Position numbers and translations under genes: made by a program
DNA from: Georgenia subflava
Lineage (GTDB): Bacteria; Actinomycetota; Actinomycetes; Actinomycetales; Actinomycetaceae
Direction of reading: 5' to 3'
Length of the DNA stretch: 64,000 bases
Assembly (NCBI RefSeq): GCF_009193155.1
Contig: NZ_VUKD01000004.1
Location: 62,001 to 126,000, forward strand
Notes under the pieces: model-generated
Databases searched by the model: none
The model's input: only the letters and a program-made list of their open reading frames with translations
Told to the model about the DNA's origin: nothing
Part shown: piece by piece, positions 1 to 64,000 of the stretch
How positions within the stretch are numbered: the stretch's first letter is position 1
How the letters are laid out: every line of letters begins with the position of its first letter

Positions 1-251
1 GTGCGAGGGTTCTGGTGAGCCCGCGAGGACGCAGGCAGGTGCCTGCCCGGGACGGGCAACCTGGAAAGAGTACCCGAGAAAGACCCCGGCCCTCAAACGA
101 GAGGACTGCCGTCTCCAGTGGCGTCGCCCACAGCGTAGGGGGTCGGGCGCCGGTCCGGACAACCCCGGGCAGCCGGTGGGTGTCGTCGTGCGGCGGGTCC
201 GCGTGGTGCCGAGAATGGGGTCGCCGCGACAACGACGACCGGAGGCCTCCG
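1..251. other. No gene seen; possible structured leader or 3' end
   Basis: I find no convincing coding region before the VOC gene. The first 150 bases contain a short palindrome at 31-46 and several G/C-rich complementary blocks, so the stretch could be part of an RNA gene or a leader. I compared it by eye with RNase P, tmRNA, SRP RNA, cobalamin, TPP, c-di-AMP and SAM-IV consensus elements and none fits. The 10 bases just before the VOC start hold a clear ribosome binding site (ggagg). Confidence 0.3.
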
Positions 252-620
252 ATGCCCCAGCTCTCCCTCAGTGCGACAGTCCTCGACGCCCGCGACCCCC
301 GTGGCCTGGCGCACTTCTACCGCGATCTGCTCGACTGGCCGGTCAGCACCGACGAGGACGGCTGGGTGATGCAGCGGGACCCCGCCGGTGGTGCCGGGCT
401 GTCGTTCCAGCGGGAGCAGCTGCACGTCGCGCCGACCTGGCCGGCCGAGGACGGACGGGAGCAGATGCAGCTCCACCTCGACATCCACGTCGACGACCTC
501 GAGACCGCCGTGGCGCGGGCTGTGGCGCTGGGGGCAAGGCTCGCGTCGTTCCAGCCGCAGGAGCACGTGCGGGTCATGCTCGACCCGGAAGGGCACCCGT
601 TCTGCCTCTTCGTCGAGTGA
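252..620 (+). CDS. VOC family (glyoxalase/bleomycin-resistance fold) protein
   Basis: This 122-residue protein has the single-domain VOC layout: an N-terminal TVLDARDPRGLAHFYRDLL segment (beta strand plus helix), then LHLDIHVDDLETAVARAVALGA, then a C-terminal DPEGHPFCLF motif. VOC proteins bind a metal or small ligand in the groove formed by paired beta-alpha-beta-beta-beta modules. The DPEG-H-FCLF ending is typical of the glyoxalase-like subgroup whose members are often detoxifying enzymes or binding proteins of unknown ligand. The start was chosen because ggagg lies 7 bases upstream; longer in-frame starts would add a low-complexity Arg/Ser-rich extension foreign to the family. It converges on the Hpt-like gene. 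The substrate cannot be predicted. Confidence 0.85.
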   Translation: MPQLSLSATVLDARDPRGLAHFYRDLLDWPVSTDEDGWVMQRDPAGGAGLSFQREQLHVAPTWPAEDGREQMQLHLDIHVDDLETAVARAVALGARLASFQPQEHVRVMLDPEGHPFCLFVE

Positions 621-666
621 GCGACACGGGCTCGTTGTCCGCCGGCGACCCGTCCTGACCGTGCGG

Positions 667-1011
667 TCAGGCGACCTCGACGGCCTTCGTCAGCGCGCCG
701 GACGTGGCACGCACGCACGCCGGCAGGTCGCCCAGGACAGCCCGGGCCGGCACGAGGTCTCCGCGGCGCAGCGGTGCGAGTGTGCAACGTAACGTCTCCG
801 CCAGATCGGTGGCACCGACCATGACGGCGGAGGCGTGCAGGGACAGGGCGGCGACGTACGCCTCGCCGGTGTCGCAGGCGTCGACCGCGCCCGACAGCCG
901 TCCGACGCGGGACTCGAGGGTGGCCAGGAAGCACACGACGAACCCGCGTGCGTGGTCCTCGCCGACGTCGGCGCGCAGCGCGCTGAGCGCCTCGGGCCGG
1001 AGCCGGCTCAC
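667..1011 (-). CDS. Hpt-like histidine phosphotransfer domain protein
   Basis: This 114-residue all-helical protein fits the Hpt pattern: a helix with FLATLESRVGRLSGAV, then SLHASAVMVGATDLAETL, which matches the Hpt signature (phosphorylatable His, small residues, Gly-Ala, then Leu). Hpt modules relay phosphoryl groups between a hybrid kinase and a response regulator. No kinase is linked here. It starts with GTG, overlapping the stop codon of the signal peptidase gene (GTGA), so it is translationally coupled as the last gene of the exported-protein operon. Its role there is unknown. It could instead be a degenerate Hpt acting only as a protein-binding module; I judge the fold likely and the phosphotransfer function possible. 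Confidence 0.6.
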   Translation of the reverse strand: MSRLRPEALSALRADVGEDHARGFVVCFLATLESRVGRLSGAVDACDTGEAYVAALSLHASAVMVGATDLAETLRCTLAPLRRGDLVPARAVLGDLPACVRATSGALTKAVEVA

Positions 1012-1592
1012 GGGTCCGCCCGCTCTGCGGTCGCTCGTTCGACCTCGCGGCGCGCCCGGCCGGCGACCTCCTGGCGGCGGAGGCGGATGCCGGAGACGAC
1101 GAGGTAGGCGGCATAGCCGAACAGGGCGACGGCGCCGGCGGTGATGCCGGCCGACTTCTGGTCGCCGTCCAAGGCGTTCGCGAGGTACCCGGCGTAGGGG
1201 AGGTGGTAGCGGACGTGGCCGCGGACCTGCTCGACGGTGATCTCCCACGGGTCGGCGACGTCGTTCGCGTCGCCCCGGGTGGTGAAGACGTGACCTTCGG
1301 GGCCCTGGGTGATCCCGACGATGCGGTGCGTCACCAGGGTGGGGTCGTCCGGGTACGGCAGGTACGTGATGACGTCGCCCACCCGGAGCTCAGAGGCGTC
1401 CTCGTCGCCCTCCACCAGCTCGAGGACGACCTGGCTGCCGGTGGGGATCGCGGGCTCCATCGAACCGGTCAGGATCGTCACCGGGGCCCAGCCGAGGACC
1501 CGGGGGAGGACGACAATGCCGAGGGCGAGCAGGACGATCGCGGCCAGGACCAGCCCGAGGACTGCCCGGACGACCATGCGGACAACGGTCAT
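1008..1592 (-). CDS. sipW: SipW-like (archaeal/ER-type) signal peptidase I
   Basis: This 194-residue membrane protease has an N-terminal membrane segment, the nucleophile motif TGSMEP, a downstream THRIVGI block where this subfamily has a catalytic His in place of the bacterial Lys, and a GDAND...DPWEI block with acidic residues. A second membrane segment lies near residues 155-175, followed by a charged tail. Ser-His signal peptidases of this type process dedicated substrates such as TasA in Bacillus, and in actinomycetes they are found beside alternate-type signal-peptide proteins. Its ATG overlaps the stop of the upstream exported-protein gene (ATGA). The operon order, substrate-substrate-peptidase, is strong contextual support. 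Confidence 0.9.
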   Translation of the reverse strand: MTVVRMVVRAVLGLVLAAIVLLALGIVVLPRVLGWAPVTILTGSMEPAIPTGSQVVLELVEGDEDASELRVGDVITYLPYPDDPTLVTHRIVGITQGPEGHVFTTRGDANDVADPWEITVEQVRGHVRYHLPYAGYLANALDGDQKSAGITAGAVALFGYAAYLVVSGIRLRRQEVAGRARREVERATAERADP

Positions 1593-3397
1593 GACGTGGC
1601 TCCCGCGGTGCCGGTCGGCTCGTCGCGCGTGCGGTCGCCGCCGTCGAGGCGTACTACGTCCACCCGTACGAGCTCGTCGGTGCCGGTGAGATGGATGCGC
1701 ACGGTCAGGCGGTCGCCTGCCGGGACCGCGACGGCGAGGCGGGTGGTGCGGTTGGTGGCGGGGAGCAGGTCGGTCAGGGGCGCGGCCGCACCGGTCTCGT
1801 CGAGCCCGAGGACCTGCCAGGTGGCAGCGTCGTCCACATCGGCGCGGTCCCACGCGATCTCGACGACGCCGTCCGGGAGGAGGGTCGCGGTCGCTCCGGC
1901 ATCGGCGGAGCGCTCGTGGGTGGACTGCTCGTCGACGGGTGGCTCGTCGGCGGGCGGCTGGTTGGAGGCCTGCTCGTCGATGGATCCGCCGCTACCGGGC
2001 TGCTGCCCGGCCGGCTGCTCGGGTGCGGGCTGCTCGTGGGTGGCCTGCTCGTCCCTGGGTCCGTCGCTACTGGGCTGCGGGTGGGCCGGCTGCTCGAGTG
2101 CGGGCTGCCGGTCGACGGGCTGCTCGTGGGTGGGCTCCTCGTCGGCGGGCCTGTCGCTGGCGGGCTGCTCGTCAGTGGACTGCTCGACGTCCGGTGCGGT
2201 GTCCTGCTGGCCGTCGGCATCCGGCGAGGGCGCCGGCGACGGTGCGGGGGCAACCGGTGCCACCGTGGCCTGCGGCGCGGGAATGACCTCCGGCGCCGCC
2301 AGGGGGGTGGACGCTCGAGCCTTCGGGGCGGCGGACTGGTCCGGGGCAAGGGTGGTCGCCGCGGAGTCGACCGGCTCGAGCCACCACACCAGCCACCACC
2401 AGCTGCTGACTCGGTACGTGGTGGTCCAGGTCTTGCTGACGGTCTGCATGCCCTGCGTGGCCGCCAGCTCGGTCACCACGGTCACCGTCTGCCCGGCCAA
2501 CCGCCAGATGGACGACCCCACCTCTGTCTCGATGCAGATCTTCGCCGAGGCCCCGGCGGCGAAGGCGCGGTCGGCCCCGGCAGGCACCACGACGTCGTCG
2601 CTGCCGTCGACGGTCGCCGACCACGCGAGGCTGCCTGCCGGGCACGTGGCGTTGACGGTGGGGAGGACCCGGTAGGTGACGGTCGTGCCGTCGAGAGCCG
2701 AGTGGTCGCCCCGTTCGGCGAGCACCCGAACGCCGGCGACCCGCCAGGTCAGCGGTTCGGCCGTGGTGTTCTCGACGACGGCGGAGGTCGCGCCCGGGGT
2801 GACCTTCAGGTCGAGCTTCGGCCCCACTGTGACGATCGGGGTCGGGTGGGTGACGACGGAGCGCCAGCCGCTGCCCCCGAGACCGTCTTGAGCAAGGTGC
2901 CACCGGAGCTCCCCGGCGCCGTAGGCGGCGCCCGGCCTGGCCGTAGCGGGAACGGTGGCGACGATCGTCGCCGTGAGCGTCTCGCCGTCAAGGGCCTGGG
3001 TGACCTCCCAGGTGTTCCGCCCGGTCGCGGGCAGTGCGTTCCCGCGACTGTCGCGGACCGACGGCTGGCCCACCTGCAACGACGGGAATGCCGCCGAGGC
3101 ATCGAGGGTGAGGCTCGCCGTGAGGAGGTCGCCGACCGCATGGATCCGCACCGGTGCGGTGAAGGTGATCCGGTCGCCTGCGCTCAGGCCGCTCGTGGTC
3201 GCGCTGCGCGTGCCGGCGACCGCTACGGTCGGCGTGCCCTTCGCCAGGGCGAGGGTGCCGGTGCTCATGGTCGTCCCCTCGACGGTGGCGACGTCGTACC
3301 AGTCCGCGTAGCTGGTGGTGGGGCTAGCGAGCAGGGCGAGCCCGAGGAGGGTCGCGACGGTCACGACGCCCGCGCGGAGCAGCTTTCGAGTCGTCAT
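1589..3397 (-). CDS. Large exported protein with alternate-type signal peptide and EQP-rich region
   Basis: This 602-residue protein begins with a hydrophobic signal segment ending SYADWYD; the Trp-Tyr-Asp after the cleavage region is the hallmark of the alternate-type signal peptide family processed by SipW-like peptidases. Residues about 30-370 form beta-rich domains with at least two cysteines (NATCPAG, AKICIE). Residues about 395-510 are a Pro/Glu/Gln region with repeats such as EQPA, DEQP and HEQP, a likely extended surface stalk. Residues about 515-590 look like another small beta domain. There is no sortase motif or C-terminal membrane anchor, so it is probably secreted or assembled with its smaller partner. 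It sits between that partner and the peptidase. Confidence 0.8.
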   Translation of the reverse strand: MTTRKLLRAGVVTVATLLGLALLASPTTSYADWYDVATVEGTTMSTGTLALAKGTPTVAVAGTRSATTSGLSAGDRITFTAPVRIHAVGDLLTASLTLDASAAFPSLQVGQPSVRDSRGNALPATGRNTWEVTQALDGETLTATIVATVPATARPGAAYGAGELRWHLAQDGLGGSGWRSVVTHPTPIVTVGPKLDLKVTPGATSAVVENTTAEPLTWRVAGVRVLAERGDHSALDGTTVTYRVLPTVNATCPAGSLAWSATVDGSDDVVVPAGADRAFAAGASAKICIETEVGSSIWRLAGQTVTVVTELAATQGMQTVSKTWTTTYRVSSWWWLVWWLEPVDSAATTLAPDQSAAPKARASTPLAAPEVIPAPQATVAPVAPAPSPAPSPDADGQQDTAPDVEQSTDEQPASDRPADEEPTHEQPVDRQPALEQPAHPQPSSDGPRDEQATHEQPAPEQPAGQQPGSGGSIDEQASNQPPADEPPVDEQSTHERSADAGATATLLPDGVVEIAWDRADVDDAATWQVLGLDETGAAAPLTDLLPATNRTTRLAVAVPAGDRLTVRIHLTGTDELVRVDVVRLDGGDRTRDEPTGTAGATS

Positions 3398-3487
3398 GTC
3401 TGGTCGGTCCCTTCCTGCTGGTAGATCGGTGCTGCTGGTGCGGCGTGTCCCTCCCCGAGGTCCCCTGACTCCGGGGAGGGCGTTGGG

Positions 3488-4069
3488 TCAGCCGTTCTGG
3501 ACGGCGCCCTGGCGAACCTCGACGTGGACGTCCGAGAGGGTCGTCGCCACGTTCTGCAGGGCCTGGCCGCTGATGTCGGCGGGGAAGGTCACGTCGAGCT
3601 CGATGGCGAAGGTTTGCGGTGCGGTGCTGTCAGCGATCGGGGCGGAGAAGTCCGCCAGCTCGGCGTCGTTGACCGAGAAGGACGAGGCGCTCAGCAGCGC
3701 GGCCGCCAGGTCCGCGTCACCACCGCTGAAGACCTGGCCGGCGTCGAAGGACGTGGTCAGTCGCGCGTCGAGCAGATCTCCGGAGGCCTCGACGGTGACG
3801 GTCTCTCGGTAGGTGAGGGTCTCACCGGGGATGACGTGGTAGCCGTCGAGCGAGGCCAGGGGCCCGTTCGCGTTGGACCACACGCCGTTGCCGTTGTTGA
3901 GCCTGAGCTCGCCGGTGCTGATCTCGCCACGACCGACGGACGTCTCGTCGTACCAGTTCGCGAACGTCGTGGCGCCGCCCGCGAGCAGGGCGACGCCCGC
4001 GCCGGCGACGAGAAGCGCCTTTCCGAACTTCGAGCTGGACGACCTGGTGGCGGTGTGTGAGGTGGTCAT
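3488..4069 (-). CDS. Alternate-type signal-peptide exported protein (TasA/CalY-like candidate)
   Basis: This 193-residue protein has a basic N-terminus, a hydrophobic stretch and FANWYD at the junction, the alternate-type signal-peptide pattern recognised by SipW-like peptidases. The mature part (about 150 residues) is beta-rich and lacks cysteine, in the size range of the TasA/camelysin group, whose members can form extracellular fibres. Fibre formation is my inference from the operon (two substrates plus a SipW-like peptidase), not visible in the sequence. It is the first gene of the leftward operon. A purine-rich RBS precedes the ATG, and the upstream region carries two copies of a 10-base direct repeat. 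Confidence 0.8.
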   Translation of the reverse strand: MTTSHTATRSSSSKFGKALLVAGAGVALLAGGATTFANWYDETSVGRGEISTGELRLNNGNGVWSNANGPLASLDGYHVIPGETLTYRETVTVEASGDLLDARLTTSFDAGQVFSGGDADLAAALLSASSFSVNDAELADFSAPIADSTAPQTFAIELDVTFPADISGQALQNVATTLSDVHVEVRQGAVQNG

Positions 4070-4126
4070 GGTGGTGTTCCTTCGGGATCAGAGGGTTATG
4101 TGCCAACACCCGCAACTCTCGCCGTT

Positions 4127-4169
4127 TCACCTCAAGGCAGTCCGAAATCCACCTTCACGTCACCTCAAG
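4127..4169 (-). promoter_or_regulatory. Two direct repeats upstream of the exported-protein operon
   Basis: On the minus strand CTTGAGGTGA occurs twice (4169-4160 and 4136-4127), with starts exactly 33 bases apart, about three helical turns. The nearer copy is about 58 bases before the start codon of the small exported protein. A possible -10 (CATAAC) lies at 4100-4095. The distance from the repeat to this box is too long for the repeat to be the -35 itself, so an activator or repressor site is more likely. The surrounding DNA is also less GC-rich than its neighbours. Confidence 0.45.
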
Positions 4170-4330
4170 ATCGTCGGCGAAAGGCGTGGGGTGCGTCACT
4201 CGATCCCCTCGGACCTCGGGGTTCGCTCAAGACCCGTGACGGCGGTCTCAGGGCTGACGGCCCACAGGCTCGCGCCGGCCCGACCACAGGCGCGCCCGGA
4301 GCCGTGGGTGGTGACGGATAGCCTGGCCGC

Positions 4331-5926
4331 GTGGCTACCGAGCTTGCCGAGCTGGACGCGCCTGCGGTGCGTCGGTGGTTCGAGCACGCCCTGCGCTCGC
4401 TGCTGCTCGTCCGCACCGAGGTGGACGGGCTCAACGACTTCCCCGTGCCGGACTCGGACACCGGCACCAACCTGGTGCTCACCCTGGCCGGCGCGGCCGA
4501 CGCCGTCGGCCGGCTGGACCCACGCGCCGACCTGGCCGCGTTGACTGCGGCGGCGGCGGACGGGGCCCTGCTGGGCGCCCGCGGGAACTCCGGCGTCATC
4601 GTCGGCCAGTGCCTGCGTGCGCTCGCCGTCACGCTCGCCCGCACGACGGTCGCCGGGCCGCACGACCTCGCCCGTGCGCTCGACGCCGCGGCGACCGACG
4701 CCCGCTCCGCCGTCGGCCATCCGGTGGAGGGCACGATCCTCACCGTGGCGCGTGCCGCCGCCGACGGCGCCCTCGACGCCGCCGCTCGAGAGGCCTCGCT
4801 GAGCGCTGTCACCCGCAGCGCCGCCCGGGCGGCCCGGGATGCGCTCGCCCGTACGAGCGGACGGGTCGGCGAGGGCGTGGACGCCGGCGCGGCGGGGTTC
4901 GTGGTCCTCCTGACCGCGCTGCTCGACGTCGTCACGGGTGAGGGGACCACGGGGACGATGCGGGCGAGCCGCTTCACCGAGCTGCTTCACAGCGTCGACC
5001 GCCCGGGGGCGCGGACCGGGCCGAGGACGGGCGACGGTGCCCCGGCAGACCTCGGCGCCGGCGCCTTCGAGGTGATGTACGTGCTCCGCGGTGACGCCGG
5101 GCGTGCCCGGACGCTGCGTGCGGCGCTGGAGCGGGTCGGGCACTCGGTGGCCGTGGTGGGGCATGGCGACGGTGCCGGGCTCTGGCAGGTCCACGTCCAC
5201 ACCGACGCCCCGGCCGACGCGCTCGCCGGGCCGGAGGAGCGGGAGCAGGTCTGCGTCCGCCAGGTCCTGCCGACGTCGTCACCGACCGGCTGCGGGGTTG
5301 TCGCCTGCACGCGGGCCCCAGGGCTCCTGGCCCCGCTCGCGGCGGCCGGTGCGGTCGTGGTCCTGGACCCGGGGTCGGAGCCTGCAGGGCTGCTGCGTGC
5401 CGCGACCGACACGGGGCGCGAGGACGTTCTCGTCCTCCCGTGCGACGCGGAGTCCGCCCGGGCGGCGCGCGATGTGGCCGAGGACGGGCACACGGGCACG
5501 CTCCGGCCGCGGCGCATCCGGGTCGCCGGCACCACCGACGACCTGCAGGTCCTGGCGGCGGCCCTGGAGCTGCACGGTCGCGACGACGGCGACCCGCGCG
5601 TACTGGCCGACGGCGACCCGCAGGCACTTGCCGACGGCGACTTTCAGGCACTGGTCGACGGCGACCCCCAAGCACTGGTCGACGGCGTCGTCTCCCGGAC
5701 GCGGACCCGCGCCCTGACCACGACGGCGGAGGAGCCGGTGCGCTCCGCCGTCGAGTCGTTGCTCAGCGACGGGGGCGAGCTCCTCACCGCACTCGTGGGG
5801 GACGGCGCCGAGCCGTCCGTGGGGGCGGTGGTGCACGCGGCGGCCGCCCGGGCCGGCCGCGAGATCGACGTCGTGGTCGTCGCGGGCGGCCAGCAGGTCC
5901 CCGCGCTGCTGCTGGGGGTGGAATGA
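4331..5926 (+). CDS. DAK2-domain kinase subunit (FakA/YloV-like)
   Basis: This 531-residue protein starts with a DhaL/DAK2 domain: residues about 35-55 hold GLNDFPVPDSDTGTNLVLT, the Mg-ATP-binding Asp cluster, and RGNSGVI follows near residue 83. The later part corresponds to the YloV/FakA C-terminal region (VMYVLRGDAG..., HVHTDAP...). In Firmicutes FakA is the ATP-binding subunit of fatty-acid kinase and works with a FakB lipid carrier; no FakB (DegV) gene is linked here. Residues about 419-452 contain a tandem acidic repeat (DGDPQALADGD type) absent from typical homologues. The start is GTG. It overlaps recG by four bases (ATGA), the usual actinobacterial pairing. Confidence 0.85.
   Translation: MATELAELDAPAVRRWFEHALRSLLLVRTEVDGLNDFPVPDSDTGTNLVLTLAGAADAVGRLDPRADLAALTAAAADGALLGARGNSGVIVGQCLRALAVTLARTTVAGPHDLARALDAAATDARSAVGHPVEGTILTVARAAADGALDAAAREASLSAVTRSAARAARDALARTSGRVGEGVDAGAAGFVVLLTALLDVVTGEGTTGTMRASRFTELLHSVDRPGARTGPRTGDGAPADLGAGAFEVMYVLRGDAGRARTLRAALERVGHSVAVVGHGDGAGLWQVHVHTDAPADALAGPEEREQVCVRQVLPTSSPTGCGVVACTRAPGLLAPLAAAGAVVVLDPGSEPAGLLRAATDTGREDVLVLPCDAESARAARDVAEDGHTGTLRPRRIRVAGTTDDLQVLAAALELHGRDDGDPRVLADGDPQALADGDFQALVDGDPQALVDGVVSRTRTRALTTTAEEPVRSAVESLLSDGGELLTALVGDGAEPSVGAVVHAAAARAGREIDVVVVAGGQQVPALLLGVE
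5587..5690 (+). repeat. In-frame 24/27-base tandem repeat inside the DAK2 gene
   Basis: Four to five imperfect copies encode alternating DGDPQAL(A/V)D units. The copies differ mostly at third positions and a few first positions, and the repeat stays in frame, so it adds an acidic linker between the central and C-terminal domains without breaking the gene. Confidence 0.75.
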
Positions 5927-8205
5927 ACGAGCAGATCGCACGGGGAACCCGCCACGACCCCGCGTTCGCCAACATCGGGAAGGGACGGCTCGACCAGAGC
6001 CTGGAGAAGGAGCTGGGCCCGAAGACCGGGAAGGCGCTGGGCAAGCTGGGGCTGCGCACCGTCGAGGACCTGCTGCGCCACTACCCGCGCCGCTACGGCG
6101 ACCGCGGCCGGCTGACCGCCCTGGCCGAGCTGCGCACGGGCGAGCACGTCACGGTGATCGCCCGGGTGGCCGGCAACGACCTGCGAGCCATGCGGAACCG
6201 CAGCGGCGCGATCCTCACGGTGCGCATCACCGACGGCACCGAGGAGCTCACGCTGACCTTCTTCGGCAAGCACCGCGGCAGCCTGGAGTACCACGAGCGC
6301 CGCCTCCGGCCCGGTGCTACGGGGATGTTCACCGGGACCGTCAGCCTGTACCGCGGGGCCCGACAGCTCACCCATCCGGACTACGACACCTTCGACGACC
6401 TCGACGACGAGTTCGAGGCCGTGCAGAAGGTGGACTGGCCGATCCCGATCTACCCCGCGTCCTCGGCGATCGCGAGCTGGCGCATCGGCAAGGCCGTCCA
6501 GACCCTGATGGCCACGATCGAGGCCAGTGACGTGCCCGAGGCGCTGCCGGCGGCGTACCGCAAGGAGCACAGGCTCCCCGACGTCCTCACCGCGCTGCGC
6601 CGTGTGCACGAGCCGCACAGCCCCGAGGACTGGCGCGGCGCCCACAAGCGGTTCCGGCACGAGGAGGCGTTCGTGCTGCAGACCGCGCTCGCGCAGCGTC
6701 GGGCGGTCAGCCTCGCAGAGGCCACCACCGCCCGGCCGCCCCGTGCCGGGGGCGTCCGGGACGCCTTCGACGCACGGCTGCCCTTCGAGCTGACCGCCGG
6801 TCAGCAGGAGGTGGCTGCCGTCCTCGAGCGTGAGCTCGCCACCTCCGTGCCGATGATGCGGCTGCTGCAGGGCGAGGTCGGGTCCGGCAAGACGGTCGTG
6901 GCGGTGCGCGGCATGCTCCAGGTGGTGGACGCCGGGGGCCAGGCCGCGCTGCTCGCGCCGACCGAGGTGCTCGCCCAGCAGCACTACCGCTCCATCACCG
7001 ATCTGCTCGGCCCGCTCGCCGAGGCAGGCATGCTCGGCGGGGCCGAGCACGCGACCCGCGTCGTCCTGCTGACCGGCTCCATGAGCGCCGCGGCCCGGCG
7101 CAAGGCCCTCGCCCTGGCCGCCTCGGGGGCGGCGGGGATCGTCATCGGAACCCACGCCCTGCTCAGCGAGATCGTCCAGATCCCCGACCTCGGCCTGGTG
7201 GTGGTGGACGAGCAGCACCGCTTCGGCGTCGAGCAGCGCGACGCCCTGCGCGCGAAGGGCCGGACGACCCCCCACCTGCTCGTCATGACCGCCACCCCGA
7301 TCCCGCGCACGGTGGCGATGACGAGCTTCGGGGACCTGGAGACCTCCACCCTGCGCGAGCTGCCGGCCGGACGGGCCGGGATCACGACCACGATCGTCCC
7401 GGCCAACAAGCCGCACTGGGTGGGGCGGACGTGGGAACGGGTTCGGGAGGAGATCGACTCGGGCGGCCGTGCGTACGTCGTGTGCCCGCGCATCACGGCG
7501 GGAGAGGACGCCGGAGCCGCCGAGGACGGTTTCTCCGACGACGTCACCGCAGAGCTGTTCGGCCTCGAGGACGAGCGCGCACCTCGGCGGCCGTTGGCCT
7601 CCGTCGAGGAGGTGAGCGCCCTGCTGCGTGAGACCCCCGCGCTCGACGGAGTCGCGATCGGCCAGATGCACGGTCAGCTGCCCACGGAGGCCAAGGACGC
7701 AGCCATGGCGGATTTCGCGTCCGGCCGCACTCCGGTGCTGGTGTCGACCACCGTGATCGAGGTCGGTGTCGACGTCCCCGAGGCGACCGTCATGGTCATC
7801 CTCGACGCAGACCGGTTCGGCCTCTCCCAGCTGCACCAGCTGCGCGGTCGGATCGGCCGGGGCACGAGGCCGGGCCTCTGCCTCGCGGTCACGGCCGCCG
7901 ACCCGGCGACGCCGACGGGCGAGCGTCTCCTGGCGTTCGCCGCCACGACCGACGGCTTCGAGCTGGCCGAGACAGACCTGAGGCTGCGCCGTGAGGGTGA
8001 CGTCCTCGGGGCGTCGCAGTCCGGACGCTCCAGCTCCCTGCGACTGCTGCGGGTCCTCACTGACGCACCGATCATCGAGGCCGCACGCAGCGCGGCCCGC
8101 GACCTAGTGGCGCGCGACCCGGAGCTGACCACCGAGCCGGGGCTCGCCCAGATGGTCGCCGAGTCGATCGACGAGGACGCCGCCGCCTACCTCGAGCGCA
8201 CCTGA
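5923..8205 (+). CDS. recG: ATP-dependent DNA helicase RecG
   Basis: This 760-residue superfamily-2 helicase remodels stalled replication forks and Holliday junctions. An N-terminal wedge/OB domain occupies about residues 60-180 (EDLLRHYPRRYGDR, then the DGTEELTLTFFGKH strand). Walker A GEVGSGKT is at about residue 317, DEQH box near 429, motif III TATPIPRT near 455, and C-terminal motifs VSTTVIEVGVDVPEA and QLRGRIGRG follow. The ATG overlaps the DAK2 stop, matching the usual gene order. Length is slightly above the E. coli enzyme. The stop codon lies inside the first unit of a tandem repeat that continues downstream. Confidence 0.97.
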   Translation: MNEQIARGTRHDPAFANIGKGRLDQSLEKELGPKTGKALGKLGLRTVEDLLRHYPRRYGDRGRLTALAELRTGEHVTVIARVAGNDLRAMRNRSGAILTVRITDGTEELTLTFFGKHRGSLEYHERRLRPGATGMFTGTVSLYRGARQLTHPDYDTFDDLDDEFEAVQKVDWPIPIYPASSAIASWRIGKAVQTLMATIEASDVPEALPAAYRKEHRLPDVLTALRRVHEPHSPEDWRGAHKRFRHEEAFVLQTALAQRRAVSLAEATTARPPRAGGVRDAFDARLPFELTAGQQEVAAVLERELATSVPMMRLLQGEVGSGKTVVAVRGMLQVVDAGGQAALLAPTEVLAQQHYRSITDLLGPLAEAGMLGGAEHATRVVLLTGSMSAAARRKALALAASGAAGIVIGTHALLSEIVQIPDLGLVVVDEQHRFGVEQRDALRAKGRTTPHLLVMTATPIPRTVAMTSFGDLETSTLRELPAGRAGITTTIVPANKPHWVGRTWERVREEIDSGGRAYVVCPRITAGEDAGAAEDGFSDDVTAELFGLEDERAPRRPLASVEEVSALLRETPALDGVAIGQMHGQLPTEAKDAAMADFASGRTPVLVSTTVIEVGVDVPEATVMVILDADRFGLSQLHQLRGRIGRGTRPGLCLAVTAADPATPTGERLLAFAATTDGFELAETDLRLRREGDVLGASQSGRSSSLRLLRVLTDAPIIEAARSAARDLVARDPELTTEPGLAQMVAESIDEDAAAYLERT

Positions 8206-8423
8206 CCGGGCGCGACACAACGGCGGGCCTGACCGGGGCGCGACGGTCAACGGCGGACCTGACCGGGCGTGACACACAACGGCGGGCCTGACCGGGGCGC
8301 GACGGTCAACGGCGGACCTGACCGGGCGTGACACACAACGGCGGATCTGGCCGGGCGTGCCACGCAACGGCGGATCTGGCCGGGCGCGCCACGCAACAGC
8401 GGGCCTGGCCGGGCCCGACACAC
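8204..8423. repeat. Degenerate 29-base tandem repeat starting in the recG stop codon
   Basis: About seven and a half head-to-tail copies of a 27-30 base unit (ctgaccgggcgtgacacaca-acggcggg type) run from the last bases of recG to the terminator hairpin. Adjacent copies differ by a few substitutions and one- or two-base indels. The first unit contains the TGA of recG. Confidence 0.85.
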
Positions 8424-8466
8424 GACAAGGCCCGGGTGTGCGCGACGCGCACCCGGGCCTCGTCGT
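8422..8466. terminator. Bidirectional terminator hairpin between recG and ectD
   Basis: The complementary arms aggcccgggtg and cacccgggcct with extensions (gcgc/gcgc and acgac/gtcgt) form a long G/C-rich stem with a tiny loop. It lies between two convergent genes, so it can serve both. There is no U tract, as is common in high-GC actinomycetes. Confidence 0.75.
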
Positions 8467-8499
8467 ACCAGCGGAGCGACCGGTTCGTACCGCTCGGCG

Positions 8500-8733
8500 C
8501 CACGCGCGCCGAGCGACACGTTCTGCACCGTCCCACGCCAGATTCGACGACCAGAAGGTGCCACTCGGTGGTGCCGCGCGCCGAGCGACACGTTCTGCGC
8601 CGTCTGGCGCCTGATCCGACGACCAGGAGGTGTCACTCGGTGGACTCGCGTCGCCGAATGACACGTTCTGCGCCGTCTGGTGTCACGGTCGGCGACCGGT
8701 TCGTGCCAGTCGGCGGTGCCGGACGCCCGGCTC
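8500..8733. repeat. 72-base direct repeat, 2.5 copies, 3' of ectD
   Basis: The block gacacgttctgc recurs at about 8515, 8587 and 8659, a 72-base period, with surrounding sequence conserved (cgacgaccag-aggtg, actcggtgg). The period is a multiple of three, so one minus-strand frame reads as two 24-residue repeats, but there is no credible start or homology. I treat the stretch as non-coding. Confidence 0.65.
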
Positions 8734-9639
8734 TCAGGCCAGCGGGGTGGTGTCCCGGTTGGCGATGTAGCCGGGGCGCGGCGCTGCCGCACCGTAGGGC
8801 TCATCGAGAGCGTTCTCGACGCTGTTGAACACCAGGAAGATGTTCGAGCGCGGGAACGGCGTGATGTTGTTCCCGGAGCCGTGCATGATGTTCGAGTCGA
8901 ACCACAGAGCCGAGCCGGCCGGGCCGGTGAACTGGTCGATGCCGTGGGTGTGTGCGAGCCCGGTGACGGCTTCCTCCGTGGGCACGCCGATCTCCTGCGC
9001 CTTGAGCGAGGACCGGTAGTTGTCCTCCGGCGTCGCCCCGATACCCGGCACGAACGTGCGGTGCGAGCCCGGCATGACCATCAGGCCGCCGTTGAACGGG
9101 TAGTTCTCCGTCAGGGCGATCGAGCAGCTCACTGCCCGCGGGAGCGCCATACCGTCCTCGGCGTGCCAGGTCTCGAAGTCCGAGTGCCAGTAGAAGCCGG
9201 TGCCCTTGAAGCCCGGCATGTAGTTCACCCGCGTCTGGTGCAGGTAGACGTCCGAGCCGAGGAGCTGGCGGGCGCGGCCCAAGACCCTCGGGTCGCGGGT
9301 GAGCGCGTCGATGACCGCGGAGAAGCGCTGGACCTCGAAGATCGAGCGCACCTCGCCGGACGCGGCCTCGGTCACGACGCGTTCGTCGGCGCGGAGGGTC
9401 TCGTCACCGGCGAGCCGGGTGAGCTCGTCGCTGAAGGTTGCGACCTCCTCGTCCGAGACGAAGTCCTCCAGGATGGTGAAGCCGCGCAGCTCGTGCGCCG
9501 CGAGTTCCTCGGCGCCGAACGGGCCGTCGGACGGCGCCCCCCACACGGTGGGGTGCTCGCGCGCCGTCGGGCCACCTGCGGCGGCCTCGCGGGTGGGGTA
9601 CAGGTCCTGCCGTCGCTGTGCTTGATCGGTGGTCGTCAC
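8734..9639 (-). CDS. ectD: Ectoine hydroxylase
   Basis: This 301-residue Fe(II)/2-oxoglutarate dioxygenase hydroxylates ectoine to 5-hydroxyectoine in the cytoplasm. The signature region is clear: FYWHSDFETWHAEDGM contains the HxD metal ligands, and MHGSGNN near the C-terminus supplies the distal His; the downstream Arg-Ser (PRSN) fits the 2-oxoglutarate site. Length matches characterised EctD (about 295-310). It is transcribed in the same direction as ectABC but separated from ectC by a perfect hairpin and about 380 bases, so it probably has its own promoter or is attenuated. A purine-rich RBS (gaaggagaac) precedes the start. Confidence 0.97.
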   Translation of the reverse strand: MTTTDQAQRRQDLYPTREAAAGGPTAREHPTVWGAPSDGPFGAEELAAHELRGFTILEDFVSDEEVATFSDELTRLAGDETLRADERVVTEAASGEVRSIFEVQRFSAVIDALTRDPRVLGRARQLLGSDVYLHQTRVNYMPGFKGTGFYWHSDFETWHAEDGMALPRAVSCSIALTENYPFNGGLMVMPGSHRTFVPGIGATPEDNYRSSLKAQEIGVPTEEAVTGLAHTHGIDQFTGPAGSALWFDSNIMHGSGNNITPFPRSNIFLVFNSVENALDEPYGAAAPRPGYIANRDTTPLA

Positions 9640-9880
9640 TGTTCTCCTTCTGCTAGTCGTTCATCGGTCGGTCTGTGCTCCGCAGCGGCAGCGTCCCGTG
9701 GCCGGCGGTCGCCCCACGGCGGCAGTCCCTCGCGGCCGGGGTTGACTCGTGGCCGGGGGTCGCCTAGCGGCCTGCGGTGGCTTTGCGGCCTGCGGTGGCC
9801 TTGCGGCTTGCGGCTTGCGGTCGCGTCACGGCCGCGGTCGCCCACGGCCGGGGGTCGTCGTCTCTGGACCGGAGAGGATC

Positions 9881-9934
9881 CATCGGCATCCGCATCGGCA
9901 TCCGCATCCGCATCGGCATCGGCATCGGCATCTG
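9881..9934. repeat. Hexanucleotide microsatellite (catcgg/catccg, nine units)
   Basis: Nine consecutive six-base units alternate between catcgg and catccg, ending with catctg. The tract sits in the ectC-ectD spacer, about 240 bases before the ectD start. Its length could vary by slipped-strand replication. Confidence 0.85.
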
Positions 9935-9981
9935 CTGGGCCGCCGAGGTGCTGTCGGGTCTGCGGTGCCCGGGTACGGCGA

Positions 9982-10012
9982 TGCCCGGGCCGCCGGAGGG
10001 GCGGCCCGGGCA
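9982..10012 (-). terminator. Hairpin terminator 3' of ectC
   Basis: Two perfectly complementary 13-base arms (tgcccgggccgcc and ggcggcccgggca) flank a five-base loop starting 9 bases after the ectC stop. It would end the ectABC transcript or attenuate read-through into ectD. Confidence 0.8.
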
Positions 10013-10020
10013 GGGGCGGG

Positions 10021-10413
10021 TCAGGAGGCCTCGGTGATGAGGGGGTACACGCCGTTCTCGTCGTGCACCTCACGGCCGGTCACCGGCGGGTTGAAGACGC
10101 ACACGGTGCGCATCTGGGTGCGGGGACGCACCTCGTGCTTGTCATGCTTGTCGAGCAGGTAGAGCGAGCCCGGCGCGAGCTCGTGCACCTCGCCGGTGGC
10201 GACGTCGGTGATGGTTCCCTCGCCCTCCACGACGAACACCGCCTCGATGTGGTTGGCGTACCAGAACTCGTTCACGGTGCCGGCGTAGAGGGTGGTCTCG
10301 TGGACCGAGAAGCCCACGCCCTCCTTGGCCAGGACGATCCGCTTGGAGCGCCAGTTCTCGGTCTTGATGTCCGCATCGGTGTCGGTGATCTCGTCGATGC
10401 TGCGCACGATCAT
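10021..10413 (-). CDS. ectC: L-ectoine synthase
   Basis: This 130-residue cupin cyclises N-gamma-acetyl-diaminobutyrate to ectoine, the last step of ectoine synthesis. The sequence starts [16 protein letters not shown] and has [16 protein letters not shown], then the cupin core [16 protein letters not shown] and [14 protein letters not shown], all typical EctC blocks including the metal-site residues (Glu of HIEAV, Tyr and His of the second motif). Length matches the family (about 130). It lies 109 bases downstream of ectB with a clear gaggag RBS and is followed by a perfect hairpin. Confidence 0.97.
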
Positions 10414-10522
10414 GTGGTGGGTGTCTCCTCGTCGGGGGTGTGGGTGTAGGGGTGGGGCGGGGTGCAGGCTCCGGGCTACGGAGGCGCGGACCGGTGCCGC
10501 GCCGTGCCGTGTCCGTGCCGGG

Positions 10523-11779
10523 TCAGGAACGGGTCAGGACGGCGGCGACGGCCTTCTCGATGATCGACAGACCGCGGTCGAGCTCGGAGTCGGTGATCGT
10601 CAGCGCGGGCAGCAGCTTGATCACCTCGTCGTCGGGACCCGAGGTCTCGACCAGCAGCCCACGCTCGAAGGCCTCGGCGGTGACCTGCCCGGCGATCTCA
10701 CCCGAGGGCATCTCGAGTCCACGGGCGAGGCCGCGTCCCTTGGCGACCAGGTGGTGCTCGGGGTAGCGCGCCACCAGCGCGTTGAACCGGGCCTCGATGG
10801 CAAGGCCCTTGGTGACGGTCGAGCGCTCGAGGGCGTCGTCGGACCAGTAGGTGCGGATCGCCTCGGTCGCCGTCACGAACGCCGGGTTGAACCCGCGGAA
10901 GGTGCCGTTGTGCTCGCCGGGCTCCCAGATGTCGAGCTCGGGCTTCACGAGCGTCAGCGCCATCGGCAGGCCGTAGCCGCTGATCGACTTGGACAGGCAG
11001 ACGATGTCCGGGACGATGCCGGCCTCCTCGAAGCTGAAGAAGCCCCCGGTACGGCCGCAGCCCATCTGGATGTCGTCGAGGATCAGCAGGATGCCGTGCT
11101 TCTTGCACAGCGCGGACAGGCCACGCAGCCACTCGGCCCGGGCGGTGTTGATCCCGCCCTCGCCCTGGACGGACTCCACGATCACCGCTGCGGGCTCGTT
11201 CAGGCCGCCGCCGGCGTCCTCGAGCAGGCGCTCGAGGTAGAGGAAGTCCGGGACGTCGCCGTCGAAGTAGTCGTCGTAGGGCATCGGGGTGGCGTGCACG
11301 AGGGGGATGCCCGCGCCACCGCGCTTCATGGCGTTGCCGGTCACCGACAGCGCGCCGAGGGTCATGCCGTGGAAGGCGTTGGTGAAGTTGACGACCGACT
11401 CGCGGCCGGTGACCTTCCGGGCGAGCTTCAGCGCGGCCTCGACGGCGTTGGCCCCGCCCGGCCCCGGGAACACGACCTTGTAGTCGAGGTCGCGCGGCTG
11501 GAGGATGTGCGAGGAGAAGGTCCTCAGGAACTCCTCGCGCGCCGTGGTGAACATGTCCAGCGAGTGCACCACGCGGTCGTCGCGGAGGTAGTCGAGAAGC
11601 ACATTCTTCAGGACCGCGTTGTTGTGGCCGTAGTTGAGGGCGCCGGCACCGGCGAAGAAGTCGAGATAGGCCTTGCCGTCGTGGTCGTACATCGTGGAGC
11701 CGACCGCACGGTCGAACACCGTGGGCCAGGAGCGGGAATAGCTACGGACCTCTGACTCGAGATCGGTCAGCGTGGTCAT
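10523..11779 (-). CDS. ectB: Diaminobutyrate--2-oxoglutarate transaminase
   Basis: This 418-residue class-III PLP aminotransferase converts aspartate semialdehyde and glutamate to L-2,4-diaminobutyrate, the first step of the ectoine branch. Visible motifs are [44 protein letters not shown] (the PLP-pyridine Asp) and [12 protein letters not shown] with the Schiff-base Lys. The start [16 protein letters not shown] fits EctB proteins and has an aaggga RBS; an in-frame extension upstream is Pro/Arg-rich and was rejected. An unusual hairpin lies between this gene and ectA. Confidence 0.97.
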
Positions 11780-11839
11780 CTGGGGATTTCCCTTCACATG
11801 GATCTTCCCCGCCGGGGTGCGGCGGGGTGGCGCAGCGGG

Positions 11840-11878
11840 GACGCCCGCAGGGCGCGCCAAGGACCTGCCCTGCGGGCG
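11840..11878 (-). terminator. Perfect hairpin between ectA and ectB
   Basis: Two complementary 13-base arms (acgcccgcagggc and gccctgcgggcgt) flank a 13-base loop. A second G/C block pair, ccccgcc/ggcgggg, lies between it and ectB. The structure sits inside what is normally one operon and could be an attenuator, an RNA-processing or stability element, or a real terminator with ectB transcribed separately. Confidence 0.65.
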
Positions 11879-11905
11879 TGGGTGCACGCTCTCGGCGTGC
11901 GGGTG

Positions 11906-12463
11906 TCAGTTTGGGGACGGGAGGTCGATCGGACCGATCGAGTAGAGGACTTCGCCGGCGTGGTCGTCGGGGAAGTGGGCCGCGCTGAACAGCTCGGCGG
12001 TCTCGACGTCGGCGTCGCCCCAGCGCCGCGCGAAGCTGCGGAAGAGCTGCTGGGAGGCGGTGTTGTCCTCGGTGATGGTCGTCTCGACGTGGCGGACCGG
12101 CACGTCGGAGGCGGCCAGGTCCTGCACGAGGTCGTCGAGCATGCGGCTGGCGAGCTGCCTGCCGCGTGCGCTCTCGTCCACGGCGACCTGCCAGACGAAG
12201 AGGGTCTCGGGGTTCTCCGGACGGCGGTAGCCCAGGAGGAATCCGGCGGGCTCGCCGTTGGCGTAGGCCAGCCGGCAGGTGTCCGGGAAATCCCGGCAGT
12301 ACAGCAGGTAGGCGTACGAAGAATTCAGGTCCAAAGAGGTGGATCGCCAGGCGATCCGCCACATCTCCCCGCCGTCGGCGGTGGAAGGACGCTGAATACG
12401 AACGTCGTTGATCGGGTGGGCTCGGGGTATTTCCGTTGTGACCGGCATACGGCACGCCACCAT
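11906..12463 (-). CDS. ectA: Diaminobutyrate acetyltransferase
   Basis: This GNAT enzyme of about 180 residues acetylates the gamma-amino group of L-2,4-diaminobutyrate with acetyl-CoA. The family features are VRIQRPSTADGGEMWRIA at the N-terminus, LNSSYAYLLYCRDF, ESARGRQLASRMLDDL (the acetyl-CoA pyrophosphate loop; the classical Q/RxxGxG/A is RGRQLA) and the C-terminal VETTITEDNTASQQLFRSFA. Two in-frame ATGs, five codons apart, could be the start; neither has a strong RBS and the longer is given. It heads the leftward ect cluster, and the upstream spacer must carry the osmotic promoter. Confidence 0.93.
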   Translation of the reverse strand: MVACRMPVTTEIPRAHPINDVRIQRPSTADGGEMWRIAWRSTSLDLNSSYAYLLYCRDFPDTCRLAYANGEPAGFLLGYRRPENPETLFVWQVAVDESARGRQLASRMLDDLVQDLAASDVPVRHVETTITEDNTASQQLFRSFARRWGDADVETAELFSAAHFPDDHAGEVLYSIGPIDLPSPN

Positions 12464-12859
12464 AACGAGATCCGACGTCGTCCGAAACCGCTTCTACCGT
12501 TTCCCGCGCCCACGGACGCTCCGCCTCCCGGGGGTCCCGCCGACAGTTATCGGTGCCAGGTCAGCGGAAGGTCGTGGTGCGCATCCGTCGACTTCGCGGA
12601 CCGAAATCGCGTCCGTATCGTGAGACGTGCGAGTGTCGGCGTACTACGGACGAACCGGCATGCCGCGGACGGGCCGGTGTGCCGGGATGCGCTGGTGTGC
12701 CGGGATGAGCCGGTGTGCCCGGACGCCGCCGTGCCCCGATGGACCGGCCTACCCGGACGAGCCAGGGTCGCCCGGACGAGCCGACGTGCCGCGCACGAAC
12801 CGGCGGCGCTGCGCCCGAACCGGCGGCGCTGCGCCCGAACCGGCATAGGGTCACAACCG
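12464..12859. other. ectA/ABC-ATPase divergent spacer with two short tandem repeats
   Basis: This divergent intergenic region should hold the promoters of ectA and of the ABC operon. The part next to ectA is relatively less GC-rich. The rest contains an 18-base repeat (ggtgtgccgggatg core at 12676, 12694 and a diverged copy at 12712) and a 20-base repeat (cgaaccggcggcgctgcgcc at 12796 and 12816 plus a partial copy) that ends 15 bases before the ATPase start. I could not fix a sigma-70-type promoter. Confidence 0.7.
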
Positions 12860-13579
12860 ATGCCCGTACCCGCCCGTCCCGGGACCCGACCGACGCCCGA
12901 CACCGACGCGCTCGTGCGCGCCCGGGAGCTCCGGGTCGGGTACGACCTGCCCGTGTGCGCACCGGTCGACCTGACCGTGCACGCCGGCGAGGTTCTCGCC
13001 GTGATCGGCGCCAACGGCACCGGCAAGTCCACCCTGCTGCGCACCGTCGTCGGGCAGCTCGAGCCGCTCGGCGGACGGCTGGAGCTGCTCGGCGCCCCGC
13101 CCGACGAGCGCTCGGCCCAGGTGCGCTCCACCGTCGCGCAGGACCTCGGTGACGACGCGTTCTTCCCGGCCCTGACCGTGCGTGAGCATCTTCTGCTCAC
13201 CTGCTACGGCCACGGCGTGCCCGCCCCGGGCGAGGTGGTCGAGGAGCTGGTCGAGGAGTTCGGCCTCGTCTCCCGTGCCGACGCACTGCCCTCCGCGCTG
13301 TCGTCGGGGCAGCGTCGGCGGCTGCTGCTCGCGGCCGCACTGGCCAGGCCCCGGTCGCTGCTCGTGCTCGACGAGCCGGAGCAGCGCCTCGACGCCGGCA
13401 TGCGCAACCACCTGACCGAGCGGCTCGTGGAGGAGCGGGAGGCCGGCGGCGCCGTCCTGCTGGCAACGCACGATCCCGCCGTCGTCGCCGGTGCAGCCAC
13501 CGCGGTGCTGCTCATCGGCGAGGACCAGGTGCAACCGCTGGACCCGGCGGCCGGGGCGGCCGCCATCGACGCCCTGTGA
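12860..13579 (+). CDS. ABC transporter ATP-binding protein
   Basis: This 239-residue nucleotide-binding subunit has Walker A GANGTGKST near residue 54, a Q-loop in VAQDLGDD, a degenerate signature LSSGQRRRLLLAA, Walker B LLVLDEPEQRLD and the switch His in LLATHDP. The family drives substrate export or import by an associated membrane subunit; here the partner is the following DUF6297 gene, whose GTG start overlaps the stop codon. A weak RBS (aggg) lies 9 bases before the ATG. It stands apart from the osmolyte genes by direction, so no functional link to ectoine should be assumed. Confidence 0.9.
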   Translation: MPVPARPGTRPTPDTDALVRARELRVGYDLPVCAPVDLTVHAGEVLAVIGANGTGKSTLLRTVVGQLEPLGGRLELLGAPPDERSAQVRSTVAQDLGDDAFFPALTVREHLLLTCYGHGVPAPGEVVEELVEEFGLVSRADALPSALSSGQRRRLLLAAALARPRSLLVLDEPEQRLDAGMRNHLTERLVEEREAGGAVLLATHDPAVVAGAATAVLLIGEDQVQPLDPAAGAAAIDAL

Positions 13580-15195
13580 GCCCGCTGCCCACCGGGCGCG
13601 CCGTGCGCCGGTGGACCCGCCGCCGCACCAACCTGCGGTCGCGTGCCGGCCTCGGCGAGGTGCTGTCCGACGTCTACATCGCGGCCATGATCGTCGCGAT
13701 GTACACCGCGATGGTGCTGTCGGTGACGGCGTCGCTCGGCGCCGGCCTGGCCGAGGCGCCGGCGGTCGGGGGCGGGTTCGTGCTCGCACCTGGCTGGTTG
13801 GCCGTGCTCGCCGGCGTCGCGGTCCTGGCGGGCGTCGTCGCCCTGGCGGCGCGGATCGGACCGGTCGCGCTGGCACCGCCGGAGGCACGGTGGTGGCTGA
13901 CGTTGCCGACCGACCGGTGCACCCTGCTGCGGCCGGTCGCCGTACGGTGGCCGGCGCTCGCCACGGTGCCCGGCGGCGCCGTCGCCGCGGGTGTGGTGCT
14001 CGTCCTTGAGCCTGGTACGCGGGCGGGGGAGACGGTCGCCGCGGTGGTTCTCGGCGCCGCGCTCGCGGCTGCCGGCGTCGTCATCGCGGGACTCAGCCAG
14101 GCCTCTCTGCGGTGGCACCGTCGCGTGCGGATCGGGGCAGACGTCGCCGTCGCCGCCGTACCCGTGCTCGGGATCGTCCTCGCGGCCGCCGCGCCGGCGG
14201 CCCCGGCGCTGCCGACAACCGTGCTGCCGGCCGCGGTGGTGGCCGTGCTGCTCGCCTCGCTGCTCGCCGTCGTGCTCGACCGCGGGCTCGGCCGGCTGCA
14301 CGGCACCAGCCTGCGTGAGCGCGGCGCCGTCGCCGGAGAGGCGCTCGGGGCGGTGCTCTCGCTGGACACCCGCGCACTCGGGCGCGCCCTGACCGAGGCC
14401 ACCCAGCGGGCCGCGCGTCCGCGCTCGTCCGACCTCCGGTGGCTCGGCCGGGTGCCGCGCCGCTGGGCTCCCCACGTCGCGCTCGTCGCCGCCGACGCGA
14501 TGCTCCTGGCACGCAGCCGCCGCCACCTCGTCCAGTTGCTCGCGGCCGGGTGCCTGCCCGCGCTCGCGCTGACGGTGCCGCAGCCGGTCCCGGTGGTGAC
14601 CGTGGTGCTGCTGGTGGTCGGCGCCTACGTCGCTGCGCTCGCCACGGCCGACGGCGCCCGGCGCGCCCACGTCGCACCGGTCCTCGATGCGTTGCTGCCG
14701 CTCGGTCAGCGGCAGGTCCGGCGGCTGCGCCTGGTGGCCCCGACCGCCGTGCTCGTCGTGTGGTCGCTGGGGGTCTTCGCCGTCGTCGGCTGGCGCTCCG
14801 GTGAGGTCGGCGGGTGGCTGGCCCTCGGTGCGCTGACGGCTCCGGTGTGGGCGGCCGCGGCCGTGCGGGCCGCATACCGGCCGCTGCCCGACTTCTCGGG
14901 GCCGCTCGTGCACACCCCCATGGGCGCGATCCCGCCCGGCATGGGCACGGTGTTCCGCAAGGGGCCCGACGTCGTGGCGCTGGGGACCCTCCCGCTGGTG
15001 ATCGCCGTCGTCCTCGGCACGGTGACGCCCGTGCTGCTCGGGGTCCAGGCCGCGCTGACCGCTGTCTCGCTCGTGATCGTCGCGCGGCCGGAGTCACCTG
15101 CGCCCAGGGCCGGGTCGACCAGGTCCCGACGTGCCGGGGACGGGCCTGCCGGGTCTCAGCCGGCCAGCTCGAGCGCCTCGGCGAGCAGCTCGTAG
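13576..15195 (+). CDS. DUF6297 family polytopic membrane protein (ABC partner)
   Basis: This 539-residue protein has about ten hydrophobic segments (e.g. around residues 35-60, 70-95, 130-160, 195-240, 330-380, 395-450 and 470-500) and fits the actinobacterial DUF6297 family that pairs with an ABC ATPase. Translation is coupled to the ATPase by the overlapping GTGA. The last ~30 residues are Ser/Arg/Ala-rich and are read through the 3' end of the convergent LLM gene, a 40-base antisense overlap, so the C-terminus is probably not constrained. Transport substrate unknown. Confidence 0.8.
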
Positions 15196-16139
15196 GAACG
15201 GTGGCGCGTGTCGGCGCTCGGGGTGCTCGACGCCACGATGACCTCGTCCGCGTCGGCGTGCGCGACGAACTTCTCCACCTGCTCGCGCAGCGTCGCGGGC
15301 GACCCGACGGCGGAGTAGCGGGTCATGTTGCGGATCTGGTCCCCGGCGGGAGAGGCGAGGATCGCGTCGGCGTCCCGGTCCGGCAGCGGCAGACCGCGAC
15401 GGGTCAGCCGGCCGGCGTTGGCACGCAGGGCGGCGGTGTAGAGCTCGTGGGCCGCGGCGTCGGTGTCGGCGGCGAAGACGTTCATGGCCGCGATGACATG
15501 CGGCTCCGGGTGCCGCTCGGACGGCTGGTACTCGGTGCGGTACGCCCGGACGGCGTCGACCAGCGCGTTGGGGGCGAAGTGCGAGGCGAAGGAGTACGGC
15601 AGCCCGAGCGCGGCGGCGAGCTTCGCGCCGAAGAGCGACGAGCCAAGGATGATCAGCGGTACCTGGGTGCCCGTGCCCGGCGTGGCGCGCACCACGTGGT
15701 CCGGGTCCGCGGGGCCGAGGAGCGCCTGCAGCTCGACGACGTCCTGCGGGAAGCGCTCGGAGTCGCTCGGGTGGCGGCGCAGCGCCTGGAGCATGTGCAT
15801 GTCCCCGCCGGGCGCGCGGCCGAGCCCGAGGTCGATGCGTCCCGGGTAGAGCGTCTCCAGGGTGCCGAACTGCTCCGCGATCACGAGCGGGGAGTGGTTG
15901 GGCAGCATGATCCCGCCGGCGCCGACCCGGATGGTGGAGGTGTGGCCGGCGATGTGGCCGATGAGGACGGCCGTGGCCGAGGAGGCGATCGTCGGCATGT
16001 TGTGGTGCTCGGCGAACCAGTAGCGCCGGTACCCCCACCGCTCGGCGTCCTGGGCGAGCGCCACGGAGGCGTCGAAGGACTCCCGCACGTCACCGTCGCG
16101 GACGGTGGCGAGATCGAGGACGGACACGGGGACGGTCAT
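15156..16139 (-). CDS. LLM class flavin-dependent oxidoreductase (YhbW/MsnO8-like)
   Basis: This 327-residue protein has the bacterial-luciferase TIM-barrel pattern: [13 protein letters not shown] near residue 38, [41 protein letters not shown], then [17 protein letters not shown]. The AEHHN plus LPNHSPL combination marks the YhbW/MsnO8 subgroup of FMN-using, probably single-component monooxygenases; substrates are mostly unknown. It has its own upstream spacer of over 200 bases and is a single-gene unit. Its 3' end overlaps the DUF6297 gene. Confidence 0.88.
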
Positions 16140-16376
16140 GACTACCTCCGGAAGATGGCGCCCTGCACCGGGCGTGCTGCGCCGTCGTCACCGTACGTCC
16201 CCGGCGCTCGGCGCCGCCAACGGCTCCTGGCCGCTCGGCGCGAGCGATCACGGGCTGCGACCAATCTCACGGCCGGCTCCGCGAATGCCTGTGTCAGCCT
16301 GGAACACGGCAAACGCCTCACGCGTTGATACAGATGTTCGTGCGATTCGGATTCGCACCAGGAGAGGGGGACACCC

Positions 16377-16811
16377 ATGCGCCAGACGCGCAGGAAGTAC
16401 ATCGAGTTCGAGGACGACGACCACGGGGACGTCGTGCGCTACCACCGGCACCCGAACGGCAACGGTCTGGTCGAGACGACCGCTCAGGTGGACCCCACGG
16501 CCTACGTGGACGCGTCCGCCTACGTCGACCCGGGCGCCGTCGTGCACGGTGGGGCCCGCATCGAGGCCGGCGGCTGGGTCGACCGGCACGCCCTGGTCGG
16601 GACGGGTGCGACCGTCGGTAGCGGCGCACACCTCGGCCGCGGGGCCGTGCTCGGCCGTGGCGCGTCCCTGGGACCCCGCGCGAAGGTCGGCGCCCACGCC
16701 CGGATCGGCAGCGGCGTGCGGATCGAGGCCGACCAGGTCGTGGCCCAGGAGGCCGTCATCGGCGAGCTGCCCGGTCGCCGCGGCTCGAACGACGTGGGCG
16801 TCGCCGCGTAG
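16377..16811 (+). CDS. Short left-handed beta-helix (hexapeptide-repeat) protein
   Basis: This 144-residue protein has a charged N-terminus (RRKYIEFEDDDHGD) followed by about 15 hexapeptide repeats of the (I/V/A)GxGA-x type from residue 40 to 130, e.g. GAVVHGGARIEAGG and GSGAHLGRGAVLG. Such repeats fold into a left-handed beta helix and usually form trimers in acyl- and nucleotidyl-transferases or gamma carbonic anhydrases. Here there is no accompanying transferase domain and I do not see the His triad of carbonic anhydrases, so it may be a structural or binding protein. An RBS (ggagaggggg) precedes the ATG, and a hairpin terminator follows, so it is monocistronic. Confidence 0.8.
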   Translation: MRQTRRKYIEFEDDDHGDVVRYHRHPNGNGLVETTAQVDPTAYVDASAYVDPGAVVHGGARIEAGGWVDRHALVGTGATVGSGAHLGRGAVLGRGASLGPRAKVGAHARIGSGVRIEADQVVAQEAVIGELPGRRGSNDVGVAA

Positions 16812-16830
16812 CGGTCCGTCACGCCATGTC

Positions 16831-16861
16831 CGGTGCGGGCACCACTACGGTGCCCGCACCG
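16831..16861 (+). terminator. Hairpin terminator 3' of the hexapeptide-repeat gene
   Basis: Perfect 13-base arms (cggtgcgggcacc and ggtgcccgcaccg) flank a five-base loop, ending 19 bases before the rsmD start. It separates the accessory genes from the conserved rsmD block. Confidence 0.85.
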
Positions 16862-16879
16862 TGTGCGTAGGCTCTTCCG

Positions 16880-17491
16880 GTGACCAGGATCGTGGCCGGC
16901 ACCGCCGGGGGACGCACCCTCCAGGTGCCGCGCACCGGCACGCGCCCCACGTCGGAACGGGTGCGTGAAGCACTCTTCTCACGCCTCGAGCACCTCGACG
17001 TCATCGACGGTGCGCGGGTGCTCGACCTCTACGCGGGCTCCGGGGCGCTCGGTCTCGAGGCGGCCTCCCGCGGTGCCGAGCACGTGACCCTCGTCGAGCA
17101 GGCGAAGGCCGCGGCGGCGCTGTGCCGGCGCAACGCCGCGAGTCTCGGGCTCGGCGGCGTCGACGTGGTGACCGCGCGGGTCGAGACCTACCTCGCCGGT
17201 GCACCCGGCCGGCACGCAGCCCCGGCGCACCTCGTGCTGCTCGACCCTCCGTACGACGTCGCCGAGGAAGGCCTCGCCGCCGTCCTGGCGCTGCTGGCCG
17301 CCCGGGGGAGCGAGGACGCTGCCGAGCCGGCCGTGCCCGGCCCCGCGCCCTGGCTCGACCGGGCCGCCGTCGTCGTCGTCGAGCGGTCGAGGCGCACGCC
17401 GGAACCCACGTGGCCGGAGGGGCTGGCGGCCGTGGACCGGCGCGGCTACGGCGACACGGTCGTGTGGTTCGCCGAGCCGACGGTGTCGTAA
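16880..17491 (+). CDS. rsmD: 16S rRNA (guanine966-N2)-methyltransferase RsmD
   Basis: This 203-residue SAM-dependent methyltransferase modifies G966 of 16S rRNA during 30S assembly. It begins MTRIVAGTAGGRTLQVP, has PTSERVREALFSRL, the SAM-binding motif VLDLYAGSGALGLEAASRGA, and the N-methyltransferase catalytic motif LLDPPYD near residue 124. The GTG start is at the position expected for the family. It is followed by coaD, the near-universal actinobacterial order; normally recG lies directly upstream, but here 8.7 kb of accessory genes intervene. Confidence 0.96.
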   Translation: MTRIVAGTAGGRTLQVPRTGTRPTSERVREALFSRLEHLDVIDGARVLDLYAGSGALGLEAASRGAEHVTLVEQAKAAAALCRRNAASLGLGGVDVVTARVETYLAGAPGRHAAPAHLVLLDPPYDVAEEGLAAVLALLAARGSEDAAEPAVPGPAPWLDRAAVVVVERSRRTPEPTWPEGLAAVDRRGYGDTVVWFAEPTVS

Positions 17492-17554
17492 CGCCATCTG
17501 CGGGGCTCCGGCGGCTACCGTGACAGCCATGGGCCATGCACCGAGGGAGCGCCG

Positions 17555-18052
17555 ATGAGTCTGGCGGTCTGCCCAGGATCCTTCGACCCCATCACCCTGG
17601 GGCACGTGGACGTTGTGCGCCGCGCGCGGTCGATGTTCGACGAGGTGGTCGTCGCGGTGGCCCACAACCCCGCCAAGAAGTACCGCTTCGACGCCGAGGA
17701 GCGCGTCGGTCTCGCCCGCGCCGCCCTCACCGGGATCGACGGCGTCCGGGTGGACCTGGTTCCCGGGCTCCTGGCGACGTACTGCGCCGAGGTCGGTGCA
17801 GCCGCCATCGTCAAGGGCCTGCGCGGCGCCGCCGACTTCGACTCCGAGCACGCCATGGCCTTGATGAACCGTCACCTCAGCGGGATCGAGACCGTCTTCG
17901 TGATGGGCGACCCGACCCTGGCCCACGTGGCCTCCTCCCTGGTCAAGGACGTCGCCCGCCACGGCGGACCCGTCGACGACCTCGTCCCCTCCGCCGTCGC
18001 CGACGCGCTCCGCGCGTCGACCGTCCCGAGCCCCGCAGGAGAAGACCGATGA
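17555..18052 (+). CDS. coaD: Phosphopantetheine adenylyltransferase
   Basis: This 165-residue nucleotidyltransferase makes dephospho-CoA from ATP and 4'-phosphopantetheine, the penultimate CoA step. Hallmarks are CPGSFDPITLGHVDVVRRA with the TxGH-type site (TLGH), AHNPAKKYRF, IVKGLRGAADFDSEHAMALMNRHL and the late VASSLVKDVARHGG block. A gagggagcg RBS precedes the ATG. Its stop overlaps the next gene's ATG (ATGA). Confidence 0.97.
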   Translation: MSLAVCPGSFDPITLGHVDVVRRARSMFDEVVVAVAHNPAKKYRFDAEERVGLARAALTGIDGVRVDLVPGLLATYCAEVGAAAIVKGLRGAADFDSEHAMALMNRHLSGIETVFVMGDPTLAHVASSLVKDVARHGGPVDDLVPSAVADALRASTVPSPAGEDR

Positions 18053-18567
18053 CCACCGCAACCCAGCCCGACCAGCAGCACGCGCACGACGGAGACTCGC
18101 TGATCTCGATCCTGGACGAGCTGACCTCCATCGTCACCGCGGCACGGGCCATGCCCATGTCCGCCTCCGTGCTGGTCAACCGGGCGGAGGCCCTCGACCT
18201 GCTCGACGCCGCGCGCGCCGTGGTCCCGGAGGAGATCCAGACGGCCGACGACATCGTCGCGGACGCCGACGCCATGCTCGAGCGTGCCCGCCACCGGGCC
18301 GACAAAGTCGTCGAGGACGCGCGCGCCCGCGCCGAGGAGCTGGTCGCGAGCGAGACAGTCGTGACGCTGGCCAACGAGCGCGCGGAGCAGATCGTCGCCG
18401 CCGCCGAGGCCAAGGCGGCCAAGCTCGCGGCGGACGCCAACGACTACTGCGACCGCCAGCTCGCCCAGTTCGAGATCGACCTCGGTGCCATCACCACGCA
18501 GGTGCGTGCCGGACGCGAGGCGCTGTCCGCGCGGTCCGGGCGGGACTCCGCCGACGACGAGGGCTGA
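18049..18567 (+). CDS. Coiled-coil protein coupled to coaD
   Basis: This 172-residue hydrophilic protein has no membrane segment. After an N-terminal helix (ILDELTSIVTAARAMPMSASVLVNRAEALDLLDAAR) it has a long Ala/Glu/Arg coiled coil (about residues 65-150) resembling the stalk of ATP synthase subunit b or the C-terminal helix of DivIVA/Wag31-like proteins. The N-terminal MPMSASVLVNRAEALDLLD block recurs in actinobacterial proteins annotated as DivIVA- or ATPase-like and placed after coaD. It may act in cell-envelope or growth-pole organisation, but this is inference. Translation is coupled to coaD. Confidence 0.75.
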   Translation: MTTATQPDQQHAHDGDSLISILDELTSIVTAARAMPMSASVLVNRAEALDLLDAARAVVPEEIQTADDIVADADAMLERARHRADKVVEDARARAEELVASETVVTLANERAEQIVAAAEAKAAKLAADANDYCDRQLAQFEIDLGAITTQVRAGREALSARSGRDSADDEG

Positions 18568-19033
18568 GACACCCCGCGGCGCCGGCTCACCGGCCGGGAC
18601 CAGCCCGCTGCCCCTGCGCACCGGCTGCAGTAGCGCCACGCGGGACGGGCGTTCGAGGGCGGCGTCGTCCGCCGATGCTGCGACATCCGACCGGCCGTGC
18701 CCACGCCCGGTTGTCTCGGCGGGTCGTCGGCGCACAGAGCGTCGACGACCACGGAGTCCCGTGGCACAGGACGACCGCCGGCCCGCCCCGGCAGATCCCC
18801 ACGCGATCTCCCGGCCGCGCCAGCTCGGTCGTCGATCCGTCTGCACCGGGCCATCGTGCCGAACGGGTGCCGAACCTGTGCGCGCCAGTACTGACATTAT
18901 CGCTGGCGCGCCGAGGCCGTCGCATGGGTAGCATCAATCGCTGGTCCGCACGTCCGTACGCATCGCCCCGGTCCCCCGTCCGGGCCGCACCATCCGTCCG
19001 ACCGCGCGCCGCGCGGCTGCTGCAAGGAGTGTC
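18568..19033. other. Spacer before DUF177 with an 8-base inverted repeat
   Basis: No gene is supported here. At 18881-18910 the arms cgcgccag and ctggcgcg enclose a less GC-rich 14-base core (tactgacattatcg), which could be an operator around a -10 (cattat) for the DUF177-rnc-mutM operon or the stem of a 5' leader. A strong RBS (aaggag) precedes the DUF177 ATG. Confidence 0.5.
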
Positions 19034-19663
19034 ATGGACGCCCGATCGCCACTCGTGGTGAGCACCCACGAGCTCGGCCGCCGCCCCGGGGCGATGCGCA
19101 CCCTGGAGCGCACCGTTCCCGCGCCCGCCCACCTGGGCACCGAGGTCATCAACGTGCCGGAGGGCTCGGACGTCGCGCTCGAGGTGCGCCTGGAGGCCGT
19201 GATGGACGGTGTGCTCGTGACCGGTCAGGCGAGTGCCCAGGTCCACGGGGAGTGCGCCCGTTGTCTCCGCGAGATCGACGACGAGATGGTGGTGCCCCTC
19301 TCCGAGCTCTTCTACTACCCCGGGACCCGGCAGTCGCTGGTCGAGGAGGGCGACGAGGAGGCCGAGGAGCTGCCCACGCTCGAGGGGGAGCAGCTGGACC
19401 TCGAGCCGACGCTGCGTGACGCCGTCGTGCTGGCCCTGCCGTTCCAGCCGCTGTGCACCCCGGACTGCCCGGGACTGTGCGACCGGTGCGGCGTCCGCCT
19501 CGCCGACGCCGGTCCGGACCACCACCACGAGGAGCTGGACCCGCGCTGGTCCGCCCTCGGCTCGCTCCTCGCCGAGGTCGAGGCGGACGACGAGGCCGAC
19601 GACCGTGCACCCGAGACCCGCGACCGGACCGGCAACGGCCCCGGCAGCGCGGCCGATCGGTGA
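19034..19663 (+). CDS. DUF177 (YceD) domain protein
   Basis: This 209-residue protein matches the YceD/DUF177 family linked to large-subunit ribosome assembly or rRNA metabolism. The conserved core includes GECARCLREID and a C-terminal cysteine cluster CTPDCPGLCDRCG that probably binds zinc; the tail is acidic. The family almost always precedes rpmF (ribosomal protein L32), but here the rnc ATG follows after only 7 bases, so rpmF is absent from its usual place. Confidence 0.9.
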   Translation: MDARSPLVVSTHELGRRPGAMRTLERTVPAPAHLGTEVINVPEGSDVALEVRLEAVMDGVLVTGQASAQVHGECARCLREIDDEMVVPLSELFYYPGTRQSLVEEGDEEAEELPTLEGEQLDLEPTLRDAVVLALPFQPLCTPDCPGLCDRCGVRLADAGPDHHHEELDPRWSALGSLLAEVEADDEADDRAPETRDRTGNGPGSAADR

Positions 19664-19670
19664 TTCCTCG

Positions 19671-20522
19671 ATGAGCGGCCGGAAACGCTCGCGCGCCGAC
19701 TTCGAGCCCGAGGTGGCGGCCCGCACCGACGTCGAGACCCTCACCGAGGCGCTGGGCACCACCGTCGACGCCGAGCTCCTGGTGCTGGCACTCACGCACC
19801 GGTCGTTCGCCCACGAGGCCGGCGGCATCCCCACCAACGAGCGCCTGGAGTTCCTCGGCGACTCGGTGCTCGGCATCATCGTCACCGAGCACCTCTACCG
19901 CGGACACCCGGGCGTCCCCGAGGGCGACCTCGCCCGGATGCGGGCCGCGACGGTGAGCCAGAAGGCGCTTGCGCAGGTGGCGCGCGAGCTGGGCCTGGGC
20001 GCCTACATCCTGCTCGGGCGCGGTGAGCTCGTCACCGGCGGACGGGAGAAGGACTCGATCCTCTCCGACACCGTCGAGGCACTCATCGGCGCCATCTACC
20101 TGTGCCACGGACTCGAGCGCACCCGGGCCGTGGTCGAGCGGCTGGTCGGCCAGCTGCTGACCCAGGCGGCCCGCCTGGGCGCGGCGCTGGACTGGAAGAC
20201 GTCCTTGCAGGAGCTCTCGGCGGCTCGTGGCCTCGGCAGCCCCACGTACGTGGTCACCGGGTCCGGTCCCGACCACGCCCGCACGTTCGAGGCGGCCGTC
20301 GTCCTCGACGGCGTCGAGCACGGTCGCGGCGTCGGCAGCTCGAAGAAGGTCGCGGAGCAGAACGCCGCCGAGGACACCTACGAGCGGCTGGCGGCACAGG
20401 GCATCGACGACGTCGGGGCGGCCGCCGCCCGGTCGGTGTCCGGCGAGCTGGCGACAGCGGACGTCCCGGACGCCGCACCGGGCCCGGACCGCCCGAGCGG
20501 CACGGAAGCCGGCGGCGCCTGA
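19671..20522 (+). CDS. rnc: Ribonuclease III
   Basis: This 283-residue double-strand-specific endoribonuclease processes rRNA precursors and structured mRNAs. The catalytic signature NERLEFLGDSVLG lies near residues 57-69, the second acidic site is SDTVEALIGAIYL, and a C-terminal dsRNA-binding domain spans about residues 167-240 (DWKTSLQELSAARG ... SSKKVAEQNAAEDTYERL). It has an extra acidic/Ala-rich tail of about 40 residues. The ATG was chosen as the first start after the DUF177 stop and gives the usual family length. Confidence 0.96.
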   Translation: MSGRKRSRADFEPEVAARTDVETLTEALGTTVDAELLVLALTHRSFAHEAGGIPTNERLEFLGDSVLGIIVTEHLYRGHPGVPEGDLARMRAATVSQKALAQVARELGLGAYILLGRGELVTGGREKDSILSDTVEALIGAIYLCHGLERTRAVVERLVGQLLTQAARLGAALDWKTSLQELSAARGLGSPTYVVTGSGPDHARTFEAAVVLDGVEHGRGVGSSKKVAEQNAAEDTYERLAAQGIDDVGAAAARSVSGELATADVPDAAPGPDRPSGTEAGGA

Positions 20523-20525
20523 GCC

Positions 20526-21560
20526 GTGCCCGAGCTACCCGAGGTCGAGACGGTCCGCGCCGGGCTGGCCCGTCGCGTGCTCGGCCGGACCGTGGCCGAG
20601 GTCGAGGTCAGGCACCCGCGAGCGACGCGGCGGCAACCGGGCGGTGCTGCTGAGCTCGCCGCCCGGCTGCGCGGCCGCACCTTCACCGCTGCCGTCCGGC
20701 GGGGCAAGTACCTCTGGCTGACCGTCGGCGAGGACGACGACGGGCGCTCGCAGACTCCGCCGTCGGAGGCGCTCCTCGCCCACCTGGGAATGAGCGGGCA
20801 GATGCTCGTCCAGGAACCTGAGGGAGCACGGCGGGCCGAGAGCGAGACAGTCGCCGTCGGAGAGCATCTGGCCCCGGCGGGGGAGCGGCATCTCGACCTG
20901 ACGGCAACGCTGCCCCCGACCCTCGTGCGCGACGTGCCGGCCACCACCGCGCACCTGCGTGTGCGGCTCGCGTTCACCGACGGCGGAGAGCTCTGGTTCG
21001 TCGACCAGCGCACGTTCGGTCACCTGATGGCGGTCGACACCGTCCCGACCGGCGACGGTGCCCCGGGAGGTTACGGCAGCGACGCGGCGGTGCTGCCCGA
21101 GCCGGTCGCCCACATCGCCCGCGACCTGCTCGACCCGGCGCTCGACCGCGCGGACCTGGTCCGTCGCACGCGGGCTCGGCGCACGGAGGTCAAGCGGGCA
21201 CTGCTCGACCAGTCGCTGGTCTCGGGCGTCGGGAACATCTACGCCGACGAGGCACTGTGGCGCGCCCGCCTGCACGGCACCCGGCGCACGGATCTCCTGC
21301 GCCCGGCTCAGCTGCGGGACCTGTTCGACGCCGCGACCGAGGTGATGACCGAGGCGCTCGCGGCGGGCGGGACCTCCTTCGACGCCCTCTACGTCGATGT
21401 CGACGGCGCCGCCGGCTACTTCGCCCGCTCGCTCGCGGTATACGGACGGGTCGGTCGACCCTGCCCGCGCTGCGGAGCGACGCTGCGGCGCGAGGAGTTC
21501 ATGAACCGCAGCTCCTTCTCCTGCCCGCGGTGCCAGCGCCGTCCGCCGGTACGCGCCTGA
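20526..21560 (+). CDS. mutM: Formamidopyrimidine-DNA glycosylase
   Basis: This 344-residue DNA repair enzyme excises 8-oxoguanine and cleaves the abasic site. It has the N-terminal [13 protein letters not shown] with the catalytic Pro and Glu, the H2TH region [24 protein letters not shown], and the C-terminal zinc finger CPRC-x16-CPRC containing the invariant Arg. It is about 50-60 residues longer than typical Fpg proteins because of insertions at about residues 70-80 and 100-130. The start is GTG, 3 bases after rnc. Confidence 0.95.
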
Positions 21561-21672
21561 GCCGCTGGCACGCGTCCAGAAGGTCCGAATCGTCCGGGCC
21601 AGACACGCCGCAGGATCCCCGTCACCGGCCTGAAGACCGGGACGGCACCCGATCTTGGGTAGTCTCAGGACC

Positions 21673-22332
21673 GTGCCGAACACCGACGAAACGCAGCACC
21701 AGCGCGACATTCGCGTCATGATCATCGACGACCACGAGGTCGTCCGGCGAGGCATCGCCGAGATCGTCGACCGGGCCGACGGCCTGACCGTGGTCGCCGA
21801 GGCCGGCTCGGTCGCAGAAGCCGTGCGGCGCGCCGAGCTCGTGCGTCCAGAGGTGCTCCTCGTGGACCTCCAGCTCCCGGACGGCACGGGTATCGACATC
21901 ATCGCGACGCTGCGTGACAAGGTGCCGGACGCCCGTCCGATCGTGCTGACGTCCTTCGACGACGACGATGCGCTCGCCCAGGCGCTGAACGCCGGCGCAA
22001 AGGCGTACCTGCTCAAGACGGTGCGCGGCGCGGAGATCGCCGACGTCGTCAAGGCCGTGGCTGCCGGGCGCACCCTGCTCGACGAGCGGACCGTCACCCG
22101 TCGCCGCGCCGACCACGAGGACCCGACGGCGGACCTCACACCGTCCGAGCGCCGCGTCCTCGAGCTCATCGGCGACGGGCTCTCCAACCGGGAGATCGGC
22201 GAGCGTCTGGGGGTCGCCGAGAAGACCGTGAAGAACCACATCACGTCGCTGCTGAGCAAGATGGGCCTGCAGCGGCGCACACAGGTCGCGGCGTGGGTCG
22301 CCGGCCAGCGCGCCGCCGGCTGGCGCGCCTGA
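21673..22332 (+). CDS. DevR/DosR-like LuxR-family response regulator
   Basis: This 219-residue NarL/FixJ regulator has a receiver domain with the acidic pair in VMIIDDHE, phospho-acceptor in VLLVDLQLPDG, conserved Thr/Ser in IVLTSFD and Lys in AYLLKTV, then a linker and a C-terminal LuxR helix-turn-helix (LTPSERRVLELIGDGLSNREIGERLGVAEKTVKNHITSLLSKMGLQRRT, residues about 155-205). The EKTVKNHI...KMGLQRRTQ pattern is close to mycobacterial DosR/DevR. The likely partner kinase lies 2.3 kb away, with a DrrAB transporter between them. The GTG start was chosen for length and its nearby purine-rich site. Confidence 0.88.
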   Translation: MPNTDETQHQRDIRVMIIDDHEVVRRGIAEIVDRADGLTVVAEAGSVAEAVRRAELVRPEVLLVDLQLPDGTGIDIIATLRDKVPDARPIVLTSFDDDDALAQALNAGAKAYLLKTVRGAEIADVVKAVAAGRTLLDERTVTRRRADHEDPTADLTPSERRVLELIGDGLSNREIGERLGVAEKTVKNHITSLLSKMGLQRRTQVAAWVAGQRAAGWRA

Positions 22333-22546
22333 CCGGAGCACCGCCAGCTGCTGCCCAGACTCGGCACGCCTCGGCAGGCGCCGCCTGATCCGGCACGCCT
22401 CGGCCCGACTTGCGTGCCCGCCACCCGCTGGCCTCCGCTGTGTGTGCCGGCCTGGGCACCCGGGCCTTCGGCGAAGTCGACTGACCCGCTGGTCGGTCCG
22501 CCACGCAGGTTGAGCCGATCCGAGGACCGCGGACGAAGGCCGTGCC

Positions 22547-23374
22547 TCAGTTGCGGTTGCGGTAGATGCGCATGGCGATCGGCGCGAGGATCGCGGTCAG
22601 CACGGCCGAGACGACCAGCGCCCAGACCACGTCGCCGAACGAGGCCGTGCCACCCATCAGCCCCCGTACCGCTGTCACGAGGTGCGAGACCGGGTTGATC
22701 TCGACCCAACCGCGCAGTACCGACGGCATGGTCTCGGGGGAGACGAAGATGTTGGACGCGAACGTCAGCGGCATCAGCACCAGCATCGAGACGCCCATCA
22801 CCGCGTTGGGCGTGCGCATGAGCAGGCCGAGGATGATGAAGATCCAGCTCAGCGAGAACGCGAAGACCAGCAGCAGCGCCACCGCCGCGATCACGCCGAC
22901 CACGCCGCCCTCGGGCCGGAAGCCGAGCGCGAGACCCAGGCCCAGGGTGATGGCCGAGGCGATGGTGTAGCGCACCGAGTCCCCGATGAGCGCCCCGACG
23001 ATCGGCGCGGGCCGCCAGATCGGCAGCGACCGGAACCGGTCGAAGACGCCCTTGGAGATGTCCGTGTTGATGGTGAAACCGGTGTATACCGTGATGATCA
23101 GCACCGTCTGCACCAGGATGCCCGGGAGCAGGAACTGCAGGTAGGTGCGGGTGTCGCCCGCGATCGCCCCACCGAAGAGGTACGTGAACATCAGGGTGAA
23201 GATGATCGGGCTGAGCGTGACGTCCATGAGCTGCTCGGGGACGTGCTTGATCTTCAGCAGCGCCCGGTGGGTGAACGTCAGTGTCGAGCTCAGCGGTGAC
23301 GAGCGCTCCGGCCGGACCGGGACGGCGATCGCTTCGCGCAGCGCCGTGTTCTCGCCGATGTCGAGGGTCCTCAT
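22547..23374 (-). CDS. ABC-2 type permease (DrrB-like)
   Basis: This 275-residue membrane subunit has six hydrophobic segments and the ABC-2 signature region ([45 protein letters not shown]). It matches the DrrB daunorubicin-resistance family of drug or lipid exporters. The ATG overlaps the stop of the ATPase gene (ATGA), so the two are coupled and form one exporter. Substrate unknown; DrrAB-like pairs also export glycopeptidolipids and other metabolites. Confidence 0.9.
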
Positions 23375-24378
23375 CGTGCTTCCTCCGTCGCGTATGCCGG
23401 CTCGGCGTGCCCCGCTGTCGTCTCCTCCGGCTCCGGCACCTTCCCGGTGAGAGCGAGGAATACCTCGTCCAGGCTGGGCTGGCCGAGGCTGAACTCCGGC
23501 ACCGCGATGCCGGCGGCGTGCAGGGCCGGCAGCACCTGGGCGACCGACTGCTCGTTCGCCTCCGGCACCTGCGCGTCCAACGAGGTCGACTCGGCTCCGA
23601 GGGTGACCGAGCCGCCGAGGACCTCGCCGACGATCCGGGCGGCTTCCTCGCGCTGGGCCGGATCGGCCACGCGCAGGTTCACGGCACCCGAGCCGACCGA
23701 GGCCTTGAGCTGGGAGGCGGTGCCCTCGGCGATGACCTTGCCGTGGTCGATCACGGCGATGCGGTCGGCGAGCTGGTCCGCCTCGTCCAGGTACTGGGTC
23801 GTCAGCAGCACGCTCGCACCCTCCCGCACGAGCAGCCGGACGATGTCCCACACCTGGTTGCGGCTGCGTGGGTCGAGCCCCGTCGTCGGCTCGTCGAGAA
23901 AGAGCACCTTCGGGCTCATCACGAGAGACGCGGCCAGGTCGATACGTCGTCGCATGCCGCCGGAGTAGCTCTTGACCTGTTTCCCGGCGGCCTCGCTCAG
24001 GTCGAATGCCGCGAGCAGGTCCTCGGCCCGCTTCCGCGCGGCGGCCCCTGAGAAGCCGTACAGCCGCGCGAGCACGGTGAGGTTCTCGGTGCCGGTGAGG
24101 TCCTCGTCGACCGAGGCGTACTGCCCCGTCAGGCCCACGTTCGTCCGCACGGCGTCGGCCTCGGTGAGGATGTCGTGCCCGAGCACGCGCGCGCTGCCCG
24201 CGTCGGGGCGAAGCAGCGTGGCGAGCATGCGCACCACAGTCGTCTTGCCGGCGCCGTTGGGGCCGAGAACTCCGTACACGGTTCCGGCGGGAACGGCCAG
24301 GTCGACGCCGTCGACCGCCTTGGTCTCGCCGAAGTGCTTGACCAGGCCGGTGGCCTCGATGGCCAGCTCAGCAGTCAC
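23371..24378 (-). CDS. ABC transporter ATP-binding protein (DrrA-like)
   Basis: This 335-residue ATPase has Walker [10 protein letters not shown] near residue 40, Q-loop [12 protein letters not shown] typical of DrrA, signature [12 protein letters not shown], Walker [12 protein letters not shown] and switch [15 protein letters not shown] (Gln in place of the His common elsewhere, as in DrrA). The C-terminal ~100 residues carry the DrrA-specific regulatory domain. It forms an exporter with the following permease. Position between a DevR-like regulator and DevS-like kinase suggests, but does not prove, shared control. Confidence 0.92.
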
Positions 24379-24635
24379 GATTCTCTCCAGGTGCTCGTCG
24401 TTGCAGCGGTCGTGGTCGTCCGCGAGCCGATCGGCGCGACGGCCGGGGGCAGTTGGGGTACGGGAGGAAACGCTACGTGGCCGGCGTGCGTATGGGCGAG
24501 GTCATATCGCCCACGGCGGACGACCCGGACGTGTCGTGGCCGGTCTGTGGCTGCCCCCGGGGCAGGTGGCCGAGGGGCCGGCACGACGGCGAGCGCCAGG
24601 ATCAGCGCCCGAGCGCCTCTTCCGGTGCGGTCACC

Positions 24636-26507
24636 TCAGGTGAGCGGGACCTGCCAGCTCAGCAGCGACCCGGAGCCGGACTCGGGCGCTCCCATCGAGA
24701 ACGTTCCGCCGTGCCGGCGGGCTCGGGCCGCCAGGTTCCCCAGGCCGGATCGGCGCGAGACCGCCGGGTTCACGCCCACGCCGTCGTCGGTGACGTCGAC
24801 GATCACCCGACCGGTGAACCCGTACCCGAGCACGCTCACCCGCACCTGCACGGAGGAGGCCTTGGCGTGCCGGGCCGCGTTGGACAGGCCCTCGCGGACG
24901 ACGGCGACGACGTCGTCTGCGATGTCCGAGCCGACCCGGTCGTCGACGAGCGTGGTGAGCGAGGCCTGCTCGGCGTCGTCGGTGATGACCGTGCCGTCGA
25001 CGTCGATGATGAGGGAGGGGGCGTAGCCCAGCGCGGTGCGGGCGAGGGAGGCCTCTCGGCGTAGCCGCTCGACCAGCACGACGGCGGCGTCCGGCTCGCG
25101 GAGGGAGTGCACGATGGCGCGGATCTGCTTGACCGACTCGTCGACGCTGCTCAACGAGTCCTCGACCAGCTGCGCCAGCTCGTCGTGGCCGCGCTCGGTC
25201 AGGGTGGCCTGGGCCGAGGCCAGCTGCATGCCGGTGGCGAAGAGCTGCTGGATGGCGAGGTCGTGGAGGTCGCGGCCGATGCGGGCCCGCTCGTCCAGCA
25301 GCGACGCGACGTCCTCGGCGTGCCGTGCGCTGGCCAGCTCCAGGGCGAGGGCGGCCTGCCCGGCGACGGACTCGGCCATGGCGAGGTCTGCCCGGTCGAA
25401 CTCCTTGCCGCCGATGCGCCGCAGGAGCAGGATCACCCCGCGGCCCTCGCCGCGCAGCATCATGGGCGCGTAGAGGGCGGGGCCGAACTGCGCGAGCTCG
25501 GGCAGGCGGAGCGTGCGCAGCCTGGTGAGGGAGTCCACCACGAGCCCGGCACCCTCCTTGAGGACCGTCATCGCCCGACCGTCCGGCGGGAAGACGAGCC
25601 CGACCAACGACTGGGCGTGGTGCCCGTCGGCGATCTCGCAGGCCCAGGCGTCGCCGACCGAGGGCAGGATGATCAGCGCCGTGTCGGCCTCGGAGACCTC
25701 ACGCAGCCGCGCGGCGATCATCTCCAGGGCCTCCTCCTCCTCGGTGCCCTCGAGCAGGGTGGTGGTGATGTCCTGGCTGACGGAGATCCAGCGCTCGCGG
25801 TTGCGGGCCTCGCTGTACAGGCGCGAGTTCTCGACGGCGACGGCGGCCGCCTCGGCCAGCGACATCATGTCCTCGGCGTCCTGCGCCGAGAAGCCACCGG
25901 GCTTCTCCGAGAGGTACAGCCGGCCGTAGACCTGCTCGCGCACGCGCACAGGCACGCCGAGGAAGGAGTACATCGGCGGATGTCCGGGCGGGAAGCCGCC
26001 GAAGTCGGGGTGCTCGGTCAGGTCGTCGAGGAGGAGCGGGCCGTCGACCGGGATCGCACCGAGCACGCCGCCACCCCTGGGCGGGTGCTTCAGGGCCCGC
26101 TGCTCCTCCTCGGTCATCCCCACCTGGACGAACGCCGTCGTCCCGCCGCGGCTGTCCAGCACGCCCAGCGCCGCGTAGCGGGCCCCCGTCAGGCGGGCGG
26201 CCCGGTCGACGAAGCTGCGCAGCGCCTCGGTGACGTCGAGGTGCGACGCCAGGTTCAGGGCCGCCCCGAAGAGCGAGAAGTCGGCGCCCGCGACGTGCTG
26301 CTCGTCGGCCGCGCCCGCGGCGTCGATGGCCTGGCTCAGGCGGTAGCCGTGCGGGTCGGAGTCGAGCACCGTCGCACGCGGCCGGGCCGCGTCCGCCGAC
26401 GCCCCACCACGGCCGCCGGCGCCCCCGTCGTCGCCAGCGGTATCCCTGCCGTCCGACGCTCGGTGCACCGGGCAGCCACCGGGGTTGCCCGCGTCGTCCG
26501 TGCTCAT
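24636..26507 (-). CDS. DevS/DosS-like double-GAF sensor histidine kinase
   Basis: This 623-residue cytoplasmic kinase has no membrane segment. After about 65 disordered residues it has two GAF domains (about 75-230 and 250-400), then the HisKA_3 block IGRDLHDLAIQQLFATGMQL with the phospho-His near residue 415, and an HATPase_c domain (NAARHAKAS ... DDGVGVNP ... [14 protein letters not shown]). GAF-A contains the HPDFGGFPPGHPPMYSFLGVPVR stretch, close to mycobacterial DosS/DevS where GAF-A binds haem; a conserved His here could be the haem ligand but I cannot assign it with certainty. The likely partner is the DevR-like regulator upstream. Confidence 0.88.
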   Translation of the reverse strand: MSTDDAGNPGGCPVHRASDGRDTAGDDGGAGGRGGASADAARPRATVLDSDPHGYRLSQAIDAAGAADEQHVAGADFSLFGAALNLASHLDVTEALRSFVDRAARLTGARYAALGVLDSRGGTTAFVQVGMTEEEQRALKHPPRGGGVLGAIPVDGPLLLDDLTEHPDFGGFPPGHPPMYSFLGVPVRVREQVYGRLYLSEKPGGFSAQDAEDMMSLAEAAAVAVENSRLYSEARNRERWISVSQDITTTLLEGTEEEEALEMIAARLREVSEADTALIILPSVGDAWACEIADGHHAQSLVGLVFPPDGRAMTVLKEGAGLVVDSLTRLRTLRLPELAQFGPALYAPMMLRGEGRGVILLLRRIGGKEFDRADLAMAESVAGQAALALELASARHAEDVASLLDERARIGRDLHDLAIQQLFATGMQLASAQATLTERGHDELAQLVEDSLSSVDESVKQIRAIVHSLREPDAAVVLVERLRREASLARTALGYAPSLIIDVDGTVITDDAEQASLTTLVDDRVGSDIADDVVAVVREGLSNAARHAKASSVQVRVSVLGYGFTGRVIVDVTDDGVGVNPAVSRRSGLGNLAARARRHGGTFSMGAPESGSGSLLSWQVPLT

Positions 26508-27128
26508 CGTCGTACTCCTCCTGTTCCGGGGGCCGGCGGCGCCTCGGCACGACCAGGCGGCCCGCGCGCACCCGGCCCGATCACGGTAGCCGGTCGCTCG
26601 TGCGTGCCGCGCTGCAGGCCGGGGGCGGCGTCGAGGCAACGCAGCGGGCGTCCCGGGCCGAGCGAGCGTGAGCCCACGCGCCGACGGCCGAGGGGAGACA
26701 GGCGTCCGGGGGAGCGGGCCGGCGTCCAGGGGCCGAAGTGACGCCGTGACAGTGCAGCAGGTGTCCAGCGTGCGGACGGGCGGCGAGTTGGCCACGCCGT
26801 CGTGAGGGTGCTGTGCGATACTTCGAGTGGTCGGAGAGCAGCTCCACACCCCGTTCTCCGGTCCGACGACGTCGCGACCGCCTCGGTCCTGGTCACCTCG
26901 CGCCGCCTCGCCATCCGGGCGAGAGCGCTGCAGCAGGGGTCGGGAAACCGGGGCAGCACCGCACCGCCCACCCGGGAGGTCGGCAGGCCGCCCCGTCCGT
27001 CGGCGTCCGGTACGCGCAGTGCGCGCCGGTCGTAACTCAGGACTTCCGTCCTCGGCCAGCCGAGGACGACGAACCGCCCACGGGCGCCGATGGGTGTGGA
27101 CGGCGGCCGGGGTGGAGGGGCATACCCC
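26508..27128. other. Divergent region upstream of rne; long leader likely
   Basis: No gene is supported in these 620 bases. A candidate extended -10 (tgc-gatact) for rne lies at 26814-26822, about 300 bases before the rne ATG, without a good -35. If used, the message would have a 5' leader of about 300 bases; autoregulation through a long leader is known for E. coli rne. The far end should hold the promoter of the leftward kinase gene. Confidence 0.35.
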
Positions 27129-30100
27129 ATGGACGACCAGAACAACGACGAGCGCACCGCCGAGCAGGAAGCGAGCGAGCCGAAGGCGGCGGCGCCGCGC
27201 CGGTCCCGCAGCAGGCGGGCGACGAGCCCGGCGAAGGCTCCCGAGGCCGCTGCCGAGGCACCGGAGCAGACCGCGGGCGGGACCGGCTCGGGCGACGACG
27301 CACCGGCGGCCGGGACGGATGCGCCTGCGGCTGAGGCCTCTGCCACCGAGGTCTCTGCCGACGCGACGGCCGAGTCTCCGCCGGAGAAGCCCAAGCGCAC
27401 CCGCAAGGCGCCGGCAAAGCGCACCACCACGAAGACGACGGCGGACGCGACAGCCGCGGCGGCCAGCGGCACCGAGGCAGCGACCCAGGTCCAGGACGTC
27501 ACCGGTGAGGCCACCGAGGCCGTCGCCGAGAAGGCGGCAGAGGCGGCCGCGGAGAAGCCGAAGCGCACCCGCAAGGCACCCGCCAGGCGCACCACGAAGA
27601 AGGCGGCAGAGGCGGATCCGGCTGCCACCGCCGCCGCCACCGACAAGCCTGCAGCGGCCACCGAGGAGCCTGCCACCACCGACGAGCCCGCCGCACCCGT
27701 CGCCGAGTCGACCGCCCGGCCGAGCGACTCCGGGACCGGCAGGACTGACATCGGCCTGGCGGAGGCCGGCCCGACCGATGCCGGCACGACTGCCGCGAAC
27801 ATCACCGACGCCGGCACCGACGCAGGCGGGACCGACGGCGACGCCGAGCTTGCTGCCGCACCGGCGCGCCGCCGCAGCCGCCGCGCCTCCGCCCCGACGC
27901 GGTCGCCGGAGCAGAAGCTCGACGTCTTCGCCGAGCTCGGTGTCGCGGCCGCCGAGACCACCAGCGAGCCTGCCGAGCCGGCGGTCGCCGAGTCGGCCGA
28001 CGAGCCCGAGGAGGAGACCGCGGCCGAGGACGTGGCGACCGCCGCGAGCCCCGACACCGGCGCGGAGGAGCCCGAGGAGGGCCCGCGCCTCGCGGCCACC
28101 GCCCTGCTCTTCCAGGCGCCGGACCCGTCCAAGGCACGTCCGCGCCGCCGTCGCGCCCAGGCCCCGGCAGGAGAGCCGGTCGTCGCCGAGGAGCCCGCGA
28201 CGGACGAGAAGCCCACCCGCACGAAGCAGGCCGATCGCAAGACCGACGAGCCCGCCGAGCCGGTCGAGGAGACCGAGGAGTCCGACGACGAGCAGACCGG
28301 CGGTGAGGACGAGCGCTCGGGCGGCCGTCGTCGCCGTCGTCGTGGTGGCCGTGGCCGGCGCAACCGCGGCGGACAGACCGACGGCACCGACGACTCCGAC
28401 GACGAGGGCGAGGGCGAGGGTGAGCGGCCCACCTCGACAGCCACCGAGGACCGCACCGAGACCGACGCCGAGGCCGACGAGTCCCAGGGTGAGGACACCG
28501 AGGGCGAGGAGGGCCAGTCGAGCTCGCGTCGCCGTCGCCGTCGCCGTCGCAGCGGCAGCGGTGGGGGACGCGGCGAGGCCGAGTCGGCGGGGCGCAGCGC
28601 CCGCGACGAGGTCACCGCGCTGAAGGGCTCGACGCGCCTGGAGGCCAAGCGTCAGCGCCGCCGCGAGGGACGCGAGGCCGGTCGCCGTCGCCCGACGCTG
28701 TCCGAGTCCGAGTTCCTGGCGCGCCGCGAGGCCGTCGAGCGCAAGATGGTCGTGCGCGAGAAGGACGGGCTGAACCAGATCGCCGTCCTCGAGGACGGGA
28801 TCCTGGTCGAGCACTACGTCGCCGCGCACACGCAGACCTCGATGGTCGGCAACGTCTACCTCGGCCGCGTGCAGAACGTGCTGCCCTCGATGGAGGCCGC
28901 GTTCGTCGACCTCGGCAAGGGCCGCAACGCCGTCCTGTACGCCGGCGAGGTCAACTGGGACGCCGCCGGGATGGAGGGCCAGCCGCGCCGCATCGAGCAG
29001 GCGCTGAAGTCCGGCGACTCCGTGCTCGTGCAGGTCACGAAGGACCCGATCGGCCACAAGGGTGCGCGACTGACATCGCAGATCACGCTCGCCGGCAGGC
29101 ACCTCGTGCTGGTGCCCTCGGGCGCCATGACCGGCATCTCCCGCAAGCTGCCGGACAACGAGCGCGCCCGGCTGAAGAAGCTCCTCAAGGAGATCGTCCC
29201 CGAGGGCTCCGGTGTCATCGTGCGCACGGCCGCCGAGGGCGCGAGCGAGGAGCAGCTGCGCGCCGACGTCGAGCGCCTGACGAAGCAGTGGGCGGACATC
29301 GAGGCCAAGGCGAAGGGCGCCAAGTCGGCCCCGCTGCTCCTCAAGGGCGAGCCGGAGCTGGCCGTCCGGGTGGTCCGAGACGTGTTCAACGAGGACTTCG
29401 AGTCGCTCGTCGTCTCGGGTTCGACCGCGTGGCAGACGATCTCGACGTACGTGAAGGACCTGTCCCCGGACCTCGCGGACCGGATGCACCACTGGACCTC
29501 GGAGAACGACGTGTTCGCCGAGTACCGCGTCGACGAGCAGCTCGCCAAGGGCATGGACCGCAAGGTCTGGCTGCCCTCGGGCGGATCGCTGGTGATCGAC
29601 CGCACCGAGGCGATGACCGTCGTCGACGTCAACACCGGCAAGTTCACCGGCTCGGGCGGGACGCTCGAGGAGACGGTCACCCGCAACAACATCGAGGCGG
29701 CCGAGGAGATCGTCCGTCAGCTCCGGCTGCGCGACATCGGCGGCATCATCGTCATCGACTTCATCGACATGGTGCTCGAGTCCAACCGTGACCTGGTCAT
29801 GCGCCGGCTGCTCGAGTGCCTGGGCCGGGACCGTACCCGGCACCAGGTCGCCGAGGTGACGTCGCTGGGGCTCGTGCAGATGACCCGCAAGCGGGTGGGC
29901 CAGGGGCTGGTCGAGGCCTTCTCCACCCCGTGCGAGCACTGCAACGGGCGCGGGTTCATCGTGCACAACGAGCCGGTCGAGAAGTCGGGCAGCGGCGAGT
30001 CGCACCAGCACGACGACGGCGGATCGTCGGGCCGTCGGCGCGGGCGCCGTGGTGGTTCCAACGCGCCGGCCGAGCCGTCGTCGCCGGACGAGGCACCGGC

Positions 30101-30674
30101 CGCCGAGGATCCCGCTGCGGTGGCGGCCCGCGAGGCGGTCAAGGCCACGCTCGCCACGATCGCGGCCGCGGCCGCCAGCGCCCACGAGGAGGGCGGGCAC
30201 AAGGACGAGGTCAGGGCGGAGACCGCTGCGGCCGAGCAGCCGTCCGCCGGAGAGCCCTCGGAGAAGCCGGCGGCGAGCGGGGAGGCTCCGCAGAAGCCGG
30301 CGGCGAGGTCCCGCCGGCGCAAGGCCGAGGCTCCTGCCGGACCGGTCGCGCCGGTGCAGAGCGGAGCAGACGAGACTGGCGCCGCAGGCTCTGAGCCCGG
30401 GGTCGCCGCTCCGGCGCCCGAGCTGATCAAGGAGGCCGCACCGGTCCGTGCCACGGGTGTGATCGGTGGCGCGAGCGTCTCGGCTGAGGCCGGTGACGGT
30501 GCGACCGGCACCGAGAAGGCCGCTTCGGCAGCAACTGACGAGTCGGCGGCTGCTGCGCCCGCGCGTCGGCCGCGCCGCAGCCGGCGGGCGGTCTCGAGCG
30601 GCGTGGTGACGCCCGGCGAGACCAAGATCGTCACGATCGAGCCCGGCGCCGACCAGGGTGACGACAAGCGGTAG
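27129..30674 (+). CDS. rne: Ribonuclease E/G
   Basis: This 1181-residue endoribonuclease processes rRNA and initiates mRNA decay. Residues 1-510 are a long disordered Ala/Glu/Pro/Thr-rich extension with repeated KPKRTRKAPA(K/R)RTT blocks and Arg-rich RRRRRRGGRGRR clusters, typical of actinobacterial enzymes. An S1 domain follows near residue 570 (MVGNVYLGRVQNVLPSMEAAFVDLG), the DNase-I-like catalytic centre near 830-880 (VVDVNTGKFTG ... GGIIVIDFIDM), and the zinc-link CEHCNGRG near 935. The C-terminus is again disordered and ends in basic/Ala-rich sequence. A strong hairpin follows, so rne is not cotranscribed with rplU, which lies 12.6 kb away. Confidence 0.95.
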   Translation: MDDQNNDERTAEQEASEPKAAAPRRSRSRRATSPAKAPEAAAEAPEQTAGGTGSGDDAPAAGTDAPAAEASATEVSADATAESPPEKPKRTRKAPAKRTTTKTTADATAAAASGTEAATQVQDVTGEATEAVAEKAAEAAAEKPKRTRKAPARRTTKKAAEADPAATAAATDKPAAATEEPATTDEPAAPVAESTARPSDSGTGRTDIGLAEAGPTDAGTTAANITDAGTDAGGTDGDAELAAAPARRRSRRASAPTRSPEQKLDVFAELGVAAAETTSEPAEPAVAESADEPEEETAAEDVATAASPDTGAEEPEEGPRLAATALLFQAPDPSKARPRRRRAQAPAGEPVVAEEPATDEKPTRTKQADRKTDEPAEPVEETEESDDEQTGGEDERSGGRRRRRRGGRGRRNRGGQTDGTDDSDDEGEGEGERPTSTATEDRTETDAEADESQGEDTEGEEGQSSSRRRRRRRRSGSGGGRGEAESAGRSARDEVTALKGSTRLEAKRQRRREGREAGRRRPTLSESEFLARREAVERKMVVREKDGLNQIAVLEDGILVEHYVAAHTQTSMVGNVYLGRVQNVLPSMEAAFVDLGKGRNAVLYAGEVNWDAAGMEGQPRRIEQALKSGDSVLVQVTKDPIGHKGARLTSQITLAGRHLVLVPSGAMTGISRKLPDNERARLKKLLKEIVPEGSGVIVRTAAEGASEEQLRADVERLTKQWADIEAKAKGAKSAPLLLKGEPELAVRVVRDVFNEDFESLVVSGSTAWQTISTYVKDLSPDLADRMHHWTSENDVFAEYRVDEQLAKGMDRKVWLPSGGSLVIDRTEAMTVVDVNTGKFTGSGGTLEETVTRNNIEAAEEIVRQLRLRDIGGIIVIDFIDMVLESNRDLVMRRLLECLGRDRTRHQVAEVTSLGLVQMTRKRVGQGLVEAFSTPCEHCNGRGFIVHNEPVEKSGSGESHQHDDGGSSGRRRGRRGGSNAPAEPSSPDEAPAAEDPAAVAAREAVKATLATIAAAAASAHEEGGHKDEVRAETAAAEQPSAGEPSEKPAASGEAPQKPAARSRRRKAEAPAGPVAPVQSGADETGAAGSEPGVAAPAPELIKEAAPVRATGVIGGASVSAEAGDGATGTEKAASAATDESAAAAPARRPRRSRRAVSSGVVTPGETKIVTIEPGADQGDDKR

Positions 30675-30695
30675 ATCCACATCGCGAGGCGATGA

Positions 30696-30744
30696 ACGAC
30701 GGCGGAGGGCCGGATTCCGGGCGGGTCCGGCCCTTCGCCGTCGT
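30696..30744 (+). terminator. Strong hairpin terminator after rne
   Basis: Complementary 19-base arms (acgacggcggagggccgga and tccggcccttcgccgtcgt, one G-U pair) flank an 11-base loop, starting 21 bases after the rne stop. Confidence 0.88.
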
Positions 30745-30801
30745 CCACAGATTCCGGGGATGCGGTGGCCGTAGGTAGTGATTCACCACTACGTTCGGCG
30801 A

Positions 30802-31422
30802 ATGGCGCTGCGGGAGAGATCTGGCCGACGTCGCATCGGCGCGGGATCGGCCGGGGTGCTGCTAGCACTTGGTCTGACGTCGTGCGCGGGCGACGACGAG
30901 CCCGATCCGACGACGGCGCCACCGGCGACCGAGAGCACATCGCCGTCCGAGCCGGAGGCGACCGGTACTGAACGGCCCGAGGTCGAGAAGCCGACGCCGC
31001 CGGACGCGATGAGTCGCGACGACGTGGCCGGTGCCGAGGCCGCCGCGCAGTATTTCTTGGCGCTGCACCAGTACGTCTACGCGTCCGGGGATTTGGTCGA
31101 GTGGAAGGAGTTGTCGGCGGACGACTGTCAATTCTGCGCGAACGTGGCAGAAGAGGTCGAGAACTTGCACGCCACGGGCGGGTATGCCGAAGGCGGAGAA
31201 GTCACTATCGATGAAGTAGAAGGCTCGCCTCCAGTTGAAGGAAACGACTTCTTTCGGGTCGATGTGGTGGCGTCGGAAGGTCCGTCCACTCGCGTGCATG
31301 GCACAGGTGATCCGACAGAAATGTCAGGTGGAACCAACCTGTTGATCTTCGCAACCCGGTGGGTCGACGGAGGGTGGCAGATCCGTGAAGTCCAGGTCGA
31401 GGAGCCGAGCTTCGATGGCTAG
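30802..31422 (+). CDS. DUF6318 family lipoprotein
   Basis: This lipoprotein of about 206 residues has a basic N-terminus, a hydrophobic stretch and a lipobox LTSC near residue 28, then a Thr/Pro/Ser/Glu-rich spacer (about 50 residues) and a folded domain with AAAQYFLALHQYVYASGDLVEWKELSADDCQFC and a C-terminal TRWVDGGWQIREVQ strand, which fits actinobacterial DUF6318 (an NTF2-like fold is suggested by this layout). A GTG eight codons upstream is an alternative start. The second half is noticeably less GC-rich than the flanking genes. Its stop overlaps the start of the next gene, so the two form an operon. Confidence 0.75.
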   Translation: MALRERSGRRRIGAGSAGVLLALGLTSCAGDDEPDPTTAPPATESTSPSEPEATGTERPEVEKPTPPDAMSRDDVAGAEAAAQYFLALHQYVYASGDLVEWKELSADDCQFCANVAEEVENLHATGGYAEGGEVTIDEVEGSPPVEGNDFFRVDVVASEGPSTRVHGTGDPTEMSGGTNLLIFATRWVDGGWQIREVQVEEPSFDG

Positions 31423-32254
31423 ACGCTTCCGTTCGGTCATTTCGTGTGTCGTGCTCATGGGAATTCTGACGGTCGGTGGGGCAACGGCCGTTTGGGCGGA
31501 GGCGAGCTGGGAGGGCACGGCTGGTAGCGATGCAGTGGAGATCACGGGATCTTCGCGTGAAGATGCGAGTGCAGCCTTCGAAGATGTGGCGGGTCATCCC
31601 GGCGCACCAGCTGCCCATCGCCAGAATGCCCCGCCGCCACCGCCAACGTGCGATGCCGTCGACATGTCGCAGGTGGGCGAGAACTCGTACTACGTCGATT
31701 TCAACGGCTGCTTCCACGTCGGAGCCCCGCCGATCGGCGGCGAGTTCCTCGAGACCACGCCGGCGGATCCGGCCGACCCTGCCGCCGAAGAACCTGCACC
31801 GCCGCCCATCGTCGTCACCGCAGACGACCTGCAGCGGCTGCCGATCTCGCCAGGCGGCCTCGTCGTCCAGCCGGACCGCGGCTGGGTGCTGGTCAACCTC
31901 GACACGATCGTGTGGACCGACGCTGCAGACCAGACGTTCGACGCCGTCGTTCTCGGGACCCCGGTCCGGGTCCGCGTGACGCCGATCGACTTCGCGTGGG
32001 ACTTCGGCGACGGAGCGGCCCCGCTCGTGACTGCTGATCCCGGTGCACCTTTTCCCGACCACACCGTCAGCCACATCTACACGGCCGCCGCGGACGTTCG
32101 CCAAGTCAGGCTGACCACGCGCTGGTCCGGCGAGTTCGAGGTCAACGGCTCCGGTATTTGGCAACCGGTGGTCGGCGTCGCGACGACGACTGAGGTGTCC
32201 CAGGCCTTCGAGGTCCGAACCGCGGAGACCAGCCTGACCAACGGATCAGCGTGA
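31415..32254 (+). CDS. Exported PKD-like domain protein
   Basis: This 279-residue protein has a signal peptide (MARRFRSVISCVVLMGILTVGG...AEA), a disordered Pro-rich linker (about residues 60-80), a short Cys-containing block (CDAVDMSQVGENSYYVDFNGC), another acidic Pro-rich linker and a C-terminal domain with VTPIDFAWDFGDGA and HTVSHIYTAAADVRQVRL, the PKD-like WDFGDG...H-Y pattern. PKD folds usually mediate extracellular contacts. It overlaps the DUF6318 stop by 8 bases. Genes of this pairing occur in surface-protein or pilus neighbourhoods in actinomycetes, but no pilus gene is present here. Confidence 0.7.
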   Translation: MARRFRSVISCVVLMGILTVGGATAVWAEASWEGTAGSDAVEITGSSREDASAAFEDVAGHPGAPAAHRQNAPPPPPTCDAVDMSQVGENSYYVDFNGCFHVGAPPIGGEFLETTPADPADPAAEEPAPPPIVVTADDLQRLPISPGGLVVQPDRGWVLVNLDTIVWTDAADQTFDAVVLGTPVRVRVTPIDFAWDFGDGAAPLVTADPGAPFPDHTVSHIYTAAADVRQVRLTTRWSGEFEVNGSGIWQPVVGVATTTEVSQAFEVRTAETSLTNGSA

Positions 32255-32267
32255 ACGTCAGCCGCCG

Positions 32268-33656
32268 TCACGGCGTCACGGTGTTGTTGCGGTGGAACAC
32301 GTTGTCTGGGTCGTACCGCCGCTTGACCTCGACCAGCCGGTCCCAGCTCTCGCCGTAGCCCTCCCGGATGCGGCGGCTACGGTCCGCACCGTCCATGGCG
32401 ACAAAGTTGAGGAAGTCGCCCTGCTTACCGAAGGGTTCGACAGCGGCGTGTAGGTCGCGCACCCACCGGATGCCGGTCTCGTCCTCCCTAGGATCGTCCC
32501 AAGCCCCGACAACGACGACCTGGTACTTGGCGTCCCGGTGCGGGAAAGCGGTCGACCCCGCCGGTTGACGATTCATCGCGCCGCCGTAGTACTCGATCGT
32601 GGCGTTGAGCCAGGGGAGCGGCGCGTTGGCGCCGAACTCTGCGACGGCCTCGAGCACCCGGTCGTCCAGCTCACGCATCAGGGCAGCCTTCCAGTAGTAC
32701 CGCCGCCCGTACGGGAAGAGGATGTCGTTCCCGCCGTTCCACGCGGCGTACGGCATGGTCTCCGCCATCGTCATCACCGGCGGACCGAACTCCAGGATCG
32801 GCCGCACGGCCGCATCGGCCTCGGCGGGGTCCCCGGACCAGCAGAACGCCAGGGCGGCCATGCGGGTGCCGTGCTCAGGCTCAGCCATCAGGCCGGCGTA
32901 CACGATGAGCTCGTCCGGCGCGTCGGCGGTCAGGGCACGGTGGAACTCCAACACCTCGCGTGCCCTGGCAGGCGGGTGCGCGACCATCCCGGCGAGCACC
33001 GTCTGCTGTGGGTGCAGGTCGAATTCGAACGACGTGGCGACGCCGAAGTTCCCGCCGCCCCCGCGCAGCGCCCAGAACAGGTCGGGATGCGAGTCGGGGC
33101 TCGCGGTCAGTTCCTGCCCGTCCGCCGTGACGAGGTCGACGGAACGCAGGTTGTCACTGGCGAGCCCGTGCTTGCCCACCAGCCAGCCGACGCCGCCGCC
33201 GAGCGTGAGCCCACCGACGCCGGTCGTCGAGACCACGCCCCCGGTGGTGGCCAGGCCGAAGGCACCGGCTGCCTGGTCGACGTCCGCCCAACGCGCACCA
33301 CCACCCACGCGGGCGAGTCGTCGGGCGGGATCGACCTGCACGCCACGCAGCCGCTCGAGATCGACCATCATGCCGCCGTCGGTCGTGGCGTAGCCCGCCA
33401 CGCTGTGCCCGCCGCCCTTGATGGATACCTCGAGGTCGTTCTCGCGGGCGATCCGGATCGCCCGCCCGACCTCTGCCGAGGTTCCTGGCTGCGCGACGAC
33501 TTTGGGCCGGTCCTTGATCATGCTGTTCCAGAGCCGGAGGGCCGCGTCGAACCCCGGCGTACCGGCTCGGAGCAGACGGCCGTCGAGGGACGGACCGGGG
33601 CCGATCTCGCCGTCGAGATCCGTTGTCGTGCTCTGCTGAGAGATACGGCTGGTCAT
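32268..33656 (-). CDS. FAD-linked oxidoreductase (BBE/berberine-bridge type) 1
   Basis: This 462-residue protein has a PCMH-type FAD-binding domain (IKGGGHSVAGYATTDGGMMVDL near residues 75-95; the His after GGG is the usual covalent FAD ligand) and the C-terminal BBE motif (RRYDPDNVFHRNNTV). The loop TTGGVVSTTGVGGLTLGGG has no Cys at the position of the second covalent attachment in bicovalent enzymes, so FAD is probably linked once. No export signal. RBS gaaagg. It is divergent from the SARP regulator over about 230 bases and may be its target. Substrates of such enzymes include sugars, alcohols and secondary metabolites. Confidence 0.9.
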   Translation of the reverse strand: MTSRISQQSTTTDLDGEIGPGPSLDGRLLRAGTPGFDAALRLWNSMIKDRPKVVAQPGTSAEVGRAIRIARENDLEVSIKGGGHSVAGYATTDGGMMVDLERLRGVQVDPARRLARVGGGARWADVDQAAGAFGLATTGGVVSTTGVGGLTLGGGVGWLVGKHGLASDNLRSVDLVTADGQELTASPDSHPDLFWALRGGGGNFGVATSFEFDLHPQQTVLAGMVAHPPARAREVLEFHRALTADAPDELIVYAGLMAEPEHGTRMAALAFCWSGDPAEADAAVRPILEFGPPVMTMAETMPYAAWNGGNDILFPYGRRYYWKAALMRELDDRVLEAVAEFGANAPLPWLNATIEYYGGAMNRQPAGSTAFPHRDAKYQVVVVGAWDDPREDETGIRWVRDLHAAVEPFGKQGDFLNFVAMDGADRSRRIREGYGESWDRLVEVKRRYDPDNVFHRNNTVTP

Positions 33657-33882
33657 GAGACCTTCCTTTCGGGCTCGGGACGGCACGAGGACCTGGTGGC
33701 CTGAGCCGTCGCGCGAACGGTCGTCCGCTTCGCCGGCCCCTTCGCCGCCCCTCGACTCCACTGTCGCGAGAACCGCTTTCACGCCGCTTCCACGGCAGTG
33801 TCGCGCCGAGCCCGCCCGGCCCGCCGGAGTCGGGTGCTGAGAAGTGCACGGACCGACGGCGGCCCCTGGTTACTCTGGACAG

Positions 33883-36843
33883 ATGGTCGCGGCCGGGCTG
33901 ACCTTCGGTGTGCTCGGACCCCTCCAGGTACACCGGGACGGTGTCGAGGTGGCGGTGCCGAGCAGGCGTCAGCGCGCCGTGCTGGCCGCGCTGCTCCTGC
34001 GCCGCGACGAGACGGTCGACGTCGATCACCTCGTCCAAGCCGCGTGGGGTGAGCGGCCGCCACGGTCGCCGAAGGCCGCCCTGCACACGGTCATGTCGAG
34101 GCTGCGCGGCACGATCGGCGCCGACGTCGTCCTGAGCGAGCCGTCCGGATACCGCCTGACGCCGACGGACGACGCGCTGGACGCCGACCGGTTCCGGGCC
34201 ATGTGCGATTCGGCCGCCCGGGAACCGCCGGCCGAGGCGCTCGACCTGACCGAGCGTGCCCTGCGGCTGTGGCGCGGCGACTTCCTGCCGGAGTTCGCCG
34301 ACAGCCCGTTCGCCGAGGTGGAGGCAGCGCGGCTGACCCAGCGGCGCCTCGCGGCGTGCGAGGAGCGTGCTTCGCTGCAGATCCAGCTGGGCGAGGTCGA
34401 AGAGGCCGCGGCGGGGATGGCCGCCCTCGTCCACGACAACCCGCTGCGCGAGCGGGCCTACGGCTTGCTGATGCGAGCGCTCTACCTGGCCGGACGGCCG
34501 AGCGAGGCGCTGGACCACTACCAGGCGCACCGACAGTTCCTCGTCGCGGAGCTCGGGCTCGAACCGTCGCCCGAGCTGCGTGACCTCCAGATGCAGATCC
34601 TCGACCACGGCATCCCGAGAGCCGACCGACCGACGCTCAGCCACCCCGTTCCGCGGTGGCTGGTGGACGGCACCACCTTCGTCGGTCGCGCGGACGCCGT
34701 CGCGGAGCTGGTGGACGCCGTCGCTTCCCACAGCCTCACGACCGTCACCGGGCCGGGCGGCGTCGGCAAGTCGCGGCTGGCCGCACAGGTCCTGGAGGGA
34801 CTGAGCCGCCGGCTCGCGATGCCGGCCGCCGTGGCGGAGCTGGACGCCGCCGGCCCGGAGGACGTGGACCTGGCCGTGGCCGCCGCCCTCGGGCTCGGTC
34901 ACGTACGGGACGCCGTCGCCGAGGCCGTCCTGGAGTATCTCGGTATCACCCCGACCCTGCTGGTGCTCGACGGGTGCGAGCACGTACGGGACGCCGTCGC
35001 CGCCTTCGCGGCTTCCGTCCTGCGGCACTGTCCGCGCACGCACCTGCTGGTGACCAGCCGTCGCCGTCTTGCCGTCCACGCGGAGCAGGTACTACCGCTG
35101 GAGCCGTTGGCTCTCCCGCCGACCACGACCGTGCCGGGCGCGCAGCCCGGCACCGCGGCGACCGAGCTGTTCGTCGACCGAGCGCGGCGGGTTCGGCCCG
35201 GCCTGGCCTTCGACCGCGACGCTCTCACGGCCGTCGCAGCGATCTGCCGGCGTCTCGACGGGCTGCCGCTCGCCATCGAGCTCGCCGCCACCCGGGCAGC
35301 CGCCCTCGGCGTCGTCGAGGTACGCGACCGGCTCGCGCGGAGCCTTGACCTCCTCGAGGAGACGGACGACGGCGGACCGTCGGTCCGCAGAACGCTGGAC
35401 TGGTCATACGGCTTGCTCAGCCCCTCGGAACAGGCGCTGCTGCGTGCGCTCGCGGTGTTCGAGGGCGGCTTCGACCTCGCGTCTGCCGAGCACGTCGCAC
35501 CGTCCCGCACGAGCGGGTCGGTGCCTGCGGACCTGGCGGGTCTGGTGGATGCCTCGCTCGTGCAGGTCCACCAGGACGGCGGCGTCCGGTACCACCTGCT
35601 CCAGCTGGTGCGGTCGTTCGCGTCGGAGCGACTGCGCCGCGCCGACGACGCGGACGAGGTCCACCTGGCGCACGCCCGGTGGGTGCGTTCCTGCGTGCGC
35701 TCGGTGGCCGAACGCTCGGTCGGCCCGGACGACGCCGCCGCCGTGGTGGGTCTCGAGACCGACATGCTCAACATCCGCGCCGCGGTCTCCTGGGCGCTGG
35801 GTGCCGGACATCCGCAGCTCGCGGGGGAGATCACCGGCACCGTGACCCTCGCCTCGACGATGTGGCCCGTGTGTGCCGATCTCAGCGAGATCGTCCGCAA
35901 GGCTGCCGACAGCCCAGACGTCCTGGCGACGTCGGCGGGCCCGTTGGCACAGGCGGCAGGTGCCTTCGTCGCGGCGACACGCGGGGAGCTGGCCACCGGT
36001 GAGCGGGAGGCGCGTGCGGCTCTGGCACGGACCGCGCCCGACGCCACCATGACCGCCGACCAGCGCACCCTCGCGCTGAGCGCCCTCGGTGTCAGCGCCC
36101 TCTACGGCGGCGACCACCCGCAGTCCCGCCGCTGCTGGTGGGAGATGCTCGAGGTCGACGGCACCTCTCTGGCCCGCCGGTCGGGGGCCTACAGCTCCCT
36201 CGCGCTGATCGCGCACTACGACGGCGACACTCCTGCCGCACGCGACCTTGCCGCGCTCGCTCTGTCGACGGCCGAGGCCGCGGGCGCCGTCGCCTACCGG
36301 GGGTTCGCCCGCTATGCGACGGCGGAGGTGGTCTCCGGAGAAGACCGCTCGGCCGCCGTCCCGCTGTTCGTCGCGGCAGCGCGGGACGCGTACCTGGTCG
36401 GGGCGCAGTACGTCGGGGGGCTGGCGAACATCGCGCTGCTCGCGGTACTGACGAGGTCGCAGCGACGTGCGGAGGCGCTCGGTGTGGTCGGGCCCCTGCT
36501 CGACCGATGGTTCCGGCTGGGTGCGTGGCCGCAGCAGTGGACGACCCTGCGGATCTTCGCCGAGCTGCTGGCCGAGGACCGGCCCGAGTCGGCGGCCCTG
36601 CTCCTCACGGCCGCGGACGCCGCGTCGTCGGCGCCGGCCGTCACCGGCGCCGACGCGCGGAGGTACGCGAAGCTGGGTGCCGACCTACGCGCGGAGCTCG
36701 GCACCAGCGTCTTCGGTCGCATCACGGAGCTGGGCTCGATCCTGCCGCGTGCCCAGGTCGTCGACCGGGCCCGGGTGACCGCCGGTGAGCTGACGAACGG
36801 CAGGCCGCAGGCACTGCAGCCGGACGAGTCCGCACGATGGTGA
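33883..36843 (+). CDS. SARP-type transcriptional regulator with NTPase domain (AfsR-like)
   Basis: This 986-residue regulator begins with an OmpR-like winged helix (residues about 1-95; LGPLQVHRDG ... RQRAVLAALLLRRDETV), then a BTAD domain (about 95-245; ERAYGLLMRALYLAGRPSEALDHYQAHRQFL). An AP-ATPase/NB-ARC domain follows with Walker A GPGGVGKSRLA near residue 290, LLVLDGCEHV and the LPLAIELAATRA block near 460. The C-terminal 450 residues are helical, TPR-like repeats. SARP-NTPase proteins activate secondary metabolite or stress genes after sensing ATP or a ligand. The best target candidate is the divergent flavin oxidase. Confidence 0.9.
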   Translation: MVAAGLTFGVLGPLQVHRDGVEVAVPSRRQRAVLAALLLRRDETVDVDHLVQAAWGERPPRSPKAALHTVMSRLRGTIGADVVLSEPSGYRLTPTDDALDADRFRAMCDSAAREPPAEALDLTERALRLWRGDFLPEFADSPFAEVEAARLTQRRLAACEERASLQIQLGEVEEAAAGMAALVHDNPLRERAYGLLMRALYLAGRPSEALDHYQAHRQFLVAELGLEPSPELRDLQMQILDHGIPRADRPTLSHPVPRWLVDGTTFVGRADAVAELVDAVASHSLTTVTGPGGVGKSRLAAQVLEGLSRRLAMPAAVAELDAAGPEDVDLAVAAALGLGHVRDAVAEAVLEYLGITPTLLVLDGCEHVRDAVAAFAASVLRHCPRTHLLVTSRRRLAVHAEQVLPLEPLALPPTTTVPGAQPGTAATELFVDRARRVRPGLAFDRDALTAVAAICRRLDGLPLAIELAATRAAALGVVEVRDRLARSLDLLEETDDGGPSVRRTLDWSYGLLSPSEQALLRALAVFEGGFDLASAEHVAPSRTSGSVPADLAGLVDASLVQVHQDGGVRYHLLQLVRSFASERLRRADDADEVHLAHARWVRSCVRSVAERSVGPDDAAAVVGLETDMLNIRAAVSWALGAGHPQLAGEITGTVTLASTMWPVCADLSEIVRKAADSPDVLATSAGPLAQAAGAFVAATRGELATGEREARAALARTAPDATMTADQRTLALSALGVSALYGGDHPQSRRCWWEMLEVDGTSLARRSGAYSSLALIAHYDGDTPAARDLAALALSTAEAAGAVAYRGFARYATAEVVSGEDRSAAVPLFVAAARDAYLVGAQYVGGLANIALLAVLTRSQRRAEALGVVGPLLDRWFRLGAWPQQWTTLRIFAELLAEDRPESAALLLTAADAASSAPAVTGADARRYAKLGADLRAELGTSVFGRITELGSILPRAQVVDRARVTAGELTNGRPQALQPDESARW

Positions 36844-36883
36844 GGCCGAGCCCACCCAACCCGCTCCGACCGCGGATCGAGGC

Positions 36884-37300
36884 TTATGTGTAGTCCTTCT
36901 GGTCGTTGTACCAGGTGGCGTTCCTGCACATCCCGCCGTGGGGCGATATGCAGATCTGGAAACCGATGTTGGTGTGCTCGGGAAGGTTGAAGACGCCTCC
37001 GTCGCTGGCACGTGCCGTGACACAGTTGCCTTCTCCGCCCCATGCGGTCAACCGGTATCGGGTCGCGTGGTAGGGATGGTAGAGCGCGACGGTCAGGCTG
37101 GGCGCGTGCCCGTCGGCGTCGTTGTCGCACAGGGTGACGACGTCGCCGTACTCGTTGAACCACATCAGGCCGGCCGGGTCCTGCCAGCCGCCGTCGTCGT
37201 TGGTGTACATGCTGTGGTCTGCCGCGCTGGCGGCGGGCGCGAGGCCGAGGAGCATCACCGCAGCGACCGCGGCGGTACTGAGCAGCTTGATTGCCTTCAT
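36884..37300 (-). CDS. Small secreted cysteine-containing protein
   Basis: This 138-residue protein has a classical Sec signal (MKAIKLLSTAAVAAVMLLGLAPAASAA) and a mature region of about 110 residues with four cysteines (VTLCDND, GNCVTAR, QICISP, MCRNAT) likely paired in two disulphides, and many aromatic/Asp residues suggesting a compact beta fold. It resembles small secreted proteins of Streptomyces of unknown role. A purine-rich RBS (ggggaaacc) precedes the ATG. It is monocistronic, and is divergent from the sugar importer operon. Confidence 0.75.
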   Translation of the reverse strand: MKAIKLLSTAAVAAVMLLGLAPAASAADHSMYTNDDGGWQDPAGLMWFNEYGDVVTLCDNDADGHAPSLTVALYHPYHATRYRLTAWGGEGNCVTARASDGGVFNLPEHTNIGFQICISPHGGMCRNATWYNDQKDYT

Positions 37301-37656
37301 GGTTTCCCCCTGTGGTGCGTTTCTCCGACGACCCGACATCTCGGTGTCGGACCGGAGCACCGGGTCTCTCCCGGCCGCTCCACCAGAGACGCTAGGGACG
37401 CGCGCACCGACAAAACCACCGACTTTCGTCTAGAACTCCTCGACGACCGTTGGTCCTGCCTCCCACGGAGGTGTTTCAGCCAAGCCCAGGACCGTGGCGC
37501 GATGAGGCAGCGCCGCGGCGGTGGAAGGCGATGGACGGCGCGGCACGCTCCGACCAGGCGACGACGTCGACGCCACGCGCGTCGACGGCCCCAGATACCA
37601 CCGCAGGCGGGATGCTCCTTCACAATGGGTGTCTGAGCACGAGACAGGAGAACACC
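37301..37656. other. Divergent regulatory region of the sugar importer
   Basis: No gene is supported. The part at 37400-37440 is less GC-rich (accgacaaaaccaccgactt) and probably carries promoters or operators. The importer start has a good RBS (acaggag). No LacI-type palindrome could be fixed by eye and there is no adjacent regulator gene. Confidence 0.5.
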
Positions 37657-39045
37657 ATGAGCACTTCCTCGCGCACGAGGGCCCGCGTCACCGGCGTCGG
37701 CGTCCTCGCCACGGCGGCGCTGGCGCTGGCCGCGTGCACGCCCGGATCGAACAACGCCCCGGAGGAGACCTCGGAGGCGACGACGGGTGAGGCGAGCGAG
37801 GTGGTAACCGACATCTCCGAGCTCGAGGACCAGACGCTCGTGGTCTGGGACCAGGAGGTCCGCGGCGGCCAGAACGAGCAGATGGAGCGCCTCAACCAGG
37901 CCTTCGAGGACCAGTACCCCAACATCAAGATCGACCGGGTCACCCAGTCCAACGAGGACCTGACGGCGACCCTGCGCCTGGCCCTCACCGGCGACGACGC
38001 GCCGGACGTCACCCAGGCGAACAACTCGCGCTCGCAGATGGGGCAGTTCGTCGCGGCCGGCCAGCTCCTCGCCCTCGACGACTACGCCGCGGCGTACGGC
38101 TGGACCGACCGGTTCTCGGACTCGGTGCTGCAGAACACCAGCTACAGCCCCGACGGCGTCACGTTCGGCGAGGGCTCGATCTACGGCCTGCCACAGGTCG
38201 GCGAGGTCGTGGGCGTGTTCTACGACAAGGCCAAGCTCGCCGAGCTCGGGCTGGAGGTCCCCGAGACGTGGTCCGAGTTCGAGGACCAGCTCGCCACCAT
38301 CGCCGAGGCGGGAGAGACGCCGCTGCTCCTCGGCAACCTCGACCAGTGGCCGGCACTGCACGTCTTCGGCCCCGTCCAGGGCGCCTATGTCCCCGCCGAC
38401 GAGATCCGTGCACTCGGCTTCGGCAACGAGGGCGCATCCTGGACCACCGACACGAACCTGGAGGCGGCAACGGCCCTCCAGGGCTGGGCCGAGTCCGGCT
38501 ACTTCAACGAAGGCTTCAACGGCGCCGACTACGACGCCACCTGGCAGTCGCTCACCGAGGGCGCCGGGGTCTACCTCATCGGCGGCTCCTGGCTCGCGGC
38601 CGACCTGGAGGCGGCGATGGGCGACGGCGTCGGCTTCTTCGCCCCGCCCCCGGTCGAGGCGGGTGCCGGCCCGGTCACCACCGGCGGCACCGGCATCCCG
38701 TTCGCGATCACCTCGCAGGCGGAGAACCCCGACGTCGCCGCGGCCTACATCGACTTCATCACCAGCGAGGACGCGATGGCGGTCCTGGCCGAGACGGGCA
38801 ACATGCCGGTGGTCGACACGGCCGAGCACGCCCCTGAGTCCGGCCTGCAGTCGGAGGTCTTCGCCGCCTACGCCGACGTCACCGAGAACGGCGACCTCGT
38901 GCCTTACCTCGACTGGGCCACCCCCACGATGGCCACGACGCTCGGCCAGGCCTTGCAGGGCCTCATGGCCGGTGAGCTGACCCCGGAGGCGTTCGCCGAG
39001 ACCGTCGAGGCGGACTATGCCGAGTTCGTCGCATCCGCACAGTGA
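37657..39045 (+). CDS. Sugar ABC transporter substrate-binding lipoprotein (CUT1)
   Basis: This 462-residue lipoprotein has a signal with lipobox LAACT near residue 27, an acidic linker, and a family-1 solute-binding fold (TLVVWDQEVRGGQNEQMERLNQAFEDQYP; FYDKAKLAELGLEVPETWSEFEDQL; near the end YIDFITSEDAMAVLAETGNMPV). The pattern fits carbohydrate uptake (oligosaccharides such as xylobiose, raffinose or maltose type); exact sugar unknown. Its stop overlaps the proposed start of the first permease. The ATPase is missing from the operon, so a shared MsiK-type ATPase elsewhere is expected. Confidence 0.92.
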   Translation: MSTSSRTRARVTGVGVLATAALALAACTPGSNNAPEETSEATTGEASEVVTDISELEDQTLVVWDQEVRGGQNEQMERLNQAFEDQYPNIKIDRVTQSNEDLTATLRLALTGDDAPDVTQANNSRSQMGQFVAAGQLLALDDYAAAYGWTDRFSDSVLQNTSYSPDGVTFGEGSIYGLPQVGEVVGVFYDKAKLAELGLEVPETWSEFEDQLATIAEAGETPLLLGNLDQWPALHVFGPVQGAYVPADEIRALGFGNEGASWTTDTNLEAATALQGWAESGYFNEGFNGADYDATWQSLTEGAGVYLIGGSWLAADLEAAMGDGVGFFAPPPVEAGAGPVTTGGTGIPFAITSQAENPDVAAAYIDFITSEDAMAVLAETGNMPVVDTAEHAPESGLQSEVFAAYADVTENGDLVPYLDWATPTMATTLGQALQGLMAGELTPEAFAETVEADYAEFVASAQ

Positions 39046-40096
39046 CGACCCGGTGCGGGGCCGGCCGGCCGGCCCCGCACCGGAGCACCCGCCAGCCGGG
39101 CGCGGCGTCGCACAGTCACTCCCGACGGCGGCACCCGGGTCGTCGGGAGGCGTCCCGACGGCGGCACCCGGGTCCGCGGGAGGCGTCCCGACGGCGGAAC
39201 CCGGCACGCCGCTTGCGGCCGCCCCGCGCCGACGCAGCAAGTACGGCCTGACGCCGTACGCCTTCCTGCTCCCGGCGCTGGTCGTCTACGGCGTCTTCCT
39301 GCTCTACCCGCTGGGCCGCGCCGTCCAGATCTCGCTGTACAAGTGGGACGGTCTCACCCTGGCGACGTTCGTCGGCCTCGCCAACTACGCCGACGTCGTC
39401 ACCGATCCCACCCTGCGGGCCGCGTTCGGCCACGCGCTCGTGCTGATCTTCTTCTTCGCCGTCCTCCCGCTCGGGATCGGCCTGGTGCTGGCCGCCCTTC
39501 TGACCCGGGCGCAGGTGCGCGGACTCGGCTTCTTCCGGACGGTGGTGTTCCTGCCGCAGGTCATCGCCATGGTGGTGGTGGCAGTCGCCTGGCGGCAGAT
39601 CTACGCCCCGGACGGTCAGCTCAACACCCTCCTGCGCGCTGTCGGGCTGGACTCGTGGACCCGGACGTGGCTGGGCGACTTCACCCTGACGCTGCCCGCC
39701 GTCGGGTTCATCGGCACCTGGGTGTGCACGGGTCTGGTCACCGTGCTGCTGATGGCCGGGATGTCCCGCGTGCCCGGCGAGCTCTACGAGGCCGCCACCC
39801 TCGACGGCGCGGGTGCGGTGCGCAAGTTCCTCGCCATCACCGTGCCGTCGGTGCGGGCCGAGATCGTGGTGGCGCTGACCCTGACGATCATCGCGGCTCT
39901 GAAGACCTTCGACCTGGTCTACGTCACCACCTCCGGCGGACCCGGGAGCACGACGACGGTGCCGAGCTTCGAGGTGTACCGCCGCGCGTTCCAGCTCGGT
40001 GAGGTCGGGTCGGCCGCCGCGGTCGCCGTCGTGCTGACCATCCTGATCTTCGGGATCAACCTGGCCGTCAACCGCATCGGGGAGCGGGAACGGTGA
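39017..40096 (+). CDS. Sugar ABC transporter permease 1 (MalF-like)
   Basis: This 359-residue permease has an unusually long hydrophilic N-terminus (about 70 residues) containing two and a half copies of an 11-residue unit (PTAAPGSSGGV type), then six membrane segments. The coupling EAA loop is ELYEAATLDGAGAVRKFLAITVPSVRAE near residues 255-280. The first ATG overlaps the binding-protein gene by 29 bases; a GTG 12 codons later is an alternative start and gives a still long N-terminus. Confidence 0.9.
   Translation: MPSSSHPHSDDPVRGRPAGPAPEHPPAGRGVAQSLPTAAPGSSGGVPTAAPGSAGGVPTAEPGTPLAAAPRRRSKYGLTPYAFLLPALVVYGVFLLYPLGRAVQISLYKWDGLTLATFVGLANYADVVTDPTLRAAFGHALVLIFFFAVLPLGIGLVLAALLTRAQVRGLGFFRTVVFLPQVIAMVVVAVAWRQIYAPDGQLNTLLRAVGLDSWTRTWLGDFTLTLPAVGFIGTWVCTGLVTVLLMAGMSRVPGELYEAATLDGAGAVRKFLAITVPSVRAEIVVALTLTIIAALKTFDLVYVTTSGGPGSTTTVPSFEVYRRAFQLGEVGSAAAVAVVLTILIFGINLAVNRIGERER
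39121..39205 (+). repeat. 33-base in-frame tandem repeat in permease 1
   Basis: Two and a half near-identical 33-base units (ccgacggcggcacccgggtc...) encode PTAAPGSSGGV, PTAAPGSAGGV and PTAEPG. The copies differ by only a few bases, implying recent expansion of the cytoplasmic N-terminus. Confidence 0.8.
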
Positions 40097-40911
40097 GGGT
40101 CTCGTCGGCCGAGCGGGCCACGAACTACGCCATCCTCATCCTCTTCGCGCTGTTCGCCCTCGCCCCGATCGCGACGATCCTGGCCACCGCGCTCGGCCCG
40201 GAGACACCCGCCGACGCCGCCGCCGGCGGACCGGTGCACTGGGAGAACTTCGCCCGCGCCTGGGACCAGGGCCGCTTCGGCGACTACATGACCAACTCGG
40301 TCGTGGTCGCCGCCATCGTCGTCAGCCTCGCCACCGTGCTGTCGATCATGGCCGGCTACGCCTTCGGCGCATTCGAGTTCCGCGGGTCGCAGGCGCTGTT
40401 CTACCTGTTCCTGATCGGCATCATGGTGCCGGCCGAGGCGATCGTGGTGCCGCTGTTCTTCGACCTGCAGATCCTCGGGCTGACGAACACGTACTGGGCC
40501 ATCGCCCTGCCCCAGGTCGCCCAGTCGGTCGCGTTCGGGACCTTCTGGATGCGGGCCTACTTCCGCGGCGCGAACCGCTCGATCATCGAGGCGGCCCGGC
40601 TCGACGGCGCCGGTCATCACCGGGTGCTGTGGCAGGTCCTCGTGCCGGTCGCGCGGCCCGCCGTGGTCACCCTGGTGCTGCTGACCTTCATGTGGACGTG
40701 GAACGAGTTCCTGATCCCGCTCGTCATGTCGCCCAACGCTCAGCTGCGCACGGCGCCGCTGGGCCTGGCGCTCTTCCAGGGACAGTACGTCCAGGGCACC
40801 ACGCTGCTCGCCGCGGGCGCGGTCCTGGTCGCGCTGCCCGTGGTGATCCTCTACCTCTTCCTGCAGCGCCACTTCATCCAGGGCATGCTCGAAGGCGCCG
40901 TCCGCGAGTGA
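40093..40911 (+). CDS. Sugar ABC transporter permease 2 (MalG-like)
   Basis: This 272-residue permease has six membrane segments, the periplasm-facing loop after the first helix, and the EAA loop SIIEAARLDGAGHHRVLWQVLVPVARP near residues 165-190. A typical C-terminus QRHFIQGMLEGAVRE ends the protein. The start overlaps the stop of permease 1 by 4 bases. Length and motifs match CUT1 partner permeases. Confidence 0.94.
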   Translation: MRVSSAERATNYAILILFALFALAPIATILATALGPETPADAAAGGPVHWENFARAWDQGRFGDYMTNSVVVAAIVVSLATVLSIMAGYAFGAFEFRGSQALFYLFLIGIMVPAEAIVVPLFFDLQILGLTNTYWAIALPQVAQSVAFGTFWMRAYFRGANRSIIEAARLDGAGHHRVLWQVLVPVARPAVVTLVLLTFMWTWNEFLIPLVMSPNAQLRTAPLGLALFQGQYVQGTTLLAAGAVLVALPVVILYLFLQRHFIQGMLEGAVRE

Positions 40912-40930
40912 TCGGAGACGTCGGCGGGCC

Positions 40931-41040
40931 ACACGCTCGCGGACGCGGTCTACCCGGGCGCGCGCCCGCGGGTGCGGTCTGCCCGGGGCGCGCGCTCGCG
41001 GTTGCGATGCCACCGGGGCGCGCACTGGCGGATGTGGTCC
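40931..41040. repeat. Degenerate 29-base tandem repeat 3' of the sugar importer
   Basis: Four diverged copies of cccggggcgcgcgctcgcggttgcg-type sequence follow the permease 2 stop after about 20 bases, mixing G/C-rich cores with a tggtc/cggtct edge. It may act as a 3' transcript boundary. Confidence 0.6.
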
Positions 41041-41110
41041 ACCGAGTCGGCCGGGGTGGCGGTCCGGCCGGGTTGCGCGCCGCCGGTCACGACGACGTAA
41101 CGTGCTCGGC

Positions 41111-41767
41111 ATGCGAATCGTCATCGCCGGCGGGCACGGCAAGATTGCCCAGATCCTCGAGCGCCACCTCGCCGAACGCGGCGACGACGTCGTCGGGCTG
41201 ATCCGCAACCCCGACCATGCGGCGGACCTGCGCGACGCGGGCGCCGAGCCGGTGACCTTCGACCTCGAGCACGGCAGCGCCGACGAGCTCGCCACCATCC
41301 TGTCCGGTGCGGACGCCGTCGTCTTCGCCGCGGGGGCCGGCCCCGGCAGCGGGGCGGCCCGCAAGGACACGGTGGACCGCGGGGGAGCGGTGCTGCTCGC
41401 CGACGCCGCCGAACGGGCAGGGGTGAACCGTTACGTCATGGTGTCCTCCATGGGCGCGGCCAAGGGCGGTGCGGGCATCGAGGACGAGGTGTTCGCCGCC
41501 TACCAGGAGGCGAAGAAGGCGGCCGACGAGGACCTGATGTCCCGCGACCTGGCCTGGACGATTCTCCGGCCCGGTGGGCTGACCGACGAGCCAGGCACGG
41601 GGCTGGTCACGATGGCACCGGAGACGGGCCGTGGCTCGATCCCACGTGAGGACGTCGCCCGCACGATCGTCGCCGTGCTGGACGACCCGGCGACCGACGG
41701 TCTGGTCGCCGAGCTGATCGGCGGCTCGCAGCGCATCGCGATCGCCCTCGCCGAGCTCACGGACTGA
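41111..41767 (+). CDS. NAD(P)-binding Rossmann-fold protein (atypical SDR)
   Basis: This 218-residue protein has the N-terminal dinucleotide motif VIAGGHGKIAQ near residues 4-14, DAVVFAAGAGPGSGA, and VSSMGAA followed by an AYQEAKKAADE block, typical of the short YwnB/NmrA-like group of atypical short-chain dehydrogenases. They often act as NAD(P)H-dependent reductases or redox sensors. The ATG at the MRIVIAGG block was preferred over a GTG three codons upstream. Its 3' end overlaps the convergent unknown gene by 11 bases. Confidence 0.88.
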   Translation: MRIVIAGGHGKIAQILERHLAERGDDVVGLIRNPDHAADLRDAGAEPVTFDLEHGSADELATILSGADAVVFAAGAGPGSGAARKDTVDRGGAVLLADAAERAGVNRYVMVSSMGAAKGGAGIEDEVFAAYQEAKKAADEDLMSRDLAWTILRPGGLTDEPGTGLVTMAPETGRGSIPREDVARTIVAVLDDPATDGLVAELIGGSQRIAIALAELTD

Positions 41768-42221
41768 GGGCGCTGCCCGCGCGAGCGTCCAGACGCTCCC
41801 ACGCCTTGGTGAGCCGCACCTCGATCTCCAGGAGCGAGCAGCTCAGCTCGTTGCGGTCGACGAGCCGCGAGCCGACGAGCCACTCCACCAGCTCCGCGAC
41901 GACGATCAGCTGGGCGCGGACCTGCGAGTGCTCGGTCATCAGCCACTCCGGATCGACGAAGCCCGGCAGTGCCGCCACCAGAGCCTCCGGGCCGGTGACC
42001 CGGGCGACCGCGCCGGCAGGGTCGATCTGGCGCTCGGCCTCGACGAGCGTGCGTTCACCCGTGGTGAGCCAGTGCTCGCCCTCGGTGTCGAGGTAGACCT
42101 CCAGGTGCGAGCGGACGCGCTGGGAGCGCACCCGCATCGCGGGATGGCGCAGCACGGCGGCGCGTCGGAAGAACAGCGTCAGCGCCTGCTCGGCGGACAG
42201 CGGAACCGCGGAGAGATCCAT
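41757..42221 (-). CDS. Conserved-looking hypothetical protein
   Basis: I do not recognise this 154-residue protein. It is soluble, mostly helical by composition, with no signal peptide, cysteine pair or known motif; one block reads HLEVYLDTEGEHWLTTGERTLVEAERQIDP and the C-terminal half has LVEWLVGSRLVDRNELSCSLLEIEVRLTKAWERL. Codon use is like the neighbours, supporting a real gene. It converges on the NAD(P)-binding protein gene, with 11 bases of overlap. Confidence 0.65.
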   Translation of the reverse strand: MDLSAVPLSAEQALTLFFRRAAVLRHPAMRVRSQRVRSHLEVYLDTEGEHWLTTGERTLVEAERQIDPAGAVARVTGPEALVAALPGFVDPEWLMTEHSQVRAQLIVVAELVEWLVGSRLVDRNELSCSLLEIEVRLTKAWERLDARAGSALSP

Positions 42222-42300
42222 GCCGGGACGCTCTCACCCACCACCGACATCGAGTCTGGACGGGCCGCCGCCGCATGCCGCACGGCGAGGCGAAACCTCG

Positions 42301-43038
42301 TCACGATCCGGGGAGCCGGCGCGGCTCTATCCGCTCCTCGACCGCCCGGCCGTCGCTCCCGCGGGTCACGACGTAGGCGCCCTGACCGCGACGTTCGGTG
42401 ACCGCCTCGACGAGCTCGGTACCGCGGTAGACCAGCCCCACGCCGTCGTCCGTGCAGTAGGTGGTCCCGAGCTCGCCGGAGCCCACCAGCTCGTGCACCA
42501 GCGGTCGGCGCCGCTCCTCGGAGTCGTAGTGCACACCGTTGGCGAACGGCAGGAGCCCCAGACCGTCGTGGACGGCGCGGAGTTCGGGACCGAAGGAGTC
42601 GGTCGTGCCGGAGGTGTGCCAGCAGATCGAGCCGGCGCTGACCCCGGCGAGCACCACGCCCGCCTCCCACACCCGGCGGAAGATCGCGTCGAGACCGTGC
42701 ACCCGCCACACGGCGAGCAGGTTGGCCACCGACCCGCCGTCGACCCAGACCACGTCCTGCTCGAGGAGGTAGCCCTCGACGTCGTCGACGTTCGGCATGG
42801 TGAACAGCGTCAGCGGGTTCAGCTCGAGCCCGGCCAGCCGGGCGGCCTCCTGGCGGTCCGCGATCGCCCACCCCTGGTCGCCGCCGGCCGTGCCGAGGTA
42901 GCCGACCCGCGGCCTGCGCCCGCTCACGCCGGACAGGTCGACGGCGTGGTGGACCAGGGGACCGAACTCGACCCGGGTGCGGCGTCCGGGGACGTAGCCG
43001 CCGGAGGTGGCCAGGATGGTCGGGGCGTCGGCTGCCAC
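42301..43038 (-). CDS. Peptidase S51 (dipeptidase E-like)
   Basis: This 245-residue protein matches peptidase family S51: the nucleophile elbow AGVSAGSICWH near residue 135 carries the catalytic Ser, FANGVHYDSEERR near residue 170 the His, and VVWVDGGSVANLLA the earlier conserved glycine loop. Family members cleave Asp-X dipeptides (PepE) or cyanophycin fragments (cyanophycinase); length here matches PepE. There is no signal peptide, so it acts in the cytoplasm. It reads away from rplU. Confidence 0.88.
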   Translation of the reverse strand: MAADAPTILATSGGYVPGRRTRVEFGPLVHHAVDLSGVSGRRPRVGYLGTAGGDQGWAIADRQEAARLAGLELNPLTLFTMPNVDDVEGYLLEQDVVWVDGGSVANLLAVWRVHGLDAIFRRVWEAGVVLAGVSAGSICWHTSGTTDSFGPELRAVHDGLGLLPFANGVHYDSEERRRPLVHELVGSGELGTTYCTDDGVGLVYRGTELVEAVTERRGQGAYVVTRGSDGRAVEERIEPRRLPGS

Positions 43039-43130
43039 AGGTATCCTTCGGGGTGGACCGGATGGGACGACGGCGACGCTACTGTGCCCGATCCCACACC
43101 GCGGTCGGCGTCCAGAGGCGCGTCGGACAT

Positions 43131-43159
43131 TTGCCGAGCAGGCTGGTGCCGCGTAACCT
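43131..43159 (+). promoter_or_regulatory. Candidate rplU promoter
   Basis: A -35 TTGCCG and a -10 TAACCT are separated by 17 bases, about 105 bases before the rplU start. The resulting ~100-base leader contains a perfect 14-base palindrome (43233-43246, ggtccgcgcggacc), a possible site for ribosomal-protein feedback control. Confidence 0.55.
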
Positions 43160-43264
43160 AGAGCGTCGGTGCGCTCCCGTAGCGCACCTGTTCAGTGAGT
43201 CCGACGCACCTGGCGGGAACGCGAGTTCCCCGGGTCCGCGCGGACCGCGCCCGTAACGACAGAG

Positions 43265-43585
43265 ATGAGCAGCAACGTGGTGTACGCGATCGTCAAGGCC
43301 GGCGGCCGTCAGGAGAAGGTGTCCGTCGGCGACGTCGTCGTCGTCGACAAGCTGACCGGTGAGGTCGGCGACTCCGTCGAGCTCGAGCCCATCATGCTCG
43401 TCGACGGTGACAAGGTCACCACGGGCGCCGGCGACCTGGGCAAGGTCAAGGTCACTGCCGAGATCGTGCGGGCCGAGAAGGGCCCGAAGATCTCGATCAT
43501 GAAGTTCAAGAACAAGACCGGTTACCGCAAGCGCCAGGGCTACCGCAGCCAGCGCACGCGCCTGAAGGTCACCGGCATCAAGTAA
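43265..43585 (+). CDS. rplU: 50S ribosomal protein L21
   Basis: This 106-residue protein is large-subunit protein L21, which binds 23S rRNA with L20. The sequence [18 protein letters not shown], the middle [11 protein letters not shown] and the basic C-terminus [25 protein letters not shown] match the family. A GTG four codons downstream would give the more usual N-terminus (MVYAIV) and may be the real start. It leads the rplU-rpmA-obg block. Confidence 0.96.
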
Positions 43586-43646
43586 GTCCGCGGCCCTGAC
43601 GGGTCCGTTCCTCCCCACTACGAACGAAGACGAAAGCAGGTTCGAG

Positions 43647-43904
43647 ATGGCACACAAGAAGGGCGCCAGCTCCTCCCGGAACGGCCGCGACTCCAACGCC
43701 CAGCGCCTCGGTGTGAAGCGCTTCGGCGGTCAGGTCGTCAAGGCCGGCGAGATCATCGTGCGCCAGCGCGGCACCCACTTCCACCCCGGCCTGAACGTCG
43801 GCCGTGGCAAGGACGACACGCTGTTCGCCCTCGAGGCGGGCGCTGTCGCCTTCGGCAACCGTCGCGGGCGCAAGGTCGTCGACATCGTCCTGGCCGACGC
43901 CTGA
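43647..43904 (+). CDS. rpmA: 50S ribosomal protein L27
   Basis: This 85-residue protein is L27, whose N-terminal tail reaches the peptidyl-transferase centre. It starts [22 protein letters not shown] and contains [24 protein letters not shown], both diagnostic. The N-terminus is the direct AHKKG form without the cleaved extension found in Firmicutes. It follows rplU after 61 bases with a good purine-rich RBS, and a strong hairpin separates it from obg. Confidence 0.97.
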
Positions 43905-43923
43905 GACGACACTGAATGCCCGG

Positions 43924-43956
43924 CAGGGGCGGACGGCGCACAGCCGTCCGCCCCTG
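43924..43956 (+). terminator. Hairpin terminator/attenuator after rpmA
   Basis: Perfect 14-base arms (caggggcggacggc and gccgtccgcccctg) flank a five-base loop, followed by ttgc. It lies 20 bases after the rpmA stop and 35 before obg; partial read-through would lower GTPase expression relative to ribosomal proteins. Confidence 0.9.
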
Positions 43957-43990
43957 TTGCATGCTTGGACCAAGGAACGCTGAGAGGACG

Positions 43991-45541
43991 ATGGCGATGG
44001 CCACCTTCGTAGACCGCGTGGTGCTCCACGTCGCCGCGGGTAACGGCGGGAACGGCGTCGCCTCCATCCGACGCGAGAAGTTCAAGCCGCTCGCCGGCCC
44101 GGACGGCGCCAACGGCGGCCGCGGCGGTGACGTCGTGCTCGTGGTGGACCCGCAGACGACGACGCTGCTCGCCTACCACCACTCCCCGCACCGCCGCGCG
44201 ACCTCGGGCACCCAGGGTGCCGGCGACATGCGGGCCGGGAAGACGGGGGAGGACCTCGTCCTGCCCGTGCCCGACGGCACGGTGGTGAAGAGCCTCGACG
44301 GCGAGGTGCTGGCGGACCTCGTCGGCGCCGGCACCCGGTTCGTCGCTGCCACCGGCGGGCACGGCGGGCTCGGCAACGCGGCGCTGGCGTCCCCGAAGCG
44401 CAAGGCCCCCGGCTTCGCGCTGCTCGGCGAGGAGGGCGAGCAGGTAGACCTCGTGCTGGAGCTGAAGTCCGTCGCCGACGTCGCCCTGGTCGGGTTCCCC
44501 AGCGCCGGGAAGTCCTCGCTCATCGCCGCGATGTCGGCAGCCCGCCCGAAGATCGCCGACTACCCCTTCACCACGCTGGTGCCGAACCTCGGCGTCGTGC
44601 AGGCCGGCTCCGAGCGCTACACAATCGCCGACGTGCCCGGTCTCATCCCCGGCGCGTCGGAGGGCAAGGGCCTCGGTCTGGAGTTCCTGCGTCACATCGA
44701 GCGTTGCGCCGTGCTGGTGCACGTGCTGGACTGCGCGACCCTCGAGCCGGGCCGCGACCCGGTCTCGGACCTCGACACCATCGAGGGCGAGCTCGCCGCC
44801 TACGCCGGCGACCTCGACATCGCCGGCGGGCGCGTGCCGCTCATGGAGCGCCCGCGCGTGGTGGTCCTGAACAAAATCGACGTCCCCGAGGCCCGCGAGC
44901 TCGCCGAGATGGTGCGCCCCGACCTCGAAGCCCGCGGGCTGCGGGTCTTCGAGGTCTCGACGGCGTCTCACGAGGGGCTGCGGCCGCTCTCCTTCGCGCT
45001 GGCCGAGATCGTCGCGCAGGCCCGCGCCGAGGCCCCCGAGCCCGCGGCCACGCGCACGATCCTGCGCCCGACGGCGGTGAACGACACCGGTTTCACCGTC
45101 ACCGAGCGCACCGGTCCGGAGGGCGTGTTCTACCAGGTGCAGGGCGGAAAGCCCGAGCGGTGGGTGCGCCAGACCGACTTCAACAACGACGAGGCGGTCG
45201 GATACCTCGCCGACCGGCTGGCTCGTGCCGGAGTCGAGGACCAGCTCTTCAAGGCCGGCGCGGTCGCCGGCTCGACCGTCGTCATCGGCCCCGCCGAGGG
45301 CGGGGTGGTCTTCGACTGGGAGCCGACCATGCACACCGGTGCCGAGCTCCTCGGTCCACGCGGCACCGACCTGCGCCTGGAGGAGGGCGCACGCCCCACC
45401 CGCGCGGAGAAGCGTCGCGGCTACCACGAGCTCATGGACGCCAAGGCGGCCGCGCGCGAGGAGCTGTGGCACGAGCGCGAGGCGGGCCACTGGGCGGACC
45501 CCGACGACGAGCGGGCGAGCACCCAGGACGATCCCGCCTGA
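43991..45541 (+). CDS. obg: GTPase Obg (CgtA)
   Basis: This 516-residue GTPase acts in 50S ribosome assembly and stress control. The N-terminal glycine-rich Obg domain ([29 protein letters not shown]) spans residues 1-160, the G domain has G1 GFPSAGKSS near residue 172, G2 TTLVPNLG, G3 DVPGLI and G4 NKID, and the C-terminal OCT domain (about 360-440) ends in an acidic tail rich in Glu/Asp/Ala. Two in-frame ATGs lie two codons apart; the first has a gagagga RBS. Confidence 0.97.
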
Positions 45542-45598
45542 CGCAGAGCCGTCTCGACGACGGCGCGCGGTATCGACGTGCTCGTGCCAGGCTCTGCG
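45542..45598. terminator. Inverted repeat between obg and the convergent oxidase
   Basis: Nine-base arms (cgcagagcc and ggctctgcg) enclose about 39 bases between the two convergent stop codons. It could be a weak bidirectional terminator; the large loop lowers confidence. Confidence 0.4.
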
Positions 45599-45603
45599 CC
45601 ACC

Positions 45604-47004
45604 TCACCCGGGCGGGATGTTGTGGTTCAGCCGGAAGAGGTTGTCGGGGTCGTAGCGGCGCTTGAGGGCCACCAGGCGCTCGAGCTTGTCCGGGCCGTAG
45701 ACCGCCAGGGCAGCGGCGCGCCAGTCGGTGTCGTCGTCGTGCCCCATGAAGTTGACGTACAGCCCACCCGTGGCGAACGGCGCCATGTCCTGCGCGAAGC
45801 CCTTCACGAACGCGGTGTGGTGGGCGTCGTCGGCGGCGTCCGTCCAGAAGCCGTAGATGTTGAGCCAGAACCGGGCGGAACGTGCGGGGAACGGGGTCGC
45901 CTCCTCCGCCACCCGGGCGAAGGCACCGCCCATGTGGTGGATGTCGAACGCGGTGCCCACCCACCTCTGTTCCGCCCCCCGCCGGAGGATCACGTCGATC
46001 ACCTCGTCGTCGAGGCGGTCGAAGGAGGTGTTCTTCCAGTACGCGCGCGAACCCCACGGTACGAGCGGATCGACCGCGGACTGCCAGCCCACCCAGCCGG
46101 AGGTGTCGGTCTCCTCGCCATCCGGCGGCGCCTGCGCCCGCAGCTGTTCCACGAGCCGCTCGCCCTCTGCCCGGTCGGGTGAGACCCAGGCGAGAGCCAC
46201 CAGTATCACGGGGTCGTCGCCGAGCCCGAAGAATGCCGGCGGTGTCACGACGGTGATGATCGACTGCATCGCGTCGGGCAGATCCCTCGTCCACTCCTCC
46301 CAGGCGGTCAGCGCCTGGCGCCAGCTCGGCTCGCCGTACACGAAGTTGACGGCCAGCACGGGGTCGGGCAGTGGGTGGGCCCGGAACGTGAAGCTGCTGA
46401 CGACCCCGAAGTTTCCGCCACCGCCGCGCAGGCCCCACAGCAGCTCGGGGTCGCCCGCCTCGCCTGCCACGACCCTCGTGCCGTCAGCGGTGACCACACG
46501 TGCCTCGAGGAGGTTGTCCGCGGCCAGCCCGTGCGCGCGCGTGAGCCAGCCGACCCCGCCGCCGAGAGTCAGCCCGCCCACGCCGGTGCGCGAGATGACC
46601 CCGAGCGGAACCGCGAGACCGTGGGGGATGGTGACCTGGTCGACGTCGGAGATGGTCGCGCCGCCGCCGACCCGCACGGTAGCGGCGGCGGCGTCGACCT
46701 CCACCTCGTTGAGGCTCCCGAGGTCGATCACGATGCCGGACTCGACGGTGCCGTTGCCGGAGACACCGTGCCCGCCGCCCCGGACCGCGAGCGGGAGCCC
46801 GCGCGTACGGGCGTAGCTGATCGCTGTGGCGATGTCGTCCTCGTCGCCGACCCGGACCACAGCGAGCGGACGCCGGTCGATCATGCCGTTCCAGACCGTC
46901 CGGGCATCCTCGAAACCGACGTCGGCGGCGGTGGCGACCGTCCCGCGCACCAGGCCGCGCAGGTCGTCCACGACGACCGGTGCTGTCGTTCCCTCGTCAT
47001 CCAT
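45604..47004 (-). CDS. FAD-linked oxidoreductase (BBE/berberine-bridge type) 2
   Basis: This 466-residue relative of the first BBE oxidase has RGGGHGVSGNGTVESGIVIDL with the candidate covalent FAD His, the loop GVISRTGVGGLTLGGG without the second-linkage Cys, and the C-terminal RRYDPDNLFRLNHNI motif. There is no signal peptide. The two paralogues share architecture and flank the conserved rplU-rpmA-obg block, suggesting duplication or repeated acquisition. The ATG was chosen; an in-frame GTG three codons upstream is an alternative. Substrate unknown. Confidence 0.9.
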   Translation of the reverse strand: MDDEGTTAPVVVDDLRGLVRGTVATAADVGFEDARTVWNGMIDRRPLAVVRVGDEDDIATAISYARTRGLPLAVRGGGHGVSGNGTVESGIVIDLGSLNEVEVDAAAATVRVGGGATISDVDQVTIPHGLAVPLGVISRTGVGGLTLGGGVGWLTRAHGLAADNLLEARVVTADGTRVVAGEAGDPELLWGLRGGGGNFGVVSSFTFRAHPLPDPVLAVNFVYGEPSWRQALTAWEEWTRDLPDAMQSIITVVTPPAFFGLGDDPVILVALAWVSPDRAEGERLVEQLRAQAPPDGEETDTSGWVGWQSAVDPLVPWGSRAYWKNTSFDRLDDEVIDVILRRGAEQRWVGTAFDIHHMGGAFARVAEEATPFPARSARFWLNIYGFWTDAADDAHHTAFVKGFAQDMAPFATGGLYVNFMGHDDDTDWRAAALAVYGPDKLERLVALKRRYDPDNLFRLNHNIPPG

Positions 47005-47448
47005 CGTGCTCACCTCGAGATGCCGTCCGCGGCGTCGTGGGTCGGGCACCGGACGGCATGGCGCTGTCCACGTCTCGTGTCGGACGGCGCGACCCGTCCG
47101 GCGGACCGTCGGGCGTCGGGCGGCATCCCCCTGCCGCGTGGCGGCTGGCGGCGCTCGTACCAGGATGCTCCGCTGTGGTTCTGCACCACAAGGGGTTCTG
47201 GCCGTGTGATCTGTGGCCGCCGCTGCCCGGTCCGGGAGGGAAGCTCGCGCGCGTGAGGGTCGCGCAGCGGCACGCGCCGGTGCCGGCTGCCGGATTCGTG
47301 GCGCGACTGGAGTCCCGCTGTGACCTTGCTCACGTGCGACTGTCGCGTTACGTCTGTCACCTGGGAGAAACCTGACCATCGTTGCAGCGTCCACGTCGCC
47401 TACTGTCGGGGTCGCGGCGGAACGGTTTCGCCGGAGAAGGAGAGGCGC
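47005..47448. other. Divergent spacer without a gene
   Basis: No supported gene. Near 47320-47360 are the complementary short blocks gtgac and gtcac (gtgaccttgctcac and cgtctgtcac), a possible operator, in a slightly less GC-rich zone. A strong RBS (gagaaggagagg) lies just before the membrane-protein start. No acceptable -35/-10 pair with 16-18 base spacing was found. Confidence 0.5.
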
Positions 47449-48753
47449 ATGTCGACCCTCGAGACCATGCCGAGCACCGAGACCGACGACGGCCCGACCC
47501 CGTCGCGCGACATCGTCAGGATGCTCGGCCTCGCCGTCGCCCTGGCCCTGACGGCCTGCCTCGCACTGCTCGCCGTCGTCGTCCCGGGCCAGAACTCGAT
47601 GCCGCGCGAGGTGCCGATCGGTCTCGCCGGCCCGGAGGAGACCGTCAGCCAGCTGGCCAACCTACTCTCGACGGCGCAGCCGGACGCGTACGACGTGCGG
47701 ATCTTCGACGACGCCGAGGCGATGCGGGACGCCACTGAGCAGCGTGAGATCTACGGCGGGTTCGTCATGGACGAGTCCTCGCCCGGGGTCATCATCGCGA
47801 CCGGCGCGAGCCCCGCACTCGCCAGCTTCCTGACATCGTTCGGCGGGCAGCTCGGGCTCACGAACGTCTCCGACGTCGCCCAGACCACCGCCGCGGACCC
47901 CACCGCGACGGGCATCCTGGTGGCGGTCGTCCTGACCTCGATCCTCTCGCTCCTCGGTGCGTTCGGGCTGGCGCGGCTCGAGCCCGGCCGTCCCCGGGCC
48001 CAGGTCGTGGGTGCGGTGGTGCTCGCCGTCGTCACCGGACTCGCCGTCGCCGGGTCGCTGCAGCTGCTCGGTTCGGTCGAGGGCGTCTTCTGGACGGTTG
48101 CCGGTGCCGTCGCGCTCGCCGTGCTCGGAGGCACGCTGGCCGCCCTCGGGCTGATCGCGCTGCTCGGCCTCGTCGGCGCCGTCGCGTACCTCGTCATCGT
48201 CGTGCTGCCCGGAATAGGCCTGGCGGGTATGACCTCCGCGCCGGAGATGCTGCCGGCCGGGTGGGGGACGCTCGGGCAGTACCTGCCGCCCGGCGCATCG
48301 GGGTCGCTCCTGCAGTCGGTCGCGTACTTCGGTGGCGGAGGTGCCCTCCGCCCGGTGCTCGTCCTGCTCGGTTGGGCCGTCCTCGGACTGGTGCTCGTCG
48401 CCCTCGGTACGCTCCGCCGTCGCCGTGCCGACGCGCGCGCGGCGGCGCTCGAGGCTGCTCTTGCAGCCGAGGCCGAGGCCGACGCGGAGGAGGCTGCCGA
48501 GTCCCGACGCCAGCACGACGACAGCCTGGCGGCCGGGCCGGCCGGTGCCGCCGAGCCCGCCTCGGTCGCGGAGTCTGCCAGGACGTCCGGTCCAGCAGTT
48601 CGCCCAGAGCCGGCAGAGGTCTCCGAGCCGGCAGAGGTCCCCGAGACGTCCAAGGAGCCGGTGCGCTCCGAGACGCCCGGGACGTCAGCCGACGGTCCGG
48701 CCGACACCGATGACCGAGGTCCGGCGGAACCTGACCGGCCCTGGCGACAGTGA
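47449..48753 (+). CDS. ABC-2/YhgE-like membrane protein
   Basis: This 434-residue protein has one N-terminal membrane segment (about residues 25-45), an extracellular domain of roughly 120 residues with PREVPIGLAGPEETVSQLANLL and a DDAEAMRDATEQREIYGGFVM block typical of YhgE/Pip-like ABC-2 membrane proteins, then five or six hydrophobic segments (about 160-320) and an acidic Ala/Glu/Pro tail of about 110 residues with repeated PAEVSEPAEVPE. No ATPase is adjacent. It may be an exporter or envelope protein of unknown substrate. Confidence 0.75.
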   Translation: MSTLETMPSTETDDGPTPSRDIVRMLGLAVALALTACLALLAVVVPGQNSMPREVPIGLAGPEETVSQLANLLSTAQPDAYDVRIFDDAEAMRDATEQREIYGGFVMDESSPGVIIATGASPALASFLTSFGGQLGLTNVSDVAQTTAADPTATGILVAVVLTSILSLLGAFGLARLEPGRPRAQVVGAVVLAVVTGLAVAGSLQLLGSVEGVFWTVAGAVALAVLGGTLAALGLIALLGLVGAVAYLVIVVLPGIGLAGMTSAPEMLPAGWGTLGQYLPPGASGSLLQSVAYFGGGGALRPVLVLLGWAVLGLVLVALGTLRRRRADARAAALEAALAAEAEADAEEAAESRRQHDDSLAAGPAGAAEPASVAESARTSGPAVRPEPAEVSEPAEVPETSKEPVRSETPGTSADGPADTDDRGPAEPDRPWRQ

Positions 48754-48801
48754 ACGCCCGCCCGGGGTGCCGCCGCACGACGGCGGTGCCACGGTAGGGA
48801 C

Positions 48802-49035
48802 ATGAGCGAGAACGACGACCAACCTGGCCAGTCCGACTGGGTCCGTCCCGGCGCCTCGCCGCCCGGTGCGACGAGCGAGGAGTCGGAACGGCCCGTCAGC
48901 CCCTCGACAGACGTGCATGGCGAGGAGGGCGGGGGGGACCCGGCCGCCGGCGCGGAGGAGGACTCGGTCGGCGGCGGCAAGGCGGTGCCCAGCGGCCCCG
49001 ACGGCGGTCACCGCAGCGGTCGTGAGGGCGGCTGA
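48802..49035 (+). CDS. Small hydrophilic Gly/Glu/Ser-rich protein
   Basis: I do not recognise this 77-residue protein. It is strongly hydrophilic and probably disordered (SENDDQPGQSDWVRPGASPP; EEGGGDPAAGAEEDS). A plausible RBS (ggtaggga) and good spacing support translation, and similar short acidic proteins are common in actinomycetes. Its stop codon lies within the first unit of a 58-base tandem repeat. Confidence 0.55.
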   Translation: MSENDDQPGQSDWVRPGASPPGATSEESERPVSPSTDVHGEEGGGDPAAGAEEDSVGGGKAVPSGPDGGHRSGREGG

Positions 49036-49130
49036 CACACCCGAGCTCTTGCAGCACCCGGGCCTGCGTCATCGGCGTCACGAGGGCGGCTGATGCCTGA
49101 GCCCTTGCGGCACCTGGGCCCGCGTCATCA
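49021..49130. repeat. 58-base tandem repeat spanning the stop of the small hydrophilic gene
   Basis: gagggcggctga recurs 58 bases apart (49024 and 49082), each followed by similar sequence (gagctcttgcagcacccgggcctgcgtcatc / gagcccttgcggcacctgggcccgcgtcatc). The first copy includes the stop codon. Confidence 0.75.
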
Positions 49131-49187
49131 CTGACCACAGCCTGACCGCCGCGCCCTCGCAGTCGTCGGATGCGCGAGGATGGACCG

Positions 49188-50327
49188 GTGAACCTGCCGC
49201 TGGCCAACCGGGCCGGGGTCGCACAGGCACCCCGGATCGTCGTCAAGATCGGCTCGTCGTCCTTGACGGCGCCCGACGGACGTCTCGACCTGACCGTCGT
49301 CCATCACCTCGTTGCGGTCCTCGCCGCGCGACGTGCCGCCGGGCAGCAGGTAGTTCTCGTCTCGTCGGGTGCCATCGCAGCCGGCATCGCGCCGCTCGGG
49401 CTGCCGGGCAAGCCCAAGGACCTGGCCACGGCCCAGGCGACGGCCAGCGTGGGGCAGGGCATCCTCGTCGCTCGGTACACCGAGGCCTTCGGCTACCACG
49501 GCCAGCGGGTCGGGCAGGTGCTGCTCACGGCCGAGGACCTCATCCGCCGGCAGAACTACGCCAACGCCCAGCGCGCGCTCGAGCGGCTCCTCGCCCTGGG
49601 AGTGGTGCCGATCGTCAACGAGAACGACACGGTCGCCACCGACGAGATCCGCTTCGGGGACAACGACCGCCTGGCGGCGCTGGTCTCGCACCTGGTCCGC
49701 GCCGACGCCCTCGTTCTCCTCACCGATGTCGACGGGCTCTACGACGGTCCGCCGTCGAGACCCGGAAGCCGCCTGGTGCCCACTGTCTCGGCGACGTCCG
49801 ACCTGGCCGGCGTGGAGGTCACCGGCCGTGGAACCGCGATCGGGACCGGCGGCATGGTCACCAAGCTCGACGCCGCGTCCATCGCCACGGGCTCCGGGAT
49901 CCCGGTGGTGCTCACTTCGGCGGCCAACGTGAAGCCCGCGCTGGCCGGCGTCGAGGTGGGCACCTGGTTCGCCGCGACCGGCCACCGCAAGTCCGCACGC
50001 CGGCTCTGGCTGGCGCACGCCGCGCAGGTCCGCGGCCGCCTCCATCTCGACGCCGGCGCCGCCCGGGCGGTCACGGACGGAAAGCGCTCCCTGCTCGCGG
50101 CCGGGATCGTCGGCCTCGACGGCGACTTCGAGCCGGGAGACGCCGTCGAGCTGGTCGGCCCCGACGGAGTCGTCGCCCGCGGGCTCACCGCCTACGGCTC
50201 CGGCGAGCTGCCCGCCATGCTGGGCAAGTCCTCCGTCCAGCTGCGCGGCAGCGGTTCCGACGCGATGCCGCGCGCCGTCGTCCACCGCGACGACCTCGCC
50301 CAGGTGCGGCCGCGACGTCGGCACTGA
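49188..50327 (+). CDS. proB: Glutamate 5-kinase
   Basis: This 379-residue kinase phosphorylates glutamate in the first committed step of proline synthesis and is usually feedback-inhibited by proline. It has the AAK fold motifs VVKIGSSSLTAPDG, LVSSGAIAAG, VNENDTVATDEIRFGDND, LLTDVDGLYDGPP and GTGGMVTKLDAA, then a C-terminal PUA domain (about residues 290-370; GRLHLDAGA ... GDAVELVGPDG). GTG was chosen because gagg lies 8 bases before it; an ATG six codons upstream is possible. It is the downstream marker of the obg block. No proA follows. A 55-base repeat runs through its 3' end. Confidence 0.95.
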   Translation: MNLPLANRAGVAQAPRIVVKIGSSSLTAPDGRLDLTVVHHLVAVLAARRAAGQQVVLVSSGAIAAGIAPLGLPGKPKDLATAQATASVGQGILVARYTEAFGYHGQRVGQVLLTAEDLIRRQNYANAQRALERLLALGVVPIVNENDTVATDEIRFGDNDRLAALVSHLVRADALVLLTDVDGLYDGPPSRPGSRLVPTVSATSDLAGVEVTGRGTAIGTGGMVTKLDAASIATGSGIPVVLTSAANVKPALAGVEVGTWFAATGHRKSARRLWLAHAAQVRGRLHLDAGAARAVTDGKRSLLAAGIVGLDGDFEPGDAVELVGPDGVVARGLTAYGSGELPAMLGKSSVQLRGSGSDAMPRAVVHRDDLAQVRPRRRH

Positions 50328-50440
50328 GCAGAGGTCGTCCGCCGCGACCTTGCCCAGGTGTCCGGCCGCGACGCCGGCACTGAGCAGAGGTCGTCCGCCG
50401 CGACCTTGCCCAGGTGCGGCCGCGACGCCGGCACTGAGCC
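50291..50440. repeat. 55-base tandem repeat starting in the 3' end of proB
   Basis: The unit cgacctcgcccaggtgcggccgcgacgtcggcactgagc plus agaggtcgtccgccg is repeated two and three-quarter times (starts 50291, 50345 and 50401). The first unit is the last 12 codons of proB, including its TGA; the others are diverged non-coding copies. Confidence 0.9.
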
Positions 50441-50492
50441 GATGGTCGTCCGGCCGCGTGGGACCAGGTCGCGAGACATGCCGGTCCGTTCG

Positions 50493-50522
50493 TTGACATG
50501 TGAAGCACCGCTGCCTTAGCGT
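50493..50522 (+). promoter_or_regulatory. Promoter of the SAM-IV riboswitch unit
   Basis: TTGACA and TAGCGT are separated by 18 bases. The expected start of transcription is about 50528-50530, directly before the first riboswitch bases, a placement that supports both calls. The -10 is identical to the folE-operon -10. Confidence 0.7.
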
Positions 50523-50530
50523 CACCCTCA

Positions 50531-50650
50531 GGTCAAGAGCACCAGTGCGTACATCAGTGCGCTAAGTCCCGGCTTGCTGGTCGGCAACCCCCCACGTGCG
50601 GGGGGTGCCCCGGATGACGACCTGGTCCCACGGCATCGTGGGGCAACGCA
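50531..50650 (+). ncRNA. SAM-IV riboswitch
   Basis: The element carries the SAM-IV consensus blocks in order: ggtcaagagcacc, then ccggcttgctggtcggcaacc, a variable hairpin (ccccccacgtgcggggg), then ggtgccccggatgacgacc-tgg and the 3' region. SAM-IV riboswitches occur in actinomycetes, bind S-adenosylmethionine and control sulfur/methionine genes. Here it precedes a short Met/Cys leader and an LLM-like protein. The boundaries are approximate; the 3' part (gtcccacggcatcgtgggg) forms a further hairpin. Confidence 0.9.
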
Positions 50651-50693
50651 GGGCACCACCAGGGTGCATGAGCACGAAGGAACCGGAACGACC

Positions 50694-50783
50694 ATGAAGA
50701 CGCACTTGAGCTCCAGGCAGAACGTCATCTCGCCTCGCCGCTCGATGTGCATGTCCATGTGCCGTTCGCGAATGTCCGCCTGA
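50694..50783 (+). CDS. Putative Met/Cys-rich leader peptide
   Basis: This short ORF encodes 29 residues, ending RRSMCMSMCRSRMSA; four Met and two Cys codons cluster in the last third. A gaagga sequence lies about 10-15 bases before the ATG. The position, just after the SAM-IV element and about 150 bases before the LLM-like gene, and the codon cluster suggest a translation-sensing leader that stalls when cysteine or methionine is scarce. The family of short leader peptides in sulfur-assimilation operons of actinomycetes supports the idea in general; no specific match is claimed. It could instead be a chance ORF. Confidence 0.5.
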   Translation: MKTHLSSRQNVISPRRSMCMSMCRSRMSA

Positions 50784-50943
50784 ACGACATTCCCGCGATG
50801 CCCCGGCGCAGCCTGGCACCGACGCATCACCCCTGACCTGAGCCTCCGTACCGGGCGAGTGACACGCCACTGGACGGAAGAGCCTGTCGGGCCTCCTTCC
50901 TGCTGCGCTCGACGCGCGACGACACCTCTGGATGTGTGCACCC

Positions 50944-51984
50944 ATGTCTGCTTCTCGTCTTCCCTCCCGCAACTTCCGTAACGACTCCTCGCTCGCCACC
51001 CTCGGGCTCGACCTCACCGGCCTCGGCGTCTGCCCGGACGCCACTGGTCTCTCGACCGACCTGCCGGTCGAGAAGGCCAACCTGGCCAAGCTGGCCTCCT
51101 ACACGCGCGCCGCCCACGACGGCGGTGTCTCGTTCGTCTCGCTCGGCGAGGGCTTCAGACTCCGCTCCGACCGCGCCGTGCGCCGCGACGACTGGCTCGA
51201 CCCGGTCGTGGCGGCACGCCGGATCAGCCCGCACGCCGGCGCTGCAGGACTGGTGCCCACGGTGCCGGCCGAGTGCGCAGACATCTCCCTGGTGGCCGGG
51301 GAGCTCGCGCAGATCCCCCGTACCGGCGGCACATGGACCGGCCTGCAGCTCGCCGCGTCGGACAGCGCCGGGGCCGACGCGGTGGCGCGTTCCCTCGACG
51401 GCATCTCGCGCTCGTTCGGTCGCGCTCGAGCGGCGACCGGACGTGCGAGCGCTCCGCGCGTCGTCCTGCCTGTCGGCTCTGAGCGCGACATCGAGCTTGC
51501 CGGCAGCTATGCCGATGTCGTCCGGGTGCGTGAGGACGACCTGGGCTGGGCGCGAGAGCTGCGCTTCGCCGTGCGCGCGGCAGCCCGCGCGGCAGGGCGA
51601 GACGTGCGAGTTCTGGTGGACCTCCACACCGTCGTCTCCGCGGACCGCGCGAGTGCGGAGGAGCGGGCGGGTCTGGTCGCAGACATCGCCGGTCCGACCG
51701 CACCCTGGGCCGGCGCCCTCCGTGCCGTCGGAACGACCACGGATGTTGCCGACCTCATCCAGAGCTGGTTGACGGCCGGTGCCGCCGACGGCTTCGTGAT
51801 CGTGCCCGGATCAGTCCCGGCCGACATCGCTGCGCTGCTCCGCGGGATCGTGCCCGAGCTTCGGGCACGTGGCCTGGTGGAGGAGAAGGCCGTCGCCTCG
51901 CGGCCGACCGCTGTGCGGCCCGAGGTGGAGACGGCCTCCGCGTCCTCAGCCCGCCGACTCGCCGCGGTGCCCGTCGCATCCTGA
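50944..51984 (+). CDS. Luciferase-like (LLM) family protein under SAM-IV control
   Basis: This 346-residue protein looks like a divergent LLM flavin monooxygenase: NLAKLASYTRAAHDGGVSFVSLGEG, LDPVVAARRISPHAGAAGLVPTVPAE, and a C-terminal GFVIVPGSVPADIAALLRGIVPELRARGL, the usual LLM ending (ADGFVI...VPELRRRGL). Large two-component LLM enzymes (SsuD, DszA, NtaA types) release sulfur or nitrogen from organic compounds. It has no adjacent flavin reductase or transporter. Another ATG four codons upstream is possible; no strong RBS is seen. The SAM-IV riboswitch and Met/Cys leader suggest expression when sulfur amino acids are low. Because conserved barrel residues look sparse, it may have lost catalysis. 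Confidence 0.7.
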   Translation: MSASRLPSRNFRNDSSLATLGLDLTGLGVCPDATGLSTDLPVEKANLAKLASYTRAAHDGGVSFVSLGEGFRLRSDRAVRRDDWLDPVVAARRISPHAGAAGLVPTVPAECADISLVAGELAQIPRTGGTWTGLQLAASDSAGADAVARSLDGISRSFGRARAATGRASAPRVVLPVGSERDIELAGSYADVVRVREDDLGWARELRFAVRAAARAAGRDVRVLVDLHTVVSADRASAEERAGLVADIAGPTAPWAGALRAVGTTTDVADLIQSWLTAGAADGFVIVPGSVPADIAALLRGIVPELRARGLVEEKAVASRPTAVRPEVETASASSARRLAAVPVAS

Positions 51985-52009
51985 CCTGGGCGTGCTGCGA
52001 CGCCCAGGT
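51984..52009 (+). terminator. Hairpin terminator after the SAM-IV-controlled gene
   Basis: Ten-base arms (acctgggcgt and acgcccaggt) flank a six-base loop and begin at the last base of the stop codon. Confidence 0.75.
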
Positions 52010-52150
52010 GATGTGCGCGTTCGGGCGGCGTGGGAAAGGGCGATGGTGGTGCCGTCGTGGCGGGTGACGGTCCAGTGGTCGCCGGTGCGTAATTCCGGGG
52101 TCCAGCCGGGCGGGGGTTTTGATGGTGATGTTGTGCTGGACGCCGGCCCT

Positions 52151-52178
52151 TTGACTCGCCAATGGTCGTGGCTAGACC
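52151..52178 (+). promoter_or_regulatory. Promoter of the alpha/beta hydrolase gene
   Basis: TTGACT and TAGACC are separated by 16 bases, about 20 bases before the hydrolase ATG, which is preceded by a taagg RBS. The resulting leader would be only a few bases to 15 bases long. Confidence 0.55.
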
Positions 52179-52198
52179 CTGCCATTAAGGTTGGTGGC

Positions 52199-52942
52199 AT
52201 GGCTGGCGTCGGATACGAGGTGTGGGGTTCGGGGACGCGAGTCGTGCTCGTCCACGGCTCCCTGGCGGTCGGCCCGACCGAGTGGGAGGGGCAGCGACCG
52301 CTGGCTGCGCAGGGATACCAGCTGGTGGTGCCGACGCGCCGTGCCTATGTGCCTCAGTCCGGCACCGTGGGAGAGGACTTCCTCGAAGACGGCCAAGACC
52401 TCGCTGAGCTGCTCGGTGACGGCGCGCACCTGGTCGGCCACTCCTATGGCGGGTTGGCCGCCATGGTGGCGGCGGCTGCCCGTCCCGAGGCCGTCCACTC
52501 GCTCGTCCTTGCCGAGGCACCGGTCTTCAGCGTGACGGCCGAGCATCCCGACGTGGTGCGGCTGCGTGAGCAGCTGGAGACGGTGTCAGCCCGTGCCGGG
52601 AGTGACCGGGAGTTCCTGGAAGGGTTCTTGGACGCCGTCGGGGCTCCCCTCGAAGAGTTCCCGCCGGAGGTGCTCGATGACTTGACGACGATGGTGCCGG
52701 CGCTCCGGCTCGGGAGGCTGGCATGGCGATCGGACGTGCCGGTCGAGAGCTTGCTCGGGGCGCCGTTCCCGACTCTGGTGATCTCGGGCAACCACCACGC
52801 GGCATTCACCGCCATCTGCGACGGACTCGCTCGTGTGCTCGGAGCCCAGCACCGCGTCGTCGAGGGCGCCGGCCACGACATGCAGACGATGGCGGACGCC
52901 TTCAACGCCGCCCTCTTGGACCTGTGGCGCGGCACCGGATAG
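52199..52942 (+). CDS. Alpha/beta hydrolase
   Basis: This 247-residue enzyme has the hydrolase fold: VVLVHGS (oxyanion hole) near residue 17, nucleophile elbow GHSYGG near residue 80, and GAGHDMQ with the catalytic His near residue 223. The acid is probably in the TLVISGNHHAAF strand region, although the usual Asp is not obvious there (Asn-His in GNHH). Specificity cannot be read from sequence. The ATG is preceded by its own promoter, so it is expressed alone. Confidence 0.85.
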   Translation: MAGVGYEVWGSGTRVVLVHGSLAVGPTEWEGQRPLAAQGYQLVVPTRRAYVPQSGTVGEDFLEDGQDLAELLGDGAHLVGHSYGGLAAMVAAAARPEAVHSLVLAEAPVFSVTAEHPDVVRLREQLETVSARAGSDREFLEGFLDAVGAPLEEFPPEVLDDLTTMVPALRLGRLAWRSDVPVESLLGAPFPTLVISGNHHAAFTAICDGLARVLGAQHRVVEGAGHDMQTMADAFNAALLDLWRGTG

Positions 52943-53066
52943 ATGATCGCGGCGCTTCGCCGCGCTGATACCCGAGCGTGTGAGCTCTCATCCATGGGGC
53001 TGTGAGCGTCCGTGGCCCCCGGAGCGTGCCGGGCTCAGGTGCGGACAGCAGCCCGCTGTGCGCCGC

Positions 53067-55076
53067 TCAGGGCTCGTCCCGCTTGAAGATCGTGATCAGC
53101 ACCCGCAGCCCAAGAATCACCGAGATGACGAAGAGACCGGTCGCCATGATCGTGTAGAGGGTGACGCCGTCGGTCACCGGCGGGCCGCCCCGGATGGTGA
53201 AGAGCCCCACCGACATGAGCCCGGTGGTGGCCGCCAGCACGGTCAGGAGCGTGCGATGGACGAGGTTGGTGACGACCTGCCGGTCACGCACGTCCGCGAA
53301 GAGCCGCACGTTCGCCGTCAGACGCCCGTGCTCGGCGGCGTCGGCGAGGCGGTCCACGCGGCGCGGCAGACGGCGCAGGATCGGCACGAGCGATCCGAGC
53401 TCCTGCTCCACGGTCTCCTTGAGCCTGGCCGGCGTGGCCAGCCCGGCGATCCGGCTGCGACCCAGCGTCTTCGCCTCGGTCACGAGGTCGTACCCCGGGT
53501 CTAGGGCGCGCAGCGTGCTCTCCAGGGTCGCCATCGCCCGGAAGACGGCAGCGACCTCGGGCGGGACACCCAGCCCGTAGGTGCTGATCAGGGAGAACAG
53601 CGACGTGAAGGCGGCCGCGCCGTCGGTGGTCCCACCGGTCGTGAACCGCAGGATCAGCGCGCCGATGGCCTGCTCGAGGCTGCGCTCGTCGATCTCCTCG
53701 GGCCGCTCGACGAGCTCCAGCAGCGCGTCGGAGGCGGCCACGGAGTCGCCGGTGCCGATCGCGGCGAGGAACTGCCCCATCGACCGGCGGGTCTTCGCGC
53801 CGAGCCGCCCGACGGACCCGAGGTCGAGCATGCCCAGCGTGCCGTCGTCGGCCACGAGGACGTTCCCGGGATGGAGGTCCACGTGGAAGACCCCGCTCTC
53901 GAGCAGCTGGTCCATGACTGTCTGCAGCAGCGTCGCGGCGAGCTGGGAGCGCATGTCCGGCCCCAGCCCGCGAAGAGTGCTCTCGGCGACGCCGAGCGGG
54001 ACGCCGTCGAGCCGGTCCATCACCAGTACCCGTGCGGTGCTCAGCTCGGCGATCGGCGCGGGCACGGTGATGCCGGACGTCCCGCTGTGCTCCAGCGCCG
54101 CGGCCACCCCGCGCATGTTGTCACGTTCGATCGTGAAGTCGAGCTCCTCGGCGAGGGCGTCGGCGAAGCCGGCGGCGAGATCACGCAGACCGATGCTGCG
54201 CCCCCAGCCGGTCCGTGCCTCCAGCATCTGCGCCAGGCGGGTGACGATGTCGAGATCGCGCTCGACGTCGCGCTCGATGCCCGGCCGCTGGATCTTGACG
54301 ACGACGCGCCTGCCGGAGTGCAGCCGTGCGGCGTGGACCTGGGCGATCGAGGCCGAGGCGAGCGCCTCCCGGTCGATCTCGGCGAAGACGTCGTCGGGCT
54401 CGCGGCCGATCTCGGTGCGGATCCGCTCCGCCATCTCCTCCCAGGCCACCGGGGCGACGTGGTCCTGGAGCTGGGCGAGCTCGGCGACGAACTCCGGCGG
54501 CAGCAGGTCGCGCCGGGTCGAGAGCTGCTGACCGAGCTTGACGAACGTGACCCCGCCGTCCTCCATGGCGTGACGCAACGACCGGGCGAGGTCGCGCCGC
54601 TCGGCGACGCTCCCGAGCGAGAGGTGCCGGCGCCCGCGCAGGAACCGGGCCAGGCCGTGGCGCGTGGCGATGCGGAGGATCTCGGCGTAGCGCCCCGAGC
54701 GAGCCAGGCGCCCCCGCCACCCGCGCCAGAGCTCCAACGGCCCGGGCAGGGACCCGTCCGGCACGAGGACCTCGGCCAGCACGAGCAGCACCATGGCGAC
54801 GACGAAGGTCACCGCTCCCAGCAGCGCGAGGTAGAGCCCGAGCTCGACCGTCGGGACCGCGTTCTCTCCGATGCCCTCGAGGGTGTCCTCGTAACCGCTC
54901 GGTTCGGTGACGAGCGCACGCAGGAGCGGGCGGGAGATGGTGAGGGCGATGAGGGTGGCGACCGCCGTCCGGAACAGCGAGACCTGAACTCCGAGCAGAC
55001 GCCGGACGGTCAGGGCGAAGAAGGCGACCGTGACGACGTAGAGGACGACAGCGAGGACGTACAGCAGCGGGCTCAC
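53067..55076 (-). CDS. AarF/UbiB-type atypical kinase (ABC1 family) membrane protein
   Basis: This 669-residue protein has three N-terminal membrane segments (about residues 5-25, 35-55, 80-105), a UbiB/ABC1 kinase-like domain with KLGQQLSTR (the KxGQ motif), VVVKIQRPGIE with the nucleotide-binding Lys, FHVDLHPGNVLV and MLDLGSVGRLG in place of protein-kinase HRD/DFG, and two C-terminal membrane segments. Family members act in quinone synthesis or lipid metabolism as atypical ATPases. GTG was chosen as start because the upstream alternative has no RBS; both are in frame. It is divergent from the F420-type LLM gene. Confidence 0.9.
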   Translation of the reverse strand: MSPLLYVLAVVLYVVTVAFFALTVRRLLGVQVSLFRTAVATLIALTISRPLLRALVTEPSGYEDTLEGIGENAVPTVELGLYLALLGAVTFVVAMVLLVLAEVLVPDGSLPGPLELWRGWRGRLARSGRYAEILRIATRHGLARFLRGRRHLSLGSVAERRDLARSLRHAMEDGGVTFVKLGQQLSTRRDLLPPEFVAELAQLQDHVAPVAWEEMAERIRTEIGREPDDVFAEIDREALASASIAQVHAARLHSGRRVVVKIQRPGIERDVERDLDIVTRLAQMLEARTGWGRSIGLRDLAAGFADALAEELDFTIERDNMRGVAAALEHSGTSGITVPAPIAELSTARVLVMDRLDGVPLGVAESTLRGLGPDMRSQLAATLLQTVMDQLLESGVFHVDLHPGNVLVADDGTLGMLDLGSVGRLGAKTRRSMGQFLAAIGTGDSVAASDALLELVERPEEIDERSLEQAIGALILRFTTGGTTDGAAAFTSLFSLISTYGLGVPPEVAAVFRAMATLESTLRALDPGYDLVTEAKTLGRSRIAGLATPARLKETVEQELGSLVPILRRLPRRVDRLADAAEHGRLTANVRLFADVRDRQVVTNLVHRTLLTVLAATTGLMSVGLFTIRGGPPVTDGVTLYTIMATGLFVISVILGLRVLITIFKRDEP

Positions 55077-55150
55077 CCGCGTCAGTGTCGCAGCACCGGG
55101 GGCGCCGGGCACAGGATGCCGACGGTCCAGCGCGGTGCCAGCCTGGTCCC

Positions 55151-56140
55151 ATGACGCGCTTCGGGTACACCCTCATGACCGAGCAGGCGGGACCCAAGGA
55201 GCTGGTGCGGTACGCCGCGGAGGCGGAGCGGCGCGGCTTCGAGTTCGAGGTCTGCTCCGACCACTACTTCCCGTGGCTCGACTCCATGGGGCACTCGCCG
55301 TACGCGTGGTCCGTCCTCGGCGCCGTCGCGCAGGTCACCGAGCGCGTGGAGCTGATGACCTACGTGACCTGCCCGATCTTGCGCTACCACCCCGTCGTCG
55401 TCGCCCAGAAGGCGGCGACCCTCGGCGTGCTCTCGGACGGGCGCTTCGTCCTCGGGCTCGGCGCCGGGGAGAACCTCAACGAGCATGTGATCGGTGAGCG
55501 CTGGCCCGCGGTGGGGGAGCGGCACGACATGCTCGAGGAGGCCCTGATCATCATCCGTGACCTCCTCGACGGCGAACGCGTCACCTGGGAGGGCGACCAC
55601 TTCCGGGTGGACTCGGCGAAGCTGTGGGACCTGCCCGAGCGTGCGGTCGAGATCGGCGTCGCGGTCTCAGGCGCGCAGTCGGTCTCCCGGTTCGCGCCGC
55701 TCGCCGACCACCTGATCACCACCATGCCCGACGCCGAGGTGCTGCGGGACTGGCGGGCGGAGCGCGCGGACGCCGGTCTGCCCGCCGGCCGTGCCGTCGG
55801 GCAGGTACCCGTGTGCTGGGACCCAGACGCCGACGCAGCCCTCGAGCGGGCGCACGAGACGTTCCGCTGGTCCGGACTCGGCTGGGCCGTCAACGCGGAC
55901 CTGCCTACCACTGAGGCGTTCGAGTCGGCCACCACCTACGTGCGCCCCGACGACGTCGCGGAGTCCATCCCGTGCGGACCGGACCTGGACGCGATCGTGG
56001 AGGCGGTGGCGCCGTTCTGGGAGGCGGGCTTCACCGACATCGCTCTGGTCCAGGTGGGCGGCGACCACCAGGACGACTTCCTCGCGACGGCGGCCGAGCC
56101 GCTGCTGGAGAAGCTGCGGGCCGCGGCGCCGAAGGACTGA
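55151..56140 (+). CDS. F420-dependent LLM oxidoreductase (TIGR03557-like)
   Basis: This 329-residue protein fits the F420-using LLM subgroup related to F420-dependent glucose-6-phosphate dehydrogenase: RFGYTLMTEQAGPKELVRYAAEAERRGF, the VCSDHYFPWLDSMGHSPYAWSVLGA block, VTCPILRYHPVVVAQKAAT and LGLGAGENLNEHVIGERWP. F420 is made by many actinomycetes. The ATG closely follows the divergent kinase start. The stop codon is inside the first unit of an 18-base tandem repeat. Substrate unknown. Confidence 0.88.
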   Translation: MTRFGYTLMTEQAGPKELVRYAAEAERRGFEFEVCSDHYFPWLDSMGHSPYAWSVLGAVAQVTERVELMTYVTCPILRYHPVVVAQKAATLGVLSDGRFVLGLGAGENLNEHVIGERWPAVGERHDMLEEALIIIRDLLDGERVTWEGDHFRVDSAKLWDLPERAVEIGVAVSGAQSVSRFAPLADHLITTMPDAEVLRDWRAERADAGLPAGRAVGQVPVCWDPDADAALERAHETFRWSGLGWAVNADLPTTEAFESATTYVRPDDVAESIPCGPDLDAIVEAVAPFWEAGFTDIALVQVGGDHQDDFLATAAEPLLEKLRAAAPKD

Positions 56141-56204
56141 GTCGGGTCGAGAGACTGAGTCGGGTCGAGAGAGACTGAGCCGGGTCGAGAGACTGAGTCG
56201 GGGG
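56135..56204. repeat. 18-base tandem repeat starting in the stop of the F420-type gene
   Basis: Nearly four copies of gactgagtcgggtcgaga follow one another, with one two-base insertion. The first copy contains the stop codon of the LLM gene. Confidence 0.9.
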
Positions 56205-56308
56205 ACGGCGTCCAGGCCCTAAACGTCGGCTGCGTCGGCGTGCGCCCTCGGTGGACCGCACCGCCGGCGGGGCACGGACGGAACGAGCTCGGTCCGCCAG
56301 GTAGATGA

Positions 56309-57412
56309 TCAGGCGGACTTCTTGGTGGCCGTCTTCTTCTTCGCCGGGGCCTTCTTCCTGGCGGGCGCCGTCTTCGCACCTGAGCTCTTGGACTCCGACG
56401 CCTTGGACTCGGCCGCCTTGGACCCCGACGTCTTGGTCTCCGACGTCTTCGAGGACGACGCCTTCGAGGCCGACCCGGTCGACTTCTTCGACCGGGTCGA
56501 CGAGCCGGCCGACTTCCGTGCCGGCTTCTTCTGTTCCTCGGCGTCCTCGTCGGCCTGTGCCGAGGCGTCGTCCGTGCCGGTCTTGGCGGGCGCCTCGTCC
56601 TCGTCCGCGGCCTCCGCCTTGTCGCCCTTCTTCCGGGACTGCTCGACCGAGCGTCGCAGCGCCTCCATGAGGTCGAGGACCTGACCGCCCTCTTCCTCCT
56701 CGCCCTCGCCGAACGTGGTCTCCGTGTCGAGGGCCTCGCCCTGCTCGAGCTTGGCCTCGATGAGCTGACGCAGCTGCACCTGGTAGTCGTCAGTGAACCG
56801 CTCGGGGTCGAAGTCCGACTCGAAGCTGGAGACCAGCGCCGACGACATCTCCAGCTCCTTGGAGCTGATGCTCACCTTCTCGTCCAGCGCCGGGAAGCTC
56901 GCCTCGCGGACCTCGTCCTCCCACAGCAGCGACTGCAGGACCAGCACGTCGCCGCGCACGCGCAGCGCGCCGAGGCGGGTCTTGTCCCGCAGCGTGAAGG
57001 TCACGATAGCGGTGCGGTCCGTCTCCTCCAGCGTGCGCCGCAGCAGCACGTAGGACTTCGTGGACTTCGAGTCGGGGCTCAGGTAGTAGGTCTTCCCGAA
57101 CATGATCGGGTCGACCTGCTCGCTCGGGACGAACTCCTGCACGTCGATCTCGCGGGAGCGCTCGACCGGGAGGGACTCGATGTCCTCCGACGTCAGCACC
57201 ACGGTCTGCTGACCGTCGTCGTACGCCTTGTCGATGTTCTCGTACTCCACGACCTTGCCGCAGATCTCGCAGCGGCGCTGGTAGCGGATCCGGCCGCCGT
57301 CGGCGTCGTGGACCTGGTGGAGCTGGACGTCGTGGCTCTCGGTGGCGCTGTAGAGCTTGATCGGCACATTGACCAGCCCGAAGGTGATCGCGCCCTTCCA
57401 GATCGCGCGCAC
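56309..57412 (-). CDS. ku: Non-homologous end joining protein Ku
   Basis: This 367-residue bacterial Ku binds DNA double-strand ends and recruits LigD. The core (about residues 1-250) begins VRAIWKGAITFGLVNVPIKLYS, has QVHDADGGRIRYQRRCEICGKVVEYENI, and KTYYLSPDSKSTKSYVLLRRTLEE. The remaining ~115 residues are a Lys/Ser/Ala/Glu-rich tail ending KKAPAKKKTATKKSA, as in actinobacterial Ku proteins where the basic tail promotes DNA threading. The GTG start (gaaaggagc RBS) gives the canonical N-terminus. No ligD gene is adjacent in the window. Confidence 0.96.
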   Translation of the reverse strand: MRAIWKGAITFGLVNVPIKLYSATESHDVQLHQVHDADGGRIRYQRRCEICGKVVEYENIDKAYDDGQQTVVLTSEDIESLPVERSREIDVQEFVPSEQVDPIMFGKTYYLSPDSKSTKSYVLLRRTLEETDRTAIVTFTLRDKTRLGALRVRGDVLVLQSLLWEDEVREASFPALDEKVSISSKELEMSSALVSSFESDFDPERFTDDYQVQLRQLIEAKLEQGEALDTETTFGEGEEEEGGQVLDLMEALRRSVEQSRKKGDKAEAADEDEAPAKTGTDDASAQADEDAEEQKKPARKSAGSSTRSKKSTGSASKASSSKTSETKTSGSKAAESKASESKSSGAKTAPARKKAPAKKKTATKKSA

Positions 57413-57483
57413 GGCCCGCTCCTTTCCGTCATGGACATACCTGCCCACAAGTCAACCGGTGCAGCCCGCCCGGCGCCACCTGT

Positions 57484-58212
57484 TCAGGACGGCGACAAGG
57501 GGTCTCCCGGGCGGGTGACGCCGTCGGGCCTCGGCTCGTCGGCCGTCTCCCGGTCCGTCTCGAGCGCGCGCACGCAGCACCGGCCGGCCCCCGGGTCGGA
57601 GACGACGCGCACCGCGCAGTGGGGCACACCCTCGGTCACGCCGCGCAGCAGCTCGTAGTTCAGCTCGCACACCAGCTCGGTATGTCGCTGCGCCAGCTGG
57701 TGGAACGGGCAGTTGCCCATGACGATGCCACCTGCCGGATCCTCCCGCGGCTCGAATCCGCCGTCGACGAGCGCATCCTCGAAGCTGGCGGCGCGCGCGC
57801 CCGCAGCCCGGCCCGCGTCGACGGCGACCCGACGCAGCACCGTGCGTACCGGTTCGCCGCTCGTCGCGGCGGTGCTGATCGCCTGCGCGAACAGCTCCGC
57901 GGCGAGCTCGTACCGGCGGCTCGGCACCGAGACGTTCGTCTCGGCAGCCGACCGCGAGTAGAGCTTCGCGGGTCGGCCGGCGCCCGGACCGCCCCGTCCG
58001 GCAGGACGGCGGAACTCCACGTCCAGCAGCCCCTCGTCGGCCAGCCGGTCGAGATGGAAGGCGGCGGTGCTCCGGGGGAGACCGAGCGCCTCGGCGGCGT
58101 CGTCCCGGCTCGTGCGCTCACGCCCGGACACCAGCTCGTACAGGGCGCGTCGGGTCGGGTCGTCGAGCGCCGAGACGGCGGAGACCCGGTCGGACCATTC
58201 CCGTGGGGACAT
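57484..58212 (-). CDS. SufR-like HTH regulator with C-terminal cysteine cluster
   Basis: This 242-residue regulator has an N-terminal winged-helix domain (ALDDPTRRALYELVSG ... LGLPRSTAAFHLDRLADEGLLDVEFRR, residues about 14-75) of the ArsR/SufR type and a C-terminal region with GNCPFHQLAQRHTELVCELNYELL and DPGAGRCCV. The spacing (Cys-Pro-Phe-His..., Val-Cys, later Cys-Cys) resembles SufR, whose cysteines bind an Fe-S cluster. It is divergent from folE and its likely target is the shared promoter palindrome. Redox, iron or a pterin could be the signal; that is inference. Confidence 0.8.
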   Translation of the reverse strand: MSPREWSDRVSAVSALDDPTRRALYELVSGRERTSRDDAAEALGLPRSTAAFHLDRLADEGLLDVEFRRPAGRGGPGAGRPAKLYSRSAAETNVSVPSRRYELAAELFAQAISTAATSGEPVRTVLRRVAVDAGRAAGARAASFEDALVDGGFEPREDPAGGIVMGNCPFHQLAQRHTELVCELNYELLRGVTEGVPHCAVRVVSDPGAGRCCVRALETDRETADEPRPDGVTRPGDPLSPS

Positions 58213-58245
58213 GGCGGCAGTCTACTCCTCTAAAAACAAGATCGC

Positions 58246-58274
58246 TTGACTAAACGCTAGGAGCGGCCTAGCGT
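58246..58274 (+). promoter_or_regulatory. folE-operon promoter with palindromic operator
   Basis: TTGACT and TAGCGT are separated by exactly 17 bases. A perfect inverted repeat, CGCTAGG-agcgg-CCTAGCG (58255-58273), covers the spacer and the -10, so a bound regulator would block RNA polymerase. A second small inverted repeat, caag-atcg-cttg (58238-58249), overlaps the -35. Repression by the divergent SufR-like protein is the simplest reading. Confidence 0.7.
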
Positions 58275-58413
58275 CGACATCAGACGAGGTTGTCGGGTGA
58301 TGTCGGGCGAGTTATCGGGCGACACCGTCGGGCAACGAGGTCGGGCGACGAGGAGGTTCAGCCATGGACTCGCGGACACAGGCTCCCACCGTGCGGACCG
58401 TGGGTGGTGAGCG

Positions 58414-59262
58414 GTGATGGCCACCACGACCGTCGACACGAATGCGATCGACCTCGCCGCCTATGTCGCGCGCGCCGTCGAGCCGTCCGACCCCTCGCCG
58501 GCCGTGGGCGCCGACGAGCCGCGTGATTTCTCGCCCTTCGAGCGTGTTGCCGACGGGCGACGCGCCCTCTCAGCGGCCGTGCGCGCCGACGAGCGGCGTG
58601 ACCTCCTGCCCACCGAGCGCCTTGCCGACGAGCGACGTGACCTCCCGTCCCCGGAGCACCTCGCCGTCGTTCCCCGGGACGAGCGCACCGTCGATCTTGC
58701 CGGCGCCCGTGCCGCCGTCGCCGCTCTGCTGACAGCGCTCGGTCGCGACACCGGCTCGGAGCACCTCGCCGACACCCCGCGCCGGGTCGCCGACGCCTAC
58801 GTCGAGATGCTCACCCCGCGCCCGTTCACGCTGACGACCTTCCCCAACGACGAGGGCTACGACGAGCTCGTCCTGGTGCGCGACGTCCCCTTCCACTCGC
58901 TCTGCGAGCACCACCTCCTGCCCTTCCACGGCGTCGCGCACATCGCCTACCTGCCCGGCGAGCGGATCGTCGGCCTCTCGAAGCTCGCCCGGGTGCTGGA
59001 GCACCTCGCCCGCGACCTCCAGGTGCAGGAGCGGCTCACCCAGCAGGTGGCCGACCTGCTGGACCAGCACCTGGCGCCACGAGGTGTCGGCGTCGTCCTC
59101 GAGGCCGAGCACATGTGCATGGCGCTGCGCGGGGTCGGCGTGACCGGCTCCCGCACCGTCACCTCGGCACTGCGGGGCGTCCTGCGTGAGGACGCCCGGT
59201 CCCGCGCCGAGTTCCTGGCCCTGGTCGGCGTCGGCACCGGCGGCCGTCACCCGGGCACCTGA
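58414..59262 (+). CDS. folE: GTP cyclohydrolase I with N-terminal extension
   Basis: This 282-residue protein has a C-terminal FolE domain of about 185 residues: LADTPRRVADAYVEML, then HSLCEHHLLPFHGVAHIAYLPGERIVGLSKLARVLEHLA with the zinc ligands (Cys and His of LCEHH) and EAEHMCMALRGV (the later Cys). FolE converts GTP to dihydroneopterin triphosphate. The first ~90 residues are not in typical FolE and contain a repeated ERVADGRR / ERLADERRDL motif; they may be disordered. GTG starts the frame, with an ATG next. The gene opens the accessory operon. The conserved folate block normally sits elsewhere in actinomycete chromosomes, so this may be a second copy. Confidence 0.93.
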   Translation: MMATTTVDTNAIDLAAYVARAVEPSDPSPAVGADEPRDFSPFERVADGRRALSAAVRADERRDLLPTERLADERRDLPSPEHLAVVPRDERTVDLAGARAAVAALLTALGRDTGSEHLADTPRRVADAYVEMLTPRPFTLTTFPNDEGYDELVLVRDVPFHSLCEHHLLPFHGVAHIAYLPGERIVGLSKLARVLEHLARDLQVQERLTQQVADLLDQHLAPRGVGVVLEAEHMCMALRGVGVTGSRTVTSALRGVLREDARSRAEFLALVGVGTGGRHPGT

Positions 59263-59313
59263 CACAGCTGCCGCGACCGCTCGGCCGCGGCATGAGGACG
59301 AAGGAGAGACGTC

Positions 59314-60567
59314 ATGTCGCAACCCAGAGGCATCGTCATCGTCGGCGGCGGGCTCGCCGGGGCGCGCGCCGCCCAGACGCTCCGCGAGGAGGGCTACGAG
59401 GACAGGATCGTCATCGTCGGCGAGGAGTCCGAGCGCCCCTACGAGCGTCCGCCCCTCTCCAAGGAGTACCTGGCCGGCACGGCCGAGCGAGAGGCCGGCT
59501 TCGTCCACCCCGAGGGCTGGTACAGCGAGCACGACGTCGAGCTGATCCTCGGCCGCCGCGTCACCGAGCTGGACCTGCCGGCGCACGAGGTGGCACTGGC
59601 GACGGGGGACCGACTGGCCTTCGACACGGTCCTGCTCGCGACGGGCGCGTCATCGCGCCGGTTGCGCGGCCCGGGGTCCGGCGAGGGGCTCGCGGGCGTG
59701 CACTACCTGCGCACCCGGGCCGAGTCGGACGCCCTGCGCACCGCCCTGGCCGACGGCGGACGCCGGGTCGTGATCGTGGGAGCGGGCTGGATCGGGCTCG
59801 AGATCGCTGCCGCCGCCCGCACGTACGGCAACGACGTCACGGTGCTCGGCCGGGAGACCGTCCCGCTCAGCCTCGCCCTCGGCGACGAGCTCGGCGAGCA
59901 CTTCGGCGCCCTGCACCGGGCGCACGGCGTCGACCTGCGGATGTCGACCTCGGTCGCCGAGATCCGCGGCACGGAGGGTGCGGTGACCGGCGTCGTGCTC
60001 GAGGACGGCGAGACCGTCCCGGCCGACGTCGTCGTGGTCGGCATCGGTGCGGTGCCGAACGACGAGCTGGCACGAGCCGCCGGGCTGGACGTCGACGGCG
60101 GCGTGATCGTCGACGAGCACCTGCGCAGCTCGCACCCGGATGTCTACGCCGTCGGCGACGTCGCCAAGGCGTTCCACCCCGTGCTCGGCCGGCACCTGCG
60201 GGTCGAGCACTGGGCCAACGCCCTCAACGCCGCCCCGATCGCGGCGCGGGCGATGCTCGGCCAGGACGTCGTCGACGACCTCGTCCCGTACTTCTACACC
60301 GACCAGTACGACCTCGGGATGGAGTACTCCGGCTACTTCGACCTCGCCCGGGACGCCGAGGTCGTCTACCGCGGCGACCCGGCAGGCGGGGAGTTCATCG
60401 CGTTCTGGGTCGCGGAGGAGAAGGTCGTCGCCGGCATGAACGTCAACGTCTGGGACGTCAGCCCGGCCATCGAGAAGCTGGTCCGCACGGCCCGACCGGT
60501 GGACCGAGCCCGGCTGCGCGACCTGGCGGTGCCGCTGGAGCAGCTGACCGCCCAGCCCGCCACGTGA
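59314..60567 (+). CDS. NAD(P)/FAD-dependent oxidoreductase (ferredoxin-reductase-like)
   Basis: This 417-residue flavoprotein has two dinucleotide folds: FAD site IVIVGGGLAGARAAQTLR near residue 8 and the NAD(P) site VVIVGAGWIGLEIAAAAR near residue 150, plus the conserved ATG block LLATGASSRRL and a C-terminal VYAVGDVAKAF. It matches the rubredoxin/ferredoxin reductase family (rhodocoxin or putidaredoxin reductase). No ferredoxin or P450 is linked. In this operon it could supply electrons to a pterin reduction or regenerate a cofactor. A strong RBS (gaaggagag) precedes the ATG. Confidence 0.9.
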   Translation: MSQPRGIVIVGGGLAGARAAQTLREEGYEDRIVIVGEESERPYERPPLSKEYLAGTAEREAGFVHPEGWYSEHDVELILGRRVTELDLPAHEVALATGDRLAFDTVLLATGASSRRLRGPGSGEGLAGVHYLRTRAESDALRTALADGGRRVVIVGAGWIGLEIAAAARTYGNDVTVLGRETVPLSLALGDELGEHFGALHRAHGVDLRMSTSVAEIRGTEGAVTGVVLEDGETVPADVVVVGIGAVPNDELARAAGLDVDGGVIVDEHLRSSHPDVYAVGDVAKAFHPVLGRHLRVEHWANALNAAPIAARAMLGQDVVDDLVPYFYTDQYDLGMEYSGYFDLARDAEVVYRGDPAGGEFIAFWVAEEKVVAGMNVNVWDVSPAIEKLVRTARPVDRARLRDLAVPLEQLTAQPAT

Positions 60568-60615
60568 CACCCGGCGTGGCGCTCCGCCCTCCGAGAGCCA
60601 CGCCGGGCCACGCTC

Positions 60616-60662
60616 GGTACGAGGTACGAGGTACGAGGTACGAGGTACGAGGTACGAGGTAC
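60616..60662. repeat. 7-base tandem repeat (ggtacga, 6.7 copies)
   Basis: An uninterrupted heptanucleotide tract runs between the FAD oxidoreductase gene and folP2. Because seven is not a multiple of three it would shift frame if coding, but it lies outside both genes. It could vary in length by replication slippage and so alter spacing in the operon. Confidence 0.95.
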
Positions 60663-60713
60663 ATCGACCCAGGACCTGAGCGGTACTGCCAGCCCGAGAG
60701 AGGAGTCCGGACC

Positions 60714-61787
60714 ATGGGCGTCACCACCCCGTCGGTCGTCACGACAGAACCGGCGGTCACCGACACGCCGGCCGTCGGCACCCCGCTGTCGGTTACCGAG
60801 CCCGCGCCGGTCGACACGACGACGCCGGTCGGCATGACGACGCCGGTCGACACGACCCCGCCGGCGGTCGGTACCCGACCGGTCGCCACCAGCCGAGCGC
60901 TCACCGGCCCAGCGCCCACGATCGCGCCCAGGCGTCGCATCGGCGTGCGCACCTTCGACCTCGCCACCCAGGTGGCGGTCATGGCGATCGTGAACCGCAC
61001 GCCCGACTCCTTCTACGACCGCGGCCGCACCTTCGCGCTCGACGCCGCCGTCGCGGGTGCGCTGCGAGCCGTCGAGCAGGGCGCGGACTGGGTCGACATC
61101 GGCGGGGTGCCCTTCTCCCCGGACACCCCGCCGGTCTCCGTCGCCGAGGAGCTCGACCGGGTGCTGCCGGTGGTCCAGGCCGTGCGCGCCACCTCCGACG
61201 TCGTCATCTCCGTCGACACCTACCGTCCCGAGGTCGCCGCCCGCTGCGTCGCCGCCGGTGCCGACGTCGTCAACGACACCTCGGGCCTGCGCGAGCCGGC
61301 CATGGCCGACGTCGTCGCCGCCACCGGCGCCACGATCGTGATCGCGCACTCGCTGGCCGCCCCGCACACCCACCACCCGCGGCCGACCTACGGCGACGTC
61401 GTCACCGAGGTCGCGGACTTCCTGCGCCAGCGCGTCGAGCTGGCGCGCGCCCGGGGCGTGCGGGACGAGCAGATCGTCATCGACCCCGGGCACGACCTCA
61501 ACAAGAACACCGACCACTCGCTCGAGCTCATCCGCCGGCTGCCCGAGATCGCCGCCCTGGGGTACCCGACCCTGGTCGCCCTGTCCCGCAAGGACTTCGT
61601 GGGCGAGACGCTCGGACGTCCCCGCTCGGACCGGCTGCCCGGGTCCCTCGCCGCCGCGGCACTCTGCGTCCTCGGCGGCGCCCGGATCGTGCGTACGCAC
61701 GACGTCGCAGCCACGGTCGACGCCGTCCGGATGACCGAGGCCGTGCTCGGCCTGCGTCGCCCCGTCGAGCACCGGCACAACAGGTAG
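60714..61787 (+). CDS. folP2: FolP2-like dihydropteroate synthase homologue
   Basis: This 357-residue protein has a Pro/Thr-rich N-terminal extension of about 75 residues (VDTTTPVGMTTPVDTTPP type) and a DHPS barrel. The barrel reads VAVMAIVNRTPDSFYDRGRTF, DIGGVPFSPDTPPVSV, VISVDTYRPEVAARC, VNDTSGLREPAM, IDPGHDLNKNTDHSLELIRRL and ALSRKDFVGETLG. The MAIVNRTPDSFYD and KNTDH blocks resemble mycobacterial FolP2 rather than FolP1; the pterin/pABA loop lacks the ESTRPG sequence of true DHPS. FolP2 proteins are reported not to provide DHPS activity, so another pterin reaction is possible. Strong RBS (agaggag). Confidence 0.88.
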   Translation: MGVTTPSVVTTEPAVTDTPAVGTPLSVTEPAPVDTTTPVGMTTPVDTTPPAVGTRPVATSRALTGPAPTIAPRRRIGVRTFDLATQVAVMAIVNRTPDSFYDRGRTFALDAAVAGALRAVEQGADWVDIGGVPFSPDTPPVSVAEELDRVLPVVQAVRATSDVVISVDTYRPEVAARCVAAGADVVNDTSGLREPAMADVVAATGATIVIAHSLAAPHTHHPRPTYGDVVTEVADFLRQRVELARARGVRDEQIVIDPGHDLNKNTDHSLELIRRLPEIAALGYPTLVALSRKDFVGETLGRPRSDRLPGSLAAAALCVLGGARIVRTHDVAATVDAVRMTEAVLGLRRPVEHRHNR

Positions 61788-61795
61788 GGACCGCA

Positions 61796-62503
61796 ATGTT
61801 CGACCCCGAGGAGCTCATCGACCGGTACTCCGTCGCCGACCGCGCGATCCCGCACCTGCGGGTGAACTTCATCGCCAGCATCGACGGCGCCGCCACGCAC
61901 CAGGGTCTGTCCGGACCGCTGAACAACGCCGACGACAAGCAGGTGTTCGACACGCTACGCATGCTCGCCGACGTCGTGCTGCTCGGCGCCGGCACCCTGC
62001 GCGACGAGGGCTACGGCGCGCTGCGGCTCGACGACGCGGCTGTCGACTGGCGGCTCAAGCACGGGCTCCCGGCCCATCCCACGCTCGCCGTCGTCTCCTC
62101 CCGGCTGAACCTCGACGCCGACATGGCCGCACTCGCCGGCGCCCCGACCCGCCCGCTGGTGCTGACCCACGACGCCTCGCCCGCCGAGCGGCGTCTCGCG
62201 CTCGCCGAGGTGTGCGACGTCGTCCCCTGCGGGGAGCGGTCCGTCCAGCCGGCGCTGGTCCGCGCCGCACTCGAGCGCCGCGAGCTCAACCAGGTGCTGT
62301 GCGAGGGCGGTCCCCACCTGCTCGGCACGCTCGTCGCCGCCGACGCCGTCGACGAGCTGTGCCTGACGATCAGCCCCGTCCTCGAGGGTGGGGACGCGGG
62401 CCGAATCAGCGTTGGCGGTGCCCAGGCCACCAGGCCCATGCGGCTGGCGCACGTGCTGACCGCCGGCGACATGCTGATGCTCCGCTACCTCCGCGAGAGG
62501 TGA
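61796..62503 (+). CDS. RibD-C/DHFR-fold pyrimidine reductase family protein (Rv2671-like)
   Basis: This 235-residue protein has the RibD reductase/DHFR fold: HLRVNFIASIDGAATHQGLSG, DVVLLGAGTLRDEGYG, LNQVLCEGGPHLLGTLV and DELCLTISPVLEGGDAGRI. This is the pattern of mycobacterial Rv2671, a RibD homologue shown to act as an alternative dihydrofolate reductase. It starts 8 bases after folP2 with a good RBS (aggg), so the pair is tightly linked. In this operon it may reduce a folate, pterin or other deaminated substrate rather than serve riboflavin synthesis, as no deaminase domain is present. Confidence 0.88.
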   Translation: MFDPEELIDRYSVADRAIPHLRVNFIASIDGAATHQGLSGPLNNADDKQVFDTLRMLADVVLLGAGTLRDEGYGALRLDDAAVDWRLKHGLPAHPTLAVVSSRLNLDADMAALAGAPTRPLVLTHDASPAERRLALAEVCDVVPCGERSVQPALVRAALERRELNQVLCEGGPHLLGTLVAADAVDELCLTISPVLEGGDAGRISVGGAQATRPMRLAHVLTAGDMLMLRYLRER

Positions 62504-62618
62504 CCTCGCGCACCACCGACCCGTCGACCGGCGCGGGCGGCCGCGCATCGCCCGGACGGTGCGGCAGGTGCCGCTCGGCGGCACGGCGCCAGACGCCGGA
62601 GGCCGGCCCCGGCGGGCG

Positions 62619-63347
62619 TCAGCGCGCGGCCCGGGTGGCCGTCTCGTCCGCGGTGACGGGCAGCGCGGCGTAGGCCGCGAGACGACGGGCGAGCTCGGCC
62701 GGGCGGGAGAGGTAGGCGCTGTGGCTGCCGGGCATCACGTCGGCGTCGATGCCGAGCCGCTCGCGGGCGAGCGCAGCCAGGAACTCCGGCGGGAAGAACC
62801 GGTCGTCGCCAAGGACGAGGAACGACGTCGGCACGTCCGGCCACACGCGCAGCGGCCACGCCTCGTGCATCGCGCGATCCGTCTGCTCGCGGCCGTGGCG
62901 CAGCGCCTCGGTCGCCAGCACGGGGTCGACGTCGTGCATGAACGCCGCGATCGTGCCGGCGTCGTCGCTCATGTCCACGACGACGCCCTCGCGCTGCGCA
63001 CGCTCGGCGGCCGCGACGTGGTAGCCGCTGCTCGCCCACCACCCGGTGGCAGTCTCCCCGGCGGCGGGAATCATGGCCGCGACGAGCACCAGACGGCGCA
63101 GCGGCACCCGGGCGGCGGCCAGCGGGGCGGTGAAGCCGCCGAGGGAGTGGGCGACCAGGACGACGTCGGACCGGTCCCCGACCGCGTCGACGACCGTGTC
63201 CGCGTAGTCCGCCAGGCCCTTACTGTCGTCGTCGGTCGGCAGGTCGACGGCGACCGCCTCGTGGCCGAGCCGGGCGAGCTCGGCGACGACGAGCTGCCAC
63301 TCCCACGAGCTGCCGCCACCCCCGTGGACGATGACGAACGGTGCCAT
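62619..63347 (-). CDS. Alpha/beta hydrolase 2
   Basis: This 242-residue hydrolase begins [17 protein letters not shown], has nucleophile motif VAHSLGGF near residue 68, the Asp in LVLGDDRFF and the catalytic His in PGSHSAYLSRP near residue 215. It resembles the salicylate-esterase/HNL-like group of small hydrolases. It overlaps the upstream VOC gene stop (TGATG), so the two are coupled. Substrate unknown. Confidence 0.88.
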   Translation of the reverse strand: MAPFVIVHGGGGSSWEWQLVVAELARLGHEAVAVDLPTDDDSKGLADYADTVVDAVGDRSDVVLVAHSLGGFTAPLAAARVPLRRLVLVAAMIPAAGETATGWWASSGYHVAAAERAQREGVVVDMSDDAGTIAAFMHDVDPVLATEALRHGREQTDRAMHEAWPLRVWPDVPTSFLVLGDDRFFPPEFLAALARERLGIDADVMPGSHSAYLSRPAELARRLAAYAALPVTADETATRAAR

Positions 63348-63730
63348 CAGCTCTCCTGGAGGACCGAGAGCACGTTCCCGGCCGGGTCCGTGAACCAGGC
63401 GATCGGCGGCCCGCCGCGTCGGAAGACGCCCTGCTCGTCGGTCTCCATCTCGGTGCCCTCGTAGTGCTCGAACGTCACTCCGCGGGAGCGCAGCTCGGCG
63501 ACGGCGGCCTCGACGTCCCCTACGGGGAAGTTGAGGATCGTGAAGGAGGCGGGGGTGTGCGCGTCGCCCTTGGCGTACACGAGGACGTCGGCCCCGCCGG
63601 GCAGGTGCAGGGTGAGGATGCCGTCCATCGCTCCGTCCGTCACCTCGAGGCCGAGGACCTTGCTGTAGAACTCGCGGGCGCTCGCGGCGTCGTCGACCGA
63701 GAAGCCGCTGTAGGCGGTGCTGGTGAACAT
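63347..63730 (-). CDS. VOC family protein 2
   Basis: This 127-residue protein begins [30 protein letters not shown], and ends [16 protein letters not shown], the paired-module VOC pattern. A good RBS (aaggagcacc) selects this ATG over a longer in-frame option. The hydrolase gene overlaps its stop by one base, suggesting shared metabolism, for instance handling of an aromatic or antibiotic-like compound (inference). Confidence 0.88.
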
Positions 63731-63805
63731 GGTGCTCCTTGTGGGGTTGGTGGTGCGGTGCATGTGGCCGTTGTCCATCGAGGTGCTCCGTGCCGGGCGG
63801 CCCCG

Positions 63806-64000
63806 TCAGCCGAGGTTGAGCGAGGCGAGCCACGGCTCGATCAGCCCGGCGTCGCCGTCCACCTCGGTGCCCTCGGCGCCGACGTCGAGGCGCCGGTACG
63901 TCACCAGCAGCAGGGCGGTGAGGGGTCCGCGGAGCTCGGCGACGGCGGTGCCGCCGACGTCGGCGCCGCCGACGTCGGCGCCGGAGACAGCGGTGCCGCC
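63806..64000 (-). CDS. 3' end of a maleylpyruvate isomerase-like (mycothiol-dependent) protein
   Basis: The last 64 codons are visible and the rest lies beyond the window. The readable end has AELRGPLTALLLVTYRRLDV and IEPWLASLNLG, the pattern of the C-terminal domain of MDMPI/TIGR03083-family proteins that carry a DinB-like N-terminal thiol-binding fold. A short repeat GADVGGADVGGTAV precedes it. The upstream part is needed for confirmation. Confidence 0.55.
   Translation of the reverse strand, partial: GGTAVSGADVGGADVGGTAVAELRGPLTALLLVTYRRLDVGAEGTEVDGDAGLIEPWLASLNLG

What the first reader, a model, noticed from the sequence alone, without database searches (positions are those of the whole stretch)
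57484..62503. Self-contained accessory pterin/folate operon under a SufR-like switch
A cysteine-cluster SufR-like regulator is divergent from folE, an NAD(P)/FAD oxidoreductase, a FolP2-type DHPS homologue (no ESTRPG loop) and an Rv2671-like RibD/DHFR-fold reductase. A perfect palindrome sits over the operon -10. The folB, folK and folA steps are absent from the cluster. Known facts: FolP2 paralogues lack proven DHPS activity, and Rv2671 can act as a DHFR. The inference is an alternative route to a reduced pterin or folate analogue, controlled by Fe-S or redox state.
Basis: partly seen in the sequence, partly recalled or inferred. Interest (0 to 1): 0.8.

Follow-up and report, generated by a model that had tools for sequence, protein, structure and literature searches.

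The report
Accessory pterin pathway with altered DHPS
Many actinobacteria carry a spare folate-like gene set whose key enzyme keeps the pterin pocket of the sulfa-drug target but has lost the part that grips p-aminobenzoate, so it probably builds a reduced pterin other than folate; which compound it makes is unknown.

Summary
A Cys-rich HTH regulator (57484-58212, -) diverges from folE, an HcaD-like flavin reductase, a DHPS homologue and an Rv2671-like reductase (58414-62503). Corrections: the DHPS-like protein is not FolP2 proper but a sister group ("FolP3", my label); the palindrome occurs in 1 of 16 aligned promoters, whereas an A-rich box and -35/-10 elements recur; and the cluster needs FolB/FolK from outside. 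FolP3 keeps pterin and diphosphate residues, but lacks ESTRPG and has Asp at the pABA-carboxylate position, so pABA is an unlikely substrate. The reductase directly follows FolP3 in 58 of 80 named loci. FolP2/FolP3 and the reductase co-occur (both 25, one 5, neither 69 of 99 relatives; 138/34/25 of 197 class genomes), and FolP2 itself adjoins it in two other families. This ties together two mycobacterial orphans, FolP2 and Rv2671. Best reading: a regulated route to a non-pABA tetrahydropterin. Product, nucleophile and signal are inferred.

The parts
57484..58212 (-). Winged-helix regulator (242 aa) with C168-x13-C182-x29-C212-C213
   Evidence: HTH_20; the NCPFH, VC and CC cysteines are kept in all 17 aligned rows, 16 distinct loci
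58228..58239 (.). CTCTAAAAACAA box in the divergent promoter, candidate operator
   Evidence: TCTAAA box seen in 14 of 16 aligned promoters; the 26-base core starting at 58229 has no second match (up to 3 mismatches) in the genome
58246..58274 (+). Promoter-like TTGACT-N17-TAGCGT
   Evidence: TTGAC exact in 15 of 16 promoters; CCTA or TCTA about 20 bases on in all 16 by eye
58254..58274 (.).
   Evidence: 1 of 16 promoters; 73 of 2000 shuffles hold a similar one
58414..59262 (+). GTP cyclohydrolase I (FolE); ATG at 58417 is the likely start; variable N-terminal ~90 aa
   Evidence: PF01227 6e-63; TIGR00063 195.1 bits, cut-off 181.6
59314..60567 (+). FAD/NAD(P) oxidoreductase with Reductase_C domain (FDR)
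   Evidence: best PDB match 3lxd 4e-76
60714..61787 (+). DHPS-like protein, 'FolP3' (core from about residue 74)
   Evidence: PF00809 3e-72; separate clade; model pLDDT 91.7, pTM 0.91
61796..62503 (+). RibD_C-fold reductase of Rv2671 type
   Evidence: PF01872 2.6e-30; Rv2671 4xrb 1.2e-42

Best explanation
An accessory, regulated pterin pathway. FolE adds 7,8-dihydroneopterin triphosphate from GTP; the housekeeping FolB-FolK fusion makes 6-hydroxymethyl-dihydropterin diphosphate; FolP3 activates this in a DHPS-like pocket but joins it to a nucleophile other than pABA; the Rv2671-type enzyme reduces the dihydropterin product to the tetrahydro form; the flavin reductase supplies or recycles reducing power. 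A SufR-like regulator, probably carrying an Fe-S cluster, controls the divergent promoter. Shown: gene set, accessory status, conserved order, co-occurrence, residue patterns. Inferred: all chemistry after FolE, the use of FolB/FolK, the product, the role of the flavin reductase, and the signal.
For: Housekeeping folE, folP1, folB-folK fusion and thyA-folA elsewhere. N94, D168, N187, D257, K264, K293, R327, H329 kept in all 31 aligned DHPS-type rows (FolP1, FolP2, FolP3), while ESTRPG is lost and the residue after the catalytic Lys is Asp in 16 of 17 FolP3 and 10 of 10 FolP2 rows against Thr/Arg in 4 of 4 FolP1 rows (in 41 FolP3 rows D294 is 41 of 41 and D168 39 of 41). That position contacts the pABA carboxylate in Sul2 (Ser214 after Lys213; PMC10328974, passages). 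Reductase directly downstream of folP3 in 58 of 80 named loci. Co-occurrence in 99 and 197 genomes. FolP2-clade genes adjoin the reductase in G195, G202 and G262, and lie about 3 kb from it in G103. Antifolate-contact residues of Rv2671 conserved in 59, 60 and 60 of 60 rows.
Against: The NCBIfam DHPS equivalog model accepts the protein well above cut-off (288.6 against 162.6 bits). In H37Ra, folP2 deletion raises sulfamethoxazole sensitivity (PMC7809127, passages), which a back-up folate role would also explain. 19 of 80 loci carry folP3 without a reductase within 5 kb; 34 of 197 class genomes have only one of the two genes. No gene for a nucleophile recurs in the module. D294 is Asn in one of 17 rows.
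Confidence: 0.5

Rival explanations
1. Stress-induced back-up folate route: FolP3 still makes dihydropteroate, perhaps less sensitive to pABA mimics, and the reductase serves as a spare DHFR; folE raises flux.
For: DHPS equivalog score; Rv2671 is described as a DHFR functional analogue (title of Cheng and Sacchettini, seen in the reference list of PMC10530724); folP2 deletion raises sulfamethoxazole sensitivity (PMC7809127).
Against: pABA-site residues lost or charge-reversed; M. leprae folP2 does not complement E. coli folP (PMC1971073, passages); all four Sul models far below cut-off.
Confidence: 0.22
2. Pterin salvage or repair: FolP3 binds or clears pterin intermediates without joining them to an amine, and the two reductases re-reduce oxidised pterins under stress.
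For: Two redox enzymes and a Cys-rich regulator in the operon.
Against: Diphosphate-site residues as well as pterin residues are invariant; the full operon adds folE, a synthesis gene.
Confidence: 0.12
3. The reductase belongs to riboflavin synthesis and its place here is incidental.
For: RibD_C family; nearest NCBIfam models are named pyrimidine reductase family protein.
Against: 58 of 80 direct adjacency and co-occurrence; the genome has 12 other RibD_C matches, two scoring higher than this one (156.6 and 137.5 against 106 bits).
Confidence: 0.06

Closest known systems
Mycobacterial FolP2 (M. tuberculosis DHPS 2, PDB 2vp8)
   Same: NRT-DSF motif, lost ESTRPG, Asp after the catalytic Lys; best solved match; its clade also adjoins the reductase in G195, G202, G262.
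   Different: Separate clade; FolP3-only Phe134, Leu262, Asn263 and C-terminal His355-Asn356; other neighbours at most FolP2 loci.
Rv2671 (PDB 4xrb), RibD/DHFR-fold reductase
   Same: Best solved match; N24, D47, E170 conserved.
   Different: In an operon with folP3; 176.8-178 bits, below the cut-offs (184, 226, 274) of the three PRK14059 models.
SufR (Rv1460 type)
   Same: HTH plus a C-terminal cysteine set: C-x13-C-x28/29-CC against C203-x12-C216-x27-C244 (PMC6034842, passages).
   Different: No suf genes beside it; faces a pterin operon.
Canonical DHPS and Sul1-3
   Same: TIM-barrel fold, pterin pocket.
   Different: pABA-site residues replaced; Sul1-4 scores 120-185 bits against cut-offs of 475-600.

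Membership tests
Dihydropteroate synthase | DHPS sequence model and fold | tested here: met
   TIGR01496 288.6 bits, cut-off 162.6; top 50 PDB fold matches listed are DHPS entries
Dihydropteroate synthase | Pterin and diphosphate residues | tested here: met
   Eight positions identical in all 31 rows; roles partly from PMC10328974, partly recalled
Dihydropteroate synthase | pABA site: ESTRPG loop 2 and the residue after the catalytic Lys | tested here: not met
Dihydropteroate synthase | Catalysis with pABA | not testable with these tools
   No assay
FolP2 | Falls in the FolP2 clade | tested here: not met
   FolP2 100/97 (10 rows) and 97/99 (13 rows) without it; its own group has 92/94 and 92/91, short of the starred level
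FolP2 | Shared FolP2 neighbours (clusters c6-c8) | tested here: not met
   Seen at 7 of 10 FolP2 loci, at none of the 17 FolP3 loci fetched (two of these are contigs under 5 kb)
Rv2671 family | Best solved match and antifolate-contact residues | tested here: met
   contacts from a simulation paper, numbering offset of 12 inferred
Rv2671 family | NCBIfam PRK14059 cut-offs | tested here: not met
   176.8-178 bits against 184-274
SufR | HTH plus three-cysteine cluster motif | tested here: met
SufR | Fe-S cluster bound | not testable with these tools
   No spectra
SufR | Next to suf genes | tested here: not met
   Neighbours are ku and folE
GTP cyclohydrolase I | Equivalog cut-off | tested here: met
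   TIGR00063 195.1, cut-off 181.6
HcaD/AndAa dioxygenase ferredoxin reductase | Equivalog cut-off and a partner ferredoxin or dioxygenase gene | tested here: not met
   335.7 of 650 and 329.7 of 450 bits; none in the operon

The most novel reading that the evidence does not exclude
FolP2/FolP3-type DHPS relatives and Rv2671-type reductases together form a widespread actinobacterial pathway to a tetrahydropterin cofactor other than folate, with the pABA unit replaced by an uncharged or cationic amine. Some lineages pack it with its own folE, flavin reductase and Fe-S switch; most others, mycobacteria included, keep the two genes apart.
Probability: 0.3. Interest if true: 0.9.

Novelty: new variant of a known kind. 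Interest (0 to 1): 0.6.

Why it matters
FolP2 and Rv2671 are orphan members of actinobacterial folate biology, each with an antifolate phenotype but no agreed function. Shared operons, co-occurrence and a shared change at the pABA-carboxylate position put them in one pathway, and the five-gene version in non-pathogenic soil bacteria makes product and signal directly testable. One search for papers holding both 'folP2' and 'Rv2671' found none in the held open-access library; PMC7809127 mentions folP2 and ribD mutations side by side as drug-response genes without, in the passages seen, linking them. Other searches showed no description of this operon in their listings. Most subscription papers are not held.

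Tried and rejected
Palindrome as operator: not conserved. FolP2 orthology: not supported. Sul-type resistance enzyme: models far below cut-off. Archaeal-type methanopterin route: RFAP synthase TIGR00144 gives no match in this genome, while 4 of 14 control genomes ring. Extra pathway genes in the module: I saw none recurrent; an aminotransferase sits two genes or one gene upstream of folP3 in two loci (L059, L081), an SDR in two (L059, L154), a DoxX-like gene in two (L096, L102). A guess that one regulator paralogue lies beside an NnrS protein had no Pfam support. Plasmid spread: at E 1e-60 one record only, an 11.85-Mb Nonomuraea record. A paper on a sulfonamide-degrading Leucobacter holds only a Sul1 (PMC6868719, one passage). 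Loci with folP3 alone remain unexplained.

Full report
What is there. The window is G000:C6:62001-126000 of a 4.32-Mb genome. The same-genus relative G004 carries the locus on a contig of 654780 bases, the length of the named Georgenia ruanii record behind L094, so the genus is most likely Georgenia (inference). A regulator (57484-58212, -) diverges from folE (58414-59262), a flavin reductase (59314-60567), a DHPS homologue (60714-61787) and a RibD_C reductase (61796-62503). Gaps within the operon are 51, 146 and 8 bases.

Accessory status. The genome has three Pterin_bind matches: FolP1, ours, and one in a 1212-codon open frame that I take for MetH by length. It has two GTP cyclohydrolase I matches, one DHFR and 13 RibD_C matches. 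folE, folP1 and a FolB-HPPK fusion are adjacent on contig C4; thyA and folA on C7. The cluster therefore adds a second entry enzyme and late-step relatives beside a housekeeping set.

A sister group of FolP2. In a 31-row tree, FolP1 (4 rows) splits from the rest with 100/99; FolP2 (10 rows) has 100/97 and the window group (17 rows) 92/94, short of the starred level. A second tree with nine new rows and without three long branches gives 97/99 (13 rows) and 92/91 (21 rows) (its bootstrap had not settled). Neighbour clusters c6, c7 or c8 occur at 7 of 10 FolP2 loci and at none of the 17 window-group loci. De Crecy-Lagard et al. report that folP2 of high-GC Gram-positives clusters with cell wall genes and that M. 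leprae folP2 does not complement an E. coli folP mutant (PMC1971073, passages). An AlphaFold2 model on a 41-row alignment is confident (pLDDT 91.7, pTM 0.91), and its 50 listed PDB matches are DHPS entries.

The pocket. Positions N94, D168, N187, D257, K264, K293, R327 and H329 are identical in all 31 rows (in a wider set of 41 FolP3 rows D168 is Asp in 39 and Glu in 2). Loop 2 is changed: the Thr-Arg of ESTRPG is Phe-Ser/Ala in 17 of 17 window-group rows and Ala-Gly/Ala in 10 of 10 FolP2 rows. The residue after the catalytic Lys is Thr or Arg in 4 of 4 FolP1 rows, Asp in 10 of 10 FolP2 rows, and Asp in 16 and Asn in 1 of 17 window-group rows; it is Arg in 7l6p and Ser in 5umg. In Sul2 this residue, Ser214 after Lys213, touches the pABA carboxylate, and loops 1 and 2 form the pABA site once diphosphate is bound (PMC10328974, passages). 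An acidic residue there should disfavour a carboxylate. The window group alone has Leu262, Asn263 and a C-terminal His355-Asn356 (17 of 17; His-Asn 41 of 41 in the wider set). I read this as: activation of the pterin diphosphate kept, nucleophile changed. That is inference.

Synteny. The reductase is directly downstream of folP3 in 58 of 80, elsewhere within 5 kb in 3, and absent in 19; folE is upstream in 21, the flavin reductase in 21, and all five genes are present in 12 (looser windows give 13). Most of the 19 without a reductase are Nonomuraea and Actinoplanes-type records. In L177-L179 the flavin reductase, folP3 and reductase genes overlap by one to four bases.

Co-occurrence. A FolP2/3 profile separates these (352 bits or more) from FolP1 (229 or less) in 31 proteins. 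Over 99 relatives it finds the same 27 genomes that I had classed by tree; with the reductase this gives 25 both, 2 FolP2/3 only, 3 reductase only, 69 neither (p 6e-18). Over 197 class genomes: 138, 17, 17, 25 (p 4e-10); without the eight genomes shared with the first set, 133, 17, 17, 22. Fisher tests ignore relatedness, so the p values overstate. Within families of the first set, both genes come and go together in f1 (the genus), f5, f17 and f19, but G042, G065, G087, G091 and the 73%-complete G097 are discordant. New adjacencies are better evidence: the FolP2-clade gene overlaps the reductase gene in G195, lies about 0.7 kb upstream of it in G202 and G262 (one genus), and about 3 kb from it in G103.

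Reductase. The best solved match is Rv2671. Asn32, Asp55 and Glu181, which contact an antifolate in a simulation study (PMC10530724, passages), map with a constant offset of 12 (my inference) to N24, D47 and E170, conserved in 59, 60 and 60 of 60 rows.

Regulator and promoter. All 17 aligned regulators (16 distinct loci) keep C-x13-C-x28/29-CC; Rv1460 binds an Fe-S cluster and needs C203, C216 and C244 (PMC6034842, passages). Of 16 promoters, TTGAC is exact in 15 and the A-rich box is present in 14 (not in L097, L149); the palindrome is in the window alone. A paralogous regulator in this genome sits beside hemerythrin, WhiB and ferredoxin genes. This fits redox or Fe-S sensing but does not show it.

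Genetic hints. folP2 deletion in H37Ra raised sulfamethoxazole sensitivity, although FolP2 had been predicted to lack DHPS activity; the same paper mentions ribD mutations in PAS resistance (PMC7809127, passages). Both my reading and the back-up folate rival can accommodate this.

Verdict. Real, conserved and accessory. Its main value is a testable link between two orphan enzyme families; the product remains unknown.

Noticed in passing
60616-60662: Perfect 7-bp tandem repeat (GGTACGA, 6.7 copies) between the flavin reductase and folP3 genes.
   Followed up: partly
58488-58666 and 60805-60864: The variable N-terminal stretches of FolE and FolP3 are coded by tandem repeats (periods 75/39 and 18); relatives align only from about residue 90 and 70 on.
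   Followed up: partly
L096:5418-5834 and L102: A small DoxX-like membrane gene lies between the regulator and folE (DoxX 3.3e-4, just under the Pfam cut-off).
   Followed up: partly
L110:3000-3401 and 7 other members of cluster c24: A small protein family without Pfam match lies near folP3 in Nonomuraea (L110, L120), Curtobacterium-type loci, L114 and L153.
   Followed up: no
L166 (own genome C3:62973-63560) and L167 (C7:309619-310143): Paralogues of the regulator with similar cysteines; L166 has hemerythrin, WhiB and ferredoxin genes around it, and L167 looks alike by eye.
   Followed up: partly
L173:6874-7515 and L174:3966-4721: A protein beginning with a CPxxPxLxPEL/DL-like motif adjoins FolP2 in two unrelated genomes; no Pfam match for the L173 copy.
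   Followed up: no
L115, L124: folP3 with a reductase on contigs labelled Burkholderiales and Acidobacteria MAGs; could be misbinning or transfer.
   Followed up: no
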